Source: Bacteroidales bacterium (GTDB taxonomy: Bacteria; Bacteroidota; Bacteroidia; Bacteroidales; UBA932). Taken from it: a DNA stretch of 64,000 nt. The stretch lies in the NCBI GenBank assembly GCA_029007435.1, contig JAQXHU010000037.1, positions 1 to 64,000 of the forward strand. The letters run 5' to 3'. The first letter of the stretch is position 1; each line of letters starts with the position of its first letter. Positions 1 through 64,000 of this stretch are shown one piece after another. The position numbers and the translations under genes were made by a program. The notes beneath the pieces were generated by a model. It was not told the origin of the DNA. It searched no databases and worked only from the letters and a program-made list of their open reading frames with translations.

Positions 1-1474
1 CCGAGGAAAATATGGACGACGCGACAACATTCCCATCCTGATCTTTCGTTATCTGGAAATCGCCAGTAGTCTCATCAACCGGCAAGACGAAGAAACGATA
101 AGTTGTTCCATCCTCCAGTCCGGTTTTCATTATCGACTCATCTCCCCTGTAACCCATCCTGCGGAGAATAGACACTTTATCCCCATATCCATTCCGGGAC
201 ATCCAGTCAATCTGGGACTCAATATCCTTGACCGCTGAGTCCAGCGTCTCCCCGGGATAAAGGATGTCGGCATAATAAAGTTTGGTCTTGAGAGTAGGTT
301 TGATTCCGCATACCGCCCTGTAATGCGTCACCTTGTCAATAGTCAATGTGAACTCCGACGTCCCTGACTCAATTAGCGGCGTAGTGATGTATTCCTTGAT
401 AATATCCGTTGTAATGGCGCCCCAGCTATAGCCGAATGCCAGGATGCAATACTTTTTGCCCTCCTCAAGATTACCGACCGAGCCTGACCAGTCCCCGAAA
501 TGAAGATAGGCTGTCACATCTTCGGATGAATTGAACATCTGCCTGATCTGCTCCGCATCCTTGCCCTCCACTTCATCAGCCGGAACCACAAGGCTTGCCC
601 ACTGATCATTGTTGCTTGTTTTTACAGAGTATTTGACCCTGTCGCAATTCACTTCTGACAATTCGAACGCAAGTTTGTTGTCAGACGGAGGTATTGTACC
701 GGTCCTGAACTCTTTCAGCACGACATCTGATATCACTTTTGCCTGACTGTTGACAGCACAGCACCATCCCACAAAATCCGATTCTCCGTTCAAGGACATC
801 GATACGGTCCTGACGCCCTTGCCGACATACTGGTCCAGGGCCTGTTCAAAAGTGCAGCCGCCATAATTGACAAGGACATTGATTTCACCGGACAGGAATT
901 TCTCCACATTGGCTTTGATGACTGACTGTATCCTGTCGCTATATTCATCAACTTCGCTCTTTCTGGAATACGCAATGTAATAACGGACATCATCGTATTC
1001 AGGCGTCACCGTCATTTTGACGTGAGGTCCGTCAATGTCATATTCTATATCGAATTTCATCTTGGAGACCATATCAGGATTTTCCCCTATTCCGGCCTGG
1101 GATACTGAGAACACCGCCTCCGAGTCGGCATATTTCACAGTCACAGATGCAAGTCTTGACTTTTCCGCGACATTCGGTTTCACAGAAAATTCTACCCTGC
1201 CTGAAAAATCGTCCACATTGAAGTCTCCACACCAGTCAGCATCGCAGGAAAACGAGAACAGATTCACATCCGGGTCAACAGCTTCCCCGCTCACATAGTC
1301 GGACAGAGTATAGCCAATGTCGTAAACACCGCCTTCCGGCTCCACCGTGACTATTCTTCCCTGCATCTGTATGACAGGAACCGCCTCCCTGGAACTGTCC
1401 TCCTGCTCCGAGCAGGAAGATGACACAAACGGCATCATCGCCGACAAAATATAACACAGATATTTTCTAGTCAT
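1..1474 (-). CDS. Surface/periplasmic lipoprotein with BACON/FN3-like modules (C-terminus runs off the left window edge)
   Basis: Not in ORF track. Reverse-strand reading from ATG at 1474 is open to base 1: MTRKYLCYILSAMMPFVSSSCSEQEDSSREAVPVIQMQGRIVTVEPEGGVYDIGY...; lipobox-like SSSC; contains LEEGKKYCILAFGYSWGAITTDIIKEYITTP, similar to modules in the 2169..4139 protein. Confidence 0.85.
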   Translation of the reverse strand, partial: MTRKYLCYILSAMMPFVSSSCSEQEDSSREAVPVIQMQGRIVTVEPEGGVYDIGYTLSDYVSGEAVDPDVNLFSFSCDADWCGDFNVDDFSGRVEFSVKPNVAEKSRLASVTVKYADSEAVFSVSQAGIGENPDMVSKMKFDIEYDIDGPHVKMTVTPEYDDVRYYIAYSRKSEVDEYSDRIQSVIKANVEKFLSGEINVLVNYGGCTFEQALDQYVGKGVRTVSMSLNGESDFVGWCCAVNSQAKVISDVVLKEFRTGTIPPSDNKLAFELSEVNCDRVKYSVKTSNNDQWASLVVPADEVEGKDAEQIRQMFNSSEDVTAYLHFGDWSGSVGNLEEGKKYCILAFGYSWGAITTDIIKEYITTPLIESGTSEFTLTIDKVTHYRAVCGIKPTLKTKLYYADILYPGETLDSAVKDIESQIDWMSRNGYGDKVSILRRMGYRGDESIMKTGLEDGTTYRFFVLPVDETTGDFQITKDQDGNVVASSIFSS

Positions 1475-1530
1475 ACGTAATTCTACCAATATTTTACGTT
1501 TCTGATAATTGTTGACAGCGCACTAATGCA

Positions 1531-2172
1531 TCAAAAGCGGCAGATGCAGCGGCAAGGATGAGATTCCCCCTTGGACAGCAGAGCATACAATTCCTCTTCC
1601 AGGGACATATTCTCCCTGTATCTGTAGGAATACGCTATCTGACCGCCGGCATCTGTTGACGACCAGTAGCTGATGCCCGGATTAACCGGAGCGCCGGATC
1701 GCTGTTCCATAGAGAGCGCGAGCCCCGGATTTCCTGCATACTCATCCAGCAGAGTCCTGAGTTCGTTGGCCGCCGGAAGATACCACGTATTAAGGCTTCC
1801 GGGGTTTTTCGATGAGCACCAGGCCACCGCCGGGAAAGACTCGGCCCAGTCGTCAAACAGGGATTTGATGCCTGAGACATTGTCTTTTCCATAATCCATA
1901 CTGACATATACCGCCCCGGAAATGACACTGGTCCCAAGTGTCGACCACTTCAGTTCTTTCTCATCCAGAGAAACGACCATTCCGTGCTCTCCGGTCTCAT
2001 CAACATTGAACACGATTCCTTTCACCAGGCCCTGGCTGTAATAATCGCCCACTTTGATCTTTGTTCCGGGACTGTCTTCATTTCCCGGAACGTCCGGATC
2101 CGACGAGTCTGAACAAGCTGACGCCACAATCAGCATCGTGGACATCAACATAAATAGACATTTATTCATCAC
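1531..2172 (-). CDS. Lipoprotein with DUF1566/Lcl-like C-terminal domain
   Basis: Signal peptide with lipobox (IVASAC); W-LPAANELRTLLDEY...YWSST motif typical of DUF1566-type domains; 4-bp overlap with upstream CDS. Confidence 0.7.
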   Translation of the reverse strand: MMNKCLFMLMSTMLIVASACSDSSDPDVPGNEDSPGTKIKVGDYYSQGLVKGIVFNVDETGEHGMVVSLDEKELKWSTLGTSVISGAVYVSMDYGKDNVSGIKSLFDDWAESFPAVAWCSSKNPGSLNTWYLPAANELRTLLDEYAGNPGLALSMEQRSGAPVNPGISYWSSTDAGGQIAYSYRYRENMSLEEELYALLSKGESHPCRCICRF

Positions 2173-4139
2173 TTGACCTCATATATATTTCTGAACACAG
2201 TATAAGAGTCTTTATCGTCTCCTACCAGCACTCCCGCGCTATATACGACGTCACCAGGAGTGACATCCCCGACACTGATCTGGAAAAATTCGCTTGCCGA
2301 CCAAAGCATGCTTGGAGACTGTTTCCCTGTTTCCCAGTCATATCCATCATAGAAATAGGATTTAATCTCTTCGTCAGATTTATCGTATAAGCTCCTGTCA
2401 TTGAGCTTTGCGCTGCACCCATACAGTTTTGCAGGCGCATCCTGGTCAATGTAGAACCACAGGGAGAGCCAGGTGCCTGAATATGATGGCAGGATTTCCG
2501 AAATCTGAGGAGTGTCATAGACATTTTTCGTTGTGACTTTCAAGACACGTGCATCAGTCGTGTACGTTCCGTCGGCTGTCATTCCTATTGCATAGCACAA
2601 ATACTCTGTAGCCGGCTTCAACTCTTCAATTTTATATGACACATACGCAGTGTTCAGTCTTCTATGAAGATACTCTTTCTTGTCCGCATATTCTTTCAAA
2701 CTCCAGTCATTATACAAGTCATCAAGAACCTTGTCGTTGTAGCGGCGGACAGCTGAGTTCACACTTGCCTTGTCATCAAGATTACCACCAAGAGCGACAA
2801 ATTCAGACATCGGCATATAGTTGGCTATGAACGGCCTGTTTTCGAAATAAGGACTGTATGACACTTCGAACGATTCTGTCTCCAGGGACGAGCTCATAAT
2901 GGTAAAGCTCTGCTGGCTGTCCGGAGATGCTGCAGAAGTATGGAATTCCTCTCTGGTAAGGCCGGTCGTCACCTCTCCCGCAAAATATCCGAATACCAAA
3001 AGACAGTAATCCTCATCCGGAACCAGCGGACACTCATAAATTGTAGTATTGCCACTATAGACATTTGACGACAAGGTACCGCCTCTCGATTCCAGGACAG
3101 CATTGATTATCTCATTGTCCGGCAGATACTTGCCTGAATTGTCCTTCAAATAGCAGCTGCGCTCGAAAACAGCTGCGAAAGACTCCGAATGAGCCGGCAC
3201 GACTGAATATGAAGCATCGGAATGGCCTATCAGTCCCTTGACCACAGTGAATGTATTCTCCGGCGGGGCCGCTGTCGTGACCTGCTTGACTACCGGGTCT
3301 GTAGTAGCTGTCCCGTCAGGGCCTATACCGACAGCGAAAACAAAGTAGCTGGTAGCTGGCGTGAGCCCGTTGGACGATGTGAAATCTTCCACTACAGGAC
3401 CGAATGAGGACACCATTGACACCGTGTACGGGACGTCAACCTGATACTGCGCCGCAAGTTCTGTTATATAGCTCGGGAGGAAGTCAATGATGCCCTCAGG
3501 CTGGCTTCCGCACAAGTCTTCATAATACGATGAAGGAAAAATATCATAAAAGTATGCGCACTCGTCATCTGACGGGGCGATTGTGACAGAAAAGGATGTT
3601 GTCTGGATATTCGAGACGCTTATCTCGAAATCGCAGTCCACCTTCTCCACCGCAGGGGTGCTGATATCCACTCTGTCAATGCTGGTCATCCTCGTACCAT
3701 CAGCGTCAAGCCCATAAGCATATATGGTATATTCAGAAGACTGCATCAGGCCTGCGAATCTCCATCTGACCTCGCCTTTCTTCAACTCTTCAGAGAGAAG
3801 AACTGACACCGGGACACCTTGCTGTTCGGCGATGTATTCAATGTTCGAAATATCTGACGAGAAAAGCTCGTCGTCCATTTTGTCCCGTGCATCATCCTTT
3901 ACGACAAGGTTGAAATAATACGTCATCGAATTGTCCTTCGGGATGAAATCCACATAAACATAACCGGCTTTCAGGTTGTCAATCCTGAAGGTGAAATTAT
4001 CCAGTTCGACGGTATTCTCCGATTCCCCGCCTTTATTGTCTTCCGGTCCGTCATCATCACGGCAAGCCTGAAACGAAGCAAGCATCATAATGACAGACAG
4101 GAGGCTGCCGGCAATTTTATAGTTGAAAACTCTTCTCAT
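2169..4139 (-). CDS. Lipoprotein with repeated fibronectin-III-like modules
   Basis: Lipobox (LASFQAC); repeated motif Y-x-x-[YF]-A-x-G-x-x-x-x-G-T-x-x-T-x...TT seen about four times. Confidence 0.75.
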   Translation of the reverse strand: MRRVFNYKIAGSLLSVIMMLASFQACRDDDGPEDNKGGESENTVELDNFTFRIDNLKAGYVYVDFIPKDNSMTYYFNLVVKDDARDKMDDELFSSDISNIEYIAEQQGVPVSVLLSEELKKGEVRWRFAGLMQSSEYTIYAYGLDADGTRMTSIDRVDISTPAVEKVDCDFEISVSNIQTTSFSVTIAPSDDECAYFYDIFPSSYYEDLCGSQPEGIIDFLPSYITELAAQYQVDVPYTVSMVSSFGPVVEDFTSSNGLTPATSYFVFAVGIGPDGTATTDPVVKQVTTAAPPENTFTVVKGLIGHSDASYSVVPAHSESFAAVFERSCYLKDNSGKYLPDNEIINAVLESRGGTLSSNVYSGNTTIYECPLVPDEDYCLLVFGYFAGEVTTGLTREEFHTSAASPDSQQSFTIMSSSLETESFEVSYSPYFENRPFIANYMPMSEFVALGGNLDDKASVNSAVRRYNDKVLDDLYNDWSLKEYADKKEYLHRRLNTAYVSYKIEELKPATEYLCYAIGMTADGTYTTDARVLKVTTKNVYDTPQISEILPSYSGTWLSLWFYIDQDAPAKLYGCSAKLNDRSLYDKSDEEIKSYFYDGYDWETGKQSPSMLWSASEFFQISVGDVTPGDVVYSAGVLVGDDKDSYTVFRNIYEVK

Positions 4140-4197
4140 CTTGATATTATTAAAGTTTAACAGATCTCAAATTATTGTTTATACCTTTCCCGGCATT

Positions 4198-5493
4198 TTA
4201 TTCCTTTGTCAAAGAGTAGCCGCTGCCATAATTTGTGAACCCGGCTCCATAAATAGGGTCATACGTGCCGATTGACACAGACGGGTCTATTGATATTGTC
4301 CTGCAGTCGGATGAAACAGTGAACACGATAGGAGACATTACCGAACCGTCCTTCAACCGCGCTGCACACTGATCTCCATATTCATTCTGGACCGTCTCCG
4401 TCGTTGCGATGCTGAGTGTCATATCAGAAGGCGAAAATGTCGCATAAATTGTCTCCGCCTTGTCCTTCTTGCTATAGTTGAACCATCTTTTAAGTATGAG
4501 ATTCCCCCTGTCCGGATTGTCGCTTTCCACAATCGGCATAGTGAAGGACAAAGGAGTATTTGCCTGATTCGTGTAATTGACTGTCCAGTTGCCAACGAGC
4601 GAGCTTGCAGATATGGACGGAGTCTCACCGTCCTGGTTGACTTTGAATGAGCAAAGTTCCTTGTCACCTGACTTGAGGACGACTTCGGCGCTCCGTTTAT
4701 ATCCGGTGTTCGCGGCGACATTGAAAACCAGCGTTTCATTGCGCATCGCTTTTGTCTCGACATAACTGAGCCATCCACAGTCCTGGGGAATCGACACTTC
4801 ATATGACACATTTGTGCTGACCGGGACATTAAGCTGGCCGGCTTCTCTGCCGACGTCGAACGTGTTGTCATTGAATACGGCCCGCCCTTCCTCAAAACTG
4901 ATAACGGCAATTGCCGCATTGCTGCTGTTGCCCGCAAAGACTGTCACCCTGCCATCCAGCGGGCCGCTTTCCGGCGCAGTAATCTTGATTGCGCTCTCTC
5001 CGTATTTTTCAGCACTCCACCCGGCGTCAGGAGCGAAATAGAGCTCTATTTCCTCTTCAGTGCCTGATACGGAATAATTCACCGTCACGCTTTGCCCGTG
5101 CAATACAGCGATATTGCCTTCAGTATTGATTTTAAACGAGAATTTCTCTGTCTGTGGCGCTATCGGAATGACAACAGCGCTGCCGTCGGTAAGTATGAAC
5201 TTCACTTCTGTATCAGAAGGCTCAACCTTGATTCCGTCACTGAAGAGTATGACAATAGGTTCTCCTTCGCTCAATGTAAATGTCATTCCGGTCACATTGC
5301 CGTTTTCGTCCTTGATCTCTGTCACTGATGTGATATAGACTCCAGACTCAATGTTGTTGAGTCTTCCTTCTAAATCCGACACTTTGTTTTCGAGTTGTGA
5401 TACTCCGTCCTCAACTTTGTCCAACCTGTCCTTGAGGTCAGAACATCCTGCCATAGACGCAACTAAGGTCAAGGCGATAAAGGTTTTTTTCAT
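4198..5493 (-). CDS. Lipoprotein with N-terminal coiled coil (DUF4988-like) and BACON-like domains
   Basis: Internal start at 5493 gives MKKTFIALTLVASMAGCSDLKDRLDKVEDGVSQLENKVSDLEGRLNNIESG; BACON-like segment FDVGREAGQLNVPVSTNVSYEVSIPQDCGWLSYVETKAM. Confidence 0.75.
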   Translation of the reverse strand: MKKTFIALTLVASMAGCSDLKDRLDKVEDGVSQLENKVSDLEGRLNNIESGVYITSVTEIKDENGNVTGMTFTLSEGEPIVILFSDGIKVEPSDTEVKFILTDGSAVVIPIAPQTEKFSFKINTEGNIAVLHGQSVTVNYSVSGTEEEIELYFAPDAGWSAEKYGESAIKITAPESGPLDGRVTVFAGNSSNAAIAVISFEEGRAVFNDNTFDVGREAGQLNVPVSTNVSYEVSIPQDCGWLSYVETKAMRNETLVFNVAANTGYKRSAEVVLKSGDKELCSFKVNQDGETPSISASSLVGNWTVNYTNQANTPLSFTMPIVESDNPDRGNLILKRWFNYSKKDKAETIYATFSPSDMTLSIATTETVQNEYGDQCAARLKDGSVMSPIVFTVSSDCRTISIDPSVSIGTYDPIYGAGFTNYGSGYSLTKE

Positions 5494-5679
5494 AAAAATT
5501 TTAGTTCGATATAATAAATTGATAATCAGTAAAATCCCGCATACAGCGTTTATATCGCTGTTTTTGGCCATAAAGATATATAAAAATATATGTCCTTTTG
5601 TTTATATCGCCAAGCAAAATAGTGTCAATTTTTCGCTAAAACGATTCATATGAAAACATACAACACTCATTGATATATA

Positions 5680-5716
5680 ATAAACGAAGAGAGCGACAAT
5701 TGAAAAGTCACTCTCT
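5680..5716 (-). terminator. Rho-independent-like terminator downstream of EF-G-like gene
   Basis: Minus-strand hairpin AGAGAGTGAC/GTCGCTCTCT (one mismatch) followed by TCGTTTATT. Confidence 0.5.
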
Positions 5717-5746
5717 CCTTTGAAGTATCTTATTTCTACAAGGAAT

Positions 5747-7900
5747 TTACTCCTCGGCCTCCTGGGCTGCGTAGTCAGCCAGCAGCTTGGTCTGCACATC
5801 ACCAGGAACAGGCTGGTAGTCAGCAAAGGTCATAGTGAATGTGGCGCTGCCGGATGTCAACGAACTCAAAGCGGTTGAATATCTGTAAAGTTCGGCGAGC
5901 GGAACGCGGGCCTTGATAATCTCGAATCCCTTGTCACTGCCCATTCCCTCGATAATCGCGCGCCTGTTCTGAAGGTCAGACATACAAGACCCCATATACT
6001 CGCTCGGAGTCAGGACTTCGAGGTTGTAAATCGGCTCCATAATCTTTGGTCCTGCATTGCGGAAGGCCTCCTTGAAGGCATTGCGTGCCGCAAGCACGAA
6101 CGAGATTTCATTGGAATCCACCGGGTGCATCTTTCCGTCATATACAAACACTCTGATATCACGGGCATAAGAACCGGTGAGAGGGCCTTCGGTCATCTTG
6201 TCCATCACACCTTTCAGGATGGCAGGCATAAACCTGGCGTCAATCGCTCCGCCCACAATACAGTTGTAGAACTCGAGTTTTCCGCCCCAGTCCAGATTGT
6301 AGGACTCCTGGCTCTTCACATTGAGGACCATATCCTTGCCGTCAATCTTGAACTTGTTGGTGAACGGAACACCCTCGACGATAGGGCATACGAGAAGATG
6401 AACCTCTCCGAACTGGCCTGCTCCGCCGGACTGTTTCTTGTGACGGTATTCAGCATTGGCGGTCTTGGTAATGGTCTCACGATAAGGAATCTTAGGAGGG
6501 AAGAGCTCGATCTCCACCTTGAATTCATTCTGGAGTCTCCATTTCACGACATTGATATGCTGCTCTCCCTGACCGCTGAGAATGGTCTGTTTCAACTCTT
6601 TAGAGTAGTCAACCACGATAGTCGGGTCCTGTGCGGAGATTTTGGCAAGAGCCTCGCCAAGCTTTGTCTCATCAGCCTGCACCTTGGCCTTGATGGCCGT
6701 GCGGTACTTGGAAGCAGGGAACTTGATGTTCTCATAAGAAATTCCAGTGCCAGGCTGGGACAGAGTGACATTAGTCTTTCCGGCGCGGAGTTTCACAGTA
6801 CATCCGATATCACCGGCATTGAGGTCGCTGACCTTCTCTTTCTTCGAACCAGCCACCGCATAGATGGTGGAAATCCTCTCACGGTTGCCGGTCTCGGCAT
6901 CCTCAAGATCCATTCCCTCATCGAGCTCACCGCTCATCACCTTGAAATAGGAAACCTCTCCAAGATGAGGCTCGACATCAGTCTTATATATGAACAATGA
7001 AGTAGGAGCATTCTGCTTGCACTCAACCTCATTTCCTTCCTTGGTCAGGGACTTTGTGATTTCAGGAGATGCGGAAGTGCGGATAGTGAACTCCATAAGT
7101 CGTTTCACGCCAATATCTTTCTTTGCGGAAAGACAGAATACAGGGAGAACTTCACCCTGGCGGATACCTATGCCGAGACCTTTCCTGATCTCATCCTCGG
7201 TAAGAGCGCCTGACTCGAAGAACTTCTCCATAAGGGTATCATCATATTCCGCAGCTTTCTCAATGAGGGCCTGGCGGAGAAGCTCGGCCTCATCCTGCAG
7301 ATTTGCCGGAATCTCCAGATCCTCGCGTGTTCCGTTGTCATCCTTGAAATGATAATACTTCATCTTAAGGACATCGACAAAGCCATCGAATGAAGTTCCA
7401 GGGTTGACCGGGAACTGTACGACGATAGGTTTGCTGCCGAAAGCCTCTTTGAGGCTGGCCTGTACAGTGTCCCAGTCAGCTTTCTCGCTGTCAAGCTGGT
7501 TAACGGCAATGATGACAGGCACTTTGTACTGCTCCGCATAGCGGGCAAAAATCTCAGTCCCCACTTCCACGCCCTGCTGGGCGTTGATAACTAAAATTCC
7601 GTTTTCACAAACCTTGAAAGCGGACACTGCGCCACCGACGAAGTCATCGGCGCCCGGAGTGTCGATTATGTTGAACTTTGTGTCCATAAACTACGCATAC
7701 AGAGGTGTGGAGAAGATGGAACGCTGGTTCATCTGTTCGATTTCAGTGTTGTCTGATACAGTGTTTTTGGATTCGACGGTACCACGTCTGTCGATTACTT
7801 TACCCTCGTAAAGCATCGCCTCCGCCAATGTGGTCTTACCTGACTTGGTGCTGCCAAGCAAGACCACATTCCGGATATCCTTTGTAGAGTAGGACTTCAT
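5747..7900 (-). pseudogene. Elongation factor G-like (EF-G2-type) GTPase interrupted by an in-frame TAG at 7691..7693
   Basis: ORFs 7691..7960 and 5747..7687 lie in the same frame: ...NQRSIFSTPLYA*FMDTKFNIIDTPGADDFVGG...; start MKSYSTKDIRNVVLLGSTKSGKTTL at 7900; downstream EF-G domains intact (GQGEQHINVVKWRL, QSGGAGQFGEV). Confidence 0.8.
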
Positions 7901-7999
7901 AACTTTTATTGTGTTATTAATACTTTCAAACCACTGCGCTTCAATGGCACATCTTTGCAAATCTAATAAATTATTAATGTAATAACAATAGGATATGCG

Positions 8000-8239
8000 C
8001 TATAATTTAAAACCTTTTACCGAGTACTTCTTCCGGATTCTATCCTCCTCCACCCTTCGGTATGCTCTTATAATGGAGTTTCCTGAAAGACCGAGTTCTT
8101 TTACTATCAATCTGTTCAGCCTCCTCCGGTCCATTCCGAAGCACTTGCATATCCATCTGAACGAGCATTTTCTGTCCAGATAAAGCCTGTCTTCAAGCAT
8201 CAATTTTGAAAACAGTTCATATTCTGCATATCCATCCAT
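8000..8239 (-). CDS. Small AraC-like helix-turn-helix protein (79 aa)
   Basis: YLDRKCSFRWICKCFGMDRRRLNRLIVKELGLSGNSIIRAYRR resembles one HTH of an AraC DNA-binding domain. Confidence 0.55.
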   Translation of the reverse strand: MDGYAEYELFSKLMLEDRLYLDRKCSFRWICKCFGMDRRRLNRLIVKELGLSGNSIIRAYRRVEEDRIRKKYSVKGFKL

Positions 8240-8464
8240 ATTTGACTCCTTTTTATATTCATCGCAAATCTCGCATATTTATTCCTATAACTGAAAAATG
8301 AGTGGATTTTTATACACTAAATGGTCAGATTTTTATGTTTTTTAAATGATTTCAATGCTTTTTTTAAATTTTTGAACACTTTTTAAGTTCATTGACCACA
8401 TAAAGAGGTCACATTGTTATGCAGATTACCGATATTTTTGCTGTTGCGACAACAGATTGTGACT

Positions 8465-8875
8465 ATGGACAATGCCAGTATAAAAGAAAACATCTGCAAG
8501 AAGAGGAACGAAGAAGGGATTTCCCAGGAGGAGATGGCCCGGAAAATCGGCGTTGTCAGAAACACTTACCGCAAGATTGAAAAAGGTTCCGTAAGACTCC
8601 TAAGTGAGCATCTGGACAGCATAGCGGAAGCGCTCGGGACGTCTCCCGAAGAACTTGTCCTTGGTTATAAGCCTATGGACGGAACAGCGGAACTGGAAGA
8701 GATGCAGGCCTCATACGAGAGCAGATACCGCAGTCTGGCAGATACTTACGAAGGAATCATAACACAGCTGAAGGAAGAGTTGAAAGCTAAAGAAAACGAA
8801 ATCCGGGATTTGCGCAGCACCATTGAAGACAAGAACGAAATCATAGCTCTTCTTAAAAGGAAACCGGAAAAATGA
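8465..8875 (+). CDS. XRE-family HTH regulator with C-terminal coiled coil
   Basis: NICKKRNEEGISQEEMARKIGVVRNTYRKIEKGSVRLLSEHLDSIAEALGTSPEEL followed by a charged heptad-like helix; start chosen at internal ATG 8465. Confidence 0.8.
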   Translation: MDNASIKENICKKRNEEGISQEEMARKIGVVRNTYRKIEKGSVRLLSEHLDSIAEALGTSPEELVLGYKPMDGTAELEEMQASYESRYRSLADTYEGIITQLKEELKAKENEIRDLRSTIEDKNEIIALLKRKPEK

Positions 8876-8923
8876 ATCACAATTCCGGATTTATTCATAT
8901 TTTTGAAAATTAATCCGGAAAAT

Positions 8924-9550
8924 ATGAAGCCGTCACTAAAAAATCATCTAAATAATAATCTGCTTGAAGCAGGATGCGACGAAGCAGGAAGAGGTCCCCT
9001 TGCCGGGCCTGTCTTCGCAGCGGCGGTAATACTGCCGGATGATTTCTATCACCCCCTCCTCAATGATTCCAAGAAAATGACTGCCGCACACAGAGACGAG
9101 GTCAGGGAGATTATTGAAAAAGAGGCGGTTGCCTGGGCTGTCGAAGCTGTTTTCCCGGAGGAAATTGACGAACTGAACATCCTGTGGGCTTCAGTCGCCG
9201 GAATGCAGCGGGCGGTGCTCAGACTGGACCCGTCCCCCGAGTTTCTACTCATAGACGGGAACAAATTCAAGCCTTTTGATAAATACAACACATCTGATTA
9301 TCAGACAATTGTAAAAGGAGATGCGACCTATGCGCCAATAGCCGCGGCCTCAGTGCTGGCAAAAACCTGGAGAGATGAGTATATGAGGAAAATCGCTATG
9401 GAATACCCTCAATACGGCTGGGAACGGAATATGGGTTATCCAACACCTGAGCATATATCAGCCATTAAAAAATATGGTTACACCCCATACCACAGGATGA
9501 GTTTTCATCCCAGGGAACTTGAGCCTACCCTGTTCGGACAGGAACTTTGA
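8924..9550 (+). CDS. rnhB: Ribonuclease HII
   Basis: AGCDEAGRGPLAGPVFAAAVIL, LNDSKKMT, ASVLAKTWRDEYM motifs of RNase HII. Confidence 0.95.
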   Translation: MKPSLKNHLNNNLLEAGCDEAGRGPLAGPVFAAAVILPDDFYHPLLNDSKKMTAAHRDEVREIIEKEAVAWAVEAVFPEEIDELNILWASVAGMQRAVLRLDPSPEFLLIDGNKFKPFDKYNTSDYQTIVKGDATYAPIAAASVLAKTWRDEYMRKIAMEYPQYGWERNMGYPTPEHISAIKKYGYTPYHRMSFHPRELEPTLFGQEL

Positions 9551-9641
9551 AAGGAATTCATTATATTTGCAAGATGCCGGGTTTTGCAGCGGAGACAAAT
9601 GCAAAAGCCCTGTATTGTTTTGAATATAAATCACTGGAAAT

Positions 9642-11801
9642 ATGAAAAAATTTCTTTGCGCTATATGCGCCCTCGTTATTGTATCGGCCTCATTATCAGC
9701 CGATGAAGGAATGTGGCTGCTGCCCCTGCTTCAGAAAATGAACAGCAAGGCAATGGCGGATCTCGGTTGTAGGCTGACACCGGAACAGATTTACAGCATA
9801 AACAATTCCTCCCTGAAAGACGCCATCGTGCAGTTCGGAGGCGGCTGCACCGGAGAGCTTATCTCGGACAAAGGCCTGCTCGTGACCAATCATCACTGCG
9901 GTTACAGCAGCATCCAGAAGCTCAGCACCCCGGAGCACAACTATCTCGAGGACGGATTCTGGGCAATGTCCAACAAAGAAGAACTTCCGGTCAAAGGACT
10001 GACTGTCACATTCCTGCAGAGGATGACAGACGTCACTCCCCTTATAAACAAAGCGAGAGAAGCCGCATTGAAACAATACAAGGACAGCACAAACATTGAG
10101 ACTCTCGCCGACAGGGCGGTGAGTGCCGCGAAGGAGAGTCTTGTGAAAACTGCTGAAGCTGACAATGCGAACTGCAAAGCGCAGGTGACCGGATTCTACA
10201 ACAACAATGTTTTCTATCTCATTGTTTATAAGATATATAGTGACGTACGCTTCGTCGGCGCCCCTCCTGCATCAGTAGGCAAATTCGGAGGCGAGACTGA
10301 CAACTGGATGTGGCCCCGCCACACCGGCGACTTCTCTATGTTCAGAGTATATGCGGGAAAAGACAATGAGCCTGCGGATTATTCTGAAGATAATGTCCCT
10401 TATGTGCCGAAACAATCCCTGAAAATCTCCCTGAAAGGGATCAAGGAAGGAGACTACTCGATGATTATGGGCTATCCTGGGCGCACACAGCGATTCCAGA
10501 CTGCGGCACAGCTGGAGCAGATGCTTGCCCGCCAGGACATAAGCATCGCCGCCAGGACATTGAGGCAAAACATAATGAAAGAAGGAATGGAGGCCGACCC
10601 GACAGTGCGCCTGCAGTACGCCAACAAATACGCCAGTTCGTCAAACGGATGGAAGAAATGGATTGGCCAGAAACAGTCATTCGCCAAATTGAACATCATC
10701 GGAAGAGAGGAACAGAAAGAGGCCGATTTCACTAAATGGGTGAATTCCAACAAGAAACGCAAAGAAGCATACGGTTCCGCCTTAGGACAGGTAAAAGAAG
10801 CTGTGGACAATATGGCTCCTACGGTGATGGCCTCCACATTGCTTCTCGAAGCACCTTACAACGTCGGCATCGCACAGAATTCGATGAGATGGCTGATGGC
10901 TTACACCAACAGCATAAAGGCAAACCCTTCAGACACAGCCGCAGCGGTCAAGGCCGGCACTGACGCCGCTTGCGCGGCCTTCAAGGATTTCAACGAACCG
11001 TTGGAGAGGAAACTTGCGGAAGGGCTGCTGGAATTCTACCGTAACAATGCCGAAGAAGCTGATTATCTTGATATTCCGGGACACAACTTCGCCAAGATGG
11101 ATATAAGGGCATACGTTGACAGCCTGTTTGACAACAGTATTTTCTCATCCGAAGAGAAACTCCGCGGCATTGAAAACCTGACTGCCGGCACTGTGACATC
11201 AGACCCGGCAAGCCTGCTCTACAACGCAGTGATAAACGTTTACCTCAAGTTTGCGAAGAAAAACGCCGCATTGGCGCCTGAGCTTGCGGAAGGCAGCAAG
11301 GCTTTCGCAGCCGGACTTCTCGAATGGGAGAAAGGCCAGCCTTCTTATCCTGACGCCAACTTCACAATGCGTCTCACTTACGGCTCAGTGAAAGCATACT
11401 CTCCGGCTGACGGAATCCTCTATAGATATTACACCACAATTGACGGAGTGATGGAGAAAGAGGACCCTTCAAACTACGAGTTCAAGGTACCGGCGAAGCT
11501 CAAGGAACTGTATGAGGCCAAAGATTACGGACAGTACGCCGGTCCTGACGGTAAAGTTCCGACCTGCTTCCTGACCACCAATGACATCACCGGAGGCAAT
11601 TCAGGTTCGCCGGTACTGGATGCCGAAGGCCGCCTGATCGGCCTCGCATTCGACGGAAACTGGGAGTCAATGTCCAGCGACGTGATGTTCGAGCCTGACC
11701 TTCAGAGATGTATCTGTGTGGATATCAGGTACGTTCTCTTCCTGATGGACAAACTCGGTGGTGCAGGATATCTTCTTGATGAAATGAATATTGAGAAATA
11801 A
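9642..11801 (+). CDS. S46-family dipeptidyl-peptidase (DPP7/DPP11 family)
   Basis: Signal peptide; GMWLLPLL, LVTNHHCGY (catalytic His), GGNSGSPVLDAEGRLIGLAFDGNWESMSSDV (catalytic Ser). Confidence 0.93.
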   Translation: MKKFLCAICALVIVSASLSADEGMWLLPLLQKMNSKAMADLGCRLTPEQIYSINNSSLKDAIVQFGGGCTGELISDKGLLVTNHHCGYSSIQKLSTPEHNYLEDGFWAMSNKEELPVKGLTVTFLQRMTDVTPLINKAREAALKQYKDSTNIETLADRAVSAAKESLVKTAEADNANCKAQVTGFYNNNVFYLIVYKIYSDVRFVGAPPASVGKFGGETDNWMWPRHTGDFSMFRVYAGKDNEPADYSEDNVPYVPKQSLKISLKGIKEGDYSMIMGYPGRTQRFQTAAQLEQMLARQDISIAARTLRQNIMKEGMEADPTVRLQYANKYASSSNGWKKWIGQKQSFAKLNIIGREEQKEADFTKWVNSNKKRKEAYGSALGQVKEAVDNMAPTVMASTLLLEAPYNVGIAQNSMRWLMAYTNSIKANPSDTAAAVKAGTDAACAAFKDFNEPLERKLAEGLLEFYRNNAEEADYLDIPGHNFAKMDIRAYVDSLFDNSIFSSEEKLRGIENLTAGTVTSDPASLLYNAVINVYLKFAKKNAALAPELAEGSKAFAAGLLEWEKGQPSYPDANFTMRLTYGSVKAYSPADGILYRYYTTIDGVMEKEDPSNYEFKVPAKLKELYEAKDYGQYAGPDGKVPTCFLTTNDITGGNSGSPVLDAEGRLIGLAFDGNWESMSSDVMFEPDLQRCICVDIRYVLFLMDKLGGAGYLLDEMNIEK

Positions 11802-11819
11802 AACAACCCGGACAAGATA

Positions 11820-12890
11820 ATGAAACAGAACGAGATAATGAAGATGCTCCTCGATGTATTGCATCCTGCGAAGGGGGACAAGAACATCGTTGAACTCGGA
11901 TTTGTGGACAATGTAGAGATTGATGGGAACAATGTTACTGTGACTCTGGCGTTCCCTAAGCACCGCGACCCGCTGGCCGAGTATATCATAAGCAGCGCTA
12001 AAGCCGCAATATACAGGCATTGGCCTGAGGCCGGACAGGTGGATGTCAAAGCCATCGTGAAAGAGGACAACGCACCGAAGAAACAGACCGGACTGAATCT
12101 CTCACTTGACGAAGTGAACAATGTCAGACATATTGTCGGAATCGCGTCAGGAAAGGGTGGCGTTGGCAAATCCACTGTGGCAGTGAACCTTGCTGTGGCA
12201 CTGGCTCGATTGGGATTCAGGGTAGGACTGGCAGACGCCGACGTTTACGGCCCGTCAGTCCCGACAATGACCGCAACTGAAGGAGCTCTTCCGGAAGCGC
12301 TCAAGGAGGACGGTAAAGACCTCATCATCCCGATTGAGAAATACGGAGTGAAATGGATGTCAATCGGGTATTTCTCCCAGCCGGGACAAGCATTGATATG
12401 GCGCGGCCCGATGGCCTGCAACGCATTGAAACAGATGATTCTGCAAGTGCGGTGGGGAGCATTGGACTACCTTCTGATAGATATGCCTCCAGGAACAGGC
12501 GACATCCACATCAGCCTCGTGCAGGACATCCCGATGGAAGGTGCCGTAATAGTGACAACGCCTCAGAATGTAGCCATAGCAGATGTGGAGAAAGGCGTCG
12601 ATATGTTCCGCAACAAGAATGTCAACCGAAGGATTTTCGGACTCGTGGAGAATATGGCCTGGTTCACTCCGGCAGAACTCCCGGAAAGCAAATATTTCAT
12701 ATTCGGAAAAGACGGCGGCGTGAAGATGGCTGAGAAATACGGCATTCCGCTGCTCGGGCAGATTCCGCTTGTTCAGAGCATCCGGGAGGACGGAGACTGC
12801 GGCGAACCTGCCGCACTGTCTTCACGTCCTGACGGGCTGGCATTCATCGAACTGGCGGAACGGCTCGACAAAGCCGCGAATATGCCGTGA
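11820..12890 (+). CDS. mrp: Mrp/NBP35-family Fe-S cluster carrier ATPase
   Basis: GIASGKGGVGKSTVAVNLAVALARLG; DVYGPSVP; DMPPGTGDIHISL. Confidence 0.95.
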   Translation: MKQNEIMKMLLDVLHPAKGDKNIVELGFVDNVEIDGNNVTVTLAFPKHRDPLAEYIISSAKAAIYRHWPEAGQVDVKAIVKEDNAPKKQTGLNLSLDEVNNVRHIVGIASGKGGVGKSTVAVNLAVALARLGFRVGLADADVYGPSVPTMTATEGALPEALKEDGKDLIIPIEKYGVKWMSIGYFSQPGQALIWRGPMACNALKQMILQVRWGALDYLLIDMPPGTGDIHISLVQDIPMEGAVIVTTPQNVAIADVEKGVDMFRNKNVNRRIFGLVENMAWFTPAELPESKYFIFGKDGGVKMAEKYGIPLLGQIPLVQSIREDGDCGEPAALSSRPDGLAFIELAERLDKAANMP

Positions 12891-12970
12891 GCAGGTGTCT
12901 GCAAGTAATTTTTTCTTCATTGAAAAAAATACATTATATTTGCAGAGTTAACAAAACGCCTTACTGTTGT

Positions 12971-13180
12971 ATGGAACCTCCCAGTTCTGTAAATAATGAT
13001 CAGACGATGCCGGCAGGCAAACCTGCTGACGACCCATTGTCGGATTGTATAAACAGCGACACATATCTGATAGTGACCCGCTGCCCTGAGGAAGATCAGG
13101 ACGGCGAGTATGTCGTGTGCGGCTATTCCCCGCGCACCGGGCTGTCGTATATTGGCAGAAGTGGTTCAATAGAATCGTAA
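12971..13180 (+). CDS. Small hypothetical protein (69 aa)
   Basis: ORF between mrp and PPTase on same strand; TAnnTTTG element 28 bp upstream of the ATG at 12971; no recognised domain. Confidence 0.4.
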   Translation: MEPPSSVNNDQTMPAGKPADDPLSDCINSDTYLIVTRCPEEDQDGEYVVCGYSPRTGLSYIGRSGSIES

Positions 13181-13193
13181 GGCACTGAATAAT

Positions 13194-13829
13194 ATGGCAC
13201 TATATCTTAAAAAGACACTTGACAACAAGGCTGAAATAGCAGTCTGGCAGATTACTGAGACCGAAGAGGAATTGAAATCGATGTGTTCGGTCCCGAATGA
13301 CGAGATGGAGGAAATCTCGTGGATTAAAAGTGAATCACTCCGCAAGCAGAGGCTTGCGGTAAGAGCCCTTCTCGACCAGCTTTTTGACGAGAAGGTATAT
13401 CTCAGCCACCACGACAACGGCAAGCCGTTTCTCGAGAATATGGTGACAAATATCAGTATCACCCACACCGACAAGTTCGTGGCGATAATCCTCCACGAGA
13501 CAGAGGATGTCGGCATCGACATCGAATCCCTCGACAGAGACTTCAAGGCTGTGGAACTCAAGGCCCTGTCCGAGGACGAGATTGACGACCTGGACGATGA
13601 CAGGCGCAATGAGCAGCTGGCCATCTACTGGTGCGCCAAAGAGGCCATCTTCAAGAGGCTTTCCCTGTACAATGTGGATTTTGCGGAGCAGATTGAGGTT
13701 GAGCGTTTCCACCCGAGAGGAGAAGGCGAGCTTGAGGCCACATTCATCAACAAAGACGGTTACGAGGAAGAATTCGACCTCGAATACACCACTTTCGAAA
13801 GACACGTTCTCGTCTGGGTTGTAGGCTGA
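13194..13829 (+). CDS. 4'-phosphopantetheinyl transferase superfamily protein
   Basis: ISITHTDKFVAIILHETEDVGIDIESLDR ... IYWCAKEAIFKRL motifs. Confidence 0.88.
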   Translation: MALYLKKTLDNKAEIAVWQITETEEELKSMCSVPNDEMEEISWIKSESLRKQRLAVRALLDQLFDEKVYLSHHDNGKPFLENMVTNISITHTDKFVAIILHETEDVGIDIESLDRDFKAVELKALSEDEIDDLDDDRRNEQLAIYWCAKEAIFKRLSLYNVDFAEQIEVERFHPRGEGELEATFINKDGYEEEFDLEYTTFERHVLVWVVG

Positions 13830-13868
13830 TTCCCAACGGAATGCCAGCCGTTAAAGTATATCATAACG

Positions 13869-14297
13869 ATGAGACACGAGATTATCATTGCAGGACTGGA
13901 GGACATTGACGCGGCGGCAGGGCGTTTCCTTCAGGAGACAGAGAATAGCCGGATAATCGCTTTTTATGCCCCGATGGGAGCCGGCAAGACCACATTCACA
14001 TCCGCAATATGCAGAAGACTTGGTGTACGTGACGACGCGGTAAGTTCGCCCACCTTCTCCATTGTCAATGAGTACCGGACCGCAGAAGGTGAATCCATTT
14101 TCCACTTTGACTTCTACCGGATAAACAAAACGGAAGAAGCATACGACATCGGTTTTTTCGACTATATCGACAGCGGCAGCCTCTGCCTGATAGAATGGCC
14201 TGAGAATATCGAGGAGATTCTTCCGGAAGAGACTCTCAAAGTCAGGATTCAGGTCAATCCCCTCGACAATTCACGCACCGTTTCCTGGGAGGATTAG
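13869..14297 (+). CDS. tsaE: tRNA threonylcarbamoyladenosine biosynthesis ATPase TsaE
   Basis: YAPMGAGKTTFTSAICRRLGV...VSSPTFSIVNEY...HFDFYRI...CLIEWPENI. Confidence 0.93.
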   Translation: MRHEIIIAGLEDIDAAAGRFLQETENSRIIAFYAPMGAGKTTFTSAICRRLGVRDDAVSSPTFSIVNEYRTAEGESIFHFDFYRINKTEEAYDIGFFDYIDSGSLCLIEWPENIEEILPEETLKVRIQVNPLDNSRTVSWED

Positions 14298-14299
14298 AA

Positions 14300-15601
14300 T
14301 CACCTATCCGGCACCAACACCCTCAACGAGGTGATGAACCCGTTGATTTTCAGGCGGTCAATCTGATTGTTCCGGACAATGACGGGACATTCCCCGGGAG
14401 TTGCGGAAGACAGTCCGGCATACATCACGCCTCCCGTGAACTTTCCGCAGTCCCCGTTGAGCATCACATACGGACCACCGGGAGAGGCGCATCCGTTGAA
14501 CTGCCCTGCAGAAGTATATGTGATGCCCGCCACAATACTGCTTTCCCTCGTATAGACGCAGGCATACTCGTCACCGTCAATATAGAAGTCAACAGCCTGG
14601 CACATTGTCCCGGGACGATATTGGTCAGAAGTGCTGAAAATAAGCACCGAATTGAATGACTGCCAGTTGTCATATGTCACATCAGTCTTTATGGCAATTT
14701 TCTTCCCGCTCCACACAAGCCTGCAGTTGAACAGGTGGAATCCATATCCCGGCACCGTCATTGAGATAACGTCATCCCCCGCGAACAGCATCGGCGACCT
14801 GTATGAGCCGGGCAGATTGGCCGCTATGTATGTCACCCCGTCAATAATTCTGATGTCGTGCACTTCAGTGATGTTGCTGTCCATCACAATCTGCTCCTGG
14901 ACGCCGTCCCTGACAATATAATAAGAAGAATATGAGCCGGACTGCTGGTCAACACTGCGGCGATAGCAGAACACCTTGCTCCCATTGTCCTCATACAGGG
15001 CGCCAGTAGGGGACACTGAATCCAGAATTCCGCCTATCACTTGTCCGGATGAACTGGAAAAGACAATCTCTCCGTTTTTACGATAAGTCACTCCGCTGCC
15101 GGAACGACTCTGTCCAAGAGTGAAGACACAGCCCTCAGACACGATGAATCCGCAAATCATCTCCCGGCCAGGATAGCGGAACAGTTCCTTTCCGTCACAT
15201 CCTATAATCGTTTCTGTATCAGTGGAGTAATCCGTATAGAGATGTCCTGACGCACATCGGTGCATATCCGCCTCCGGACTTGCACTATGTCCCGGACCTC
15301 CTGGAATCTCAACCACCTTCACCCCGTTGGCATACAGCTGGATCATACATTCTGCCGACCCTCCTGAAGAATCGTCCTGCCATTCGAGTCCGTCAGGATA
15401 AGCTACCGCGGTCACATACACGACCGTGTCATTTATCTGCCCTTCCTCCGGAAATCCAGGCTGACGTTCACCGGGAAGCGGGCCTGTCTCCCCTCTGTTC
15501 CTCGAAAACCCCTCATCTCTGTCAAGCCAGCCACAGGCCGGAACGGCCAGCAGCGCCACCAGCGCCGCCACCGGTAAAATTGCGGAATACTTCTTTCCCA
15601 T
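14300..15601 (-). CDS. Hypothetical lipoprotein, beta-propeller-like repeats
   Basis: Start at 15601: MGKKYSAILPVAALVALLAVPACGWL (lipobox); repeated NG-x-[EK]...YRKNGE-type segments. Confidence 0.65.
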   Translation of the reverse strand: MGKKYSAILPVAALVALLAVPACGWLDRDEGFSRNRGETGPLPGERQPGFPEEGQINDTVVYVTAVAYPDGLEWQDDSSGGSAECMIQLYANGVKVVEIPGGPGHSASPEADMHRCASGHLYTDYSTDTETIIGCDGKELFRYPGREMICGFIVSEGCVFTLGQSRSGSGVTYRKNGEIVFSSSSGQVIGGILDSVSPTGALYEDNGSKVFCYRRSVDQQSGSYSSYYIVRDGVQEQIVMDSNITEVHDIRIIDGVTYIAANLPGSYRSPMLFAGDDVISMTVPGYGFHLFNCRLVWSGKKIAIKTDVTYDNWQSFNSVLIFSTSDQYRPGTMCQAVDFYIDGDEYACVYTRESSIVAGITYTSAGQFNGCASPGGPYVMLNGDCGKFTGGVMYAGLSSATPGECPVIVRNNQIDRLKINGFITSLRVLVPDR

Positions 15602-15730
15602 ATCACAAAAAATTTTCCGCAATAACGCAATAAAAGATAAAGCCCCGAAAACTTTCACCAAGCTTCAGGACTTTACACCACAAATTTATGATTTTTTAGT
15701 TTAGAATTGCCGCTTAATTTTTCAAAAAAT

Positions 15731-17011
15731 CTATATTTCAACCCTGAATCCGAGCTGGAAATCCATCATAAACTGCTGCTGTGTACGTATTGATATTGGT
15801 TGTCCGCAATCGAAATAATAACGGAAACCAGGATCTAGATAAACACCAAGACGGTCAACAATCATAAATTCAACGCCGAATCCAGCTCCGGCGGAAAGTT
15901 GTACACCTTTCACTTTCTCCTTGAGAATGATGTCTTTCGGATTGTTCTTCACCCTGAAAGAATTAAGGACGCCTTTCTCCACCGCTCCCCCGCCGAAAGC
16001 ATACAGCCTGAATCTATGGCTGTCGATTATGTCGAAATAGACATTTACAGGAATCCCTATATAATGCAGATTGTTTCTGACATCAGAACTGATTTTGGTC
16101 ACAGTCACTCCATCCTCTACTTTAGTGTAAACGCCTGAGAATGTGCGCTGCAGCATAGTATAATTCAATCCTGTTCCAATCGCCCAGCGTTTTGCGAGAG
16201 GAATCTTGGCACCAAGCCCGAATGTAACAGGAATGGCATATGAAGACTCCGTGCCTGTCTGCTCAATCCAGGTATCATTCCTGGTTCCCATTGCCGGAGC
16301 CCTGAATCCTCCGAAACGGCCTATGCCCTTGGCATTTCCATTGCTGGAAAGATTGCTTCCGAGCACCAGGGACACCCTGTCATTATCTTCTTCCCATCCT
16401 GGTTCATTGTCCTGATAATCCGGCCCGTCCCAACGATCTTCCACTTCCTTCACATCATTTCCTGCGGCAACTCCGGATTCTTCTGACACTTCTTTATCTA
16501 TAGATTCTTTCTCTGCAATATTATCTATATCCGGGACTTCTTTCACAGGCATTCCCTGAGTTTCCTGCTCACAGTCCGGCTCTTCTCCGGTCTCAAAGAC
16601 AACAACTGCTTCATTACCATTGACAACCGGCATTGCATCTGGCACCTTTGGGCTGCTGGCGGGTTTCACAGGAAGCACCTCCTCAACAGGAGCTGGTCCT
16701 GTTACGGACGCATCCGCCGGATGTTCCACAGACTCAACCATTGCGGTCACAGCTCCGACATATACCTTCTTCACGGAATCCTCCGGCCACAGAAGCAATG
16801 CGAGCAGGACAGCCGCCGCCACTGAAGCAACAGCACTCGTCCAGCGCAGCCATACAGGTATCACCTTATGGTCGCCCCGGTTTTCCGCCGCCGCATCAAG
16901 TCTCGCAAAGACATTGTCCGAAATGTACTGGGGAACTTCTTCCTCGGCATTTTCGAGCAAAGCTTTGAACCTGCTGTCAAACTCTTTATAATTTTCTTGC
17001 ATCTTACTCAT
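15731..17011 (-). CDS. Anti-sigma-like cytoplasmic segment + TM helix + Pro/Glu-rich linker + C-terminal outer-membrane beta-barrel (PorT-like) domain
   Basis: N-terminus MSKMQENYKEFDSRFKALLENAEEEVPQYISDNVFARLDAAAENR, TM WTSAVASVAAAVLLALLLW, C-terminal LSAGAGFGVEFMIVDRLGVYLDPGFRYYFD...FQLGFRVEI; overlaps the ECF sigma gene by 8 nt. Confidence 0.75.
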   Translation of the reverse strand: MSKMQENYKEFDSRFKALLENAEEEVPQYISDNVFARLDAAAENRGDHKVIPVWLRWTSAVASVAAAVLLALLLWPEDSVKKVYVGAVTAMVESVEHPADASVTGPAPVEEVLPVKPASSPKVPDAMPVVNGNEAVVVFETGEEPDCEQETQGMPVKEVPDIDNIAEKESIDKEVSEESGVAAGNDVKEVEDRWDGPDYQDNEPGWEEDNDRVSLVLGSNLSSNGNAKGIGRFGGFRAPAMGTRNDTWIEQTGTESSYAIPVTFGLGAKIPLAKRWAIGTGLNYTMLQRTFSGVYTKVEDGVTVTKISSDVRNNLHYIGIPVNVYFDIIDSHRFRLYAFGGGAVEKGVLNSFRVKNNPKDIILKEKVKGVQLSAGAGFGVEFMIVDRLGVYLDPGFRYYFDCGQPISIRTQQQFMMDFQLGFRVEI

Positions 17012-17537
17012 TTTTAATCATTTCCTGCAGCATCTGGCGAGCCCTGTTAAGTTGCGACCTGGAAGTCGCCGGGCTGATGCCGAGCGCAGCCGCTATATCA
17101 TTATGGGAAAATCCCTCTATCACAAACATATTGAAAACTGTCCTGTAACCGGCCGGCAAAGACATCACCAAATGCATTAATTCCTTATATCCGAGGGATT
17201 GAATGACGGACGGCTGACTGGATTCCACATTTATGGCGGATTCTATATTATCGGACATCTTGAGAGCGTCATTTTTTCTCAAGGACATAAGAGCAGTATT
17301 GACAAAGACCTTTCTCGCCCAGCCCTCAAAAGAGCCTGATTCGGAAAACGACCCGAGTTTCTCGAACAACATAATGAAGCCTTCCTGGAGGATATCCTCC
17401 GCTGACTCCCTGTCGCCCATATAACGGATACACAGTGCGAACATTTTGGGTGCCAGAGAGTTATACAGTTTGCGCTGTGCTGCCCTGTCACCTTTAATGC
17501 AGCCTTCTATCAGACTCCTGTACTCTGTATTGTCCAT
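17004..17537 (-). CDS. ECF RNA polymerase sigma factor
   Basis: From internal ATG 17537: LCIRYMGDRESAEDILQEGFIMLFEKLGSF (region 2), GYRTVFNMFVIEGFSHNDIAAALGISPATSRSQLNRARQML (region 4). Confidence 0.92.
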   Translation of the reverse strand: MDNTEYRSLIEGCIKGDRAAQRKLYNSLAPKMFALCIRYMGDRESAEDILQEGFIMLFEKLGSFSESGSFEGWARKVFVNTALMSLRKNDALKMSDNIESAINVESSQPSVIQSLGYKELMHLVMSLPAGYRTVFNMFVIEGFSHNDIAAALGISPATSRSQLNRARQMLQEMIKNE

Positions 17538-17704
17538 TCTCTCCGGGGCTTTCGGTTTAGCTGTCCAAGTAATAAGATGCAATTTTGCGGTGAAATGTTG
17601 CACCGGCCGGAAAAACTCCCGGACAGGCAATGCACCAAAAATAAGAATTTGTAATGATTTTTGTACTATTTTTGTAATATCATTGGAAGATATCGCTTAT
17701 AATT

Positions 17705-19381
17705 ATGACTTGTTTGAAGAATATGATGATTATGGCAGCGGCGGCAATAGTCTCGTCTGCTGCCCTTACATATACAGCGGCAGCGCAGGACGTCAAGAGA
17801 CTGTACGATGAGAACCGGCTTGTGGACGCCGTTCAGCTTTACGAGAACGGGGAAACGGCCGAGGCGGAGGCTCTGCTGTCCGCAATCTGCAAAAGTTCTC
17901 CTGACATTGACGCGGCCTGGTATTACAGGGGAATGGCGAGAATGCGAATGAACGACCCTGAGGAAGCGGAGACAAGCCTGAAAAAAGCGGTAAACCTCGA
18001 CTCCACCAACTATTGGTACAGATATATGCTCGCAGGGCTGTACGCAATGACCGACCGGATTGACCTGACCATTGATATGTACAAGTCGATGATGAGGGAC
18101 AATCCCAAGAAAACTGATTTGTACTACAGTCTCGCGAGACTTTACATTGAGCAGTCAAATTTCGACGATGCGGTCAAGACTATTGACGACATCGAGACTC
18201 AGTTCGGCAAAAGCGACGGGACAGTGATGACCAAATTCAATATTCTCAGGCAGCAGAACCGTCAGGAGGAGGCTTTCCGGATACTTGAGGAGTATAACAA
18301 GGAATATGCTTCCCCTCAAGTGCTTACAATGCTTGGCGACTATGCGATGGGAATGTATGACGACTCCACCGCCATTGCGAGATACGACGCAGCTCTTGAA
18401 ATTGACAGCGGATATGCACCTGCTGTGCTTGGAAAGGCCGAAACCTACCGCATAATCCGCAAATATCCCCAGTATTTCAAAACCCTGAACGGGCTTATGG
18501 CTGACGGGGATGTTCCGGCAGGCGCCAAGGCGGACTATCTTCAGGCCCTGGTCCGACAGGCTGACAGACAGTTCATCAACTCGTTCAGGGCTCAGTTCGA
18601 CACAACTATGGACATCACCACGAGGATGCATGCTTCCGATTCCTCCATCCTTGAAACCGCAGGTCTGTATTATTATGTGACCGGGCGCAAGGAAAAGGCG
18701 GCGGAGAGTTTCCGGAAAGTGATGGAAATCAATCCGGACAGTCCTGCAGCCGCAGCCGGATACATCCAGATGCTGATATACAGTTCGGCCTGGGACAAAG
18801 TCGTGGAGGAGAGCAACTCGGCCTTCTCGAAGTTCCCGGACGAGCCCGGGTTCCTGGATTTTGCCAATGCTGGAGAATACAACCGCAAGAACTACCAGGG
18901 AGTTATTGACAATTGCAGCAGGATGCTGGCAGCCGCTCCCCGTGACAGCGCTGTAGCATTGTCCGCCTGGAGCACAATAGGAGATATGCAACACCAGCTG
19001 AACGACCTGCCCAAAGCGTACAAGGCTTACGACAATGCATTGAAAATCAATCCTGATTATTCACCGGTGCTGAATAATTACGCTTATTTCCTTTCAATGG
19101 AGGGCAAGAAACTGAAGAAAGCAGCGGCGATGAGCAAGAAAACGGTGGAGGCAGAGCCTGACAACGCCACCTATCTTGACACCTACGGATGGATTCTCCA
19201 CCTGCAGGGCAAAAGCGCGGAGGCAAAACCATATTTCAAGCACGCTATGATGTACGGAGGAAAGGAAAGCGCCACCGTGCTTTACCATTATGCCGAGGTG
19301 CTCGAAACCCTGGGAGAAGACGATCTGGCAAAAGTGTACCGCCAGCAGGCCAAAAACAAAGAGCAGGAGGGCAAAGAATGA
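17705..19381 (+). CDS. TPR-repeat protein (secreted/periplasmic)
   Basis: Signal-like N-terminus; multiple TPR units (AWYYRGMARMRMNDPEEAETSLKKAVNLD; AYKAYDNALKINPDYSPVLNNYAYFLS). Confidence 0.85.
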   Translation: MTCLKNMMIMAAAAIVSSAALTYTAAAQDVKRLYDENRLVDAVQLYENGETAEAEALLSAICKSSPDIDAAWYYRGMARMRMNDPEEAETSLKKAVNLDSTNYWYRYMLAGLYAMTDRIDLTIDMYKSMMRDNPKKTDLYYSLARLYIEQSNFDDAVKTIDDIETQFGKSDGTVMTKFNILRQQNRQEEAFRILEEYNKEYASPQVLTMLGDYAMGMYDDSTAIARYDAALEIDSGYAPAVLGKAETYRIIRKYPQYFKTLNGLMADGDVPAGAKADYLQALVRQADRQFINSFRAQFDTTMDITTRMHASDSSILETAGLYYYVTGRKEKAAESFRKVMEINPDSPAAAAGYIQMLIYSSAWDKVVEESNSAFSKFPDEPGFLDFANAGEYNRKNYQGVIDNCSRMLAAAPRDSAVALSAWSTIGDMQHQLNDLPKAYKAYDNALKINPDYSPVLNNYAYFLSMEGKKLKKAAAMSKKTVEAEPDNATYLDTYGWILHLQGKSAEAKPYFKHAMMYGGKESATVLYHYAEVLETLGEDDLAKVYRQQAKNKEQEGKE

Positions 19382-20568
19382 GACTGCGGTTCACATCAAT
19401 CTGTCTGGCAGCATTGATGCTCGCTCTTGCTGCGCCTTATTCCGGGAAAGCCCAGAATACCCGGGCGCAAGAGGAGAAAAAGGCTCGTCTTGAGAAGGAG
19501 ATTGCGTTGATTGACAAACAGTTGAAAGAAAATGCAACCAAGAGCAGCAACGCTATGGGAACATTGACTCTGCTTCGCAGCAAAATTGCCGGAAGAAAGG
19601 AGCTTGTGGCCGAGAGCGACAGGGAAATATCGGCGATATCCCGTGAGATAAATGCCAGGCAGAAAGAAATTGACCGCATCCAGAACAGGCTGGACACATT
19701 GTCAGCCTATTATTCGAAGCTCATCACAAGCGCATACAAGAACCGGGACACGAAAATATGGTATATGTATATCCTTGCGAGCGAGAACATCGGTCAGGCA
19801 TTCCGCCGTATGGCTTACATCCGGAATCTGTCTTCCAACCTCAACGCCCAGGGAGAGAAGATAAAAGAGACCCGTTCGGAACTCCAGAGAGAGACCGACT
19901 CATTGGCGGTAATCCGTTCCAGGGCACAGTCGCTCAGAAACCGCAGGGCGGCTGAGGTCTCCGCCTTGCAGTCCGAGGAGGCCGAGTGCGCCAAACTTGT
20001 CAGCCAGCTTCAGAGGAACAGGACAAAATACCAGAAAGAGCTTGCCTACAAGAAGAGGCAGGTTGACGCATTGAACCGTGAGATCGAGAGAATCATAGCA
20101 GCCGCCGTGAGTGGCAAGTCCGGCTCTTCCACCAAGGACAAGACAGTGGTTGACACCAAGTTGGACGCTGAGTTCGCACGCAACAAAGGCAAACTGCCGT
20201 GGCCAGCTTCCGGTCCTGTCGTGGACCATTTCGGGCAGCATTACCACCCTGTGTTCAAATCACTCAAACTGCCTTTCAACAACGGAGTGAATATCGCCCT
20301 TGAGAAAGGGAGTTCAGTCAAAGCGATCTTCAACGGCACTGTCAAACAGATAGTCGTGATGCCCGGTTACAACAAATGCGTACTCGTGCAGCACGGAAAC
20401 TATTTCTCATTCTACTGCAAACTCGGCTCCGTCACCGTCAAGGCAGGAGACAAGATAAAGACCGGGGACATCATCGGGACCGTGGACACTATCGACAATA
20501 TGACCCAGCTGCATTTCCAGATATGGCAGGGGACAAAGCCACAGAACCCGGAGCTGTGGCTGAAATAG
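19378..20568 (+). CDS. EnvC-like murein hydrolase activator, M23/LytM domain
   Basis: ATGA overlap with TPR gene; signal peptide, long coiled coil, C-terminal LPWPASGPVVDHFGQHYHPVFKSLKL...VLVQHGNYFSFYCKL...GTVDTIDNMTQLHFQIWQGTKPQNPELWLK. Confidence 0.9.
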   Translation: MRLRFTSICLAALMLALAAPYSGKAQNTRAQEEKKARLEKEIALIDKQLKENATKSSNAMGTLTLLRSKIAGRKELVAESDREISAISREINARQKEIDRIQNRLDTLSAYYSKLITSAYKNRDTKIWYMYILASENIGQAFRRMAYIRNLSSNLNAQGEKIKETRSELQRETDSLAVIRSRAQSLRNRRAAEVSALQSEEAECAKLVSQLQRNRTKYQKELAYKKRQVDALNREIERIIAAAVSGKSGSSTKDKTVVDTKLDAEFARNKGKLPWPASGPVVDHFGQHYHPVFKSLKLPFNNGVNIALEKGSSVKAIFNGTVKQIVVMPGYNKCVLVQHGNYFSFYCKLGSVTVKAGDKIKTGDIIGTVDTIDNMTQLHFQIWQGTKPQNPELWLK

Positions 20569-20581
20569 ATGAGGCCATTGT

Positions 20582-22162
20582 TCAGCGAATGAACTTGTCG
20601 AGAAATCTGTAGCTCGCAGCCTCGGAGAGTATTTCGGGAGTTATCTTTCCTGTCTGCCCGTATGTGCCGGATGAGTATCCTATATCAGCTATTGTCCTTG
20701 ATATCTTGAGAATACGGGAAAATGCCCTGGCTGAAAGGCCCAATGTATTTGACAGTTTTTCCATAAAATCACGACAACGTGAATCCAGGTGGCAGTATTC
20801 CTCTATCATCTCCTGATTCATTTCCGCATTGACAAAGATACCTGTACCGGCGAACCTTTGTTTCTGCACCTCCCTTGCCGCAATCACTCTGGATGCGACT
20901 TCCGCACTTGACTCCTCTTTTCTTCTATGTACCAGCTCCCCGGGCGTTATCTGATTCATATACAGCTGAATATCTATCCTGTCCATTATCGGCCCGGACA
21001 GTTTGGCCAGATACGACTGTCTCTGCGCCGGGGAGCAGATGCACCTGTTCCCCACCCCGTAATACCCGCACGGGCACGGATTGGCGGCCGCCACCAGCAT
21101 AAACGAGGCCGGAAATTCCACTTTGGACCGCAGTCTGGAAATCACCACCTTTCTGTCCTCGATCGGCCCCCTGAGGGCTTCCGTTATGCTTTTGGGCATC
21201 AATGCGAATTCGTCAAGGAAGAGCACTCCGTTTTCCGCCAGTGACACCTCCCCGGGAATAATGTTCTCACCGTTCCCGCCACCGATGACAGCGGCCATAG
21301 ACGCACTGTAATGAGGAGCCCTGAAAGGCCTCTGGCGTATCAGGCCTGCACCTTTTCCGCCAAGCCCGGCCACAGAATAAATCTTGCTCGTCAAAATAGC
21401 CTCTTCTTTCCGCATCGGCGGCATTATCCCGACCAGTGCCCGGGCCAGCGAGGTTTTACCGGATCCCGGAGGGCCAACCATTATGACATTGTGACCTCCA
21501 GCAGCCGCAATCTCCAGTCCCCTCTTGGCCTGTCCCTGGCCAACAATATCCGCAAAGTCCATATAATCAGGCTTTTGACAGGGTCTTTCCACATCTGGAG
21601 ATCCGCATCCTCCAATCAGTAAAGACTCCGGCTCAGCCCCGTCTTCCAGTATCTTCAGGACGTCGGAGAGAGTCCTTACTCCGTATATATTAACATCCGG
21701 AAGTTCAGACGCCTCCATAGCCGACTCAAAAGGCAGGATACAGCCGTCGTAACCGGCCTTGCCGGCGAATTCCGCAATGGAAATGGCACCGGGGACAGGT
21801 CTTACCGAGCCGTCAAGCCCGAGTTCTCCCATTATTATGAATCTGTCCAGACGGGGGACATTTCGCTGTTCTGAAGCCGCTATGATACCGACCGCGATAG
21901 GCAGGTCATAGCCGCTGCCGTTTTTTCTGACATCAGCCGGAGCGAGATTTATGACAATTTTTCTGCCCGGAATCCTGAATCCCAAAGCCTGCAGGGCAGT
22001 CATTATTCTCAGAAGACTCTCTTTCACAGCCACATCCGCAAGTCCCACCAGATGAATTCCTATGCCGTTGCTGATGTCCACCTCCACTGTCACAGGCTCG
22101 GCCTGGATTCCCGTGCATTTGGCACAATAAATGTTTATTAGCATACTTATGAGTTTTTTCAT
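20582..22162 (-). CDS. comM: YifB/ComM-family Mg-chelatase-like AAA+ ATPase
   Basis: GPPGSGKTSLARALVGIMPP, RPFRAPHYSASMAAVIGGG, GVLFLDEFALMPKSITEALRGPIED, NPCPCGYYG. Confidence 0.92.
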   Translation of the reverse strand: MKKLISMLINIYCAKCTGIQAEPVTVEVDISNGIGIHLVGLADVAVKESLLRIMTALQALGFRIPGRKIVINLAPADVRKNGSGYDLPIAVGIIAASEQRNVPRLDRFIIMGELGLDGSVRPVPGAISIAEFAGKAGYDGCILPFESAMEASELPDVNIYGVRTLSDVLKILEDGAEPESLLIGGCGSPDVERPCQKPDYMDFADIVGQGQAKRGLEIAAAGGHNVIMVGPPGSGKTSLARALVGIMPPMRKEEAILTSKIYSVAGLGGKGAGLIRQRPFRAPHYSASMAAVIGGGNGENIIPGEVSLAENGVLFLDEFALMPKSITEALRGPIEDRKVVISRLRSKVEFPASFMLVAAANPCPCGYYGVGNRCICSPAQRQSYLAKLSGPIMDRIDIQLYMNQITPGELVHRRKEESSAEVASRVIAAREVQKQRFAGTGIFVNAEMNQEMIEEYCHLDSRCRDFMEKLSNTLGLSARAFSRILKISRTIADIGYSSGTYGQTGKITPEILSEAASYRFLDKFIR

Positions 22163-22274
22163 AAATTTATGCCTTATATGCCCGCAGAGACTTAAAATTC
22201 ATAAAAAAGTCATTTAAAAAACATATAAATGTGGCATAAGTGCAATATATGTGGAGAAAGTAAAATAGGTTTAT

Positions 22275-23021
22275 ATGGCTGCCAATATTTTCACGTCCAT
22301 AGGTAAATACTGCATTTTCCTGAGGCAGGTTTTCCGCAAGCCCGAAAGCAGAAAAATGATAAGGAAACAGTTCATCATAGAGGCTGACAGACTGATTATA
22401 TCATCCATATTGATTGTAGGCATCATTTCCCTGTTTATGGGAGGTGTCCTTGTCATCCAGACTGCATCCAATATGTCAAATCCGATACTTGACAAGATGC
22501 TTATCGGCTATATGGTCAGGGAGAGTATGATCCTGGAATTCAGTTCCACAATGGTGTCCCTGATTCTCGCCGGGAAAATGGGTTCAAGCATCGCTTCGGA
22601 GATCGGAAGTATGAGGATAACACAGCAGCTGGACGCAATTGATATGATGGGTATCAACAGTGCGTCATTCGTGGCCAGGCCGAAGATTCTTGCCGCGACT
22701 GTGACGAGCCCGCTGCTCTGCCTGTTCAGTTTTGTGCTCGGCCTTGTGGGAGGAGGACTCACCACCTGGGCCACCGGAATCATTCCGATGGCAAAATATA
22801 TGACAGGTATAAGATACGCATTCACAGGCTTTTACATTGTATATAGCTGCATCAAGACATCAGTGTTCTGCTTCATCATTTCCACGGTGTCTGCCTATCA
22901 CGGATACTATGCAAAAGACGGTTCTCTCGGAGTAGGAAAATCCAGCACGAAAGCTATAGTCGCATCCAGCATACTCATACTGATGTCCGACCTGATAATG
23001 ACACAGCTTATGCTTTACTGA
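22275..23021 (+). CDS. mlaE: MlaE-family lipid ABC transporter permease
   Basis: REFVRESMILEFSSTMVSLILAGKMGSSIASEIGSMRITQQLDAIDMMGINSASFVARPKI-like permease motifs. Confidence 0.88.
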   Translation: MAANIFTSIGKYCIFLRQVFRKPESRKMIRKQFIIEADRLIISSILIVGIISLFMGGVLVIQTASNMSNPILDKMLIGYMVRESMILEFSSTMVSLILAGKMGSSIASEIGSMRITQQLDAIDMMGINSASFVARPKILAATVTSPLLCLFSFVLGLVGGGLTTWATGIIPMAKYMTGIRYAFTGFYIVYSCIKTSVFCFIISTVSAYHGYYAKDGSLGVGKSSTKAIVASSILILMSDLIMTQLMLY

Positions 23022-23082
23022 CAGGCATTTCCGGCATCACAGTATCGCAGCCTAATTCAATGTTATTTATTTAAAGAGGTTT

Positions 23083-23835
23083 ATGATTCAGGTAAAAGAC
23101 ATACGGAAAAGTTTCGGGGACAAGACAGTCCTGAAAGACATCAATATCAATTTCGAACCGGGGAAATGCAATATGCTCATCGGAGCGAGCGGCTCCGGAA
23201 AGACGGTTCTGATGAACATCGTGTCCGGCCTTGTCGCACCGGATTCCGGAAAAGTGCTTTATGATGACAAGGACCTTACGAAGATGGGCAAGGAGGAGAA
23301 AAAATTGATCCACCAGAAGATAGGAATGCTGTTCCAGGGCAGTGCATTGTTTGACTTCCGGACTGTTCTCGGCAATGTGATGTTTCCTATGGACTTTCTG
23401 ACAGACTGGAGTCTTGCGGAGAAAAAGGAAAGGGCCAGGTATCTTCTTGACAAGGTGAATGTCAAGGACGCTGAAGACAAATATCCCGACGAACTGTCAG
23501 GAGGAATGCAGAAAAGGGTCGGAATAGCCCGTGCAATCGCCCTGAATCCGGAATATCTGTTCTGCGACGAGCCCAACTCGGGTCTTGATCCTGAAACTTC
23601 GATTGTGATAGACAGGCTCATAAGTTCAATAACGAAAGAGTTCAGCATCACGACAATACTGAACACTCACGATATGAATTCCATAATGGAGATAGGAGAC
23701 AACATCGGATTCCTTTACCAGGGTGAAATCATCTGGCAGGGCGACCGCAACTCAATAATGTCCACGGACTGTCCCCAGCTCGTGGAATTTCTCTGCTCAA
23801 ACACTCTCGCGAGGAATATCCTGCGCAAAGGTTAA
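23083..23835 (+). CDS. mlaF: MlaF-family ABC transporter ATP-binding protein
   Basis: IGASGSGKTVLMNIVSGL; DELSGGMQKRVGIARAIALNPEYLFCDEPNSGLDPETS. Confidence 0.93.
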   Translation: MIQVKDIRKSFGDKTVLKDININFEPGKCNMLIGASGSGKTVLMNIVSGLVAPDSGKVLYDDKDLTKMGKEEKKLIHQKIGMLFQGSALFDFRTVLGNVMFPMDFLTDWSLAEKKERARYLLDKVNVKDAEDKYPDELSGGMQKRVGIARAIALNPEYLFCDEPNSGLDPETSIVIDRLISSITKEFSITTILNTHDMNSIMEIGDNIGFLYQGEIIWQGDRNSIMSTDCPQLVEFLCSNTLARNILRKG

Positions 23836-24866
23836 ACCTCGACGCAGGAAGAGAATTCTTTCAGGAAACGCATATCGTTCTCGAAATAGTGGCGTAGGTC
23901 ATTGACCTGCCATTTGAGCATTGCGATACGCTCTATTCCCATTCCGAAAGCGAAGCCTGAATACTTTCTGCTGTCGATTCCTGAAGCCTCAAGGACATTC
24001 GGATCAACCATCCCGCATCCGAGAATCTCAAGCCAGCCGGTTCCCTTGCATATATTGCAGCCTTTTCCGTGACAGATGTTGCAGCTGACGTCAACTTCAG
24101 CCGACGGCTCGGTGAACGGGAAGTATGACGGTCTCATACGAATCTGTGTATCAGGGCCGAACATCTCGCGGGCAAACAGAAGAATAGCCTGTTTGAGGTC
24201 AGCGAATGTGACATTCTCGTCAATATAGAGGCCCTCCACCTGATGGAAAATGCAGTGCGCCCTGGCCGAAATGGCCTCATTTCTGAACACACGGCCCGGG
24301 CAGATGACCCTGATAGGAAGTTTCATTTTCTCCATAGCCCTTACCTGCACACTTGAAGTGTGCGTGCGGAGAAGCAGCGGATTAGGATGCCCTGCTGACA
24401 CGAAGAAAGTGTCCTGCATATCTCTCGCAGGATGATTCGGAGGGAAATTGAGAGCCTCGAAAACGTGATAGTCATCCTCAATCTCCGGGCCCTCGGCCAC
24501 ATCGTAGCCAAACTTGCGGAAAATATTGACTATCTGCTGCCTGGCTATCGACACAGGATGTCTCGACCCCAATTCCATAATGTCTCCGGGCATAGTCGCA
24601 TCGAACGAATCGGCCGAAGCGGCTCCGGAAGATACCATATTGGCCTTCATTTCCTCGATTTTAGCTGCGGCTTCCTTCTTTAGCACATTGAGTTTCTGTC
24701 CGAACTCCTTCTTCAGCTCAGGCGCCACAGTACGGAACTCCTCGAAAAGCCTGGTTATCTCGCCTTTCTTACCGAGAAGACGCACTCTCGCATCTTCTAT
24801 ATCTTTATCTGTCTTGCATTTAAGGTCTTTGACCTCGGCAAGCAACCGCTCAATTTCCTCTTTCAT
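23832..24866 (-). CDS. pheS: Phenylalanyl-tRNA synthetase alpha subunit
   Basis: PGDIMELGSRHPVSIARQQIVNIFRKFGYDVAEGPEIEDDYHVFEALNFPPNHPARDMQDTFF; FAFGMGIERIAMLKW. Confidence 0.97.
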   Translation of the reverse strand: MKEEIERLLAEVKDLKCKTDKDIEDARVRLLGKKGEITRLFEEFRTVAPELKKEFGQKLNVLKKEAAAKIEEMKANMVSSGAASADSFDATMPGDIMELGSRHPVSIARQQIVNIFRKFGYDVAEGPEIEDDYHVFEALNFPPNHPARDMQDTFFVSAGHPNPLLLRTHTSSVQVRAMEKMKLPIRVICPGRVFRNEAISARAHCIFHQVEGLYIDENVTFADLKQAILLFAREMFGPDTQIRMRPSYFPFTEPSAEVDVSCNICHGKGCNICKGTGWLEILGCGMVDPNVLEASGIDSRKYSGFAFGMGIERIAMLKWQVNDLRHYFENDMRFLKEFSSCVEV

Positions 24867-24926
24867 CTATATTAATTTTTATTTTGCAGTCTGCAAATTT
24901 AATATTTTCCTGCAACAATGACAATC

Positions 24927-25370
24927 TCACTTGCCGGAAGTGTGTCCGCTGGCCTTCTCAATCTTGGCCTTGCGCTTTTCACGTGCCTTCTGGCTCTTGG
25001 CCGCTCCGCTTTTCAGATAGGCCGCCCACTGCTCATCAGTGAAAATCCTCCTGTAAGTCTTGTCAATCTGTTCCATCCACTTGTCGCGGACATTATTGTA
25101 CATATCGTAATTGTCAACTCTGGAACGCTGGAGCTTCTCTGATTCCTCTTTCCAGGCGGCATAGTCGTGCTGGAGAGTGGAATCCACATAAAACACCTGA
25201 CCCGGGTCGAGCTTGAGAAGTTCGGCCAGCCTGTCCGCCTCTTTGGCAGCCATTTCTTCCGTTGTCGGAATCTTCTGTTCATCCTGTTCCTGGGCAGCCG
25301 CATTGGCCTGCGACATAAACAAAATCGACAATACTGTCAAAATCGTGGAATTGATAGCAAAAAATTTCAT
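24927..25370 (-). CDS. Secreted hypothetical protein, Spy-like helical
   Basis: Start MKFFAINSTILTVLSILFMSQANAAAQ at 25370; LLKLDPGQVFYVDSTLQHDYAAWKEE...RRIFTDEQWAAYLKSGA. Confidence 0.65.
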   Translation of the reverse strand: MKFFAINSTILTVLSILFMSQANAAAQEQDEQKIPTTEEMAAKEADRLAELLKLDPGQVFYVDSTLQHDYAAWKEESEKLQRSRVDNYDMYNNVRDKWMEQIDKTYRRIFTDEQWAAYLKSGAAKSQKAREKRKAKIEKASGHTSGK

Positions 25371-25423
25371 AGATTTGTAAATCTTAATTGACAAATTTAA
25401 ACAAATTAAAACAGAACTGCAAA

Positions 25424-27217
25424 ATGAAAATCAGAACATTACTGTTCTCCGCCTTCGCAGCGGGAATGATACTGCACGGCACAGGCTCGGACGCCTGCAC
25501 CAACATTCTGGTCACCAAGGGAGCGAGCGTTGACGGATCCTGTATGGTGTCTTATGCGGCAGATTCACACTGGCTGTACGGCGAACTCTACTTCAAGCCG
25601 TCAGCTTCCTGGAAAGACGGGGCAAGGCTGGCAGTGCACGACTGGGACTCCGGCAAATATCTCGGTGAAATTGACCAGGTTCCACACACCTACAAGACGG
25701 TCGGCAATATGAACGAGCATCAGCTGATTATTGCGGAGACGACTTTCGGAGGACGCCACGGCCTTGATGACCCTGATGCAGTAATGGATTATGGTTCATT
25801 GATATACATCACTCTCCAGCGCGCCCGCACAGCCCGTGAGGCTATCAGCATAATGGACGCCCTGACTCAGAAATACGGGTATTATTCCGAAGGCGAATCC
25901 TTCTCAATCGCCGACAAAGATGAGGTCTGGATAATGGAGATGGTGGGCAAAGGCGGAGAAAAAGCAGGAGGAGAAAAAGGCTCTGTCTGGGTGGCAGTAA
26001 GAGTGCCTGACGGATATATCAGCAGCCACGCCAACCAGTCGAGAATCACCCGTTTCCCATTGAACGACCCTGATAATTGCCTCTATTCCAAGGATGTCAT
26101 CACTTTCGCAAGGAACCGTGGCTGGTTCAGCGGAAATGACAGCGAATTCAGTTTCAGAGATGCCTACTGCCCTCTGGATTTCAGCGGACTGAGAGGATGC
26201 GAGGCCAGAGTCTGGAGCGCATTCAACATTCTCGGAGGAGGCAAGTTCGCCTGGACCGACTGCTCCGGAAAGGAGATTGTGAAGAATTCCTACGACTATG
26301 TGGACTATGCAATGGGACACAACCCGGAGAACAATATGCCGCTTTTCATAAAACCAGCCAAGAAGGTGTCTGTCAAGGATATAGCCGACGTTATGAGAGA
26401 CCATTACGAGGGAACCCCTATGGATATGACACAGGATATCGGAGCCGGAGGAAACGCGCTGCCTTACAGGTGGAGGCCTATGGGATTCGAGTACAACGGT
26501 GAGAAATACACCAACGAAAGGGCAATCGCCACCCAGCAGACCGGATTCTGGTTTGTCGGACAGTCAAGAGGAAGTCTTCCGGATGTAATAGGAGGCATTA
26601 TCTGGTTCGGCACGGACGATGCCGCGACATCTTATGTGACACCTGTTTATACCAATACTGAAGAAGTACCGGAGTGTTTCAGGCAGGGCAATGGCGATCT
26701 GCTGCACTACACCTCCACTTCATCGTTCTGGATCAACAACCGCATCTCCAATGCCTGCTACAAGATGTACAACTATATGGCTCCTTATGTAAGGGAGAGA
26801 ATTGACAGTTTCGAGACAGACCAGATGAAGAGTGTCCAGGATACTGATCTCAAGGCTCTTGAGCTTTACAGGGCGGCAGAGAAAAAAGCTGTCAAGAAAA
26901 ACACAAAGAAGAATCCTTCATACGATCCAAACGTTGACACCGGAGACGCTTTCGCTTCTGTAAAGAGCTATCTCACAAAGTATTCCGTCAGCACAGCACA
27001 GGACATTTTCTCCCAGTGGCAGAATCTTGAGGAGACTTTGCTCGTGAAGTTCATTGACGGAAATATAAAAGCGCAGAATCCTGATGGCTCATTCAAGCAC
27101 ACCAAAGATTCTGCGCACGTTCCTGACGGCCTGACCCAGCCAGGATATACCGATTACTGGAAGAAAGCCGTAGCTGAATCACACGGAGAAACCGTCAAAG
27201 TACACGTTCTGCACTGA
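25424..27217 (+). CDS. C69-family dipeptidase
   Basis: Signal peptide then [29 protein letters not shown] (catalytic Cys near mature N-terminus); [21 protein letters not shown]. Confidence 0.9.
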
Positions 27218-29429
27218 CCGTGGAGGGACGGTTCCTGAGAACAATCTCACCTCCTGAGACATCAGCCTCAACCGCAGAGTCTTTCCGGACCGTCCCGTCA
27301 AGTACAGCTTTGGCGAGCTGATTTACAAGTTCCCTCTGCATAACTCTTTTCACTGGCCTGGCTCCAAAAGCCGGGTCATATCCTTTTTCAACCATAAAGT
27401 CCTCGAACTCAGGGGTGAACGATATCTCCACATTATCCTCGGCGAGCTTTGCACGGAGGGCGTCCATCTGTATATGGAGAATATCACGGATATCCGCCTT
27501 GGTCAGAGGATCGAACATTATTATCTCGTCTATCCTGTTCAGAAATTCCGGACGTATGGTCTGCTTCAGTACCTCAAGTATTTTCCTCCGGCATTCATCA
27601 AGCATCTGATGCCTGGTGGCTATGGCAGCCGCATCATCGACCGGGGACATTCCACTGGCCCCGACATCCGGAAGTTTCTCCATATAACTCTGGATAATGT
27701 CCGAACCGACATTGGATGTCATTATGATGATAGTGTTCTTGAAATCCACTGTACGTCCCTTGTTGTCAGTCAGACGGCCGTCGTCAAGTACCTGAAGAAG
27801 AATGTTGAACACGTCAGGATGGGCTTTCTCTATCTCATCCAGCAGCACCACTGAATACGGTTTGCGCCGTACAGCCTCGGTAAGCTGGCCGCCCTCATCA
27901 TAGCCCACATATCCCGGAGGCGCGCCTATGAGACGGCTCACTGTATGACGCTCCTGATACTCGCTCATATCGATTCGGGTGATCATATTCTCGTCATTGA
28001 ACAGGAATTCCGCCAGCGCTTTGGCAAGTTCAGTCTTGCCCACTCCAGTAGTACCCATAAAGAGGAACGAGCCTATAGGACGTTTCTCGTTGGAGAGCCC
28101 GGCACGACTCCTGCGGACGGCATCAGCCACCGCCCTGATTGCCTCGTCCTGGCCAATCACCCTGCGGTGAAGTTCGTCCTCCATTCTCAAGAGTTTCTCC
28201 TTCTCGCTCTCAAGCATCTTGCTGACCGGTATGCCTGTCCACCTTGACACAACATCCGCTATATCCTCCGGAGTGACAGCCTCGGTGATAATTGGGTCTT
28301 TAATCTGTTCCTGCTTTTCGAGCAGAATGTCAATACGTTTCTGGGCTTCCGCCATTCGTCCGTAGCGGAGTTCCGCCACTTTGCCGTAATCGCCTGAACG
28401 TTCGGCAGCCTGGGCCTGGATTTTATAATCCTCTATCTCCTGCCTGGCGTTCTGTATGCCTGTCAGAATGGATTTTTCATCGTTCCATTTCTTCATCAAG
28501 ACCTCTTTCTCTGCATTGAGATCCTTGAGCTGGGACTCTATTTTTTCCAATTTGAGAGACACGCCCTCGCGTTTGATGGCCTCTTTCTCAATCTCAAGTT
28601 GCCTTATCTGGCTATTCAGTTCTGCGATAGGCTCAGGGACAGAGTTCATCTCAAGGCGCAACTTGGAAGCCGCCTCGTCCACAAGGTCAATGGCCTTGTC
28701 AGGCAAGAACCTGTTGGTGATGTACCTGTGCGAGAGATTCACGGCCGCTATCAGAGCGTCATCCTCGATACGCACCTTGTGGTGATTCTCGTATTTCTCC
28801 TTGAGCCCCCTGAGGATGGCTATGGACTCCGCCGGGGCCGGCTCGTCCACAGTGACCATCTGGAAACGCCTCTCAAGAGCCTTGTCGGCCTCGAAATATT
28901 TCTGGTATTCATCGAGTGTGGTGGAGCCTACAGTTCTCAGCTCACCTCTTGCGAGAGCGGGCTTGAGAATATTGGAGGCATCCATTGCTCCGGATGACTT
29001 GCCGGCGCCTACAAGTGTGTGGATTTCGTCTATGAAAAGGATGATTTTTCCTTGGCTGTCAACCACTTCCTTGACAACACCCTTAAGTCGTTCCTCAAAT
29101 TCTCCCTGATATTTGGCGCCGGCTATAAGGGCTCCCATATCAAGCGAATAGACAAGTTTGTCTTTGAGGTTCTCAGGAACGGCGCCATCGATAATCTTCT
29201 GCGCAAGGCCCTCCGCGATGGCGGTCTTGCCCACACCCGGCTCGCCTACGAGGATAGGATTGTTCTTTGTGCGTCTGCTCAATATCTGAAGTACTCTCCT
29301 TATCTCGTCGTCCCTGCCTATAACCGGGTCAAGTTTTCCATTGGCCGCCAGCTCATTAAGATTGACGGCGAATCTGCCCAGGAATTCGAATTTTCCTGCA
29401 TTCCCGTTGTTCTGTGTGTTGTTTTCCAT
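27195..29429 (-). CDS. clpB: ClpB-type AAA+ disaggregase lacking the N-terminal Clp_N domain
   Basis: Begins directly with [55 protein letters not shown]-domain coiled coil; D2 [19 protein letters not shown]; in-frame TGA at 29457..29459 upstream of the ATG. Confidence 0.92.
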
Positions 29430-29473
29430 ATAAATAACTCCTTTTTGTCTCCGGAGTCATTTATACGACTATG

Positions 29474-29501
29474 AGCCGTCAGCTCCGAAGAACAGACGGC
29501 T
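29474..29501 (-). promoter_or_regulatory. 5'-leader hairpin upstream of clpB
   Basis: AGCCGTC (29474..29480) / GACGGCT (29495..29501), 7-bp perfect stem, about 45 nt before the clpB start. Confidence 0.4.
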
Positions 29502-29531
29502 TAAGTCCAAATTATATTCCTATACGGGATC

Positions 29532-29548
29532 GCTGACAAATTGTCAGC
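29532..29548. promoter_or_regulatory. 17-bp perfect inverted repeat GCTGACAA-a-TTGTCAGC between secG and clpB
   Basis: 8-bp arms, 1-nt centre, read directly from sequence. Confidence 0.45.
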
Positions 29549-29556
29549 AACCGGGG

Positions 29557-29898
29557 TTATTCCTGCTCGCTTGCAGGGTTCTCCTGCTGTACTGGTGCTG
29601 AAGGGAAAGCTGGCTGCTCAGTGGCAGTGTTGCTTATCTGGTCGGTGATGTCCACCTGTGTTCCCTTGGAGCCCATAGTGAATGAGGAAATTATAGACAC
29701 TACAAGGATGAATGTGACAAGGCCCCAGGTGACTTTCTCAAGCATATTGGCGGTCTGTCTGACACCGAATGTCTGGTTTCCCGCAACAAAGTTGCTGGCC
29801 ATACTGTCGCCTTTGCCGTTCTGAAGCAGAACAACAATCGTCAGAAGAATGCTGGCGATGACAATGAGTACAACGAGAATAGAAAATATTGCGTTCAT
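29557..29898 (-). CDS. secG: Preprotein translocase subunit SecG
   Basis: MNAIFSILVVLIVIASILLTIVVLLQNGKGDSMASNF...NMLEKVTWGLVTFILVVSII. Confidence 0.93.
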   Translation of the reverse strand: MNAIFSILVVLIVIASILLTIVVLLQNGKGDSMASNFVAGNQTFGVRQTANMLEKVTWGLVTFILVVSIISSFTMGSKGTQVDITDQISNTATEQPAFPSAPVQQENPASEQE

Positions 29899-30524
29899 AA
29901 CGTCTGATTATTTATCAATTTGTCCAATTTCTCAATAAGGGATGCAAAGTAAGCACTTTTTTCCGGGAATGCCAAAATAAGTTTGTTATAAATGCGTTTT
30001 GCCTGCTCAAAATATCCCTGTTCGGCATATATTTCCGCAAGAGTCTCCGTGCAGAACTCCAGGCTCAGGTCTTTTGCCCTGTCGTCCGGAGGACTGACTT
30101 TTTTCTGGGCAAGAGGAAAAATGAAATTGTCATCGGAACGTTTGACTTTCTCATATTCATCGGCTGAGAAGAAATCCCCGCCGGCCGCGCGGACACGTTT
30201 TGCGGGAGCGGCGGGCTCAGCCGGTTTATTTTCCTCTATAGGCTTATGCTCCTCTATGTACGAGCGGACGAGGGATTCCAGATTGAAATCGGAGTAATCT
30301 TTATCGCTTCCAGAATTGGCTATTTCGGCGATTATTCCCCTGTCAACCAAATACATAGCCTGATCCGCAAACTGACTGGTTCCCCAGGAGTCACCTCCAA
30401 GGCGGGCCATCCGTACACACAGTTCCTTGCGTGCGGCGGCGAACCAGGGATAAAGATTCACCACACCGGCAAGTTCATCCATAGTCAACGTCTTCAGGTT
30501 TATAGATTTCTGTTCCATCTGCAA
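29895..30524 (-). CDS. TPR-containing hypothetical protein
   Basis: LAEIYAEQGYFEQAKRIYNKLILAFPEKSAYFASLIEKLDKL; 4-bp overlap with secG. Confidence 0.7.
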   Translation of the reverse strand: MQMEQKSINLKTLTMDELAGVVNLYPWFAAARKELCVRMARLGGDSWGTSQFADQAMYLVDRGIIAEIANSGSDKDYSDFNLESLVRSYIEEHKPIEENKPAEPAAPAKRVRAAGGDFFSADEYEKVKRSDDNFIFPLAQKKVSPPDDRAKDLSLEFCTETLAEIYAEQGYFEQAKRIYNKLILAFPEKSAYFASLIEKLDKLINNQTL

Positions 30525-30542
30525 AAGCTGTTCGTTCCGTTA

Positions 30543-31073
30543 TTACCAATTCGCCACAGTGGCATTGAAAATATCCTCGCAGAGTTTCTCGATAATTTCT
30601 TCACACAGAGTGGATTCCACTGCGTCAAGAGACTGGGTGGAGTCATAGTCTGCATATGCGGAGAAAGATTTGTCCGGGAAATCATCCTCGGGATATTTCC
30701 TGTTTGTGAAAGAAATCTTGACTGAAACCGTTAGACGGTTCTGTGATGCCACCTCTTCGGCCGTCACGGCTGTCGCCCTTACATCGTAGCCTGTAACGGC
30801 ACCGGTAATCTCAAGATCCCCGTCCATATCCACCTGCTCAAGGCGTGTCATTTTTCTGAACTTGTCCTTGAGTGACTCTGTAAGTTCGTTGCTGAGAGTA
30901 GGATTGACTTTCAGCGCTTTGTATTCAAAATAATTAATCGTAACCGTCTTGATGTCAGGCTGTATCGACGTTCCCGAGAACGAGTATATTCCGCAAGAAC
31001 GGACTATCAGCGCTGTTACAGACAACGCCGTCACGGCCAAGGCACAAGACAGTATCTTTTTTGGTATTCTCAT
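30543..31073 (-). CDS. LptE-like LPS-assembly lipoprotein
   Basis: Start at 31073; LIVRSCGIYSFSGTSIQPDIKTVTINYFEYKALKVNPTLSNELTESLKDKFR typical of Bacteroidetes LptE family. Confidence 0.85.
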   Translation of the reverse strand: MRIPKKILSCALAVTALSVTALIVRSCGIYSFSGTSIQPDIKTVTINYFEYKALKVNPTLSNELTESLKDKFRKMTRLEQVDMDGDLEITGAVTGYDVRATAVTAEEVASQNRLTVSVKISFTNRKYPEDDFPDKSFSAYADYDSTQSLDAVESTLCEEIIEKLCEDIFNATVANW

Positions 31074-31074
31074 T

Positions 31075-32376
31075 TTAATCGTCTGACTTTCTTTGGTTTC
31101 TGAATTCCGGAGGTATCTTTCGGTAGAGTGTCCTCTCGGAAATGCCAAGTTCCTCGGCTGCCTTTTTCCTGTTTCCGTTGTGGCGCTCGAGAGCTTTTCT
31201 TATCAATTCCTCATTCACTTTATGAAGAGAATAGTTTTCGCCTTCCGGATCTATGTCCCGGACATTGGAATTGCCGGTATATTCTTCCTGGATATCCACA
31301 TCCGTTTCCTTGCCCCAGTTTGAATCCGGTCTTGAAACATATCCGTCTTCCTGTCCTGCCGGAGGAAGTGTCCTGGCATGGACTGATGACGGGGTGGAAG
31401 AGCTGTCAGCGTGAAAACTACCGGAAGCAATTATCTTTTTCAGATTGTTAACCTCCGCATTAAGGCTGTACAGGGCCTTGTATATCTCCTGTTTTTCATC
31501 CTGGGAAATATTGTCGCTGTTGTCCTGGTATTTCACCGGGACTGCATTGACATTGTCCTGTGGCAGATATGTTGACAAAGTGTCAGCATTCACCTCGCAT
31601 TTTCCTGACACCGGTGACAGTCTCTGGCCCTCAAGAGCCGACACAGTCTCGGTGATGTTCTTGAGCTGGCGGACATTTCCAGGCCACCTATATTTGGTGA
31701 GAAGTTCTATGGCATCGTGCGTCAGAGTCACCTTGTTCATTCCGTATTTTTCGGAAAAGTCAGAGGTAAACTTCCTGAACAGCAAATAGATATCCGATTT
31801 TCTCTCCCGCAGGGAAGGCATCATTATCTGTATCGCATTGAGACGGTAATAGAGATCCTCCCTGAATTTTCCCTTGGACACGGCATATAGAAGGTCCACA
31901 TTTGTGGCGGCAATCACACGGACATCCGTTTTGCTCACTTTGGAGTCTCCTACACGGATGAATTCACCCGACTGCAGGACTCTGAGCAATTTAGCCTGGG
32001 AAGGAAGCGGAAGTTCACCCACCTCGTCAAGGAACAAAGTGCCGCCGTCCGCAACCTCGAAATAGCCTTTTCTGTCATCTATGGCACCCGTGAAGGAACC
32101 TTTCACGTGTCCGAAAAGTTCAGAATCTATGGTGCCCTCCGGAATAGCCCCGCAGTTCACTGCGAAATACTTCGAGTTCTTCCTGCGGCTGTTCTGGTGG
32201 ATAATTCTCGGAATGTTGTCCTTGCCCACGCCGCTCTCTCCTGAAACCAGCACTGTCAGATCTGTCGGAGCCACAGCGACTGCCATTTCAAGCGCCCGGT
32301 TAAGAGCCGGATCATTGCCGATAATATCGTATTTATTCTTTAATTTTTGTAATTCTTGTGCGTCCATACAGGACAA
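31075..32376 (-). CDS. Sigma-54-interacting transcriptional regulator (AAA+ + Fis HTH, no receiver domain)
   Basis: VSGESGVGKDNIPRIIHQNSRR, SELFGHVKGSFTGAIDDRKGYFEVADGGTLFLDEVGELP, C-terminal NRKKAAEELGISERTLYRKI. Confidence 0.92.
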   Translation of the reverse strand: MSCMDAQELQKLKNKYDIIGNDPALNRALEMAVAVAPTDLTVLVSGESGVGKDNIPRIIHQNSRRKNSKYFAVNCGAIPEGTIDSELFGHVKGSFTGAIDDRKGYFEVADGGTLFLDEVGELPLPSQAKLLRVLQSGEFIRVGDSKVSKTDVRVIAATNVDLLYAVSKGKFREDLYYRLNAIQIMMPSLRERKSDIYLLFRKFTSDFSEKYGMNKVTLTHDAIELLTKYRWPGNVRQLKNITETVSALEGQRLSPVSGKCEVNADTLSTYLPQDNVNAVPVKYQDNSDNISQDEKQEIYKALYSLNAEVNNLKKIIASGSFHADSSSTPSSVHARTLPPAGQEDGYVSRPDSNWGKETDVDIQEEYTGNSNVRDIDPEGENYSLHKVNEELIRKALERHNGNRKKAAEELGISERTLYRKIPPEFRNQRKSDD

Positions 32377-32494
32377 AGTTACGAAATCAGTTTAAAATAT
32401 GAACTCTTATTGCTGAAAATTGCAAATTTGTTAGTAACTTGGCGCAAAATTTGAGTGAACATTTAATTTATATTATTTACTTATCGTTTAAATT

Positions 32495-34132
32495 ATGAGA
32501 AAGGAAATCAAAACATTGGCGGTGGCAATCCTTGGGCTTGCCGCTGTTGGTTGTGCTTCACCTGCAAAGATGGCGGAGATGGCAGAGAACGTAACTGTCA
32601 CCTGCGATCCTTCACCACTTGAGGTCGTAGCCGGCAAAATCGATGCAACTGTATCAGTAACTTACCCTGCTGACTACTTCCATCCAAAGGCAATCCTCGA
32701 GGTTACCCCTGTTATTGTTTACGAGGGAGGCGAGGCTGCTATGACTCCGTTTATGTATCAGGGCGAGAAAGTCAAAGATAACTACACAGTGGTTTCTTCA
32801 GACGGCCAGACTGTTACCGAGAGAGTTCATTTCAACTATGTTGAGGGAATGGAGGTATCTCATCTTGAGCTCCGCGGTATCGTTAAATACAAAGCAAGAA
32901 CTTGGGATCTCCCTGTAAAGAAAGTCGCTGACGGTGCCAACACCACTTATATGCTCGTGAACTTCGGTGGAAAAGCCGGACACGTAGCTTACAAGGCTGA
33001 CAACTATCAGGAGGTTATTCCTCAGACCGCTGAAGGCCAGATTCTCTACACCATCAACTCAGCAGACGTTCGCAGCAAAGAGCTCAAGTCAGAGTCCATC
33101 AAAGACTTCCAGGCTGCTCTCGACGAGATCAAAGCTAACGAGAGAAAGACTCTCAAAGGCACTGAGGTTGTAGCTTATGCTTCACCGGACGGTGGCGAGT
33201 CCCTCAACGCCAAACTTTCTGACAAACGTTCCAAGAGCGGTGCAAAAGCTTGGAACAAAGTTGTTAAAGGCAAAGAAGTTTCTGATCCTGAGGTCAAGAG
33301 CGTAGGTCAGGACTGGGAAGGCTTCCAGGAACTTGTTGCCAAATCAGACATCGAGGACAAGGACCTCATCATCCGCGTTCTCTCTATGTACAGCGACCCG
33401 GCTGTCCGCGAGAGCGAGATCAAGAATATGTCTGAGGTTTACACTGTTCTCAAGAAAGAAGTTCTCCCTGAGCTCCGCCGCGCAAGATTCATTGCAAATG
33501 TTGAGTATCAGAACTATACTTCAGAGGAACTCCTCCAGCTCGTAGAGGAGAACAGCGATGTTCTCGACGAGGAGGCTCTTCTCCGCGCAGCTTCTCTTGT
33601 TAAAGACCTCGACGCTAAAGAGGCTATCTACAAGAAAGCAATCGACAAATACAACAGCGACCGCGCCCAGTTCAACCTCGGCGTAGTATATCTCAACCAG
33701 GGCCACCTCAACAAAGCTGAGAAAGCATTCAACAAAGTTGAGACTAAAGACGCTGACCTCGAGAACGCCAAGGGTGTCATCGCTCTCCGCAACGGTGACC
33801 TCGCAGCTGCCGAGAAGGCATTCGCTGCCGCTGGCAACACTGAGAACCAGGCTGTTGTTGACATTCTCAATGGCAAATATGAGAAGGCTGCCGCTGCTCT
33901 CAAAGGCACCAACTCATTCAACGAGGCTCTTGCTGACGTTCTCACCGACAAACTCTCTGAGGCTTCCGCTGCTCTCAAGTGCGACTGCCCTAAGTCGAAC
34001 TACCTCCGCGCTGTGATCGCAGCACGCCAGGGCAAAGCAGCTGACGTTAAAGCTTATCTCGCAAAAGCTGGTGAGTGCAAAGACCTCGCAGCGCGCGCCG
34101 AGAAAGACATTGAGTTCGCTCAGTACAGATAA
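32495..34132 (+). CDS. TPR-containing lipoprotein with OmpA-like/PD40-region features, probably highly expressed
   Basis: Lipobox (AAVGC); TPR units (FNLGVVYLNQGHLNKAEKAFNKVE); strongly biased codon choice. Confidence 0.7.
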   Translation: MRKEIKTLAVAILGLAAVGCASPAKMAEMAENVTVTCDPSPLEVVAGKIDATVSVTYPADYFHPKAILEVTPVIVYEGGEAAMTPFMYQGEKVKDNYTVVSSDGQTVTERVHFNYVEGMEVSHLELRGIVKYKARTWDLPVKKVADGANTTYMLVNFGGKAGHVAYKADNYQEVIPQTAEGQILYTINSADVRSKELKSESIKDFQAALDEIKANERKTLKGTEVVAYASPDGGESLNAKLSDKRSKSGAKAWNKVVKGKEVSDPEVKSVGQDWEGFQELVAKSDIEDKDLIIRVLSMYSDPAVRESEIKNMSEVYTVLKKEVLPELRRARFIANVEYQNYTSEELLQLVEENSDVLDEEALLRAASLVKDLDAKEAIYKKAIDKYNSDRAQFNLGVVYLNQGHLNKAEKAFNKVETKDADLENAKGVIALRNGDLAAAEKAFAAAGNTENQAVVDILNGKYEKAAAALKGTNSFNEALADVLTDKLSEASAALKCDCPKSNYLRAVIAARQGKAADVKAYLAKAGECKDLAARAEKDIEFAQYR

Positions 34133-34165
34133 TTCAGGGCGCCTGAGGCGTTAATGAAAACATAT

Positions 34166-34200
34166 GAGGGGCTGGCTGACAAGTCATCCCCTCTTTTTTT
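34166..34200 (+). terminator. Rho-independent-like terminator
   Basis: GAGGGG (34166..34171) ... CCCCTC (34188..34193) followed by TTTTTTT. Confidence 0.75.
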
Positions 34201-34236
34201 AACCAGACCTTTTTCCGAGTAAAACAAATATATAAT

Positions 34237-34770
34237 ATGAGATTTTTATCCACATTATTAATTCTTCTTGCGACAGCAGCCTATTCATCGGCTGAAGACG
34301 CTGCAAAGCCGGAAACCCCTGCTGGATCATCTGCTCAGGTTGACACCGTAAAGAAAGCCCTGTTCACCGATTTCGAGGCTGTTTATGAAGGAAAAGTACA
34401 GAAACTTTCCGACTATGTAGGCAGAGGAAAATACGTGTTGGTGGACTTCTGGGCAAGCTGGTGCGGCCCGTGCAGACGGGAAATACCTTATCTCAAGAAT
34501 GTTTATAGAAAATACGCCGGAAAAGACTTCGAAGTGCTCGGTGTAGCCACCTGGGACAAGCCGGAAGCCACAAAAAGGGCGATTATTGAAGACAATATTC
34601 TTTATCCCCAGATTCTCAATGCACAGGATGCAGGTTCCAAAGCCTATGGAATCGAAGGCATCCCTGAAATCATCCTGTTCGGACCTGACGGGAAAATACT
34701 CCACCGCGGACTTAGAGGACCGTATATTGAAGCCACTGTGAAACGTTACGTCAAACCTGTTGGCGAATAG
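34237..34770 (+). CDS. TlpA/thioredoxin-like family protein
   Basis: Signal peptide; VLVDFWASWCGPCRREIPYLKNVYRKYAGKDFEVLGVA. Confidence 0.9.
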   Translation: MRFLSTLLILLATAAYSSAEDAAKPETPAGSSAQVDTVKKALFTDFEAVYEGKVQKLSDYVGRGKYVLVDFWASWCGPCRREIPYLKNVYRKYAGKDFEVLGVATWDKPEATKRAIIEDNILYPQILNAQDAGSKAYGIEGIPEIILFGPDGKILHRGLRGPYIEATVKRYVKPVGE

Positions 34771-34774
34771 AATT

Positions 34775-37267
34775 ATGAAACTCCGTATCCGGGAGACAGC
34801 TCTGGACCTTCCTGCCGCTTCAATAGCGGACAAAGTGAACGAAAGGCTGAAAGAGAACCCTGTTTTGATAATAACCGCTCCGCCGGGTGCGGGAAAATCC
34901 ACCTTGCTTCCCCTCACTGTATATAACGGCAATGGCGAGGGAAAAGTGCTTGTACTTGAGCCGCGCAGAATCGCCGCAAGGCAGATAGCGGAAAGAATGG
35001 CTGAGCTGGTCGGAGAACAGGCAGGACAGACTGTGGGGTACAGGATCCGGTTCGAAAACAGAGTGTCGGAAGACACCCGTATAGAAGTTCTTACAGAAGG
35101 AATACTGACAAGGATGCTGGTGGCGGACCCGGCGCTGGAAGGAGTGTCAACTGTCATTTTCGATGAATTTCACGAGAGGAGTCTCGCTTCAGATGAAGCT
35201 CTTGCCCTTGTGATGGAGTCGAGGGAAATACTGAGACCGGACCTTAAGGTCATAATTATGTCAGCCACAATTGACACTGACGAAATCAGCAGGTCCTTGA
35301 AAGCGGGCGTGGTGAGCAGCGAGGGCAGAATGTTCCCCGTGGAAATAACCAACTCACAGAACGATATTGACATACGCAATTGTGCCGAAGAAGTTGCCAG
35401 ACACATTGGAAGAGCGCATAGAGAACAAGAGGGAGATATACTGGCATTTCTGCCGGGAGAGGCGGAAATCAGGAGATGTATTGAAATCATCGGAGACCGC
35501 CTCGGTGACACTCATATCTGTCCTCTATATGGAATGCTGTCTCAGAAAGAACAGAGGGAAGCCATAGCGCCGAGTCGCCCAGGAGAACGTAAAGTAGTGA
35601 TATCCACCTCTATAGCTGAGACTTCACTGACCATTGAAGGAATACGGACTGTGGTGGATTCAGGATTGTGCCGGAGAATGGTTTTCGACACCAGGAACGG
35701 ATTAAGCCATCTGGAGACTGTAAGGATAAGCCTTGATATGGCCAGACAGCGCAGCGGACGGGCGGGACGTGTGGCGCCGGGAGTATGCTACAGGCTCTGG
35801 AGTAAAGGAACTGAAATGAGGATGAAAGAATGCAGGTCTCCGGAAATTCTTGACGCTGATCTGTCCTCCACTGTACTTGAAACGGCCGCCTGGGGAGAGA
35901 ACGACATTATGAGACTGCCTTGGCTCACGCCTCCTCCTGTAGTAAATGCCGTCCGTGCCAGGGAACTGCTCAAGTCTCTTGGTGCTTTAGACAAAAAGGG
36001 CAACATTACGGGACATGGGCGCAAGATGGCCGCATTGCCCTGCCATCCGCGTATATCACAGATGCTTATCAAAGCAGATACCCCTGGACTGAAAGCACTT
36101 GGAGCGGATATTGCAGCCGTGCTTGAAGAACGGGACCTGATGGCAAACGAAAACAGTTCGGACATCTGCCTGAGAATTGACGAGCTGAGGAAATTCAGGA
36201 AAACATCCGGTTCCGTCCGCGGATGGTCCAAAATAGGCCGTATTTCGCAGCAATACAGGCGGATGGTGAAAGTGTCCGAAGATAATGCGGAAACTGACAG
36301 ATACGCCGCCGGAAAGCTGATTGCGGCAGCATATCCGGAGCGTATTGCGAAAGCCAAAGACAATTGCGGACATTTCCAGCTTGCTTGCGGAGATCCGGCC
36401 AGCACCTGTCAAGGTGACGAGATGGGCTCATACGAATGGATAGCGGCTGCAGTAATCAACGCCGGAAAGGACAATGACGGAAGAATCTTCCTTTCCGCGC
36501 CTCTCAATGTGGATGATATACCGGATATGATATGGTCCCGGGAGAATATTGCCTGGGACAGCCGCATAGGTTCTGTCACTGCACTGAGCGAATCCAAAAT
36601 CGGTTGTCTCACAGTAAGTTCAAAGCCATTGTCCGGGGACATAAGGGAAAAGGTTATCCGGGCGGTCTGTGAAGCGGCTCCGAAAGAAGGCACCACAATG
36701 TTCGATTTTTCCGATGATGTGCGCAATTTCCAGAGGCGTATTAATATTGTAAATGCCTGGCATCCTGAACTCGGACTGGCTGACTATTCCACAGACAGCA
36801 TCCTGTCCAGGGCCAATGAATGGCTTCCTGCATATATAGGGAAAGCGTCCACAGTATCCGAACTGCGCAAGATAAACCTCTGCGAGGTTCTGTGGGGAAT
36901 GCTGGATTACAGCCAGCAGCAGGCTGTGGAGAGAATCGCACCATCACACATCACAGTTCCGACTGGAAGCCGTATTAAAGTGGAATACAGGCCTGGAACG
37001 GACATCCCCGCCATACGTGTAAGACTTCAAGAATGTTTCGGGATGATTGACACACCGCGTGTGGACAACGGAAGAGTACCTGTCCTGATGGACCTGCTTT
37101 CTCCCGGATACAAGAGCGTACAGCTGACGTCAGACCTGAAAAGTTTCTGGGAAAACACCTATTTTGAAGTACGCAAAGAACTCCGCAGACGTTATCCGAA
37201 GCATTTCTGGCCGGATAATCCGCTTGAGGCTGAAGCTGTAAGAGGTGTGAAACGGAGAAATTTATGA
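34775..37267 (+). CDS. hrpB: HrpB-like ATP-dependent RNA/DNA helicase
   Basis: ITAPPGAGKSTLLPL, FDEFHERSL, IIMSATIDT, STSIAETSLTIEGIRTVVDSGL, RQRSGRAGR. Confidence 0.92.
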   Translation: MKLRIRETALDLPAASIADKVNERLKENPVLIITAPPGAGKSTLLPLTVYNGNGEGKVLVLEPRRIAARQIAERMAELVGEQAGQTVGYRIRFENRVSEDTRIEVLTEGILTRMLVADPALEGVSTVIFDEFHERSLASDEALALVMESREILRPDLKVIIMSATIDTDEISRSLKAGVVSSEGRMFPVEITNSQNDIDIRNCAEEVARHIGRAHREQEGDILAFLPGEAEIRRCIEIIGDRLGDTHICPLYGMLSQKEQREAIAPSRPGERKVVISTSIAETSLTIEGIRTVVDSGLCRRMVFDTRNGLSHLETVRISLDMARQRSGRAGRVAPGVCYRLWSKGTEMRMKECRSPEILDADLSSTVLETAAWGENDIMRLPWLTPPPVVNAVRARELLKSLGALDKKGNITGHGRKMAALPCHPRISQMLIKADTPGLKALGADIAAVLEERDLMANENSSDICLRIDELRKFRKTSGSVRGWSKIGRISQQYRRMVKVSEDNAETDRYAAGKLIAAAYPERIAKAKDNCGHFQLACGDPASTCQGDEMGSYEWIAAAVINAGKDNDGRIFLSAPLNVDDIPDMIWSRENIAWDSRIGSVTALSESKIGCLTVSSKPLSGDIREKVIRAVCEAAPKEGTTMFDFSDDVRNFQRRINIVNAWHPELGLADYSTDSILSRANEWLPAYIGKASTVSELRKINLCEVLWGMLDYSQQQAVERIAPSHITVPTGSRIKVEYRPGTDIPAIRVRLQECFGMIDTPRVDNGRVPVLMDLLSPGYKSVQLTSDLKSFWENTYFEVRKELRRRYPKHFWPDNPLEAEAVRGVKRRNL

Positions 37268-37324
37268 GCGAACTATGGAAATATTCCATATCTGTTTGCT
37301 AACTTTGAAAAAAATAACACTGAT

Positions 37325-38164
37325 ATGCATATAAGAAAGACTTTGGCAGTTATAGCTGCGGTGACAATGGGCACCACTCTTTTCGCAGGAAATGTAAAAC
37401 CTGCTGAAATCACGGTTATATCATACAATATACGAATGGGGCCGGCGAAGGATGGAACAAATTCGTGGGAATACCGTTATCCGGCATCGGCAATGATGAT
37501 AGACGACCAGGCTCCTGATATTTTCGGAGTTCAGGAAGCTTATGACTATCAGGTACGTTATCTCAATGAGTATTGCCGGGGATACAAGTCAGTAGGAGTG
37601 GGAAGAGAGGATGGAAAGAGCAAGGGAGAGCATATGTCCATCTTCTACAACACCAAGAATATCCAATTGCTGAAGTGGGGAACATACTGGCTTTCAGACA
37701 CTCCTGACAAGCCTTCCAAGGGTTGGGACGCAGCTTGTATGAGAACAGCAACCTGGACTCTGATGAAGGACAAGAGGAGCGGAAAGAAGTTCTACTATGT
37801 GAACACCCATCTGGACCACATAGGCAAGGAAGCCCAGAAAAACGGGCTGAAACTCATCGTGGAGCGCATCAAGGCTATGAATCCTCAGGGATACCCTATG
37901 ATTCTTACCGGTGATTTCAACGTGGAGCCGGAGAATCCTGTTCTGACCGACCTGGACAATATGATGACAAGTGCAAGAAAATCAGCCGTCAAGACTGACA
38001 ATGGAAACACATTCAACGGCTGGGGAAAAGGCAATGGAGTGATTGACTACATCTATTATTCCGGATTTTCCACCTGCACAAGCTTCGAGGTTATACGCAA
38101 ACCATATATGGAAAGGGCATTTATTTCAGACCACTACCCTGTAAAGGCCTGTCTGGTGTTCTGA
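37325..38164 (+). CDS. Endonuclease/exonuclease/phosphatase family protein
   Basis: VISYNIRMG, PDIFGVQEAY, VNTHLDHIGKEA, ILTGDFNVEPENP, YPVKACLVF; signal peptide. Confidence 0.9.
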   Translation: MHIRKTLAVIAAVTMGTTLFAGNVKPAEITVISYNIRMGPAKDGTNSWEYRYPASAMMIDDQAPDIFGVQEAYDYQVRYLNEYCRGYKSVGVGREDGKSKGEHMSIFYNTKNIQLLKWGTYWLSDTPDKPSKGWDAACMRTATWTLMKDKRSGKKFYYVNTHLDHIGKEAQKNGLKLIVERIKAMNPQGYPMILTGDFNVEPENPVLTDLDNMMTSARKSAVKTDNGNTFNGWGKGNGVIDYIYYSGFSTCTSFEVIRKPYMERAFISDHYPVKACLVF

Positions 38165-38188
38165 TATATTGAAAGACATTAATAAAAG

Positions 38189-38228
38189 CCGCCCGGATGG
38201 TACTTATTCCTTCCGGGCGGTCATTTTT
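38189..38228. terminator. Bidirectional rho-independent-like terminator between convergent genes
   Basis: CCGCCCGGA (38189..38197) / TCCGGGCGG (38212..38220) followed by TCATTTTT. Confidence 0.8.
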
Positions 38229-38240
38229 ATGATTTAAATA

Positions 38241-38876
38241 CTACTGTCTGCTGAGTTTGAAACCGAGTTTCATTCCATTATAAGAATTTGAAAGGCTTGA
38301 AATTGCGCTTACAGTCGTGGATTTGTTGCCTACTACGGAAAGAACTGTCTTCAGGAATGAAAGGAATCTGTCAGACTCGAAAAGAAGTTCGCATCCTGAA
38401 GTAGTGGCTTTGAGATATCCTGTTATTGAAAGGTACTTCATCGTCTGTCCGAACTGAAGAGTGAGTTTTCCTTCATCAGTGTTCTGCTTCCAGGTGCCGT
38501 TGAGCGTTTTTCCCAGTATAGTGCAGGAGAATGACATACCATCATTGAATGTGAATGACACTGTTCCCTCTTTGATACCCACTTTCTCAAATGCTGAAGC
38601 CACTTTCTTCTCCATACCTGAAGTCACGGCGGAGCCGGCTATATTGGAGAGTGCGTTTTCCCCGGTCATATCAATAGCTGGTCCGGTATATTTCCAGGTT
38701 CCCGGAAGAGACACATTGCTGGAATTCGTAACAGCGTCAACGACATTGGTTACAGCGTTTACAACATCACCTGCTTTTGTTCCTTTAAGAAGGTCAGTGA
38801 GACTCTGCGCAGAGACATTGAAAACAATGGCTGAGACAAACGCAGCAGCCAGAGACATAAATAATCTTTTCTTCAT
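38241..38876 (-). CDS. DUF4923-like secreted protein
   Basis: MKKRLFMSLAAAFVSAIVFNVSAQSLTDLLKG...TWKYTGPAIDMTGENALSNIAGSAVTSGMEKKV...SNSYNGMKLGFKLSRQ. Confidence 0.75.
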   Translation of the reverse strand: MKKRLFMSLAAAFVSAIVFNVSAQSLTDLLKGTKAGDVVNAVTNVVDAVTNSSNVSLPGTWKYTGPAIDMTGENALSNIAGSAVTSGMEKKVASAFEKVGIKEGTVSFTFNDGMSFSCTILGKTLNGTWKQNTDEGKLTLQFGQTMKYLSITGYLKATTSGCELLFESDRFLSFLKTVLSVVGNKSTTVSAISSLSNSYNGMKLGFKLSRQ

Positions 38877-38894
38877 AACTATTTAATAATAAGG

Positions 38895-39908
38895 TTACTC
38901 TGTTTCTTTCCACCCTTGTGCGCGGATAGGAAGTTCAGCACCGGTTGGCATTACAATGACCGTGCCGACGTCGCTTTTGGCAAGGTGCCCGATGATGCTG
39001 AATGACTGGAAATCGTGCCTGAATTTCTCATAATCCGACATCGAGATTACGTACAGAAGGCGGTAGTCCTCTCCCCCGTTCAATGCAGCGGACATAGGAT
39101 CGAGATTAAGACGCTTCCCGAGTTCGAAAGAATTTCCCTCAAACGGGATCTTGTCGGAATAGAGTTTTACTCCGAGCCCGCTGTCTTCATTAAGCTTCTT
39201 GACGGCGTCGGCAAGGCCTCTGTCAATGAAATATCCATAAGAAGGAATTATGCCGCTTTCTTTCAGGCCATCAAGCACTCCGGGATTGATTTCAGGTTTC
39301 AGATAAGCACCTGCAATCATCTTGTAATTATCCAGATTCATCTTCTCGGCAAGACTACCCGACTTTTCGATTCTCGCCTTCTCCTGCTGAAGAAGACACA
39401 TTCCGAGATAGGCACCTCCGACATTTCCGGAAATGCACACAAGATCCTTGCTTTTGGCCTGTTTCTTCGAATTTTCTGTCTCACCGTCCGTCTCTCCAGA
39501 AATACTGATTGAAACCAGAAGTCCGTTGCGTGACGGTCCGAGATCCAGATCAATACAGGAAATGTTATGTTCCTTGGCAGCGACGATTATACCATCCCAT
39601 AGTTCGCATATCTGCGGATATTCAAGTTTGGATGAAACAGATATCCTGACATTAATGGAAACAGGTCTTGCAAGAGCGGCATACAGCTCCCCTACTGTAC
39701 CTATAAAGCATTTATAGCCAAGATGTTTCAACGGAAAATATGTAAGATCGAAGTCTATACCTTCTGTCCAGAGTCTTGAAGAAGTCCTGACAACACCGTT
39801 TTTGGATGGAAGAAATGCAGAAGAGTGTCTCATTGAAGAACCTGCCCTTTCAAGCAGACGGCTTACCGCACCCTTTCTGCCAATATCGCTGAAATTAATT
39901 TTGTCCAT
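38895..39908 (-). CDS. ThiL-like (AIR-synthase-related) protein with degenerate active-site motifs
   Basis: TEGIDFDLTYFPLKHLGYK, DLVCISGNVGGAYLGMCLLQQEK and ALNGGEDYRLLYVI match ThiL framework, but GDD/TTD/SD/GGDTT/DISDG motifs are absent. Confidence 0.75.
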   Translation of the reverse strand: MDKINFSDIGRKGAVSRLLERAGSSMRHSSAFLPSKNGVVRTSSRLWTEGIDFDLTYFPLKHLGYKCFIGTVGELYAALARPVSINVRISVSSKLEYPQICELWDGIIVAAKEHNISCIDLDLGPSRNGLLVSISISGETDGETENSKKQAKSKDLVCISGNVGGAYLGMCLLQQEKARIEKSGSLAEKMNLDNYKMIAGAYLKPEINPGVLDGLKESGIIPSYGYFIDRGLADAVKKLNEDSGLGVKLYSDKIPFEGNSFELGKRLNLDPMSAALNGGEDYRLLYVISMSDYEKFRHDFQSFSIIGHLAKSDVGTVIVMPTGAELPIRAQGWKETE

Positions 39909-39983
39909 TTCTTCGAACTATTATATATTTACATTATCGATGCAAAAATAATACATTATTTCTACATTTTTGAACTATCGGGT

Positions 39984-40607
39984 ATGAGAAGGTATATAGC
40001 CCTGTTTGACCTTGACGGTGTGATTTTGGACACTGAGAACTATTACACACAACTATGGAGCGAACTTGGAGAACATTTTTTCGGAGAGAAGAATTTCGGC
40101 ATCAAAATCAAAGGACAAACTCTTGTGAAAATAATGGATGACTACTTCCCTTCCGAGACTGACAGAGATTTCATCATCGATAAACTTGATGATTTTGAGC
40201 GCAATATGCCGTACGATTATATTCCGGGCGCTGAACAGTTCATCCGTAGCCTGAAGTCATTCGGAATAAAGTCCGCTGTTGTGACAAGTTCCAATAAAGT
40301 GAAAATGGAGAATGTTTACAGGAAACATCCTGACATCAGGAATATGTTCGACTATATTCTTACAAGCGAAGATTTCACGGAATCCAAGCCTTCTCCTGAA
40401 TGCTATCTGACCGGAATGAGACTTCTTGGAGGAAATCCGGAAACCTCGGTCGTGTTTGAGGATTCCTTAAGCGGCCTCCAGTCGGGAAAATCGTCAGGAG
40501 CATTCGTTGTCGGACTTACCACTACCAATCCGTCAGAAACAGTCAGTCAGTACGCTGACCTCTTAATACCTGATTTCACAGGAGTCAGGCCTGATGAGAT
40601 TTTTTAG
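39984..40607 (+). CDS. HAD-superfamily phosphatase (beta-phosphoglucomutase-like)
   Basis: ALFDLDGVILDTE; AVVTSSNK; KPSPECYLTGMRLLG; VVFEDSLSGLQSGKSSG. Confidence 0.92.
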   Translation: MRRYIALFDLDGVILDTENYYTQLWSELGEHFFGEKNFGIKIKGQTLVKIMDDYFPSETDRDFIIDKLDDFERNMPYDYIPGAEQFIRSLKSFGIKSAVVTSSNKVKMENVYRKHPDIRNMFDYILTSEDFTESKPSPECYLTGMRLLGGNPETSVVFEDSLSGLQSGKSSGAFVVGLTTTNPSETVSQYADLLIPDFTGVRPDEIF

Positions 40608-41967
40608 CGTTACTGTCCTTCACTCTTGCACCATACACCGAAATCACAACGAAGCATATCAGGGGAAGTACGAATGAAACATTGACGGCCGGCATCGAAA
40701 ACACCGTTTCAGTATCGATTATTGAAGCCTGGAGAGGAGGTAGCACACTTCCGCCGAGAATGGCCATTATAAGACCCGCAGAACCTAATTTCGCATCCTC
40801 TCCGGTGCCATCAAGAGCGATTCCATAAATGGTTGGGAACATCAGGGACATACATATACTTATGGAAACAAGACAATAAAGTCCGGCACGTTCCTGAAGA
40901 AGAATAACTCCTGCGGAAAGCAGTATTCCGCCCAGTGCAAATATTGAAAGCATACGACCAGGCCTGAAATATTTGAGAAGGAAAGTGCATACAAATCTCG
41001 ACAGGACGAAAAATATCATTGCAATGATATTGTATCCCTGGGAAAGAACCTCGGCTGACTTTTCAGAGAGAACTCCGCTTGAATTTTCTCCTAAAAGTGA
41101 CAGTATTCCCCTCTCGAAACCATTCGGAGCCGTTCCAGCAAGTATTGAAGTTCCATACTGGATAATGAATGTCCAGCACATTATCTGCGCACCGACATAG
41201 AAGAACTGCGCCAGGACACCTTCGCGATAGGATTTTCTTGAGAACAGTCTTTTTACAGTCGGTATGAAACTGGAATTTGCCCCATTGTCGGCATTCTTCG
41301 GCATTCTTGTAATGAAGATAATGACGAATATCACCGCAATCACCAATGATATTGAAAGATACGGGGCAATGAGAATGCTCAGGTCACTGTGTTTCATTAT
41401 TTCGAACTCCTCAGGGGAAAGGAGTGCCCTGTCAGAGCAGCTCATCGGATCAAGACTGTTCTGTATGAAATTCATTGCTACGAACATTCCCAAAAGCGAG
41501 CCGCAGGGATTGAAACTTTGCGCAAGATTCAGGCGGCGGGTAGCAGTCGGTTCCGGTCCCATTGAAAGAATGTAAGGGTTGCAGGACGTCTCAAGGAATG
41601 AAAGACCGCAGGTCATTATGAAATACGCTGCAAGGAAGGGATAATATGAGCCCGTCTTCTCTGCCGGCAAGAAAAGGAAAGCCCCTAAAGCATAGAGTCC
41701 AAGTCCGACGAGGACACCTGACTTGTAGGAAAACTTCCTGATGAAGAGCGCAGCCGGTATTGCCATTGCGAAATATCCTCCGTAGAATGCAACCTGCACC
41801 AGAGCCCCGTCAGTGACACTCATCCTGAAAATCTTAGAGAACGCCTTTACCATCGGATTGGTGATGTCATTGGCAAATCCCCAGAGGGCGAAGCATAAAG
41901 TTATGAGAATGAACGGGATGACATAGCTGATTCCGTCCTTGCTTAGTATCGGGGTTTCTTCTTTCAT
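40585..41967 (-). CDS. FucP-like MFS sugar:H+ symporter
   Basis: LITLCFALWGFANDITNPMVKAFSKIF, GGYFAMAIPAALFIRKFSYKSGVLVGLGLYALGAFLF, FLETSCNPYILSMGP. Confidence 0.9.
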   Translation of the reverse strand: MKEETPILSKDGISYVIPFILITLCFALWGFANDITNPMVKAFSKIFRMSVTDGALVQVAFYGGYFAMAIPAALFIRKFSYKSGVLVGLGLYALGAFLFLPAEKTGSYYPFLAAYFIMTCGLSFLETSCNPYILSMGPEPTATRRLNLAQSFNPCGSLLGMFVAMNFIQNSLDPMSCSDRALLSPEEFEIMKHSDLSILIAPYLSISLVIAVIFVIIFITRMPKNADNGANSSFIPTVKRLFSRKSYREGVLAQFFYVGAQIMCWTFIIQYGTSILAGTAPNGFERGILSLLGENSSGVLSEKSAEVLSQGYNIIAMIFFVLSRFVCTFLLKYFRPGRMLSIFALGGILLSAGVILLQERAGLYCLVSISICMSLMFPTIYGIALDGTGEDAKLGSAGLIMAILGGSVLPPLQASIIDTETVFSMPAVNVSFVLPLICFVVISVYGARVKDSNAKKSHQA

Positions 41968-42020
41968 TGAAAAAATGATTACTTTCAGACAAAATTACCA
42001 AAATATTCCGACAGATAAAC

Positions 42021-42059
42021 AAAAAGGATGACTTGGAGTGAATACTCACAGGCCATCCT
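42021..42059 (-). terminator. Rho-independent-like terminator downstream of glyS
   Basis: Minus strand AGGATGG...TCATCCTTTTT with an inner GTGAGT/ATTCAC pairing. Confidence 0.55.
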
Positions 42060-42084
42060 CAGAATATTTTTTACAGCATTATGA

Positions 42085-43623
42085 CTACAGTCCCTTGAGA
42101 AGATTGGTCATACTTACTTTCCTGTCAATCATCGCACGGAGTTCAGACACCGGAACGCGTACCTGTTCCATAGTGTCACGGTCACGTACAGTCACGCAAT
42201 TGTCCTTGAGAGACTCGTGGTCAACAGTAACACAGAAAGGAGTGCCTATCGCATCCTGACGGCGGTATCTCTTGCCTATGCTGTCTTTCTCGTCGTACTG
42301 GTAGTTGAAATCATATTTAATCTCATCAACAACCTTCTGGGCGTACTCCGGAAGTCCGTCTTTCTTGATGAGAGGAAGCACTGCGACCTTGATTGGAGCG
42401 AGCGGGGCAGGAATTCCAAGCACAACCCGGGACTCTCCTCCCTCAAGTTCCTCAACTTTGTAAGAATGTGAAAGGACAGCCAGGAACATACGGTCAACAC
42501 CGATGGATGTCTCAACACAGTATGGAGTGTAGCTCTCCCCTGTCTCCGGATCGTAATACTGAATCTTCTTTCCTGAGAGTTTGGCGTGATTTCCAAGATC
42601 GAAATCAGTTCTTGAGTGGATTCCTTCAAGTTCTTTGAATCCGAACGGGAAATTGAACTCTATGTCTGTAGCCGCATTTGCATAATGTGCGAGTTTCTCG
42701 TGGTCGTGGAAACGGTAATTCTCTGCTCCCATACCGAGATTGACGTGCCATTTCATCCTGTTGGCCTTCCATTTCTCGAAGAATTCCATTTCAGTTCCAG
42801 GCCTGCAGAAGAACTCCATTTCCATCTGCTCGAACTCCCTCATCCTGAATATGAACTGACGGGCCACAATCTCGTTGCGGAAAGCCTTTCCAATCTGGGC
42901 TATACCGAACGGAATCTTCATCCTGCCGGTCTTCTGGACGTTGAGATATTCAACGAAAATTCCCTGCGCTGTCTCAGGACGGAGATAAATCTTGTCATCT
43001 GCGTCTCCAGTGTTGCTGATCTGGGTGCTGAACATCAGGTTGAACTGACGCACGTCTGTCCAGTTAGCTGTGCCTGATATAGGGTCAACAATACCGCAGT
43101 CAAGAATAATCTGCTTGTACTCTTTGAGGTCATTCGCAGCCTCAGCTGCAACATAGCGGCTGTGAACCTGCTCATATTTCGCTTTCTCCCGGAGAACATT
43201 CGGATTTGTCTCGCGGAATTTGGCCTCATCGAAATTCTCTCCGAATTTTTTGCGTCCTTTGGCAACTTCTTTCTCTATTTTTTCCTCGATTTTGCCGAGA
43301 TAATCTTCAATCAAGTTGTCCGCCCTGTATCTTTTCTTCGAATCTTTATTGTCAATGAGCGGATCATTGAACGCAGCTACGTGGCCAGATGCAACCCAGG
43401 TTTTAGGATGCATAAACACGCAGGAATCAATTCCGACAACATTTTCGTGAAGACGGGTCATAGCCTCCCACCAGTAGCGCTTGATATTGTTCTTAAGTTC
43501 AACGCCCATCTGTCCATAATCATAAACGGCTGCAAGTCCGTCGTAAATCTCGCTTGAAGGAAATATGAAACCATATTCCTTGCAATGAGCCACCAAGACT
43601 TTGAAAAGTTCTTCCTGTGTCAT
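42085..43623 (-). CDS. glyS: Glycyl-tRNA synthetase (single-subunit type)
   Basis: From ATG 43623; LMFSTQISNTGDADDKIYLRPETAQGIFVEYLNVQKTGRMKIPFGIAQIGKAFRNEI; YCVETSIGVDRMFLAVL. Confidence 0.97.
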   Translation of the reverse strand: MTQEELFKVLVAHCKEYGFIFPSSEIYDGLAAVYDYGQMGVELKNNIKRYWWEAMTRLHENVVGIDSCVFMHPKTWVASGHVAAFNDPLIDNKDSKKRYRADNLIEDYLGKIEEKIEKEVAKGRKKFGENFDEAKFRETNPNVLREKAKYEQVHSRYVAAEAANDLKEYKQIILDCGIVDPISGTANWTDVRQFNLMFSTQISNTGDADDKIYLRPETAQGIFVEYLNVQKTGRMKIPFGIAQIGKAFRNEIVARQFIFRMREFEQMEMEFFCRPGTEMEFFEKWKANRMKWHVNLGMGAENYRFHDHEKLAHYANAATDIEFNFPFGFKELEGIHSRTDFDLGNHAKLSGKKIQYYDPETGESYTPYCVETSIGVDRMFLAVLSHSYKVEELEGGESRVVLGIPAPLAPIKVAVLPLIKKDGLPEYAQKVVDEIKYDFNYQYDEKDSIGKRYRRQDAIGTPFCVTVDHESLKDNCVTVRDRDTMEQVRVPVSELRAMIDRKVSMTNLLKGL

Positions 43624-43668
43624 AACAGTTTTTATTAGATTAATATATTCTTCAACTTGCAAAAATAA

Positions 43669-44208
43669 TCATTTAGCCTGAAATATCTCCGGAAATTCTG
43701 ATTTTATACCGTCATCTACAATCGACATAAGAGGCCTCATCACAAAATCTCTCTCCGCCATAAGAGGATGCGGAACCACAAGTTTCTTTGTATCAATGCG
43801 ATACTTTCCGTAAAGAAGTATATCAATATCAATGATTCTGGAATGATAAACCCTGTTTCCGAGAGTGTCAAACTCCATTTTGTCACGCCTTCCCATTGCC
43901 CATTCAATATTCTTGAACGCATTGAGAAGATATATTGCCTCTTCAAGTCTATTATTCTCTGACAGTCTGATGTCCGTATTGCATAGCTGCATTTTGGTCT
44001 TGTCAGGAAAAAACTCTAGTCTGGAGACGCAATTCAAGAACTTCCTGTCAGATGTGAATCCCCACGGTTCAGTCTCGATTATTTCGGACACAGAACCGAC
44101 TTTTACACCTGGAATATGCGAAATCAGATTGAGAGCGGTCTCAATATTATTCTGCCTGTCCCCTATATTGGTGCCAAGAGAGATATATACATCTATCCGT
44201 CTGTCCAT
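43669..44208 (-). CDS. folK: 2-amino-4-hydroxy-6-hydroxymethyldihydropteridine diphosphokinase
   Basis: VYISLGTNIGDRQNNIETAL...IETEPWGFTSDRKFLNCV...SRIIDIDILLYGKYRIDTKKLVVPHPLMAERDFVMRPL. Confidence 0.93.
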   Translation of the reverse strand: MDRRIDVYISLGTNIGDRQNNIETALNLISHIPGVKVGSVSEIIETEPWGFTSDRKFLNCVSRLEFFPDKTKMQLCNTDIRLSENNRLEEAIYLLNAFKNIEWAMGRRDKMEFDTLGNRVYHSRIIDIDILLYGKYRIDTKKLVVPHPLMAERDFVMRPLMSIVDDGIKSEFPEIFQAK

Positions 44209-44216
44209 AAGCAGGC

Positions 44217-44591
44217 CTATTCATCGTCCATTCCAAGTTCCACTTTAGCCTCTTCTGATAGCATGCTCTTGTCCCAGGCCGGTTCAAATACAAGTTCAAT
44301 TGAACAAGATTTCACGCCGGGAACGTCTTCAACAGACACTTTGACGTCATTCATTACCTCATCAGCCATCGGACAATTCGGAGCTGTGAACGTCATCGTG
44401 ATGAAAACATCGTGCTTTTTGTTGATTACCAGTTCGTATATAAGTCCAAGATCGTAAATATTGACCGGTATTTCCGGATCAAAGACCTGCTTGAGAGCTT
44501 TGATTACGTCAGAATACAGAGGAGCGAGAGCTTTTGCGTCCTCAGCTGTCAACACTTCGTTATTATTATTTTTGTTTTCCATATTGTTCAT
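44217..44591 (-). CDS. MIP18/SufT-like (DUF59) Fe-S assembly protein
   Basis: VIKALKQVFDPEIPVNIYDLGLIYELVINKKHDVFITMTFTAPNCPMADEVMNDVK. Confidence 0.93.
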   Translation of the reverse strand: MNNMENKNNNNEVLTAEDAKALAPLYSDVIKALKQVFDPEIPVNIYDLGLIYELVINKKHDVFITMTFTAPNCPMADEVMNDVKVSVEDVPGVKSCSIELVFEPAWDKSMLSEEAKVELGMDDE

Positions 44592-44600
44592 TATAATATC

Positions 44601-45020
44601 TCACTGCAAGTACGCAGCCGCGGCAGTCTTTATTGTGGCGATCATCGATGCGAGACCGTTTGCCCTGGTAGGAGAAAGATTCTCTTTCAGGCCTATCTTC
44701 TCGATAAATGAAAAATCTGAGCCGCTGATTTCTTCCGGTGTACGTCCAGAATAAACACTGATCAGCAGGGAAATAATACCTTTAGTGATTATCGCATCGC
44801 TGTCAGCTTTAAAATACAATCTTCCATTTTCTGTATTATAATCAAGCCAAACCCTTGATTGACAACCTTTTATAAGTTTATCATCAGTCTTTGCCGAATC
44901 TGGATACGGCTCAAGATTCTTGCCAAGCTCAATAAGATATTCATATTTATCAAGCCATTCGTCATACATAGAAAATGACTCAACTATTTCATTTTCAGCC
45001 TGCTGCAATGATTTTTCCAT
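44601..45020 (-). CDS. sufE: SufE-family sulfur acceptor protein
   Basis: DEWLDKYEYLIELGKNLEPYPDSAKTDDKLIKGCQSRVWLDY...ADSDAIITKGIISLLISVYSGRTPEEI. Confidence 0.93.
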   Translation of the reverse strand: MEKSLQQAENEIVESFSMYDEWLDKYEYLIELGKNLEPYPDSAKTDDKLIKGCQSRVWLDYNTENGRLYFKADSDAIITKGIISLLISVYSGRTPEEISGSDFSFIEKIGLKENLSPTRANGLASMIATIKTAAAAYLQ

Positions 45021-45046
45021 ATATTGTCAAATTAAATTATCTACAA

Positions 45047-46270
45047 TCATACAAGCATATTCACAGCTTTACTAAGACATTTGATGAAGTATTCAGCTTC
45101 CTCCATTGTATTATATGGAGAGAGTGAAATACGCAACATTCCTGTGACACCGAAATGGTCCATAAGGGGTTCAGCACACATCTGTCCCGACCTTGCAGCG
45201 ATTCCCATCTTGTCAAGTATAAGAGCTACATCTTCGTGATGGGCACCTTTGACAGAAAAAGAAAAAAGCGGAATTTTCATTTTATTGTCTTCAGGTGTTC
45301 CGTACAATGTTATTCTGTCATTATGCTTCAATGACTCATACAGATAATCCTGAACTGAATGCATATTTGAAACAAGTTCATCATCTTGCATTAGTTCAGC
45401 TGTTTCGATAGCCGGTTTCAAAGTCGGAACACCAGCTATATTCTGAGTCCCGGCTTCGAATTTTTCCGGTAGCGGGGCGTAAGTCGTACCTGTGAATTTC
45501 ACTGATGAAATCATCTCCCCTCCACCCATATAAGGAGGCATTGCTTCAAGATATTTCTTTTTCCCGTAAAGAACTCCCACTCCCGGAGCTGAATACATTT
45601 TATGTCCTGAAAATGCATAGAAATCGCAATCTGTATCCCTTACATCCATTCCTCCGTGAACTATTCCCTGGGCACCGTCTATCAAAACAGGAATATTCTT
45701 GGAATGGCATATTCTGATAATTTCTTTGACAGGATTGACAATTCCGAGAACGTTTGAAATCTGGGTGATTGCCGTGATTTTTGTCCTGGTCGTGATAAGA
45801 TTATCAAGTTCTTTAATATTGAGAATTCCAGAATCATCAATTCTGAGCACCTTCAAGACAGCACCCTTTCTCTCGCACATCATCTGCCAAGGAACAATAT
45901 TAGAGTGATGTTCCTCCTCAGTAACTATAACCTCATCTCCTTCATTTATGAATTTTTCGCCAAAACAGAAAGCAACGAGATTTATCGAAGCAGTAGTTCC
46001 TGATGTAAAGATAATTTCTTCCCTGGTCTCCGCATTGATAAAATCTTTGACTATATCCCGTGTAGTCTCAAATTCATCTGTAGCGACTTCAGCCAGTCTA
46101 TGTACTCCCCTATGAATATTCGCATTGAATTCAGTAGACAGTTTATTCCATTTTTCAACCACTGACATTGGACGCTGACTCGTCGCAGCATTATCAAAAT
46201 AGACTAAATCCTTTCCATAAACTTGTGTGGAAAGAATCGGAAAGTATTCTCTTAGTTCCTTTACTGTCAT
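45047..46270 (-). CDS. sufS: SufS-type cysteine desulfurase
   Basis: YFDNAATSQRP, FTSGTTASINLVA, EEHHSNIVPWQ, FYAFSGHKMYSAPGVGVLYG (PLP Lys), RSGQMCAEPLM (catalytic Cys). Confidence 0.96.
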   Translation of the reverse strand: MTVKELREYFPILSTQVYGKDLVYFDNAATSQRPMSVVEKWNKLSTEFNANIHRGVHRLAEVATDEFETTRDIVKDFINAETREEIIFTSGTTASINLVAFCFGEKFINEGDEVIVTEEEHHSNIVPWQMMCERKGAVLKVLRIDDSGILNIKELDNLITTRTKITAITQISNVLGIVNPVKEIIRICHSKNIPVLIDGAQGIVHGGMDVRDTDCDFYAFSGHKMYSAPGVGVLYGKKKYLEAMPPYMGGGEMISSVKFTGTTYAPLPEKFEAGTQNIAGVPTLKPAIETAELMQDDELVSNMHSVQDYLYESLKHNDRITLYGTPEDNKMKIPLFSFSVKGAHHEDVALILDKMGIAARSGQMCAEPLMDHFGVTGMLRISLSPYNTMEEAEYFIKCLSKAVNMLV

Positions 46271-46361
46271 ATAAGCAAGTCATAGTTTGAAATTGCAAAT
46301 TTACTAAAGTAATCTTTCATTTAACAGTCAAATATCATAATTTTGCAAAAAACTATTGCTT

Positions 46362-46949
46362 ATGTACGAATATATAAAAGGTGAGGTAATTGAACTTTCT
46401 CCGGCTGATATAATTATCGAATGTGGAGGAATCGGCTACCATATTCTGATTTCACTGCAGACATACGAGGCGTTGAAAAACCAGAATAATTGTAAAGTAT
46501 ATATATTTCATTATCTGCGTGAAGACGATGAACAGATTTACGGATTCGCCACAAAAGACGAGAGGGAACTCTTCAAATTACTGATAAGTGTTTCCGGAGT
46601 CGGAGTCGGTTCAGCAAGAATGATGCTGTCCTCACTTTCTGACGAAGAAATAAGAAATGCAATAATTGGAGAGGATGTACACAAAATAAAAAGCATTAAA
46701 GGAATCGGAGCGAAAACCGCCCAGAGACTGATTCTCGATCTTAAAGACAAAATAATAAAAGGAGGAGGAATCGACACATCCGGAAATATAATAAGCAACA
46801 CCAGCAAGACCGTTGATGAAGCAACAATAGCTCTTTTAAATCTAGGTTTTACCAAAGCGAATATTTCGAAAATTATTCCGGATATTCTCAAAAAAGACCC
46901 ACAGGCTTCAATTGAGACAATAATAAAAGAGGCACTGAAGAGATTATAA
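46362..46949 (+). CDS. ruvA: Holliday junction branch migration protein RuvA
   Basis: MYEYIKGEVIELSPADIIIECGGIGYHI...YGFATKDERELFKLLISVSGVGVGSARMMLS...IKGIGAKTAQRLILDLKDKI. Confidence 0.96.
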   Translation: MYEYIKGEVIELSPADIIIECGGIGYHILISLQTYEALKNQNNCKVYIFHYLREDDEQIYGFATKDERELFKLLISVSGVGVGSARMMLSSLSDEEIRNAIIGEDVHKIKSIKGIGAKTAQRLILDLKDKIIKGGGIDTSGNIISNTSKTVDEATIALLNLGFTKANISKIIPDILKKDPQASIETIIKEALKRL

Positions 46950-46956
46950 TCTATAT

Positions 46957-46992
46957 ATTAAAAAGGTGTTCCACGTGGAACACCTTTTTAAT
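46957..46992. other. parS: 36-bp perfect palindrome containing a parS-type ParB site (46967..46982); may double as ruvA terminator
   Basis: ATTAAAAAGGTGTTCCACGTGGAACACCTTTTTAAT is its own reverse complement; core TGTTCCACGTGGAACA fits the parS consensus (tGTTNCACGTGNAACa). Confidence 0.85.
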
Positions 46993-47176
46993 TATTTAAG
47001 TATCGCAAGTTGCGAATACGCACTACCATTACCTATGATAAATTCCTACTGCCATCCTACCTGCTCGCCAAAAAAAATTATATAATTTGTAATCATTTCC
47101 AATAAATGAAAAGATATAATTTCAGACAGTAGATCTCAAAAGGAGTTGTTATACTCTGCAAAACTATAGGGAATAA

Positions 47177-49249
47177 TTATCTTCCGAAATGAATTAGCAA
47201 TATAGATATATCAGAAGGAGAAATCCCGGAAATCCTGGAAGCCTGACCTATAGTTCGAGGATTATACTTTAAAAGTTTTTGGCGGCACTCAATCGACAAT
47301 CCAGACACTTTATCAAAATCATAATTTTCAGGAATAACTAAATTTTCAAGATGAGAAATTTTATCTGCAAGTTGCTTTTCCCTGTCAATATATCCCCTAT
47401 ACTTGATTAATATTTCAGCATCAGATAAAATTTCGGATACATATTTTTTTTCTATTATAGATTGAAGATTCGAATATATTTCTGTATCAAAATCTAAATT
47501 CTGATTAAAAGACAAAAGGAGCAAAGCGTCAAAATAAGATTGACAGAAAACATTATTATCAGAATTTAATCTATTAGAATTTCTAACTCCATCAACCGGA
47601 AAATTAATATCAGGGAAAGAATCAGATACCTTAGTTAGAATCTCATTTAATAATTTTGTTCCACGTGGAACATTATTTAATAAATTACATATTGAAACTT
47701 TAGGCCTTGCAATAACATCTGATATTCGCTTTGACTCTTTCAGTGGTTCATCAAGTATTGAAAGTAAATAAGAATTGGCTTGATCTTTAGTAATATTAAC
47801 AGATTCACAAAAATCAATAATAGTACTGATGTCTGAATACTTTGACATAGTGTAAGAATACCTGAATTCGTCTGCCAAGCCAATATTATGTGAAAGTTCA
47901 GTCAATCTAAAATCAGCATTATCCTGTCTGAGAAGAATACGATATTCTGCCCTTGAAGTAAACATTCGATAAGGCTCATCTACTCCTTTTGTTATCAAAT
48001 CATCAATCAAGACTCCAATATATGATTGGTCTCGATGGAGAATAATAGGATCCTTATCGTCAATAAATAGAGACGCATTAATTCCAGCTATCAAACCTTG
48101 GGCAGCAGCCTCCTCATACCCAGTAGTACCATTAATTTGCCCTGCAAGGAAAAGTCCTTCGACAATTTTTGATTCTAATGAAGGTTTTAGCTGAACAGGA
48201 TCAAAATAATCATATTCGACTGCATAAGCAGGCCTGAAAATTTTAGCGTTTTCAAATCCTTCAATAGTTCGAAGAGCTTTAATCTGAACATCCAAAGGCA
48301 GAGAAGATGAAAAGCCCTGGAGATAGTATTCATCAGTAGTGCGTCCCTCAGGTTCAAGAAAAAGTTGATGAGAATCCTTATCAGAAAATGTTCTGAGTTT
48401 ATCCTCAATACTCGGACAATAACGAGGTCCCTTTCCGTGAATCAATCCTGCAAAAAGCGGAGAGTCATTGAAACCGGAACGCAGAATATCATGAACCTTG
48501 GTATTAGTATGAAATATATAACAAGGCATCTGCTCGTTACCATTCTGGACAGATGACAGGTATGGGAGGTATGAAAACTTTTCAGGATTTGAATCTCCGT
48601 ATTGTACAAGCGACTTGGATAAATCAATAGACTTGATATCAATTCTTGGAGGAGTTCCAGTCTTCATCCGTGAAACTGAAATTCCCATCTGACTCAATTG
48701 TTCGGATAAACCGAGAGACGGTGACTCCCCTATCCTGCCACCGGCAAACTGAGTTCGACCTATAAAAATCTTACCATTAAGAAAGGTGCCTGTAGTCAGA
48801 ACAACTGCCTGAGAATAAAAAATTGCACCGGTGATTGTACGTACACCTGAAATTTTTGAATTCTCAAAGAGAAAAGAAGCTGCAGAATCTATGTAAATAT
48901 CTAATTTACAACTAGTTTCAAGAATCTTGCGCCAGTATAGTGAAAACTTGATTTTGTCGCATTGGGCACGAGGACTCCACATTGCAGGACCTTTTGAGCG
49001 ATTGAGCATACGAAACTGCAGAGTGGATGCGTCAGTAACAATTCCGGTATAACCACCAAGAGCGTCAATCTCACGTACAATCTGTCCTTTCGCTATTCCA
49101 CCAATAGAAGGATTGCAAGACATCCTGGCAAGACCAGTAAAATCCATTGTAAGAAGCAAAACGGATTTTCCCATATTGGCCGAAGCCATAGCCGCTTCAC
49201 ATCCGGAATGACCGCCTCCGACTACAATGATATCATATCTCTCATTCAT
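47177..49249 (-). CDS. mnmG: tRNA uridine-5-carboxymethylaminomethyl(34) synthesis enzyme MnmG (GidA)
   Basis: [95 protein letters not shown]. Confidence 0.97.
47657..47672. other. parS: Second parS-type ParB site, inside mnmG coding sequence
   Basis: TGTTCCACGTGGAACA, identical 16-mer to the one after ruvA; encodes N-VPRGT on the minus strand. Confidence 0.85.
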
Positions 49250-49253
49250 AAAC

Positions 49254-49676
49254 CTAAAGTAAAGATTTTCTCATATCAAGATAATAATTCTCTTTCTGCC
49301 TCATTATATTCTGTTCCTCATCAGTAAGATCATCATAACCGATAAGATGAAGAATACCGTGAACAATCACGCGATGCAGTTCATCATCGAAATCAGAATT
49401 ATAAAGAACGGAATTTTCACGAACAGAATCAATGCTGATAAAAAGATCACCGGACAGAATATTTTTCTCACAATAATCGAAAGTTATAATATCAGTGAAA
49501 TAATCATGCCGGAGATATTTAAGGTTAATGTCAAGAATATAATTGTCAGAGCAAAATATGATATTTACATCACCTATACGTCGGATTTCACTTTCAGCTA
49601 CCATCCTCAACCATTGATTGTTAAGCTTGCGTTTATTGAATTTGAAATCTACGTCCTGAAAAAAATAAGAAATCAT
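49254..49676 (-). CDS. ybeY: Endoribonuclease YbeY
   Basis: [19 protein letters not shown]...[10 protein letters not shown]...[15 protein letters not shown]. Confidence 0.93.
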
Positions 49677-49732
49677 AGTAAGCAGAAATTTTGCGCAAAT
49701 CTAATAAAAAGATAGATAGAAGCGGAAAAAAT

Positions 49733-49762
49733 TTGAAAAGAAAATAATTATTTATAACTTTA
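49733..49762 (+). promoter_or_regulatory. Bacteroidetes-type promoter candidate for tonB-like gene
   Basis: TTG (49733..49735) - 19 nt - TAACTTTA (49755..49762), close to the TTG-N19-TAnnTTTG consensus. Confidence 0.45.
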
Positions 49763-49794
49763 CGACGCAAATGGAAAAATAAAAACATATTGAT

Positions 49795-50490
49795 ATGGAA
49801 GTTAAAAAATCACAAAAGGCAAGCCTTGAGAACAAGAAGCTTCTCTTCACGGAGATTGGCTTAGTTCTGGCGTTACTGTTTGTGTGGGGAGCTTTCAGCT
49901 ACACAACTAAAGAGAAGAAGGTAGCTTCGCTCGAATCAGACCAGACAGTAGTTGAAGTAGAGGATATGGTTCCTATTACAGAGGAAACACCTCCACCACC
50001 AGAGGTAGCTCCAAAAATTCCTATTCTTTCAGACCAGATCGACGTCGTTGATGACAATATCAAAGTTGACGACAGTATGTTCCAGAACCTTGAGGATGAT
50101 GCGAACTCAGGAGTCGAAATTATGGACTATATTGAGAGCGCACCAGAAGAGGAACAGGTAGAAGAAGAGGCTATTCCTTTCCAGTTGGTAGAAGAGAAAC
50201 CTTCATTCAACGGCGGTGATGCAAACGAATTCTCAAAATGGGTGAACTCAAAACTTGTTTATCCTGAAATTGCGAAGGAAAACGGCGTACAGGGCAGAGT
50301 AACTCTCCAGTTCACAGTAAACGCAGACGGAACAGTATCCAACGTGAAAGTACTCAGAGGAGTTGACTCATCACTTGACAAAGAGGCTGTCAGGGTCGTA
50401 TCAAGCTCACCTAAATGGAAACCAGGAAAGCAGAGAGACCGCGCTGTAAAGGTAACATATACCTTCCCAGTAATCTTCCAGTTGAGATAA
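49795..50490 (+). CDS. TonB-family energy transducer
   Basis: N-terminal TM, Pro/Glu-rich linker ITEETPPPPEVAP, C-terminal YPEIAKENGVQGRVTLQFTVNADGTVSNVKVLRGVDSSLDKEAVRVVSSSPKWKPGKQ. Confidence 0.93.
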   Translation: MEVKKSQKASLENKKLLFTEIGLVLALLFVWGAFSYTTKEKKVASLESDQTVVEVEDMVPITEETPPPPEVAPKIPILSDQIDVVDDNIKVDDSMFQNLEDDANSGVEIMDYIESAPEEEQVEEEAIPFQLVEEKPSFNGGDANEFSKWVNSKLVYPEIAKENGVQGRVTLQFTVNADGTVSNVKVLRGVDSSLDKEAVRVVSSSPKWKPGKQRDRAVKVTYTFPVIFQLR

Positions 50491-50579
50491 TTAGAATTCT
50501 GATATAAATTACAGTAGCTAATCCCGATCTGTACTTCATAAGAAGAAACAGTGGGATTTAGCTACTTTTTTTGGGTAAA

Positions 50580-51761
50580 ATGGAGAATAAAACAGAAAAA
50601 GCAGTTTTCGTAGGAATCATCAAAGACGGTGATGATGAAAAAAAAGTAATTGAATATCTGGATGAACTAGAATTTTTAGCTGAGACAGCCGGAGTGAGTA
50701 AAGACAAAAGATTTGTCCAGAGATTGGATAAACCGGAAAACTCAACCTACATAAGAAGCGGAAAACTCAAAGAAATTGCCGAATATTGCGAAAATAATGG
50801 AATCAGCTATGTAATATTCGATGACGAACTGTCCGGAATACAGCAAAGAAACATAGAAAAAGTCATAAAGTGCAGTTCAGTTATTGACAGGACAAGCCTG
50901 ATTCTTGAAATATTTGCACAAAGAGCCAAAACAGCATATGCGAAGATGCAGGTCGAACTGGCAAGATACAATTATATGCTGCCGAGACTGGCTGGTATGT
51001 GGACACACCTTGAAAGACAGAGAGGAGGAGTAGGAACAAGAGGAGGAATGGGTGAAACACAGATAGAAATCGACCGAAGAATTGTCAAGGAAAAGATAAG
51101 TAAACTGAAAGAACAACTGAAAAAAGTTGACAAACAAATGGCCACCCAGAGAAGCAACAGGGGGCAATTGGTAAGACTATCTCTTGTAGGCTACACTAAC
51201 GTAGGTAAGAGCACTATGATGAACCTGCTGGCCAAAAGTGATGTATTCGCTGAAAATAAGCTATTTGCCACACTTGACACGACAGTGAGGAAAGTGGTTA
51301 TAGAAAACGTACCATTTTTGCTCAGCGACACGGTAGGATTCATCAGAAAACTGCCTACACAGCTGATTGAAGCTTTCAAAAGCACTCTTGATGAAGTAAG
51401 AGAAGCTGACATTCTCATTCACATAGTAGATATTTCGCATCCTGGCTTCGAGGAGCAGATGGAAGTTGTAGAGCAGACATTGAGAGATATCAAAGCGGAC
51501 AATAAACCAGTTTACGTAGTGTTCAACAAAATTGACGCATACGAATACGAAGAATATGACGAATTCTCCCTTGAACCTAAAAGCAAGGAGAACAGAAGCC
51601 TGGAAGAATTGAAAAACAGTTGGATAGCACAGGAAAAAACACCTTGCATATTCATATCGGCAAAAGAGAAAATCGGAATAGAGAAACTGAGGAACGATAT
51701 ATACAAAATGGTAGCCGAGATACACGCGGGAAGATACCCTTTCAACAATTTTCTCTGGTAA
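50580..51761 (+). CDS. hflX: HflX GTPase
   Basis: RTSLILEIFAQRAKTAYAKMQVELARYNYMLPRLAGMWTHLERQRGGVGTRGGMGETQIEIDRR; LVGYTNVGKSTMMNLL; LSDTVGFIRKLPTQLIEAFKSTLDEV. Confidence 0.95.
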   Translation: MENKTEKAVFVGIIKDGDDEKKVIEYLDELEFLAETAGVSKDKRFVQRLDKPENSTYIRSGKLKEIAEYCENNGISYVIFDDELSGIQQRNIEKVIKCSSVIDRTSLILEIFAQRAKTAYAKMQVELARYNYMLPRLAGMWTHLERQRGGVGTRGGMGETQIEIDRRIVKEKISKLKEQLKKVDKQMATQRSNRGQLVRLSLVGYTNVGKSTMMNLLAKSDVFAENKLFATLDTTVRKVVIENVPFLLSDTVGFIRKLPTQLIEAFKSTLDEVREADILIHIVDISHPGFEEQMEVVEQTLRDIKADNKPVYVVFNKIDAYEYEEYDEFSLEPKSKENRSLEELKNSWIAQEKTPCIFISAKEKIGIEKLRNDIYKMVAEIHAGRYPFNNFLW

Positions 51762-51781
51762 ATAATATTCAGAAAAAGAAA

Positions 51782-51813
51782 AAAGGATGGCAAGCATTAA
51801 CTTACCATCCTTT
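51782..51813. terminator. Bidirectional terminator between convergent hflX and sdhB
   Basis: AAAGGATGG (51782..51790) / CCATCCTTT (51805..51813). Confidence 0.65.
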
Positions 51814-51833
51814 CATTAATATAATCCGAAATA

Positions 51834-52613
51834 TTATTCAGAGAATTTTGCAGCAAGGAATTCGCGGTTAAGACGGGCGATATGCTCAACAGAAATACCC
51901 TTAGGGCACTCCATTTCACAAGCTCTTGTGTTAGTACAGTTACCAAAGCCGAGTTCGTCCATCTTGGCAACCATAGCACGCGCGCGATTTGCGGCCTCAG
52001 GACGGCCTTGTGGCAGCAGAGCGAGGGAACTTACCCTTGCGGCTACGAAAAGCATCGCAGAGCCGTTTTTACAAGTAGCTACGCAGGCACCGCAACCAAC
52101 GCAAGCAGCTGCATCCATACTCTTCTCAGCCTGATCGTGAGGAATAAGAAGATTGTTGGCATCCTGTGCGGAACCGGTACGGACAGAAATAAATCCTCCA
52201 GCCTGAAGAATCTTGTCAAATGCAGAACGGTCAACAACAAGGTCTTTGATAACCGGGAAAGCAGCACTCCTCCAAGGCTCAACAGTAATAGTGGCACCAT
52301 CCTTGAAATGACGCATAAAGAGCTGACAGGTAGTTACTTGATCATCCGGGCCGTGAGCGCGTCCATCAATGTATAAAGAGCAGGCGCCGCAGATACCCTC
52401 GCGACAGTCGTGGTCGAAAGAAACAGGACCATAAGACTGGCAGCCTTTATCAACTGCGATCGGGTCCTCTCCCCTTCTGACGAGATCCTCATTGAGAATA
52501 TCGAGCATCTCGAGGAAAGAAGCGTCCTCCTCAATACCGGAGACTTTGTAAGTCACGAATTCTCCCTTCTCGTGGGCGTTTTTCTGACGCCATATTTTCA
52601 AATTAAAATCCAT
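51834..52613 (-). CDS. sdhB: Succinate dehydrogenase/fumarate reductase iron-sulfur subunit
   Basis: [67 protein letters not shown]. Confidence 0.95.
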
Positions 52614-52618
52614 CTCGA

Positions 52619-54565
52619 CTAGTCTTTATAGTTTCTGGTAGCAACGTGAATATTCTCGTAAACAAGCGGTTCTTTGTGTAGTTCAGGCTCTTTGCCTTCT
52701 CCCTTGTACTCCCAAGCGGCGACATACATATAGTTCTCGTCATCCCTCTTGGCCTCTCCTTCCGGAGTCTGGCTTTCCTCACGGAAATGACCACCGCAGG
52801 ACTCGTTACGGTTGAGAGCATCCTTCGCCATAAGCTCTCCGATATCGAAGAAATCAACAAGCCTGAGAGCTTTCTCAAGTTCCTGGTTGAACTCATACTG
52901 TGAACCGGTAACCTTTACAGTCTTCCAGAATTCCTCGCGGAGTTCCTGTATCATCTTTATACCCTCCTTGAGTTTCTCTGCGTTGCGGGCCATACCAACG
53001 TGATCCCACATAATCTGGCCAAGTCTCTTATGAATTGCATCGACAGGCTCTGTACCCTTGACAGCGAACAATTTGTCAATACGCTCCTGGACAGCCTTTT
53101 CAGCAGCATCAAATTCAGGCGCTGAGGTATCCGTCTTAGGCTCGTCGAACTTGTGTGAAAGATAATCGCCAATAGTGACAGGGAGAATGAAATATCCGTC
53201 GGCGAGACCCTGCATAAGTGCTGAAGCTCCGAGACGGTTTCCACCGTGGTCAGAGAAGTTTGCCTCACCAATTGCATAAAGACCAGGCACAGTAGTCTGG
53301 AGATCATAGTCTACCCAGATACCACCCATAGTATAATGGATAGCAGGATAAATCATCATAGGCTCTTCCCAAGGACTTGAAGCAGTAATCTTCTCGTACA
53401 TCTGGAAGAGGTTTCCGTATCTTTCCTCGACCTTCTTATGACCAAGCCTCTGGATAGCGTCCTTGAAATCAAGGAAAACTGCGAGGCCAGTCTCATTCAC
53501 ACCCTTGCCCTCTTTGCAGGCGACATAGGCAGCACGTGAAGCAACATCACGAGGAACAAGGTTACCGAACGCAGGATAACGGCGCTCGAGATAATAATCC
53601 CTGTCCTCCTCAGGAATCTGGGAAGGTTTCTTGAGCCCCTTGCGGAGCTGCTGCACATCCTCGTCTTTCTTAGGTACCCATACACGGCCGTCATTACGCA
53701 GGGACTCTGACATAAGAGTCAGCTTGCACTGCTGAGTACCGTGAACCGGAATACAGGTAGGATGAATCTGAGCAAAGCAAGGATTTGCGAAATATGCACC
53801 TTTCTTGTAGCACTGCCATGCTGCTGAACCATTGCTGTTCATAGCGTTGGTTGAAAGGAAATATGTACGTCCGTAACCACCGGTTGCAATGACAACAGCG
53901 TGTGCGCCGAATCTCTCAAGTTTGCCTGTCACAAGATTCCTCGCAATAATACCTTTGGCTTCACCATTGATAACAACAAGGTCAAGCATCTCGTGGCGAG
54001 GATAACTTGCTACTGTTCCAGCGGCAATCTGTCTGTTGAGAGCTGCATAAGCACCGAGAAGAAGCTGCTGACCGGTTTGTCCGCGGGCATAGAATGTACG
54101 GCTAACCTGGACTCCACCGAAAGAACGGTTGGCAAGATATCCGCCATACTCCCTTGCGAAAGGAATACCCTGGGCGACGCACTGGTCAATGATAGCTGCG
54201 CTGACCTCGGCAAGACGATAGACATTAGCCTCCCTTGCGCGGTAGTCACCACCCTTGATGGTGTCATAGAAAAGACGGTAAACAGAGTCATTGTCGTTCT
54301 GGTAATTCTTTGCAGCGTTGATACCGCCCTGAGCGGCAATAGAATGTGCGCGGCGTGGAGAATCACTGATACAGAACACCTTGACATTGTAGCCAAGTTC
54401 ACCGAGAGTGGCAGCAGCAGATGCACCGCCAAGACCGGTTCCGACCACGATTACTTCAAGTTTCCTTTTGTTGTTAGGACTGACAAGACGAATTTCTGAC
54501 TTACGTTTGGTCCATTTTTCTGCCAAAGGTCCGTCAGGAATCTTTGAGATTAATTTATCGGCCAT
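52619..54565 (-). CDS. sdhA: Succinate dehydrogenase/fumarate reductase flavoprotein subunit
   Basis: [102 protein letters not shown]. Confidence 0.96.
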
Positions 54566-54662
54566 TTTATTGTTTTTATGAAATTGTACAATTCATATAA
54601 TATTCCAAAGTGCAAGTTTAGCCATTTTTTGCGAATATTCCTTGAAAAAGTGTAAATATAAG

Positions 54663-55712
54663 TCAAAAAAGGCTGCCCTCTATGATTTCCAAATCATCTG
54701 ATCGCCGGGAATCTACAGGAAAACCAAGATGCCGGTAAGCAAGTTCGGTCACTACCCTGCCCCTTGGAGTCCTCTGTATGAAGCCCTCCTTGATAAGAAA
54801 CGGCTCATAAACTTCTTCAACAGATCCCTGATCCTCCCCGACTGCAGTTGCAATTGTATTTACGCCGACGGGGCCTCCCTTGAACTTGGTGATAATTGTC
54901 GAAAGAATCTTGTTGTCTATCTGGTTCAATCCCCTCTTGTCAATATTCAGAGCATCGAGAGCGTACTTCGCGATGGCGAGGTCAATATGGCCGTCACCCT
55001 TTACCTGGGCGAAATCACGAACACGCCGCAATAGTGAATTGGCGATTCGGGGGGTTCCGCGGCTCCGGAGAGCAATCTCGCTCGCAGCGTCATCCTCAAT
55101 CGCAACACCAAGCAGCTCGCTGCTCCTGCGGACGATACGTACAAGATCACCGGCATCATAATATTCAAGAGCAAAATCAATTCCGAACCTGGCTCTCAGA
55201 GGAGCGGTAAGAAGGCCTTTGCGCGTAGTGGCGCCGACAAGAGTAAATGGATTGAGAGTAATGCGGACAGAACGGGCACCGGGACCTTTATCAATAAGAA
55301 TATCAATAGCGAACTGCTCCATTGCAGAATAGAGGTATTCCTCGACGACTGGCGACAAACGGTGTATTTCATCAATAAAAAGCACATCTCCCCTATCGAG
55401 GGAAGTAAGCAGACCGGCAAGGTCTCCGGGCTTGTCTAGAACTGGTCCGGAAGTAATCTTTATATTGACACCGAGCTCTTTTGCTACAATATTCGCAAGT
55501 GTTGTCTTGCCGAGGCCCGGAGGACCGTGGAACAGGACATGGTCGAGCGGCTCCTGACGCATCAGGGCAGCCTTTATGAATATTTTGAGATTGGTCACAA
55601 TTTTATCCTGACCTGTGAAATCTTCGAGCTCGTGAGGCCTTATTATTCCGTCTAAATCCTTATCTTTGTCAACCCCGGCAGAATACGGGGAAAAATCACC
55701 AGCCATTTTCAA
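54663..55712 (-). CDS. ruvB: Holliday junction DNA helicase RuvB
   Basis: [88 protein letters not shown]. Confidence 0.97.
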
Positions 55713-56026
55713 AACAATTATTTATACAAATATATGGATTTATTTTTGAAATGATGTTTTATTAATAGCTGTTGATATGTTGATATCGTTAGATAAATGA
55801 TTGTATAATAATAAATTATATATATAGAAAAATGTTGATATCCTATTTGGAAAGCATAGGAGAAATTGTTGGAAGATTTATTTGCGAATTTGCTTCTGTC
55901 TCTGCTTAAAAAATTCTGCCATAATATCAGTATCGAGTTTTGAATTTGTTTCAACACTGGTTTAAACAGGATATAAACGGCTTTTCAACAGGTTTTCAAC
56001 ATTCACTGATGGTAAGATGTTGATAA
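55713..56026. other. oriC: Candidate oriC: AT-rich intergenic region with clustered DnaA-box-like 9-mers
   Basis: TGTTGATAT at 55770..55778, 55778..55786, 55833..55841; GTTTCAACA 55948..55956; TTTTCAACA 55982..55990 and 55993..56001; TGTTGATAA 56018..56026. Hand count: 13 G/C of 60 at 55741..55800 and 12 of 60 at 55801..55860. Confidence 0.55.
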
Positions 56027-59000
56027 GTTCAAAGACTTCAAAAGTATTATCCGGACAGATAGATTCCGGCAGGGAAACTTTCTGCTCGGGTCTGTTTCTT
56101 TCCGCAAAATGGTTCGTCCTTTCGCAGGCCGCGCGTAAAGGCATCCAGTTGATCGTGCTGCCGGACAAAGAGTCTGCGGAATATTGTGCGGCGGACCTTT
56201 ATTCTCTCGTGGACGGAGACTGCGTTTTCTTCCTCCCGGATTCAGGAAAAAGCGTTGAGAGAAGCAACTACAAGTCGTCACTTGGTGTACAGAGAACTTC
56301 TGCGGTGGGCAGCATTTTAGCTGATTATGACAATTCTTCCCTGCTTTTCATCGTTACTTATCCTGATGCCCTTGAGGAGATGATTCCCGACAAGAGAAAG
56401 ATTGCCGAGTCCCTCCTCACGATAAAAAAAGGAGACACTGTCAGTCACGAGCATATAACTGAAACACTTGCCTCCAGGAATTTCATCAAATCCGATTTTG
56501 TTTCAGCGCCAGGTCAGTTCGCTGTAAGAGGCTCAATCATAGACATTTTCTCATATTCATTCAACAATCCTTTCAGAATATCATTCTTTGGAGACGAAGT
56601 GGAGTCGATAAATGTTTTCGACTGCAACACCCAGCTTTCAATAGAGGAGAGGGATTCAGCCGATATTTTTCCTGATATAATAGCATCTGATACAGAGGAG
56701 GTTGCAAACTGCATAAATGTAACTGATATATTACCGGAAGAAACATTGGTCTGGCTCGACTCGTCGGATATGTACAGGAATATGCCTTTCTTCGGCAGGC
56801 TGTATCATTTCAGGAAAGTGTTCATTGACACTCCCCTGTCAGCAACTGACGCTGAACCGCTGAAATTCAATATTTCACCGCAACCGGTGTTCAACAAGAA
56901 TTTCGAACTTCTTACAGAGGATATAAGAAACAGAATGGAATCCGGCTATAAAGTGACAATATTCTGTGAGAAAGAGTCCCAGATGGAGAGGCTCAGATCT
57001 ATTCTTTACCAGAATGAAGGTCTGATGCCTGAGTTCATTGTAGGAAAGAATATCCACAACGGATTCATCGACAGTGAGGAAAAGATATGCTGCTATACCG
57101 ACCACGAGATATTCGACAGATTCCACAGAGTTACGGTAAGAAGGACTGTAGAGAAGAGCGAAACACTGACACTCAATGATTTAAGTGCCTTTAACATAGG
57201 AGATTACGTTGTTCATATAGATCACGGTGTGGGTGTTTTCGGAGGTCTTGTCAGAATGAAAGACGACAAGGGACGTATGAATGAATGTGTGAAACTGATG
57301 TATAAAGACAACGATGTCATTTTCGTTTCAGTGCACTCTCTCCACAAGATTTCCCGTTACAAGTCGAAAGACTCCATACCTCCCAAAATAAACAAACTCG
57401 GTTCAAAGACCTGGCAGGCGCTGAAAACCAGCGCCAAGGCCAAAGTCAAAGATATTGCGAAAGAACTTATAAACTTGTATGCCAAGAGAAAGGCAACGAA
57501 AGGATTCGCTTTCTCGGCAGACACATATCTTCAGGAAGAACTTGAGTCTTCATTTATGTACGAGGACACTCCGGACCAGGAGACGGCCACCAACGCCATC
57601 AAGCGGGATATGGAGGACCAGAGCCCTATGGACAGGCTGGTATGCGGAGATGTAGGCTTCGGAAAGACTGAACTTGCGGTCAGGGCCGCTTTCAAGGCGG
57701 TCTGCGACAGCAAGCAGGTGGCTGTTCTCGTTCCTACCACCATATTGGCATTCCAGCATTATAACACATTCAAGAACAGGTTGAAAAACCTTCCTTGCAA
57801 TATCGAGTATGTCAGCCGTATGCGTACTGCGAAAGAGATAACAGATGTCAGGGAAAGGCTCCGTACAGGGCGTGTGGATATTCTGATAGGAACACATAAG
57901 ATACTTGGCAAGACATTCGAATTCAAGGATTTGGGACTGCTTATCATAGATGAGGAACAGAAATTCGGAGTAAGCTCAAAGGAGCGTCTCCGCCAGATGA
58001 AACTGTCTGTTGACACTCTGACTCTTACAGCCACGCCGATTCCGAGGACTCTCCAGTTCTCCCTGCTTGGCGCGAGGGATCTCTCCATCATCAGCACTCC
58101 CCCGCCTAACCGCATTCCGGTACAGACTGAAATCATTCTTTTCAATGAAGATGAAATAAGGAATATCATCAATTACGAACTTGGACGAGGTGGGCAGATT
58201 TTCTTCCTGCATAACAAAGTTCAGGAACTGAGTTCCGTCTATGATATTCTTCACCGTCTCGTTCCGGATATGAAAATATGTGTGGCTCACGGACAGATGG
58301 AAGCCCGTGAACTTGAGGACAAAATGCTTGACTTTATGCAGGGAGACTATGATATGCTGTTGAGCACCACTATTATAGAGAACGGTCTCGATATTCCGAA
58401 CGCCAACACCATAATCATCAACCAGGCCCAGAATTTCGGTCTCAGTGACCTTCACCAGCTACGCGGACGTGTAGGCCGGTCGAACAGGAAGGCATTCTGC
58501 TATCTGATTGTTCCGCCGCTCACCACCCTGTCAGAAGATTCCAGGCGCAGGTTGAAAGCCATAGAGGAATTCTCTGACCTTGGCAGCGGGTTCAATATAG
58601 CTATGCAGGATCTGGACATACGCGGTGCAGGAAATCTTTTGGGAGCGGAGCAGAGCGGTTTCATCGCCGATATGGGTTACGAGACGTACCAGAAGATTCT
58701 TTCCGAGGCTATGGATGAGCTCGGAGTGGAGACCGGTATTTCTTCAAGAAATATAAGTAATTCATATATAGAGGATTGCACAATAGAGACAGACCAGCTG
58801 GCACTTATTCCTGATACTTATATAGACGTTCAGTCCGAAAAGATAAGGATATATAAAGAACTTGATTCTGTACAGAAGGACAGTGAACTTGACGGTCTGA
58901 AATCCAGGCTTGCGGACAGGTTCGGTCCTGTTCCGGAAGAGCTGTCAAGACTCTTCGACATTGTCCGGATAAGGCATCTCGGCGAGCGTCTCGGATTTGA

Positions 59001-59217
59001 GAAAATCATCATCAAGAACGGCATACTTATAGCTTTCTTCATAAGTAACCAGATGTCATCTTATTACAGATCAAAGACTTTCTCCAATGTGCTTGAAAAA
59101 GTTGGAAGTACCGGAGGATTATTCGAACTGAAACAGAATGACGCAAAATTGCGTGTGATATGCAGAAAAGTGGATTCTCTTACAGTGGCTTATCAAGTTT
59201 TAAGAAAGTTATTATAA
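56017..59217 (+). CDS. mfd: Transcription-repair coupling factor Mfd
   Basis: CarD-like VVHIDHGVGVFGGLVRM; DQETATNAIKRDMEDQSPMDRLVCGDVGFGKTELAVRAAFKAV; DEEQKFGV; LTLTATPIPRTLQFSLLGARDLSII; QLRGRVGRS. Confidence 0.97.
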   Translation: MLISSKTSKVLSGQIDSGRETFCSGLFLSAKWFVLSQAARKGIQLIVLPDKESAEYCAADLYSLVDGDCVFFLPDSGKSVERSNYKSSLGVQRTSAVGSILADYDNSSLLFIVTYPDALEEMIPDKRKIAESLLTIKKGDTVSHEHITETLASRNFIKSDFVSAPGQFAVRGSIIDIFSYSFNNPFRISFFGDEVESINVFDCNTQLSIEERDSADIFPDIIASDTEEVANCINVTDILPEETLVWLDSSDMYRNMPFFGRLYHFRKVFIDTPLSATDAEPLKFNISPQPVFNKNFELLTEDIRNRMESGYKVTIFCEKESQMERLRSILYQNEGLMPEFIVGKNIHNGFIDSEEKICCYTDHEIFDRFHRVTVRRTVEKSETLTLNDLSAFNIGDYVVHIDHGVGVFGGLVRMKDDKGRMNECVKLMYKDNDVIFVSVHSLHKISRYKSKDSIPPKINKLGSKTWQALKTSAKAKVKDIAKELINLYAKRKATKGFAFSADTYLQEELESSFMYEDTPDQETATNAIKRDMEDQSPMDRLVCGDVGFGKTELAVRAAFKAVCDSKQVAVLVPTTILAFQHYNTFKNRLKNLPCNIEYVSRMRTAKEITDVRERLRTGRVDILIGTHKILGKTFEFKDLGLLIIDEEQKFGVSSKERLRQMKLSVDTLTLTATPIPRTLQFSLLGARDLSIISTPPPNRIPVQTEIILFNEDEIRNIINYELGRGGQIFFLHNKVQELSSVYDILHRLVPDMKICVAHGQMEARELEDKMLDFMQGDYDMLLSTTIIENGLDIPNANTIIINQAQNFGLSDLHQLRGRVGRSNRKAFCYLIVPPLTTLSEDSRRRLKAIEEFSDLGSGFNIAMQDLDIRGAGNLLGAEQSGFIADMGYETYQKILSEAMDELGVETGISSRNISNSYIEDCTIETDQLALIPDTYIDVQSEKIRIYKELDSVQKDSELDGLKSRLADRFGPVPEELSRLFDIVRIRHLGERLGFEKIIIKNGILIAFFISNQMSSYYRSKTFSNVLEKVGSTGGLFELKQNDAKLRVICRKVDSLTVAYQVLRKLL

Positions 59218-59243
59218 ATTTGCACGGTTAAAATCATACAGTT

Positions 59244-59969
59244 TTGGGAAACCTGATAATTGATATAGGAAATACTGCTGTCAAAGCCTCTTTTACTGAA
59301 GGAACGACTTTGGGAAAGACTTTCAGATACCAGGGCGAACGTGTGAAGAATTTCATTCTTTCACTTACAGCCAGGGAAAAACCTTTGGTAATGGTGATAT
59401 CATCAGTTTATGAGATATCGAAAACTGATGAGCACTGTTATCAGAAAGAGTGCGGAAAACTTGTTATTCTTGACCAGGCTCATACTCAGGTACTTCGTAA
59501 ATATTCTCTTCCTGAATGGATTACATACGACAGGGCCGCGTCCTTGATAGCGGTGCGGCATCTTTTCAAAGGAAAGGGAATCACTGTAATTGATTTCGGA
59601 ACCACTCTCACCGTGGATTTCATAAGCAGTGAAGGAGAATACGAAGGAGGTAATATTTCAGTTGGATGCCGGACCAGATTCAAGGCTATAAACCGGTATT
59701 CCAGGGCTCTTCCATTGCTTGACACTCCTGTTTACACTCCCCTGCTCGGCTGCTCATTTGATACTTCTATATCATCCGGAATAATCTCGGGCATAATGTT
59801 TGAAATATCCGGTTACATATCCTTGAAGCAAGATAATATTGTCGTTTTCACCGGCGGCGATGCGAATTTTTTTGCAAAACGGATTAAAAACTCGATATTT
59901 GTAATTTGTAACCTTGTGCTAATGGGGTTAGCCTTAATTGCTGACGGCTATGTCAATGAAAAAAATTAA
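59244..59969 (+). CDS. coaX: Type III pantothenate kinase (TTG start)
   Basis: NLIIDIGNTAVKASF; GITVIDFGTTLTVDFISSEGEYEGGNISVG; VVFTGGDANFFAKRI. Confidence 0.93.
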   Translation: MGNLIIDIGNTAVKASFTEGTTLGKTFRYQGERVKNFILSLTAREKPLVMVISSVYEISKTDEHCYQKECGKLVILDQAHTQVLRKYSLPEWITYDRAASLIAVRHLFKGKGITVIDFGTTLTVDFISSEGEYEGGNISVGCRTRFKAINRYSRALPLLDTPVYTPLLGCSFDTSISSGIISGIMFEISGYISLKQDNIVVFTGGDANFFAKRIKNSIFVICNLVLMGLALIADGYVNEKN

Positions 59970-61269
59970 AGCGGTTTCACTCGCTGTGCTTTTGATTTCG
60001 GTATGTGGAGTTCTGCGCGCCCAGGATGGAGCGTACAGTTCTTATTCGCCTTATACCATATTCGGTGTGGGCGATATATATCGTCAGGGCACTGCTTATA
60101 ATCAGAGTATGGGAGGAGTGGGAATCGCTTCAAGAAACAACCGCTTCATAAACTATCTTAATCCGGCTGCCGTCACGGCGAGGGACACACTCTCTTTTAT
60201 GCTTGATTTCGGAGTGACAGGACAGGGAAGAGTATATAAGCAGGGAGATGTAAAATCCGCCAACAATATTTTTAATATCTGCAATTTCGTCTTTTCTGTC
60301 CCGATTTACAGGAAGTCGGCGTTTTTCGCAGGTATAACTCCTTATAGTTCATTGGGATATGATTTTTCTCACGATATTGTGGACCAGTCAATTATCGGAA
60401 ATACAGGAAATGTGAATTACCGTTCGTATGGAGATGGCGGAATGTACCAGATTTTCTTCGGTGCGGGAGCCACTTTTTGGAACAGATTTTCAGTCGGAGC
60501 ACAGTTCCTCTATTATTTCGGCAATATGGACAAATCCACCATTATGGATTTCGCTACAGCTTCATACAGGGATATTTACAGCGGTTATAAACTTAATCTC
60601 AGCGCTGTAGGAGGAAAATTCGGTGTCCAGTATGACCAGCCGCTTTCATCAGGATGCTATCTTACAGCGGGAGCCACTTACAAGACATCTTCCAAACTCA
60701 GGGGGTATGTGACTGATTATAAATATGCCACCGTTTCAAGTGTGAGCGATACTCTTCATCACCATATAGACACTCTCAAAAACGGGTCGAAGGCTAAATT
60801 GGCTTCCGAGGTCGGATTTGGACTGGCTTTCCGGAAGGGAGACAAATGGAGAGTCGAGTTCGACTACACCTTTTCTGACTGGAGCGGGAGCCATTTGGAG
60901 GAGACCATCGGTTTTGCAAATATAGGAGATCAGAAGTTCACAACCACCTTCTCCCAGTCTTTCAGGGCCGGATTTGAAATTATTCCGAACAAAAACGATA
61001 TCCGCTATTATATGAAGAAATGCGCATATCGAGTCGGAACTTATTATGAGAAAGAATATTACAAACTCAATGGGGATGCTGTGAGGTCTTACGGAGTGAC
61101 ACTTGGAATCACTCTTCCTGTATTCCAGTGGTACAACGGTATCTCCATCGGAGTCGATATCGGTCAGAGGGGAAGCACCAAGGGAAATATGATCCGCGAG
61201 AATTATGCTATGTTCGTGGTAGGATTCAATATCCACGATATATGGTTCCGCAAGTATCAATATGATTAA
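59956..61269 (+). CDS. Outer-membrane beta-barrel protein (FadL/PorV-like gliding/OMP family)
   Basis: Signal peptide from ATG 59956; YSSYSPYTIFGVGDIYRQGTAYNQSMGGVGIASRNNRFINYLNPAA; amphipathic beta pattern. Confidence 0.8.
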   Translation: MKKIKAVSLAVLLISVCGVLRAQDGAYSSYSPYTIFGVGDIYRQGTAYNQSMGGVGIASRNNRFINYLNPAAVTARDTLSFMLDFGVTGQGRVYKQGDVKSANNIFNICNFVFSVPIYRKSAFFAGITPYSSLGYDFSHDIVDQSIIGNTGNVNYRSYGDGGMYQIFFGAGATFWNRFSVGAQFLYYFGNMDKSTIMDFATASYRDIYSGYKLNLSAVGGKFGVQYDQPLSSGCYLTAGATYKTSSKLRGYVTDYKYATVSSVSDTLHHHIDTLKNGSKAKLASEVGFGLAFRKGDKWRVEFDYTFSDWSGSHLEETIGFANIGDQKFTTTFSQSFRAGFEIIPNKNDIRYYMKKCAYRVGTYYEKEYYKLNGDAVRSYGVTLGITLPVFQWYNGISIGVDIGQRGSTKGNMIRENYAMFVVGFNIHDIWFRKYQYD

Positions 61270-61288
61270 AACAAACTTTTATAATATT

Positions 61289-62617
61289 ATGAGAAGAATT
61301 GCATTTGCCGTTGTATCGGCGGTTATTATGGTTTTGGGTGGCAGTACTGCCTCCGCTCAGGGAAAGTATGGTGCTGACAGTGCCGAGTGCATCAAGTATC
61401 TCTCTTATTACAAAGAGTATTACAAGAGCAAAAATTATGATTCAGCCCTTCCTAACTGGAGAAAAGCCTACAGTCTCTGTCCAGCCACGGCCAATCAGAC
61501 AATGCTCATTGACGGAACATCTCTTATGAGGCGTCTCATTGTCAAGAACGCTTCTAATGCTTCTTATCGTGATGCATTGATTGACAGCCTTTTGACTCTT
61601 CATAAGGTTCGCGCTGAGTATTATCCGAAATATAAGGTGACCGCTATGAACAATATGGGTCTCGATATGGCGAATTATTATAAGAGTGATCCTAAGAAAC
61701 TTTATGAAGGTCTCAAGAGCGTGATTGACGAGAACAAGGAGCAGACCAAGCCTTCAGTTCTTCTCATCAATCTCAATGCTGCAATACAGATGTATCAGGA
61801 TTCAGAACTTCAGGCTGACGATCTCATCAATATCTATCAGAACAATATGGCTTATCTTGAGCAGGCCGTTCCGGCTGACGCCAATGCCAAAGAGGAACTT
61901 GAGAAGGTGAAAGATGATATGGAGAGCCTTTTCATCTCAAGCAAAGTGGCAAGCTGCGAGAAGATTATCGAGGTTTACGGACCGAGGTATGAGGCTTCTC
62001 CGGACGATATCGCTCTCGTTACCAACATTGTCAAGATGATGAGTTCAGCCGAGAACTGCACTGACAACGACTTGTATCTCAATGCTGCAACTTCCCTGCA
62101 CAAACTTGAACCGTCAAGCCAGTCAGCATATTTCCTCTACAAACTGAATGCTTCAAGAGGTAATTTCGATACTGCAATAGCTTATCTTGAGGAGTCTCTC
62201 TCATCCACTGATCTGGATGTCAAGACAGCTGCAGATTACAACTATGAAGCTGCCACATACTGCGTGAAGAACGGAAAGAACGCAAAGGCTCTCGCATTTG
62301 CTGAGAAAGCCAAGGAACTCGATGCCTCATACGCCGGAAAATCTTATTACCTCATCGGAACTATCTGGGGTTCAACTACCTGCGGTGGCGACGAGATTGC
62401 CAAGAGGTCTCCTTACTGGGTTGCTGTTGATTATATGAACAAGGCTAAAGCCGCAGATCCAGAGCTTGCTGAGGATTGCAACAGGATGATTTCACAGTAC
62501 AGGATTTACTTCCCTCAGACCGCCGAGGCATTTATGTACAATTACACTGACGGTCAGACTTATACAGTCTCCTGCGGAGGTATGAGGGCTACAACTACTG
62601 TCAGAACACAGAAATAG
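61289..62617 (+). CDS. TPR-containing secreted protein
   Basis: MRRIAFAVVSAVIMVLGGSTASAQ; YYKSKNYDSALPNWRKAYSLCPA; NGKNAKALAFAEKAKELDASYAGKSYYLIG. Confidence 0.8.
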   Translation: MRRIAFAVVSAVIMVLGGSTASAQGKYGADSAECIKYLSYYKEYYKSKNYDSALPNWRKAYSLCPATANQTMLIDGTSLMRRLIVKNASNASYRDALIDSLLTLHKVRAEYYPKYKVTAMNNMGLDMANYYKSDPKKLYEGLKSVIDENKEQTKPSVLLINLNAAIQMYQDSELQADDLINIYQNNMAYLEQAVPADANAKEELEKVKDDMESLFISSKVASCEKIIEVYGPRYEASPDDIALVTNIVKMMSSAENCTDNDLYLNAATSLHKLEPSSQSAYFLYKLNASRGNFDTAIAYLEESLSSTDLDVKTAADYNYEAATYCVKNGKNAKALAFAEKAKELDASYAGKSYYLIGTIWGSTTCGGDEIAKRSPYWVAVDYMNKAKAADPELAEDCNRMISQYRIYFPQTAEAFMYNYTDGQTYTVSCGGMRATTTVRTQK

Positions 62618-62626
62618 TGCTCTGTT

Positions 62627-63256
62627 TTGAGTAAGTTTTCAGATATATTCAGGATGATGGCAACCGCAACCGCGGTTGCTTTCATCCTTTTTTCTTGTAA
62701 ATCAAGTCTTTCCAAGGCTGACAAGCTCGATTTGTCCAAAACTCCCCTCCAGGCTGTTGACAGTATGTATCTTGTACAGACCAAAAACGGAAAAATCGAG
62801 ATGCGTGTCGTTACTGCGTCTATGCAGCATTTTGACAACGACTCTCTGTCCTACGACTATTTTCCGGAAGGAATCAATGTATATGCATACACTGAAGATG
62901 AGGTGCTTGAGTCCACAATAGTCTCGGACGAGGCCAGCCATATCACTAAAAAAGGCTCCAAAGAGGAAATCTGGAAGGCTTTCGGCAATGTTGTTGTGAA
63001 GAATATCGTCAAGCACCAGACAATGGAAAGCGACACTATTTACTGGGACCAGACCAACAAGGAAATATACACGGACTGCTATGTCCGCCTGTATTCACCG
63101 GAAGGACTGATACAGGGATATGGAATGAGATCTGACGAACGTGTCAGGAACGCCATAGTTATGAAACCGTTCAATAATTTTGGTGTGGTGGTGGAGGACA
63201 CCACAGCCGTGGTTCTTGATTCGGCCAATTTTATAGGTCCATTGATAAAAAAATAA
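62627..63256 (+). CDS. lptC: LptC-like LPS export protein
   Basis: Lipoprotein-like N-terminus (ILFSCKSS); EINVYAYTEDEVLESTIVSDEA-type LptC beta-jellyroll pattern; KHQTMESDTIYWDQTNKEIYTD. TTG start. Confidence 0.85.
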   Translation: MSKFSDIFRMMATATAVAFILFSCKSSLSKADKLDLSKTPLQAVDSMYLVQTKNGKIEMRVVTASMQHFDNDSLSYDYFPEGINVYAYTEDEVLESTIVSDEASHITKKGSKEEIWKAFGNVVVKNIVKHQTMESDTIYWDQTNKEIYTDCYVRLYSPEGLIQGYGMRSDERVRNAIVMKPFNNFGVVVEDTTAVVLDSANFIGPLIKK

Positions 63257-63331
63257 TGTGTATTTCACAGAAAATTACTATCTTCGTACCCTTAATTGCA
63301 AAATTGAATAATAATTAAAAAATAAATAAAA

Positions 63332-64000
63332 ATGGCGGTACTTGAAAAGTTGCGCGTTAAATTCGGTATGGCGGTGTCAATCATCATCGCTTTAGGCCTG
63401 TTGTCATTCATCATCGACCCGAATGAAGTTATTTCTGCGTTCCAGGGAATGTCCTCAAAATACGATGTGGGGGAGATTAACGGAAAGTCCGTTTCTTACA
63501 ACAATTTCCAGGAGGATGTCCAGAAATTCACTACTATCAACGAGTTTATGACTGGAAACACTGCTCACAGCGCGGAGCAGCAGATGCAGATAAGAAACGC
63601 TGCCTGGCAGGATCTCATTTACAAATATCTTTTCGTGGAGAAGGCCAGGGAGGCAGGTCTCAATGTCGGAAGCGCAGAAATGCTCGACCTTACTACAGGC
63701 GATATGATTTCTCCTCTCATTGCCCAGAATCCTGCTTTTATGGACAACAACGGCAATTTCTCGAAAGAAAATCTTGTCAATCTTGTAAACAATCTTGATT
63801 CTGACCAGACCGGTAATCTCAGACTTTACTGGAATTACCTTCAGAGTTCCATTTTCAACCAGGAGATTTTCTCCAAATACAACTCCCTGTTCACCCAGAG
63901 TTCAGTTCTTTCTCCAATGATGCTAAGAAGGACTATAGCCGAGAATAACAATACTACCGACGTGGAGTTTGTAATGGTGCCATTCGGATACCAGAGAGAT
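63332..64000 (+). CDS. PpiD/SurA-N-like peptidyl-prolyl isomerase (partial, runs off the right edge)
   Basis: Not in ORF track. ATG at 63332 open to 64000 (223 codons): MAVLEKLRVKFGMAVSIIIALGLLSFIIDPNEVISAFQGMSSKYDVGEINGKSVSYNNFQEDVQKF. Confidence 0.88.
   Translation, partial: MAVLEKLRVKFGMAVSIIIALGLLSFIIDPNEVISAFQGMSSKYDVGEINGKSVSYNNFQEDVQKFTTINEFMTGNTAHSAEQQMQIRNAAWQDLIYKYLFVEKAREAGLNVGSAEMLDLTTGDMISPLIAQNPAFMDNNGNFSKENLVNLVNNLDSDQTGNLRLYWNYLQSSIFNQEIFSKYNSLFTQSSVLSPMMLRRTIAENNNTTDVEFVMVPFGYQRD

Follow-up and report, generated by a model that had tools for sequence, protein, structure and literature searches.

The window, by which we mean the whole 64,000-nucleotide stretch of DNA analysed here, carries a homologue of the thiamine-phosphate kinase ThiL. 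This open reading frame (ORF) lies on the minus strand (39908..38895, ATG start, 337 codons, 337 amino acids), and the plus-strand frame of 38895-39908 is riddled with stops. A preliminary description of this DNA had given the coordinates correctly, and the three framework peptides it quoted are found in the ORF. The features of the gene are as follows.

38895..39908, minus strand: probable ThiL-derived pseudoenzyme, ORF of 337 amino acids (profile search, family distribution, AlphaFold model, Foldseek)
39795..39815, minus strand: residues 32-38, site of the canonical GDDAA ATP-phosphate/metal loop (Asp29/Asp30), with the loop deleted (alignment)
39768..39794, minus strand: residues 39-47, strand equivalent to TTDLL, Asp47 replaced by Arg45 (alignment)
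39711..39764, minus strand: residues 49-66, EGIDFDLTYFPLKHLGYK, conserved framework, TMP-contact His54 replaced by clade-invariant Asp52 (alignment)
39675..39692, minus strand: residues 73-78, GELYAA in place of SDIYAM, Asp75 replaced by Glu74 (alignment)
39531..39548, minus strand: residues 121-126, LDLGPS in place of GGDTSS, Asp122 kept and Thr123 replaced by Leu (alignment)
39213..39245, minus strand: residues 222-232, PSYGYFIDRGL for MIDISDGL, Asp211 replaced by Phe227 and Asp214 by Arg230 (alignment)
39054..39080, minus strand: residues 277-285, NGGEDYRLL, with the ThiL-signature GGED motif kept (alignment)

Homology of the ORF to ThiL is far above chance. It matched the ThiL model TIGR01379 with 110 bits (E=1e-31), which is below the curated equivalog cut-off of 184 bits, and matched PRK05731 and other ThiL models with E-values down to 4e-23; the HypE profile reached only 7e-7, and the Pfam AIRS and AIRS_C domains were sub-threshold. 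ThiL ranked first among the PDB matches (1vqv, E=2e-8), and the by-eye alignment to ThiL in the preliminary description holds. Structure prediction, one of the checks it had proposed, yielded an AlphaFold2 model (alignment input with 52 relatives) with a pLDDT of 93.2 and a pTM of 0.91, and a Foldseek search with this model returned ThiL chains as all of its best 17 matches (E down to 2.7e-22). The predicted structure thus has an intact AIRS/ThiL fold, and the TIGR01379 match, together with the tree placement given below, identifies the protein as a ThiL orthologue.

To follow the active site, we compared the window protein with 25 canonical Bacteroidales ThiL and took residue correspondence to Pseudomonas aeruginosa ThiL from sequence alignment. 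In the P. aeruginosa enzyme the metal ligands are Asp30, Asp47, Asp75, Asp122 and Asp211, the GDD and SDGL loops are conserved, TMP is bonded by His54 and Tyr189, and adenine by Thr123 (PMC13254938); in Acinetobacter baumannii ThiL the nucleotide ribose-phosphate is bound by the IGDD loop (PMC6416309). Of the five metal ligands, the window protein keeps only Asp122; Asp75 has become Glu, Asp30, Asp47 and Asp211 are lost, the phosphate-loop Asp214 is now R230 and the adenine-contacting Thr123 is now L123, leaving the set of metal ligands plus Asp214 that marks an active ThiL incomplete in the alignment. The preliminary description had claimed that the GDDAAV, TTDLL, SDIxAM, GGDTT and DISDG motifs were replaced, with loss of nearly all acidic ligands. 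This is borne out for GDDAAV (the GDD loop with Asp29/30 is deleted), for the Asp of TTDLL (R45) and for DISDG (F227 and R230). It is half right for SDIxAM, where GELYAA replaces the Asp but an acid stays as E74, and wrong for GGDTT, whose Asp is kept as D122 within LDLGPS. The wider claim therefore stands for most motifs and overstates the loss of acids, since D122, E74 and GGED remain. Acidic remnants at ligand positions are limited to Asp122 and the Glu in place of Asp75, and the alignment gives no sign of shifted residues supplying the missing Asp ligands, which had been named as an outcome that would speak against a pseudoenzyme.

The altered positions are not randomised within the genus. 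Across 52 genus members, Asp52, Tyr202, Asp/Glu122 and R/H/K230 are each present in 52/52, R/K238 in 48/52 and R/K45 in 41/52: the old active-site positions have been re-fixed. Basic residues have replaced the ion-site His and two of the metal-site Asp, and fixed positions include the Tyr on the TMP side, GG[DE]D and the new Asp52. An alignment of 29 diverse members has 28 invariant columns, K66 and GG[DE]D included. Compared with canonical ThiL, conservation is new at 20 positions, with conserved swaps at 20 (some of these being alignment gaps that reflect the missing loop); several of the sites concerned belong to the former active site. A dN/dS estimate, also suggested in the preliminary description, was obtained by pairwise NG86 among close orthologues with dS of 0.1-1.2; its median of 0.13 over 163 pairs, none of which is a close pair for the window copy, indicates purifying selection. 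Lost catalytic residues, an ORF under purifying selection and a predicted fold that is kept are together the marks of a pseudoenzyme, and this gene shows all three.

The window's genus is Candidatus Cryptobacteroides, the name carried by the named ones among 575 relatives in named genome contigs; its family is presumably GTDB UBA932. Within this family a ThiL homologue is present in 84/84 near-complete genomes and 25/26 sampled genera, nearly always as a full-length ORF, and no viral relatives were found. The window gene is a vertically inherited Bacteroidales thiL orthologue: it is nested in the tree inside canonical vertical Bacteroidales ThiL, and phmmer matches it better to the canonical enzymes of other Bacteroidales families (E to 1e-63) than to those of its own genus (1e-14). 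On these two results a paralogue was rejected. Some Cryptobacteroides and sister genera have a canonical ThiL that groups apart in the tree, on a long branch of 1.86; it often lies within a thiM-thiE-thiL-thiD cluster and is a foreign replacement. Such foreign copies clustered with ThiE, ThiD and ThiM occur at loci L024, L029, L030, L031 and L094-L098, and in several of these clusters ThiE is carried by an open frame of about 440-460 amino acids. Other genera of the same family have full ThiL motifs (L063, L076, L080, L082) or intermediate ones (L066, L077, L064, L081, L065, L078, L099, L100).

TPP supply in these organisms has other routes. Thiamine pyrophosphokinase (TPK) is encoded in 77/84 near-complete family genomes; of the seven TPK-less ones, three (G081, G100, G155) have a canonical vertical ThiL instead and four (G062, G065, G088, G141) have a second ThiL over the cut-off alongside the dead copy, and genus g46 has canonical vertical ThiL and no TPK in any sampled genome. 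Among genomes of the window's genus checked for both genes, TPK was found in 0/9 with a foreign ThiL versus 23/24 without one (Fisher p=3e-7, with related genomes not fully independent), TPK or a second canonical ThiL is present in 32/33, and genomes of both kinds keep the dead thiL. TPK as a functional partner of the dead gene was rejected, as TPK-less genomes also keep it. The window's genome is only 83% complete, which makes absences from it provisional. It encodes an intact-looking 221-amino-acid TPK ORF on contig 29, and no match to ThiE was detected in it, so the organism probably salvages thiamine. The search for a second canonical thiL proposed in the preliminary description found none by profile, the second match being PurM. 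Thiamine-independent growth of an organism lacking a second thiL had been named there as evidence against a pseudoenzyme; no second thiL was detected here, but TPK is present and ThiE is undetected. No TPP riboswitch was found at gathering scores near dead thiL, TPK or the foreign thi clusters.

Loss of the motif residues has recurred. Parsimony on a tree from which the motif columns had been left out required at least five changes at the Asp47 site in Bacteroidales, with some deep forks poorly resolved. Erosion is seen in the main clade and its intermediates, and in L066, L079, family f2 (L032, L189, L192, L193), L190 (f83) and L184 (f87). The eroded lineages that were sampled encode TPK or carry a second ThiL, apart from a few incomplete genomes such as G163. 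In f87 one genome has an eroded ThiL and two others have TPK and no ThiL, from which it follows that redundancy and erosion can also end in gene loss, as they have not in the window's family. As a separate observation, ThiL of family f107 (L181, L182, L183) keeps all metal Asp, with His54 replaced by Asn or Asp and SDI by NDI or GDI, which could be an early erosion stage or an altered specificity.

Taken together, the comparative data suggest that this is probably a ThiL pseudoenzyme retained for a non-kinase role, an old enzyme most likely turned into something else. The repurposed, non-catalytic AIRS-fold protein proposed in the preliminary description is supported by the presence of the gene in every near-complete family genome, by purifying selection, by the newly fixed residues and by the alternative sources of TPP. 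TPP supply by TPK would have made the kinase activity dispensable; Asp47 would have gone first in nearly every eroded lineage sampled, followed by Asp211/214, and the main clade would then have lost the whole ATP-phosphate loop. A task that needs no phosphoryl transfer would explain why the protein has stayed folded and essentially universal. Its most likely form would be a dimer that binds an anionic ligand in the former active-site cleft with no metal involved, and that acts as a sensor, carrier or regulator. Residue charges (basic R/K45, R/H/K230 and R/K238, with D52, D122, Y202 and GG[DE]D fixed) make this mode of binding in a basic cleft, with a ligand that may be phosphorylated, a tentative proposal. 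Slightly less tentatively, though still short of even odds, a second, non-kinase function of Bacteroidales ThiL may predate the loss of catalysis, the family form now being a metal-free ligand-binding sensor or carrier; if true, this older function would account for ThiL being repeatedly freed from catalysis yet kept after TPK took over. Because Asp122 and an acid at position 74 remain, weak nucleotide binding or another metal-dependent reaction is possible.

Three other readings carry less weight. That the protein is still a TMP kinase, working through the remaining acids (Asp122, Glu74, GGED) or compensating residues in an intact predicted fold, is the least probable of these: Asp30, Asp47, Asp211 and Asp214 are gone, two of them now basic, and the mutual exclusivity of TPK and second canonical ThiL in the genus is the pattern expected if the dead gene yields no TPP. 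A relic in slow decay, still present through chance or for some trivial reason, would fit erosion that began once TPK made ThiL redundant, and fits the two f87 genomes without any ThiL. This reading is already contradicted by the selection data and is very improbable given the dN/dS of about 0.13, the invariant columns and retention in every near-complete family genome. A new enzyme, in which the AIRS fold has been rebuilt around fixed D52, E74, D122, Y202, R230 and D281 for another reaction (compare PurM, SelD and HypE), deserves more weight and is nonetheless unlikely. Strong purifying selection, the invariant K66 and GG[DE]D, and the newly conserved and swapped positions at the former active site favour it. 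Against it stand the deletion of the ATP-phosphate loop, a Leu in place of the adenine-contacting Thr123 in nearly all members, and the lack of a conserved operon partner that would hint at a pathway. To our knowledge, known AIRS kinases and synthetases all use ATP.

With canonical ThiL (TIGR01379; structures 1vqv/3c9r-u, 5cc8/5cm7/5dd7 and 8yks/8yku) the window protein shares fold, length, the EGxxF/GYK framework, GGED and Asp122, but differs in the deleted GDD loop, the lost Asp47, Asp211 and Asp214, and the His54 to Asp and Thr123 to Leu changes, and in that TPP is made by TPK or a second ThiL. HypE, SelD and PurM have the two-domain AIRS fold in common with it, but their structural matches are weaker and their scores lower than those of ThiL, they lack a matching genomic context, and the tree places the protein within Bacteroidales ThiL. 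As in pseudoenzymes generally, catalytic residues are lost while the gene is retained under selection and the fold preserved; here, however, catalysis was lost from the orthologue itself rather than from a spare paralogue, and this across much of a family, part of which replaced the enzyme by a foreign ThiL. We found no ThiL pseudoenzyme in the open-access papers that the search covered, and no title on ThiL among matches for pseudoenzyme and thiamine. This appears to be a rare clear case of a core vitamin enzyme whose orthologue is catalytically dead across much of a family and nearly universal there, with intermediate stages of erosion surviving in living relatives. The dead copy hints, in a way that can be tested, at a role of ThiL beyond TPP synthesis. 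It is also a warning for annotation pipelines, since a thiamine-phosphate kinase may be assigned on the strength of this gene to genomes of an abundant gut group.

No gene neighbour or riboswitch at thiL loci points to the new role. In several families and many genera of the window's family thiL, canonical and dead copies alike, lies head-to-head with sufB, and in the window sufS-sufE lie near dead thiL. In the window's genus sufB is no longer a neighbour, and the loci compared share no fixed thiL partner; we therefore rejected a functional link to Suf and regard the arrangement as synteny only. The sufS and sufE genes, with a DUF59/SufT-like gene, folK and glyS, occupy 44217..46270 (minus strand), and this block recurs near dead thiL in about one third of genus loci. 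In several sister genera (L068, L069, L072, L074, L075, L065, L099, L100) thiL is divergent from a gene for a PnuC-type transporter (TIGR01528, 4e-22 in L069), which is flanked by sufB on one side and by a gene for a sufC-like ATPase on the other. Directly downstream of dead thiL and co-oriented with it is a gene for a secreted hypothetical protein (38241..38876, minus strand), with relatives at 24/81 genus loci compared, which could be an operon partner, although not a universal one.
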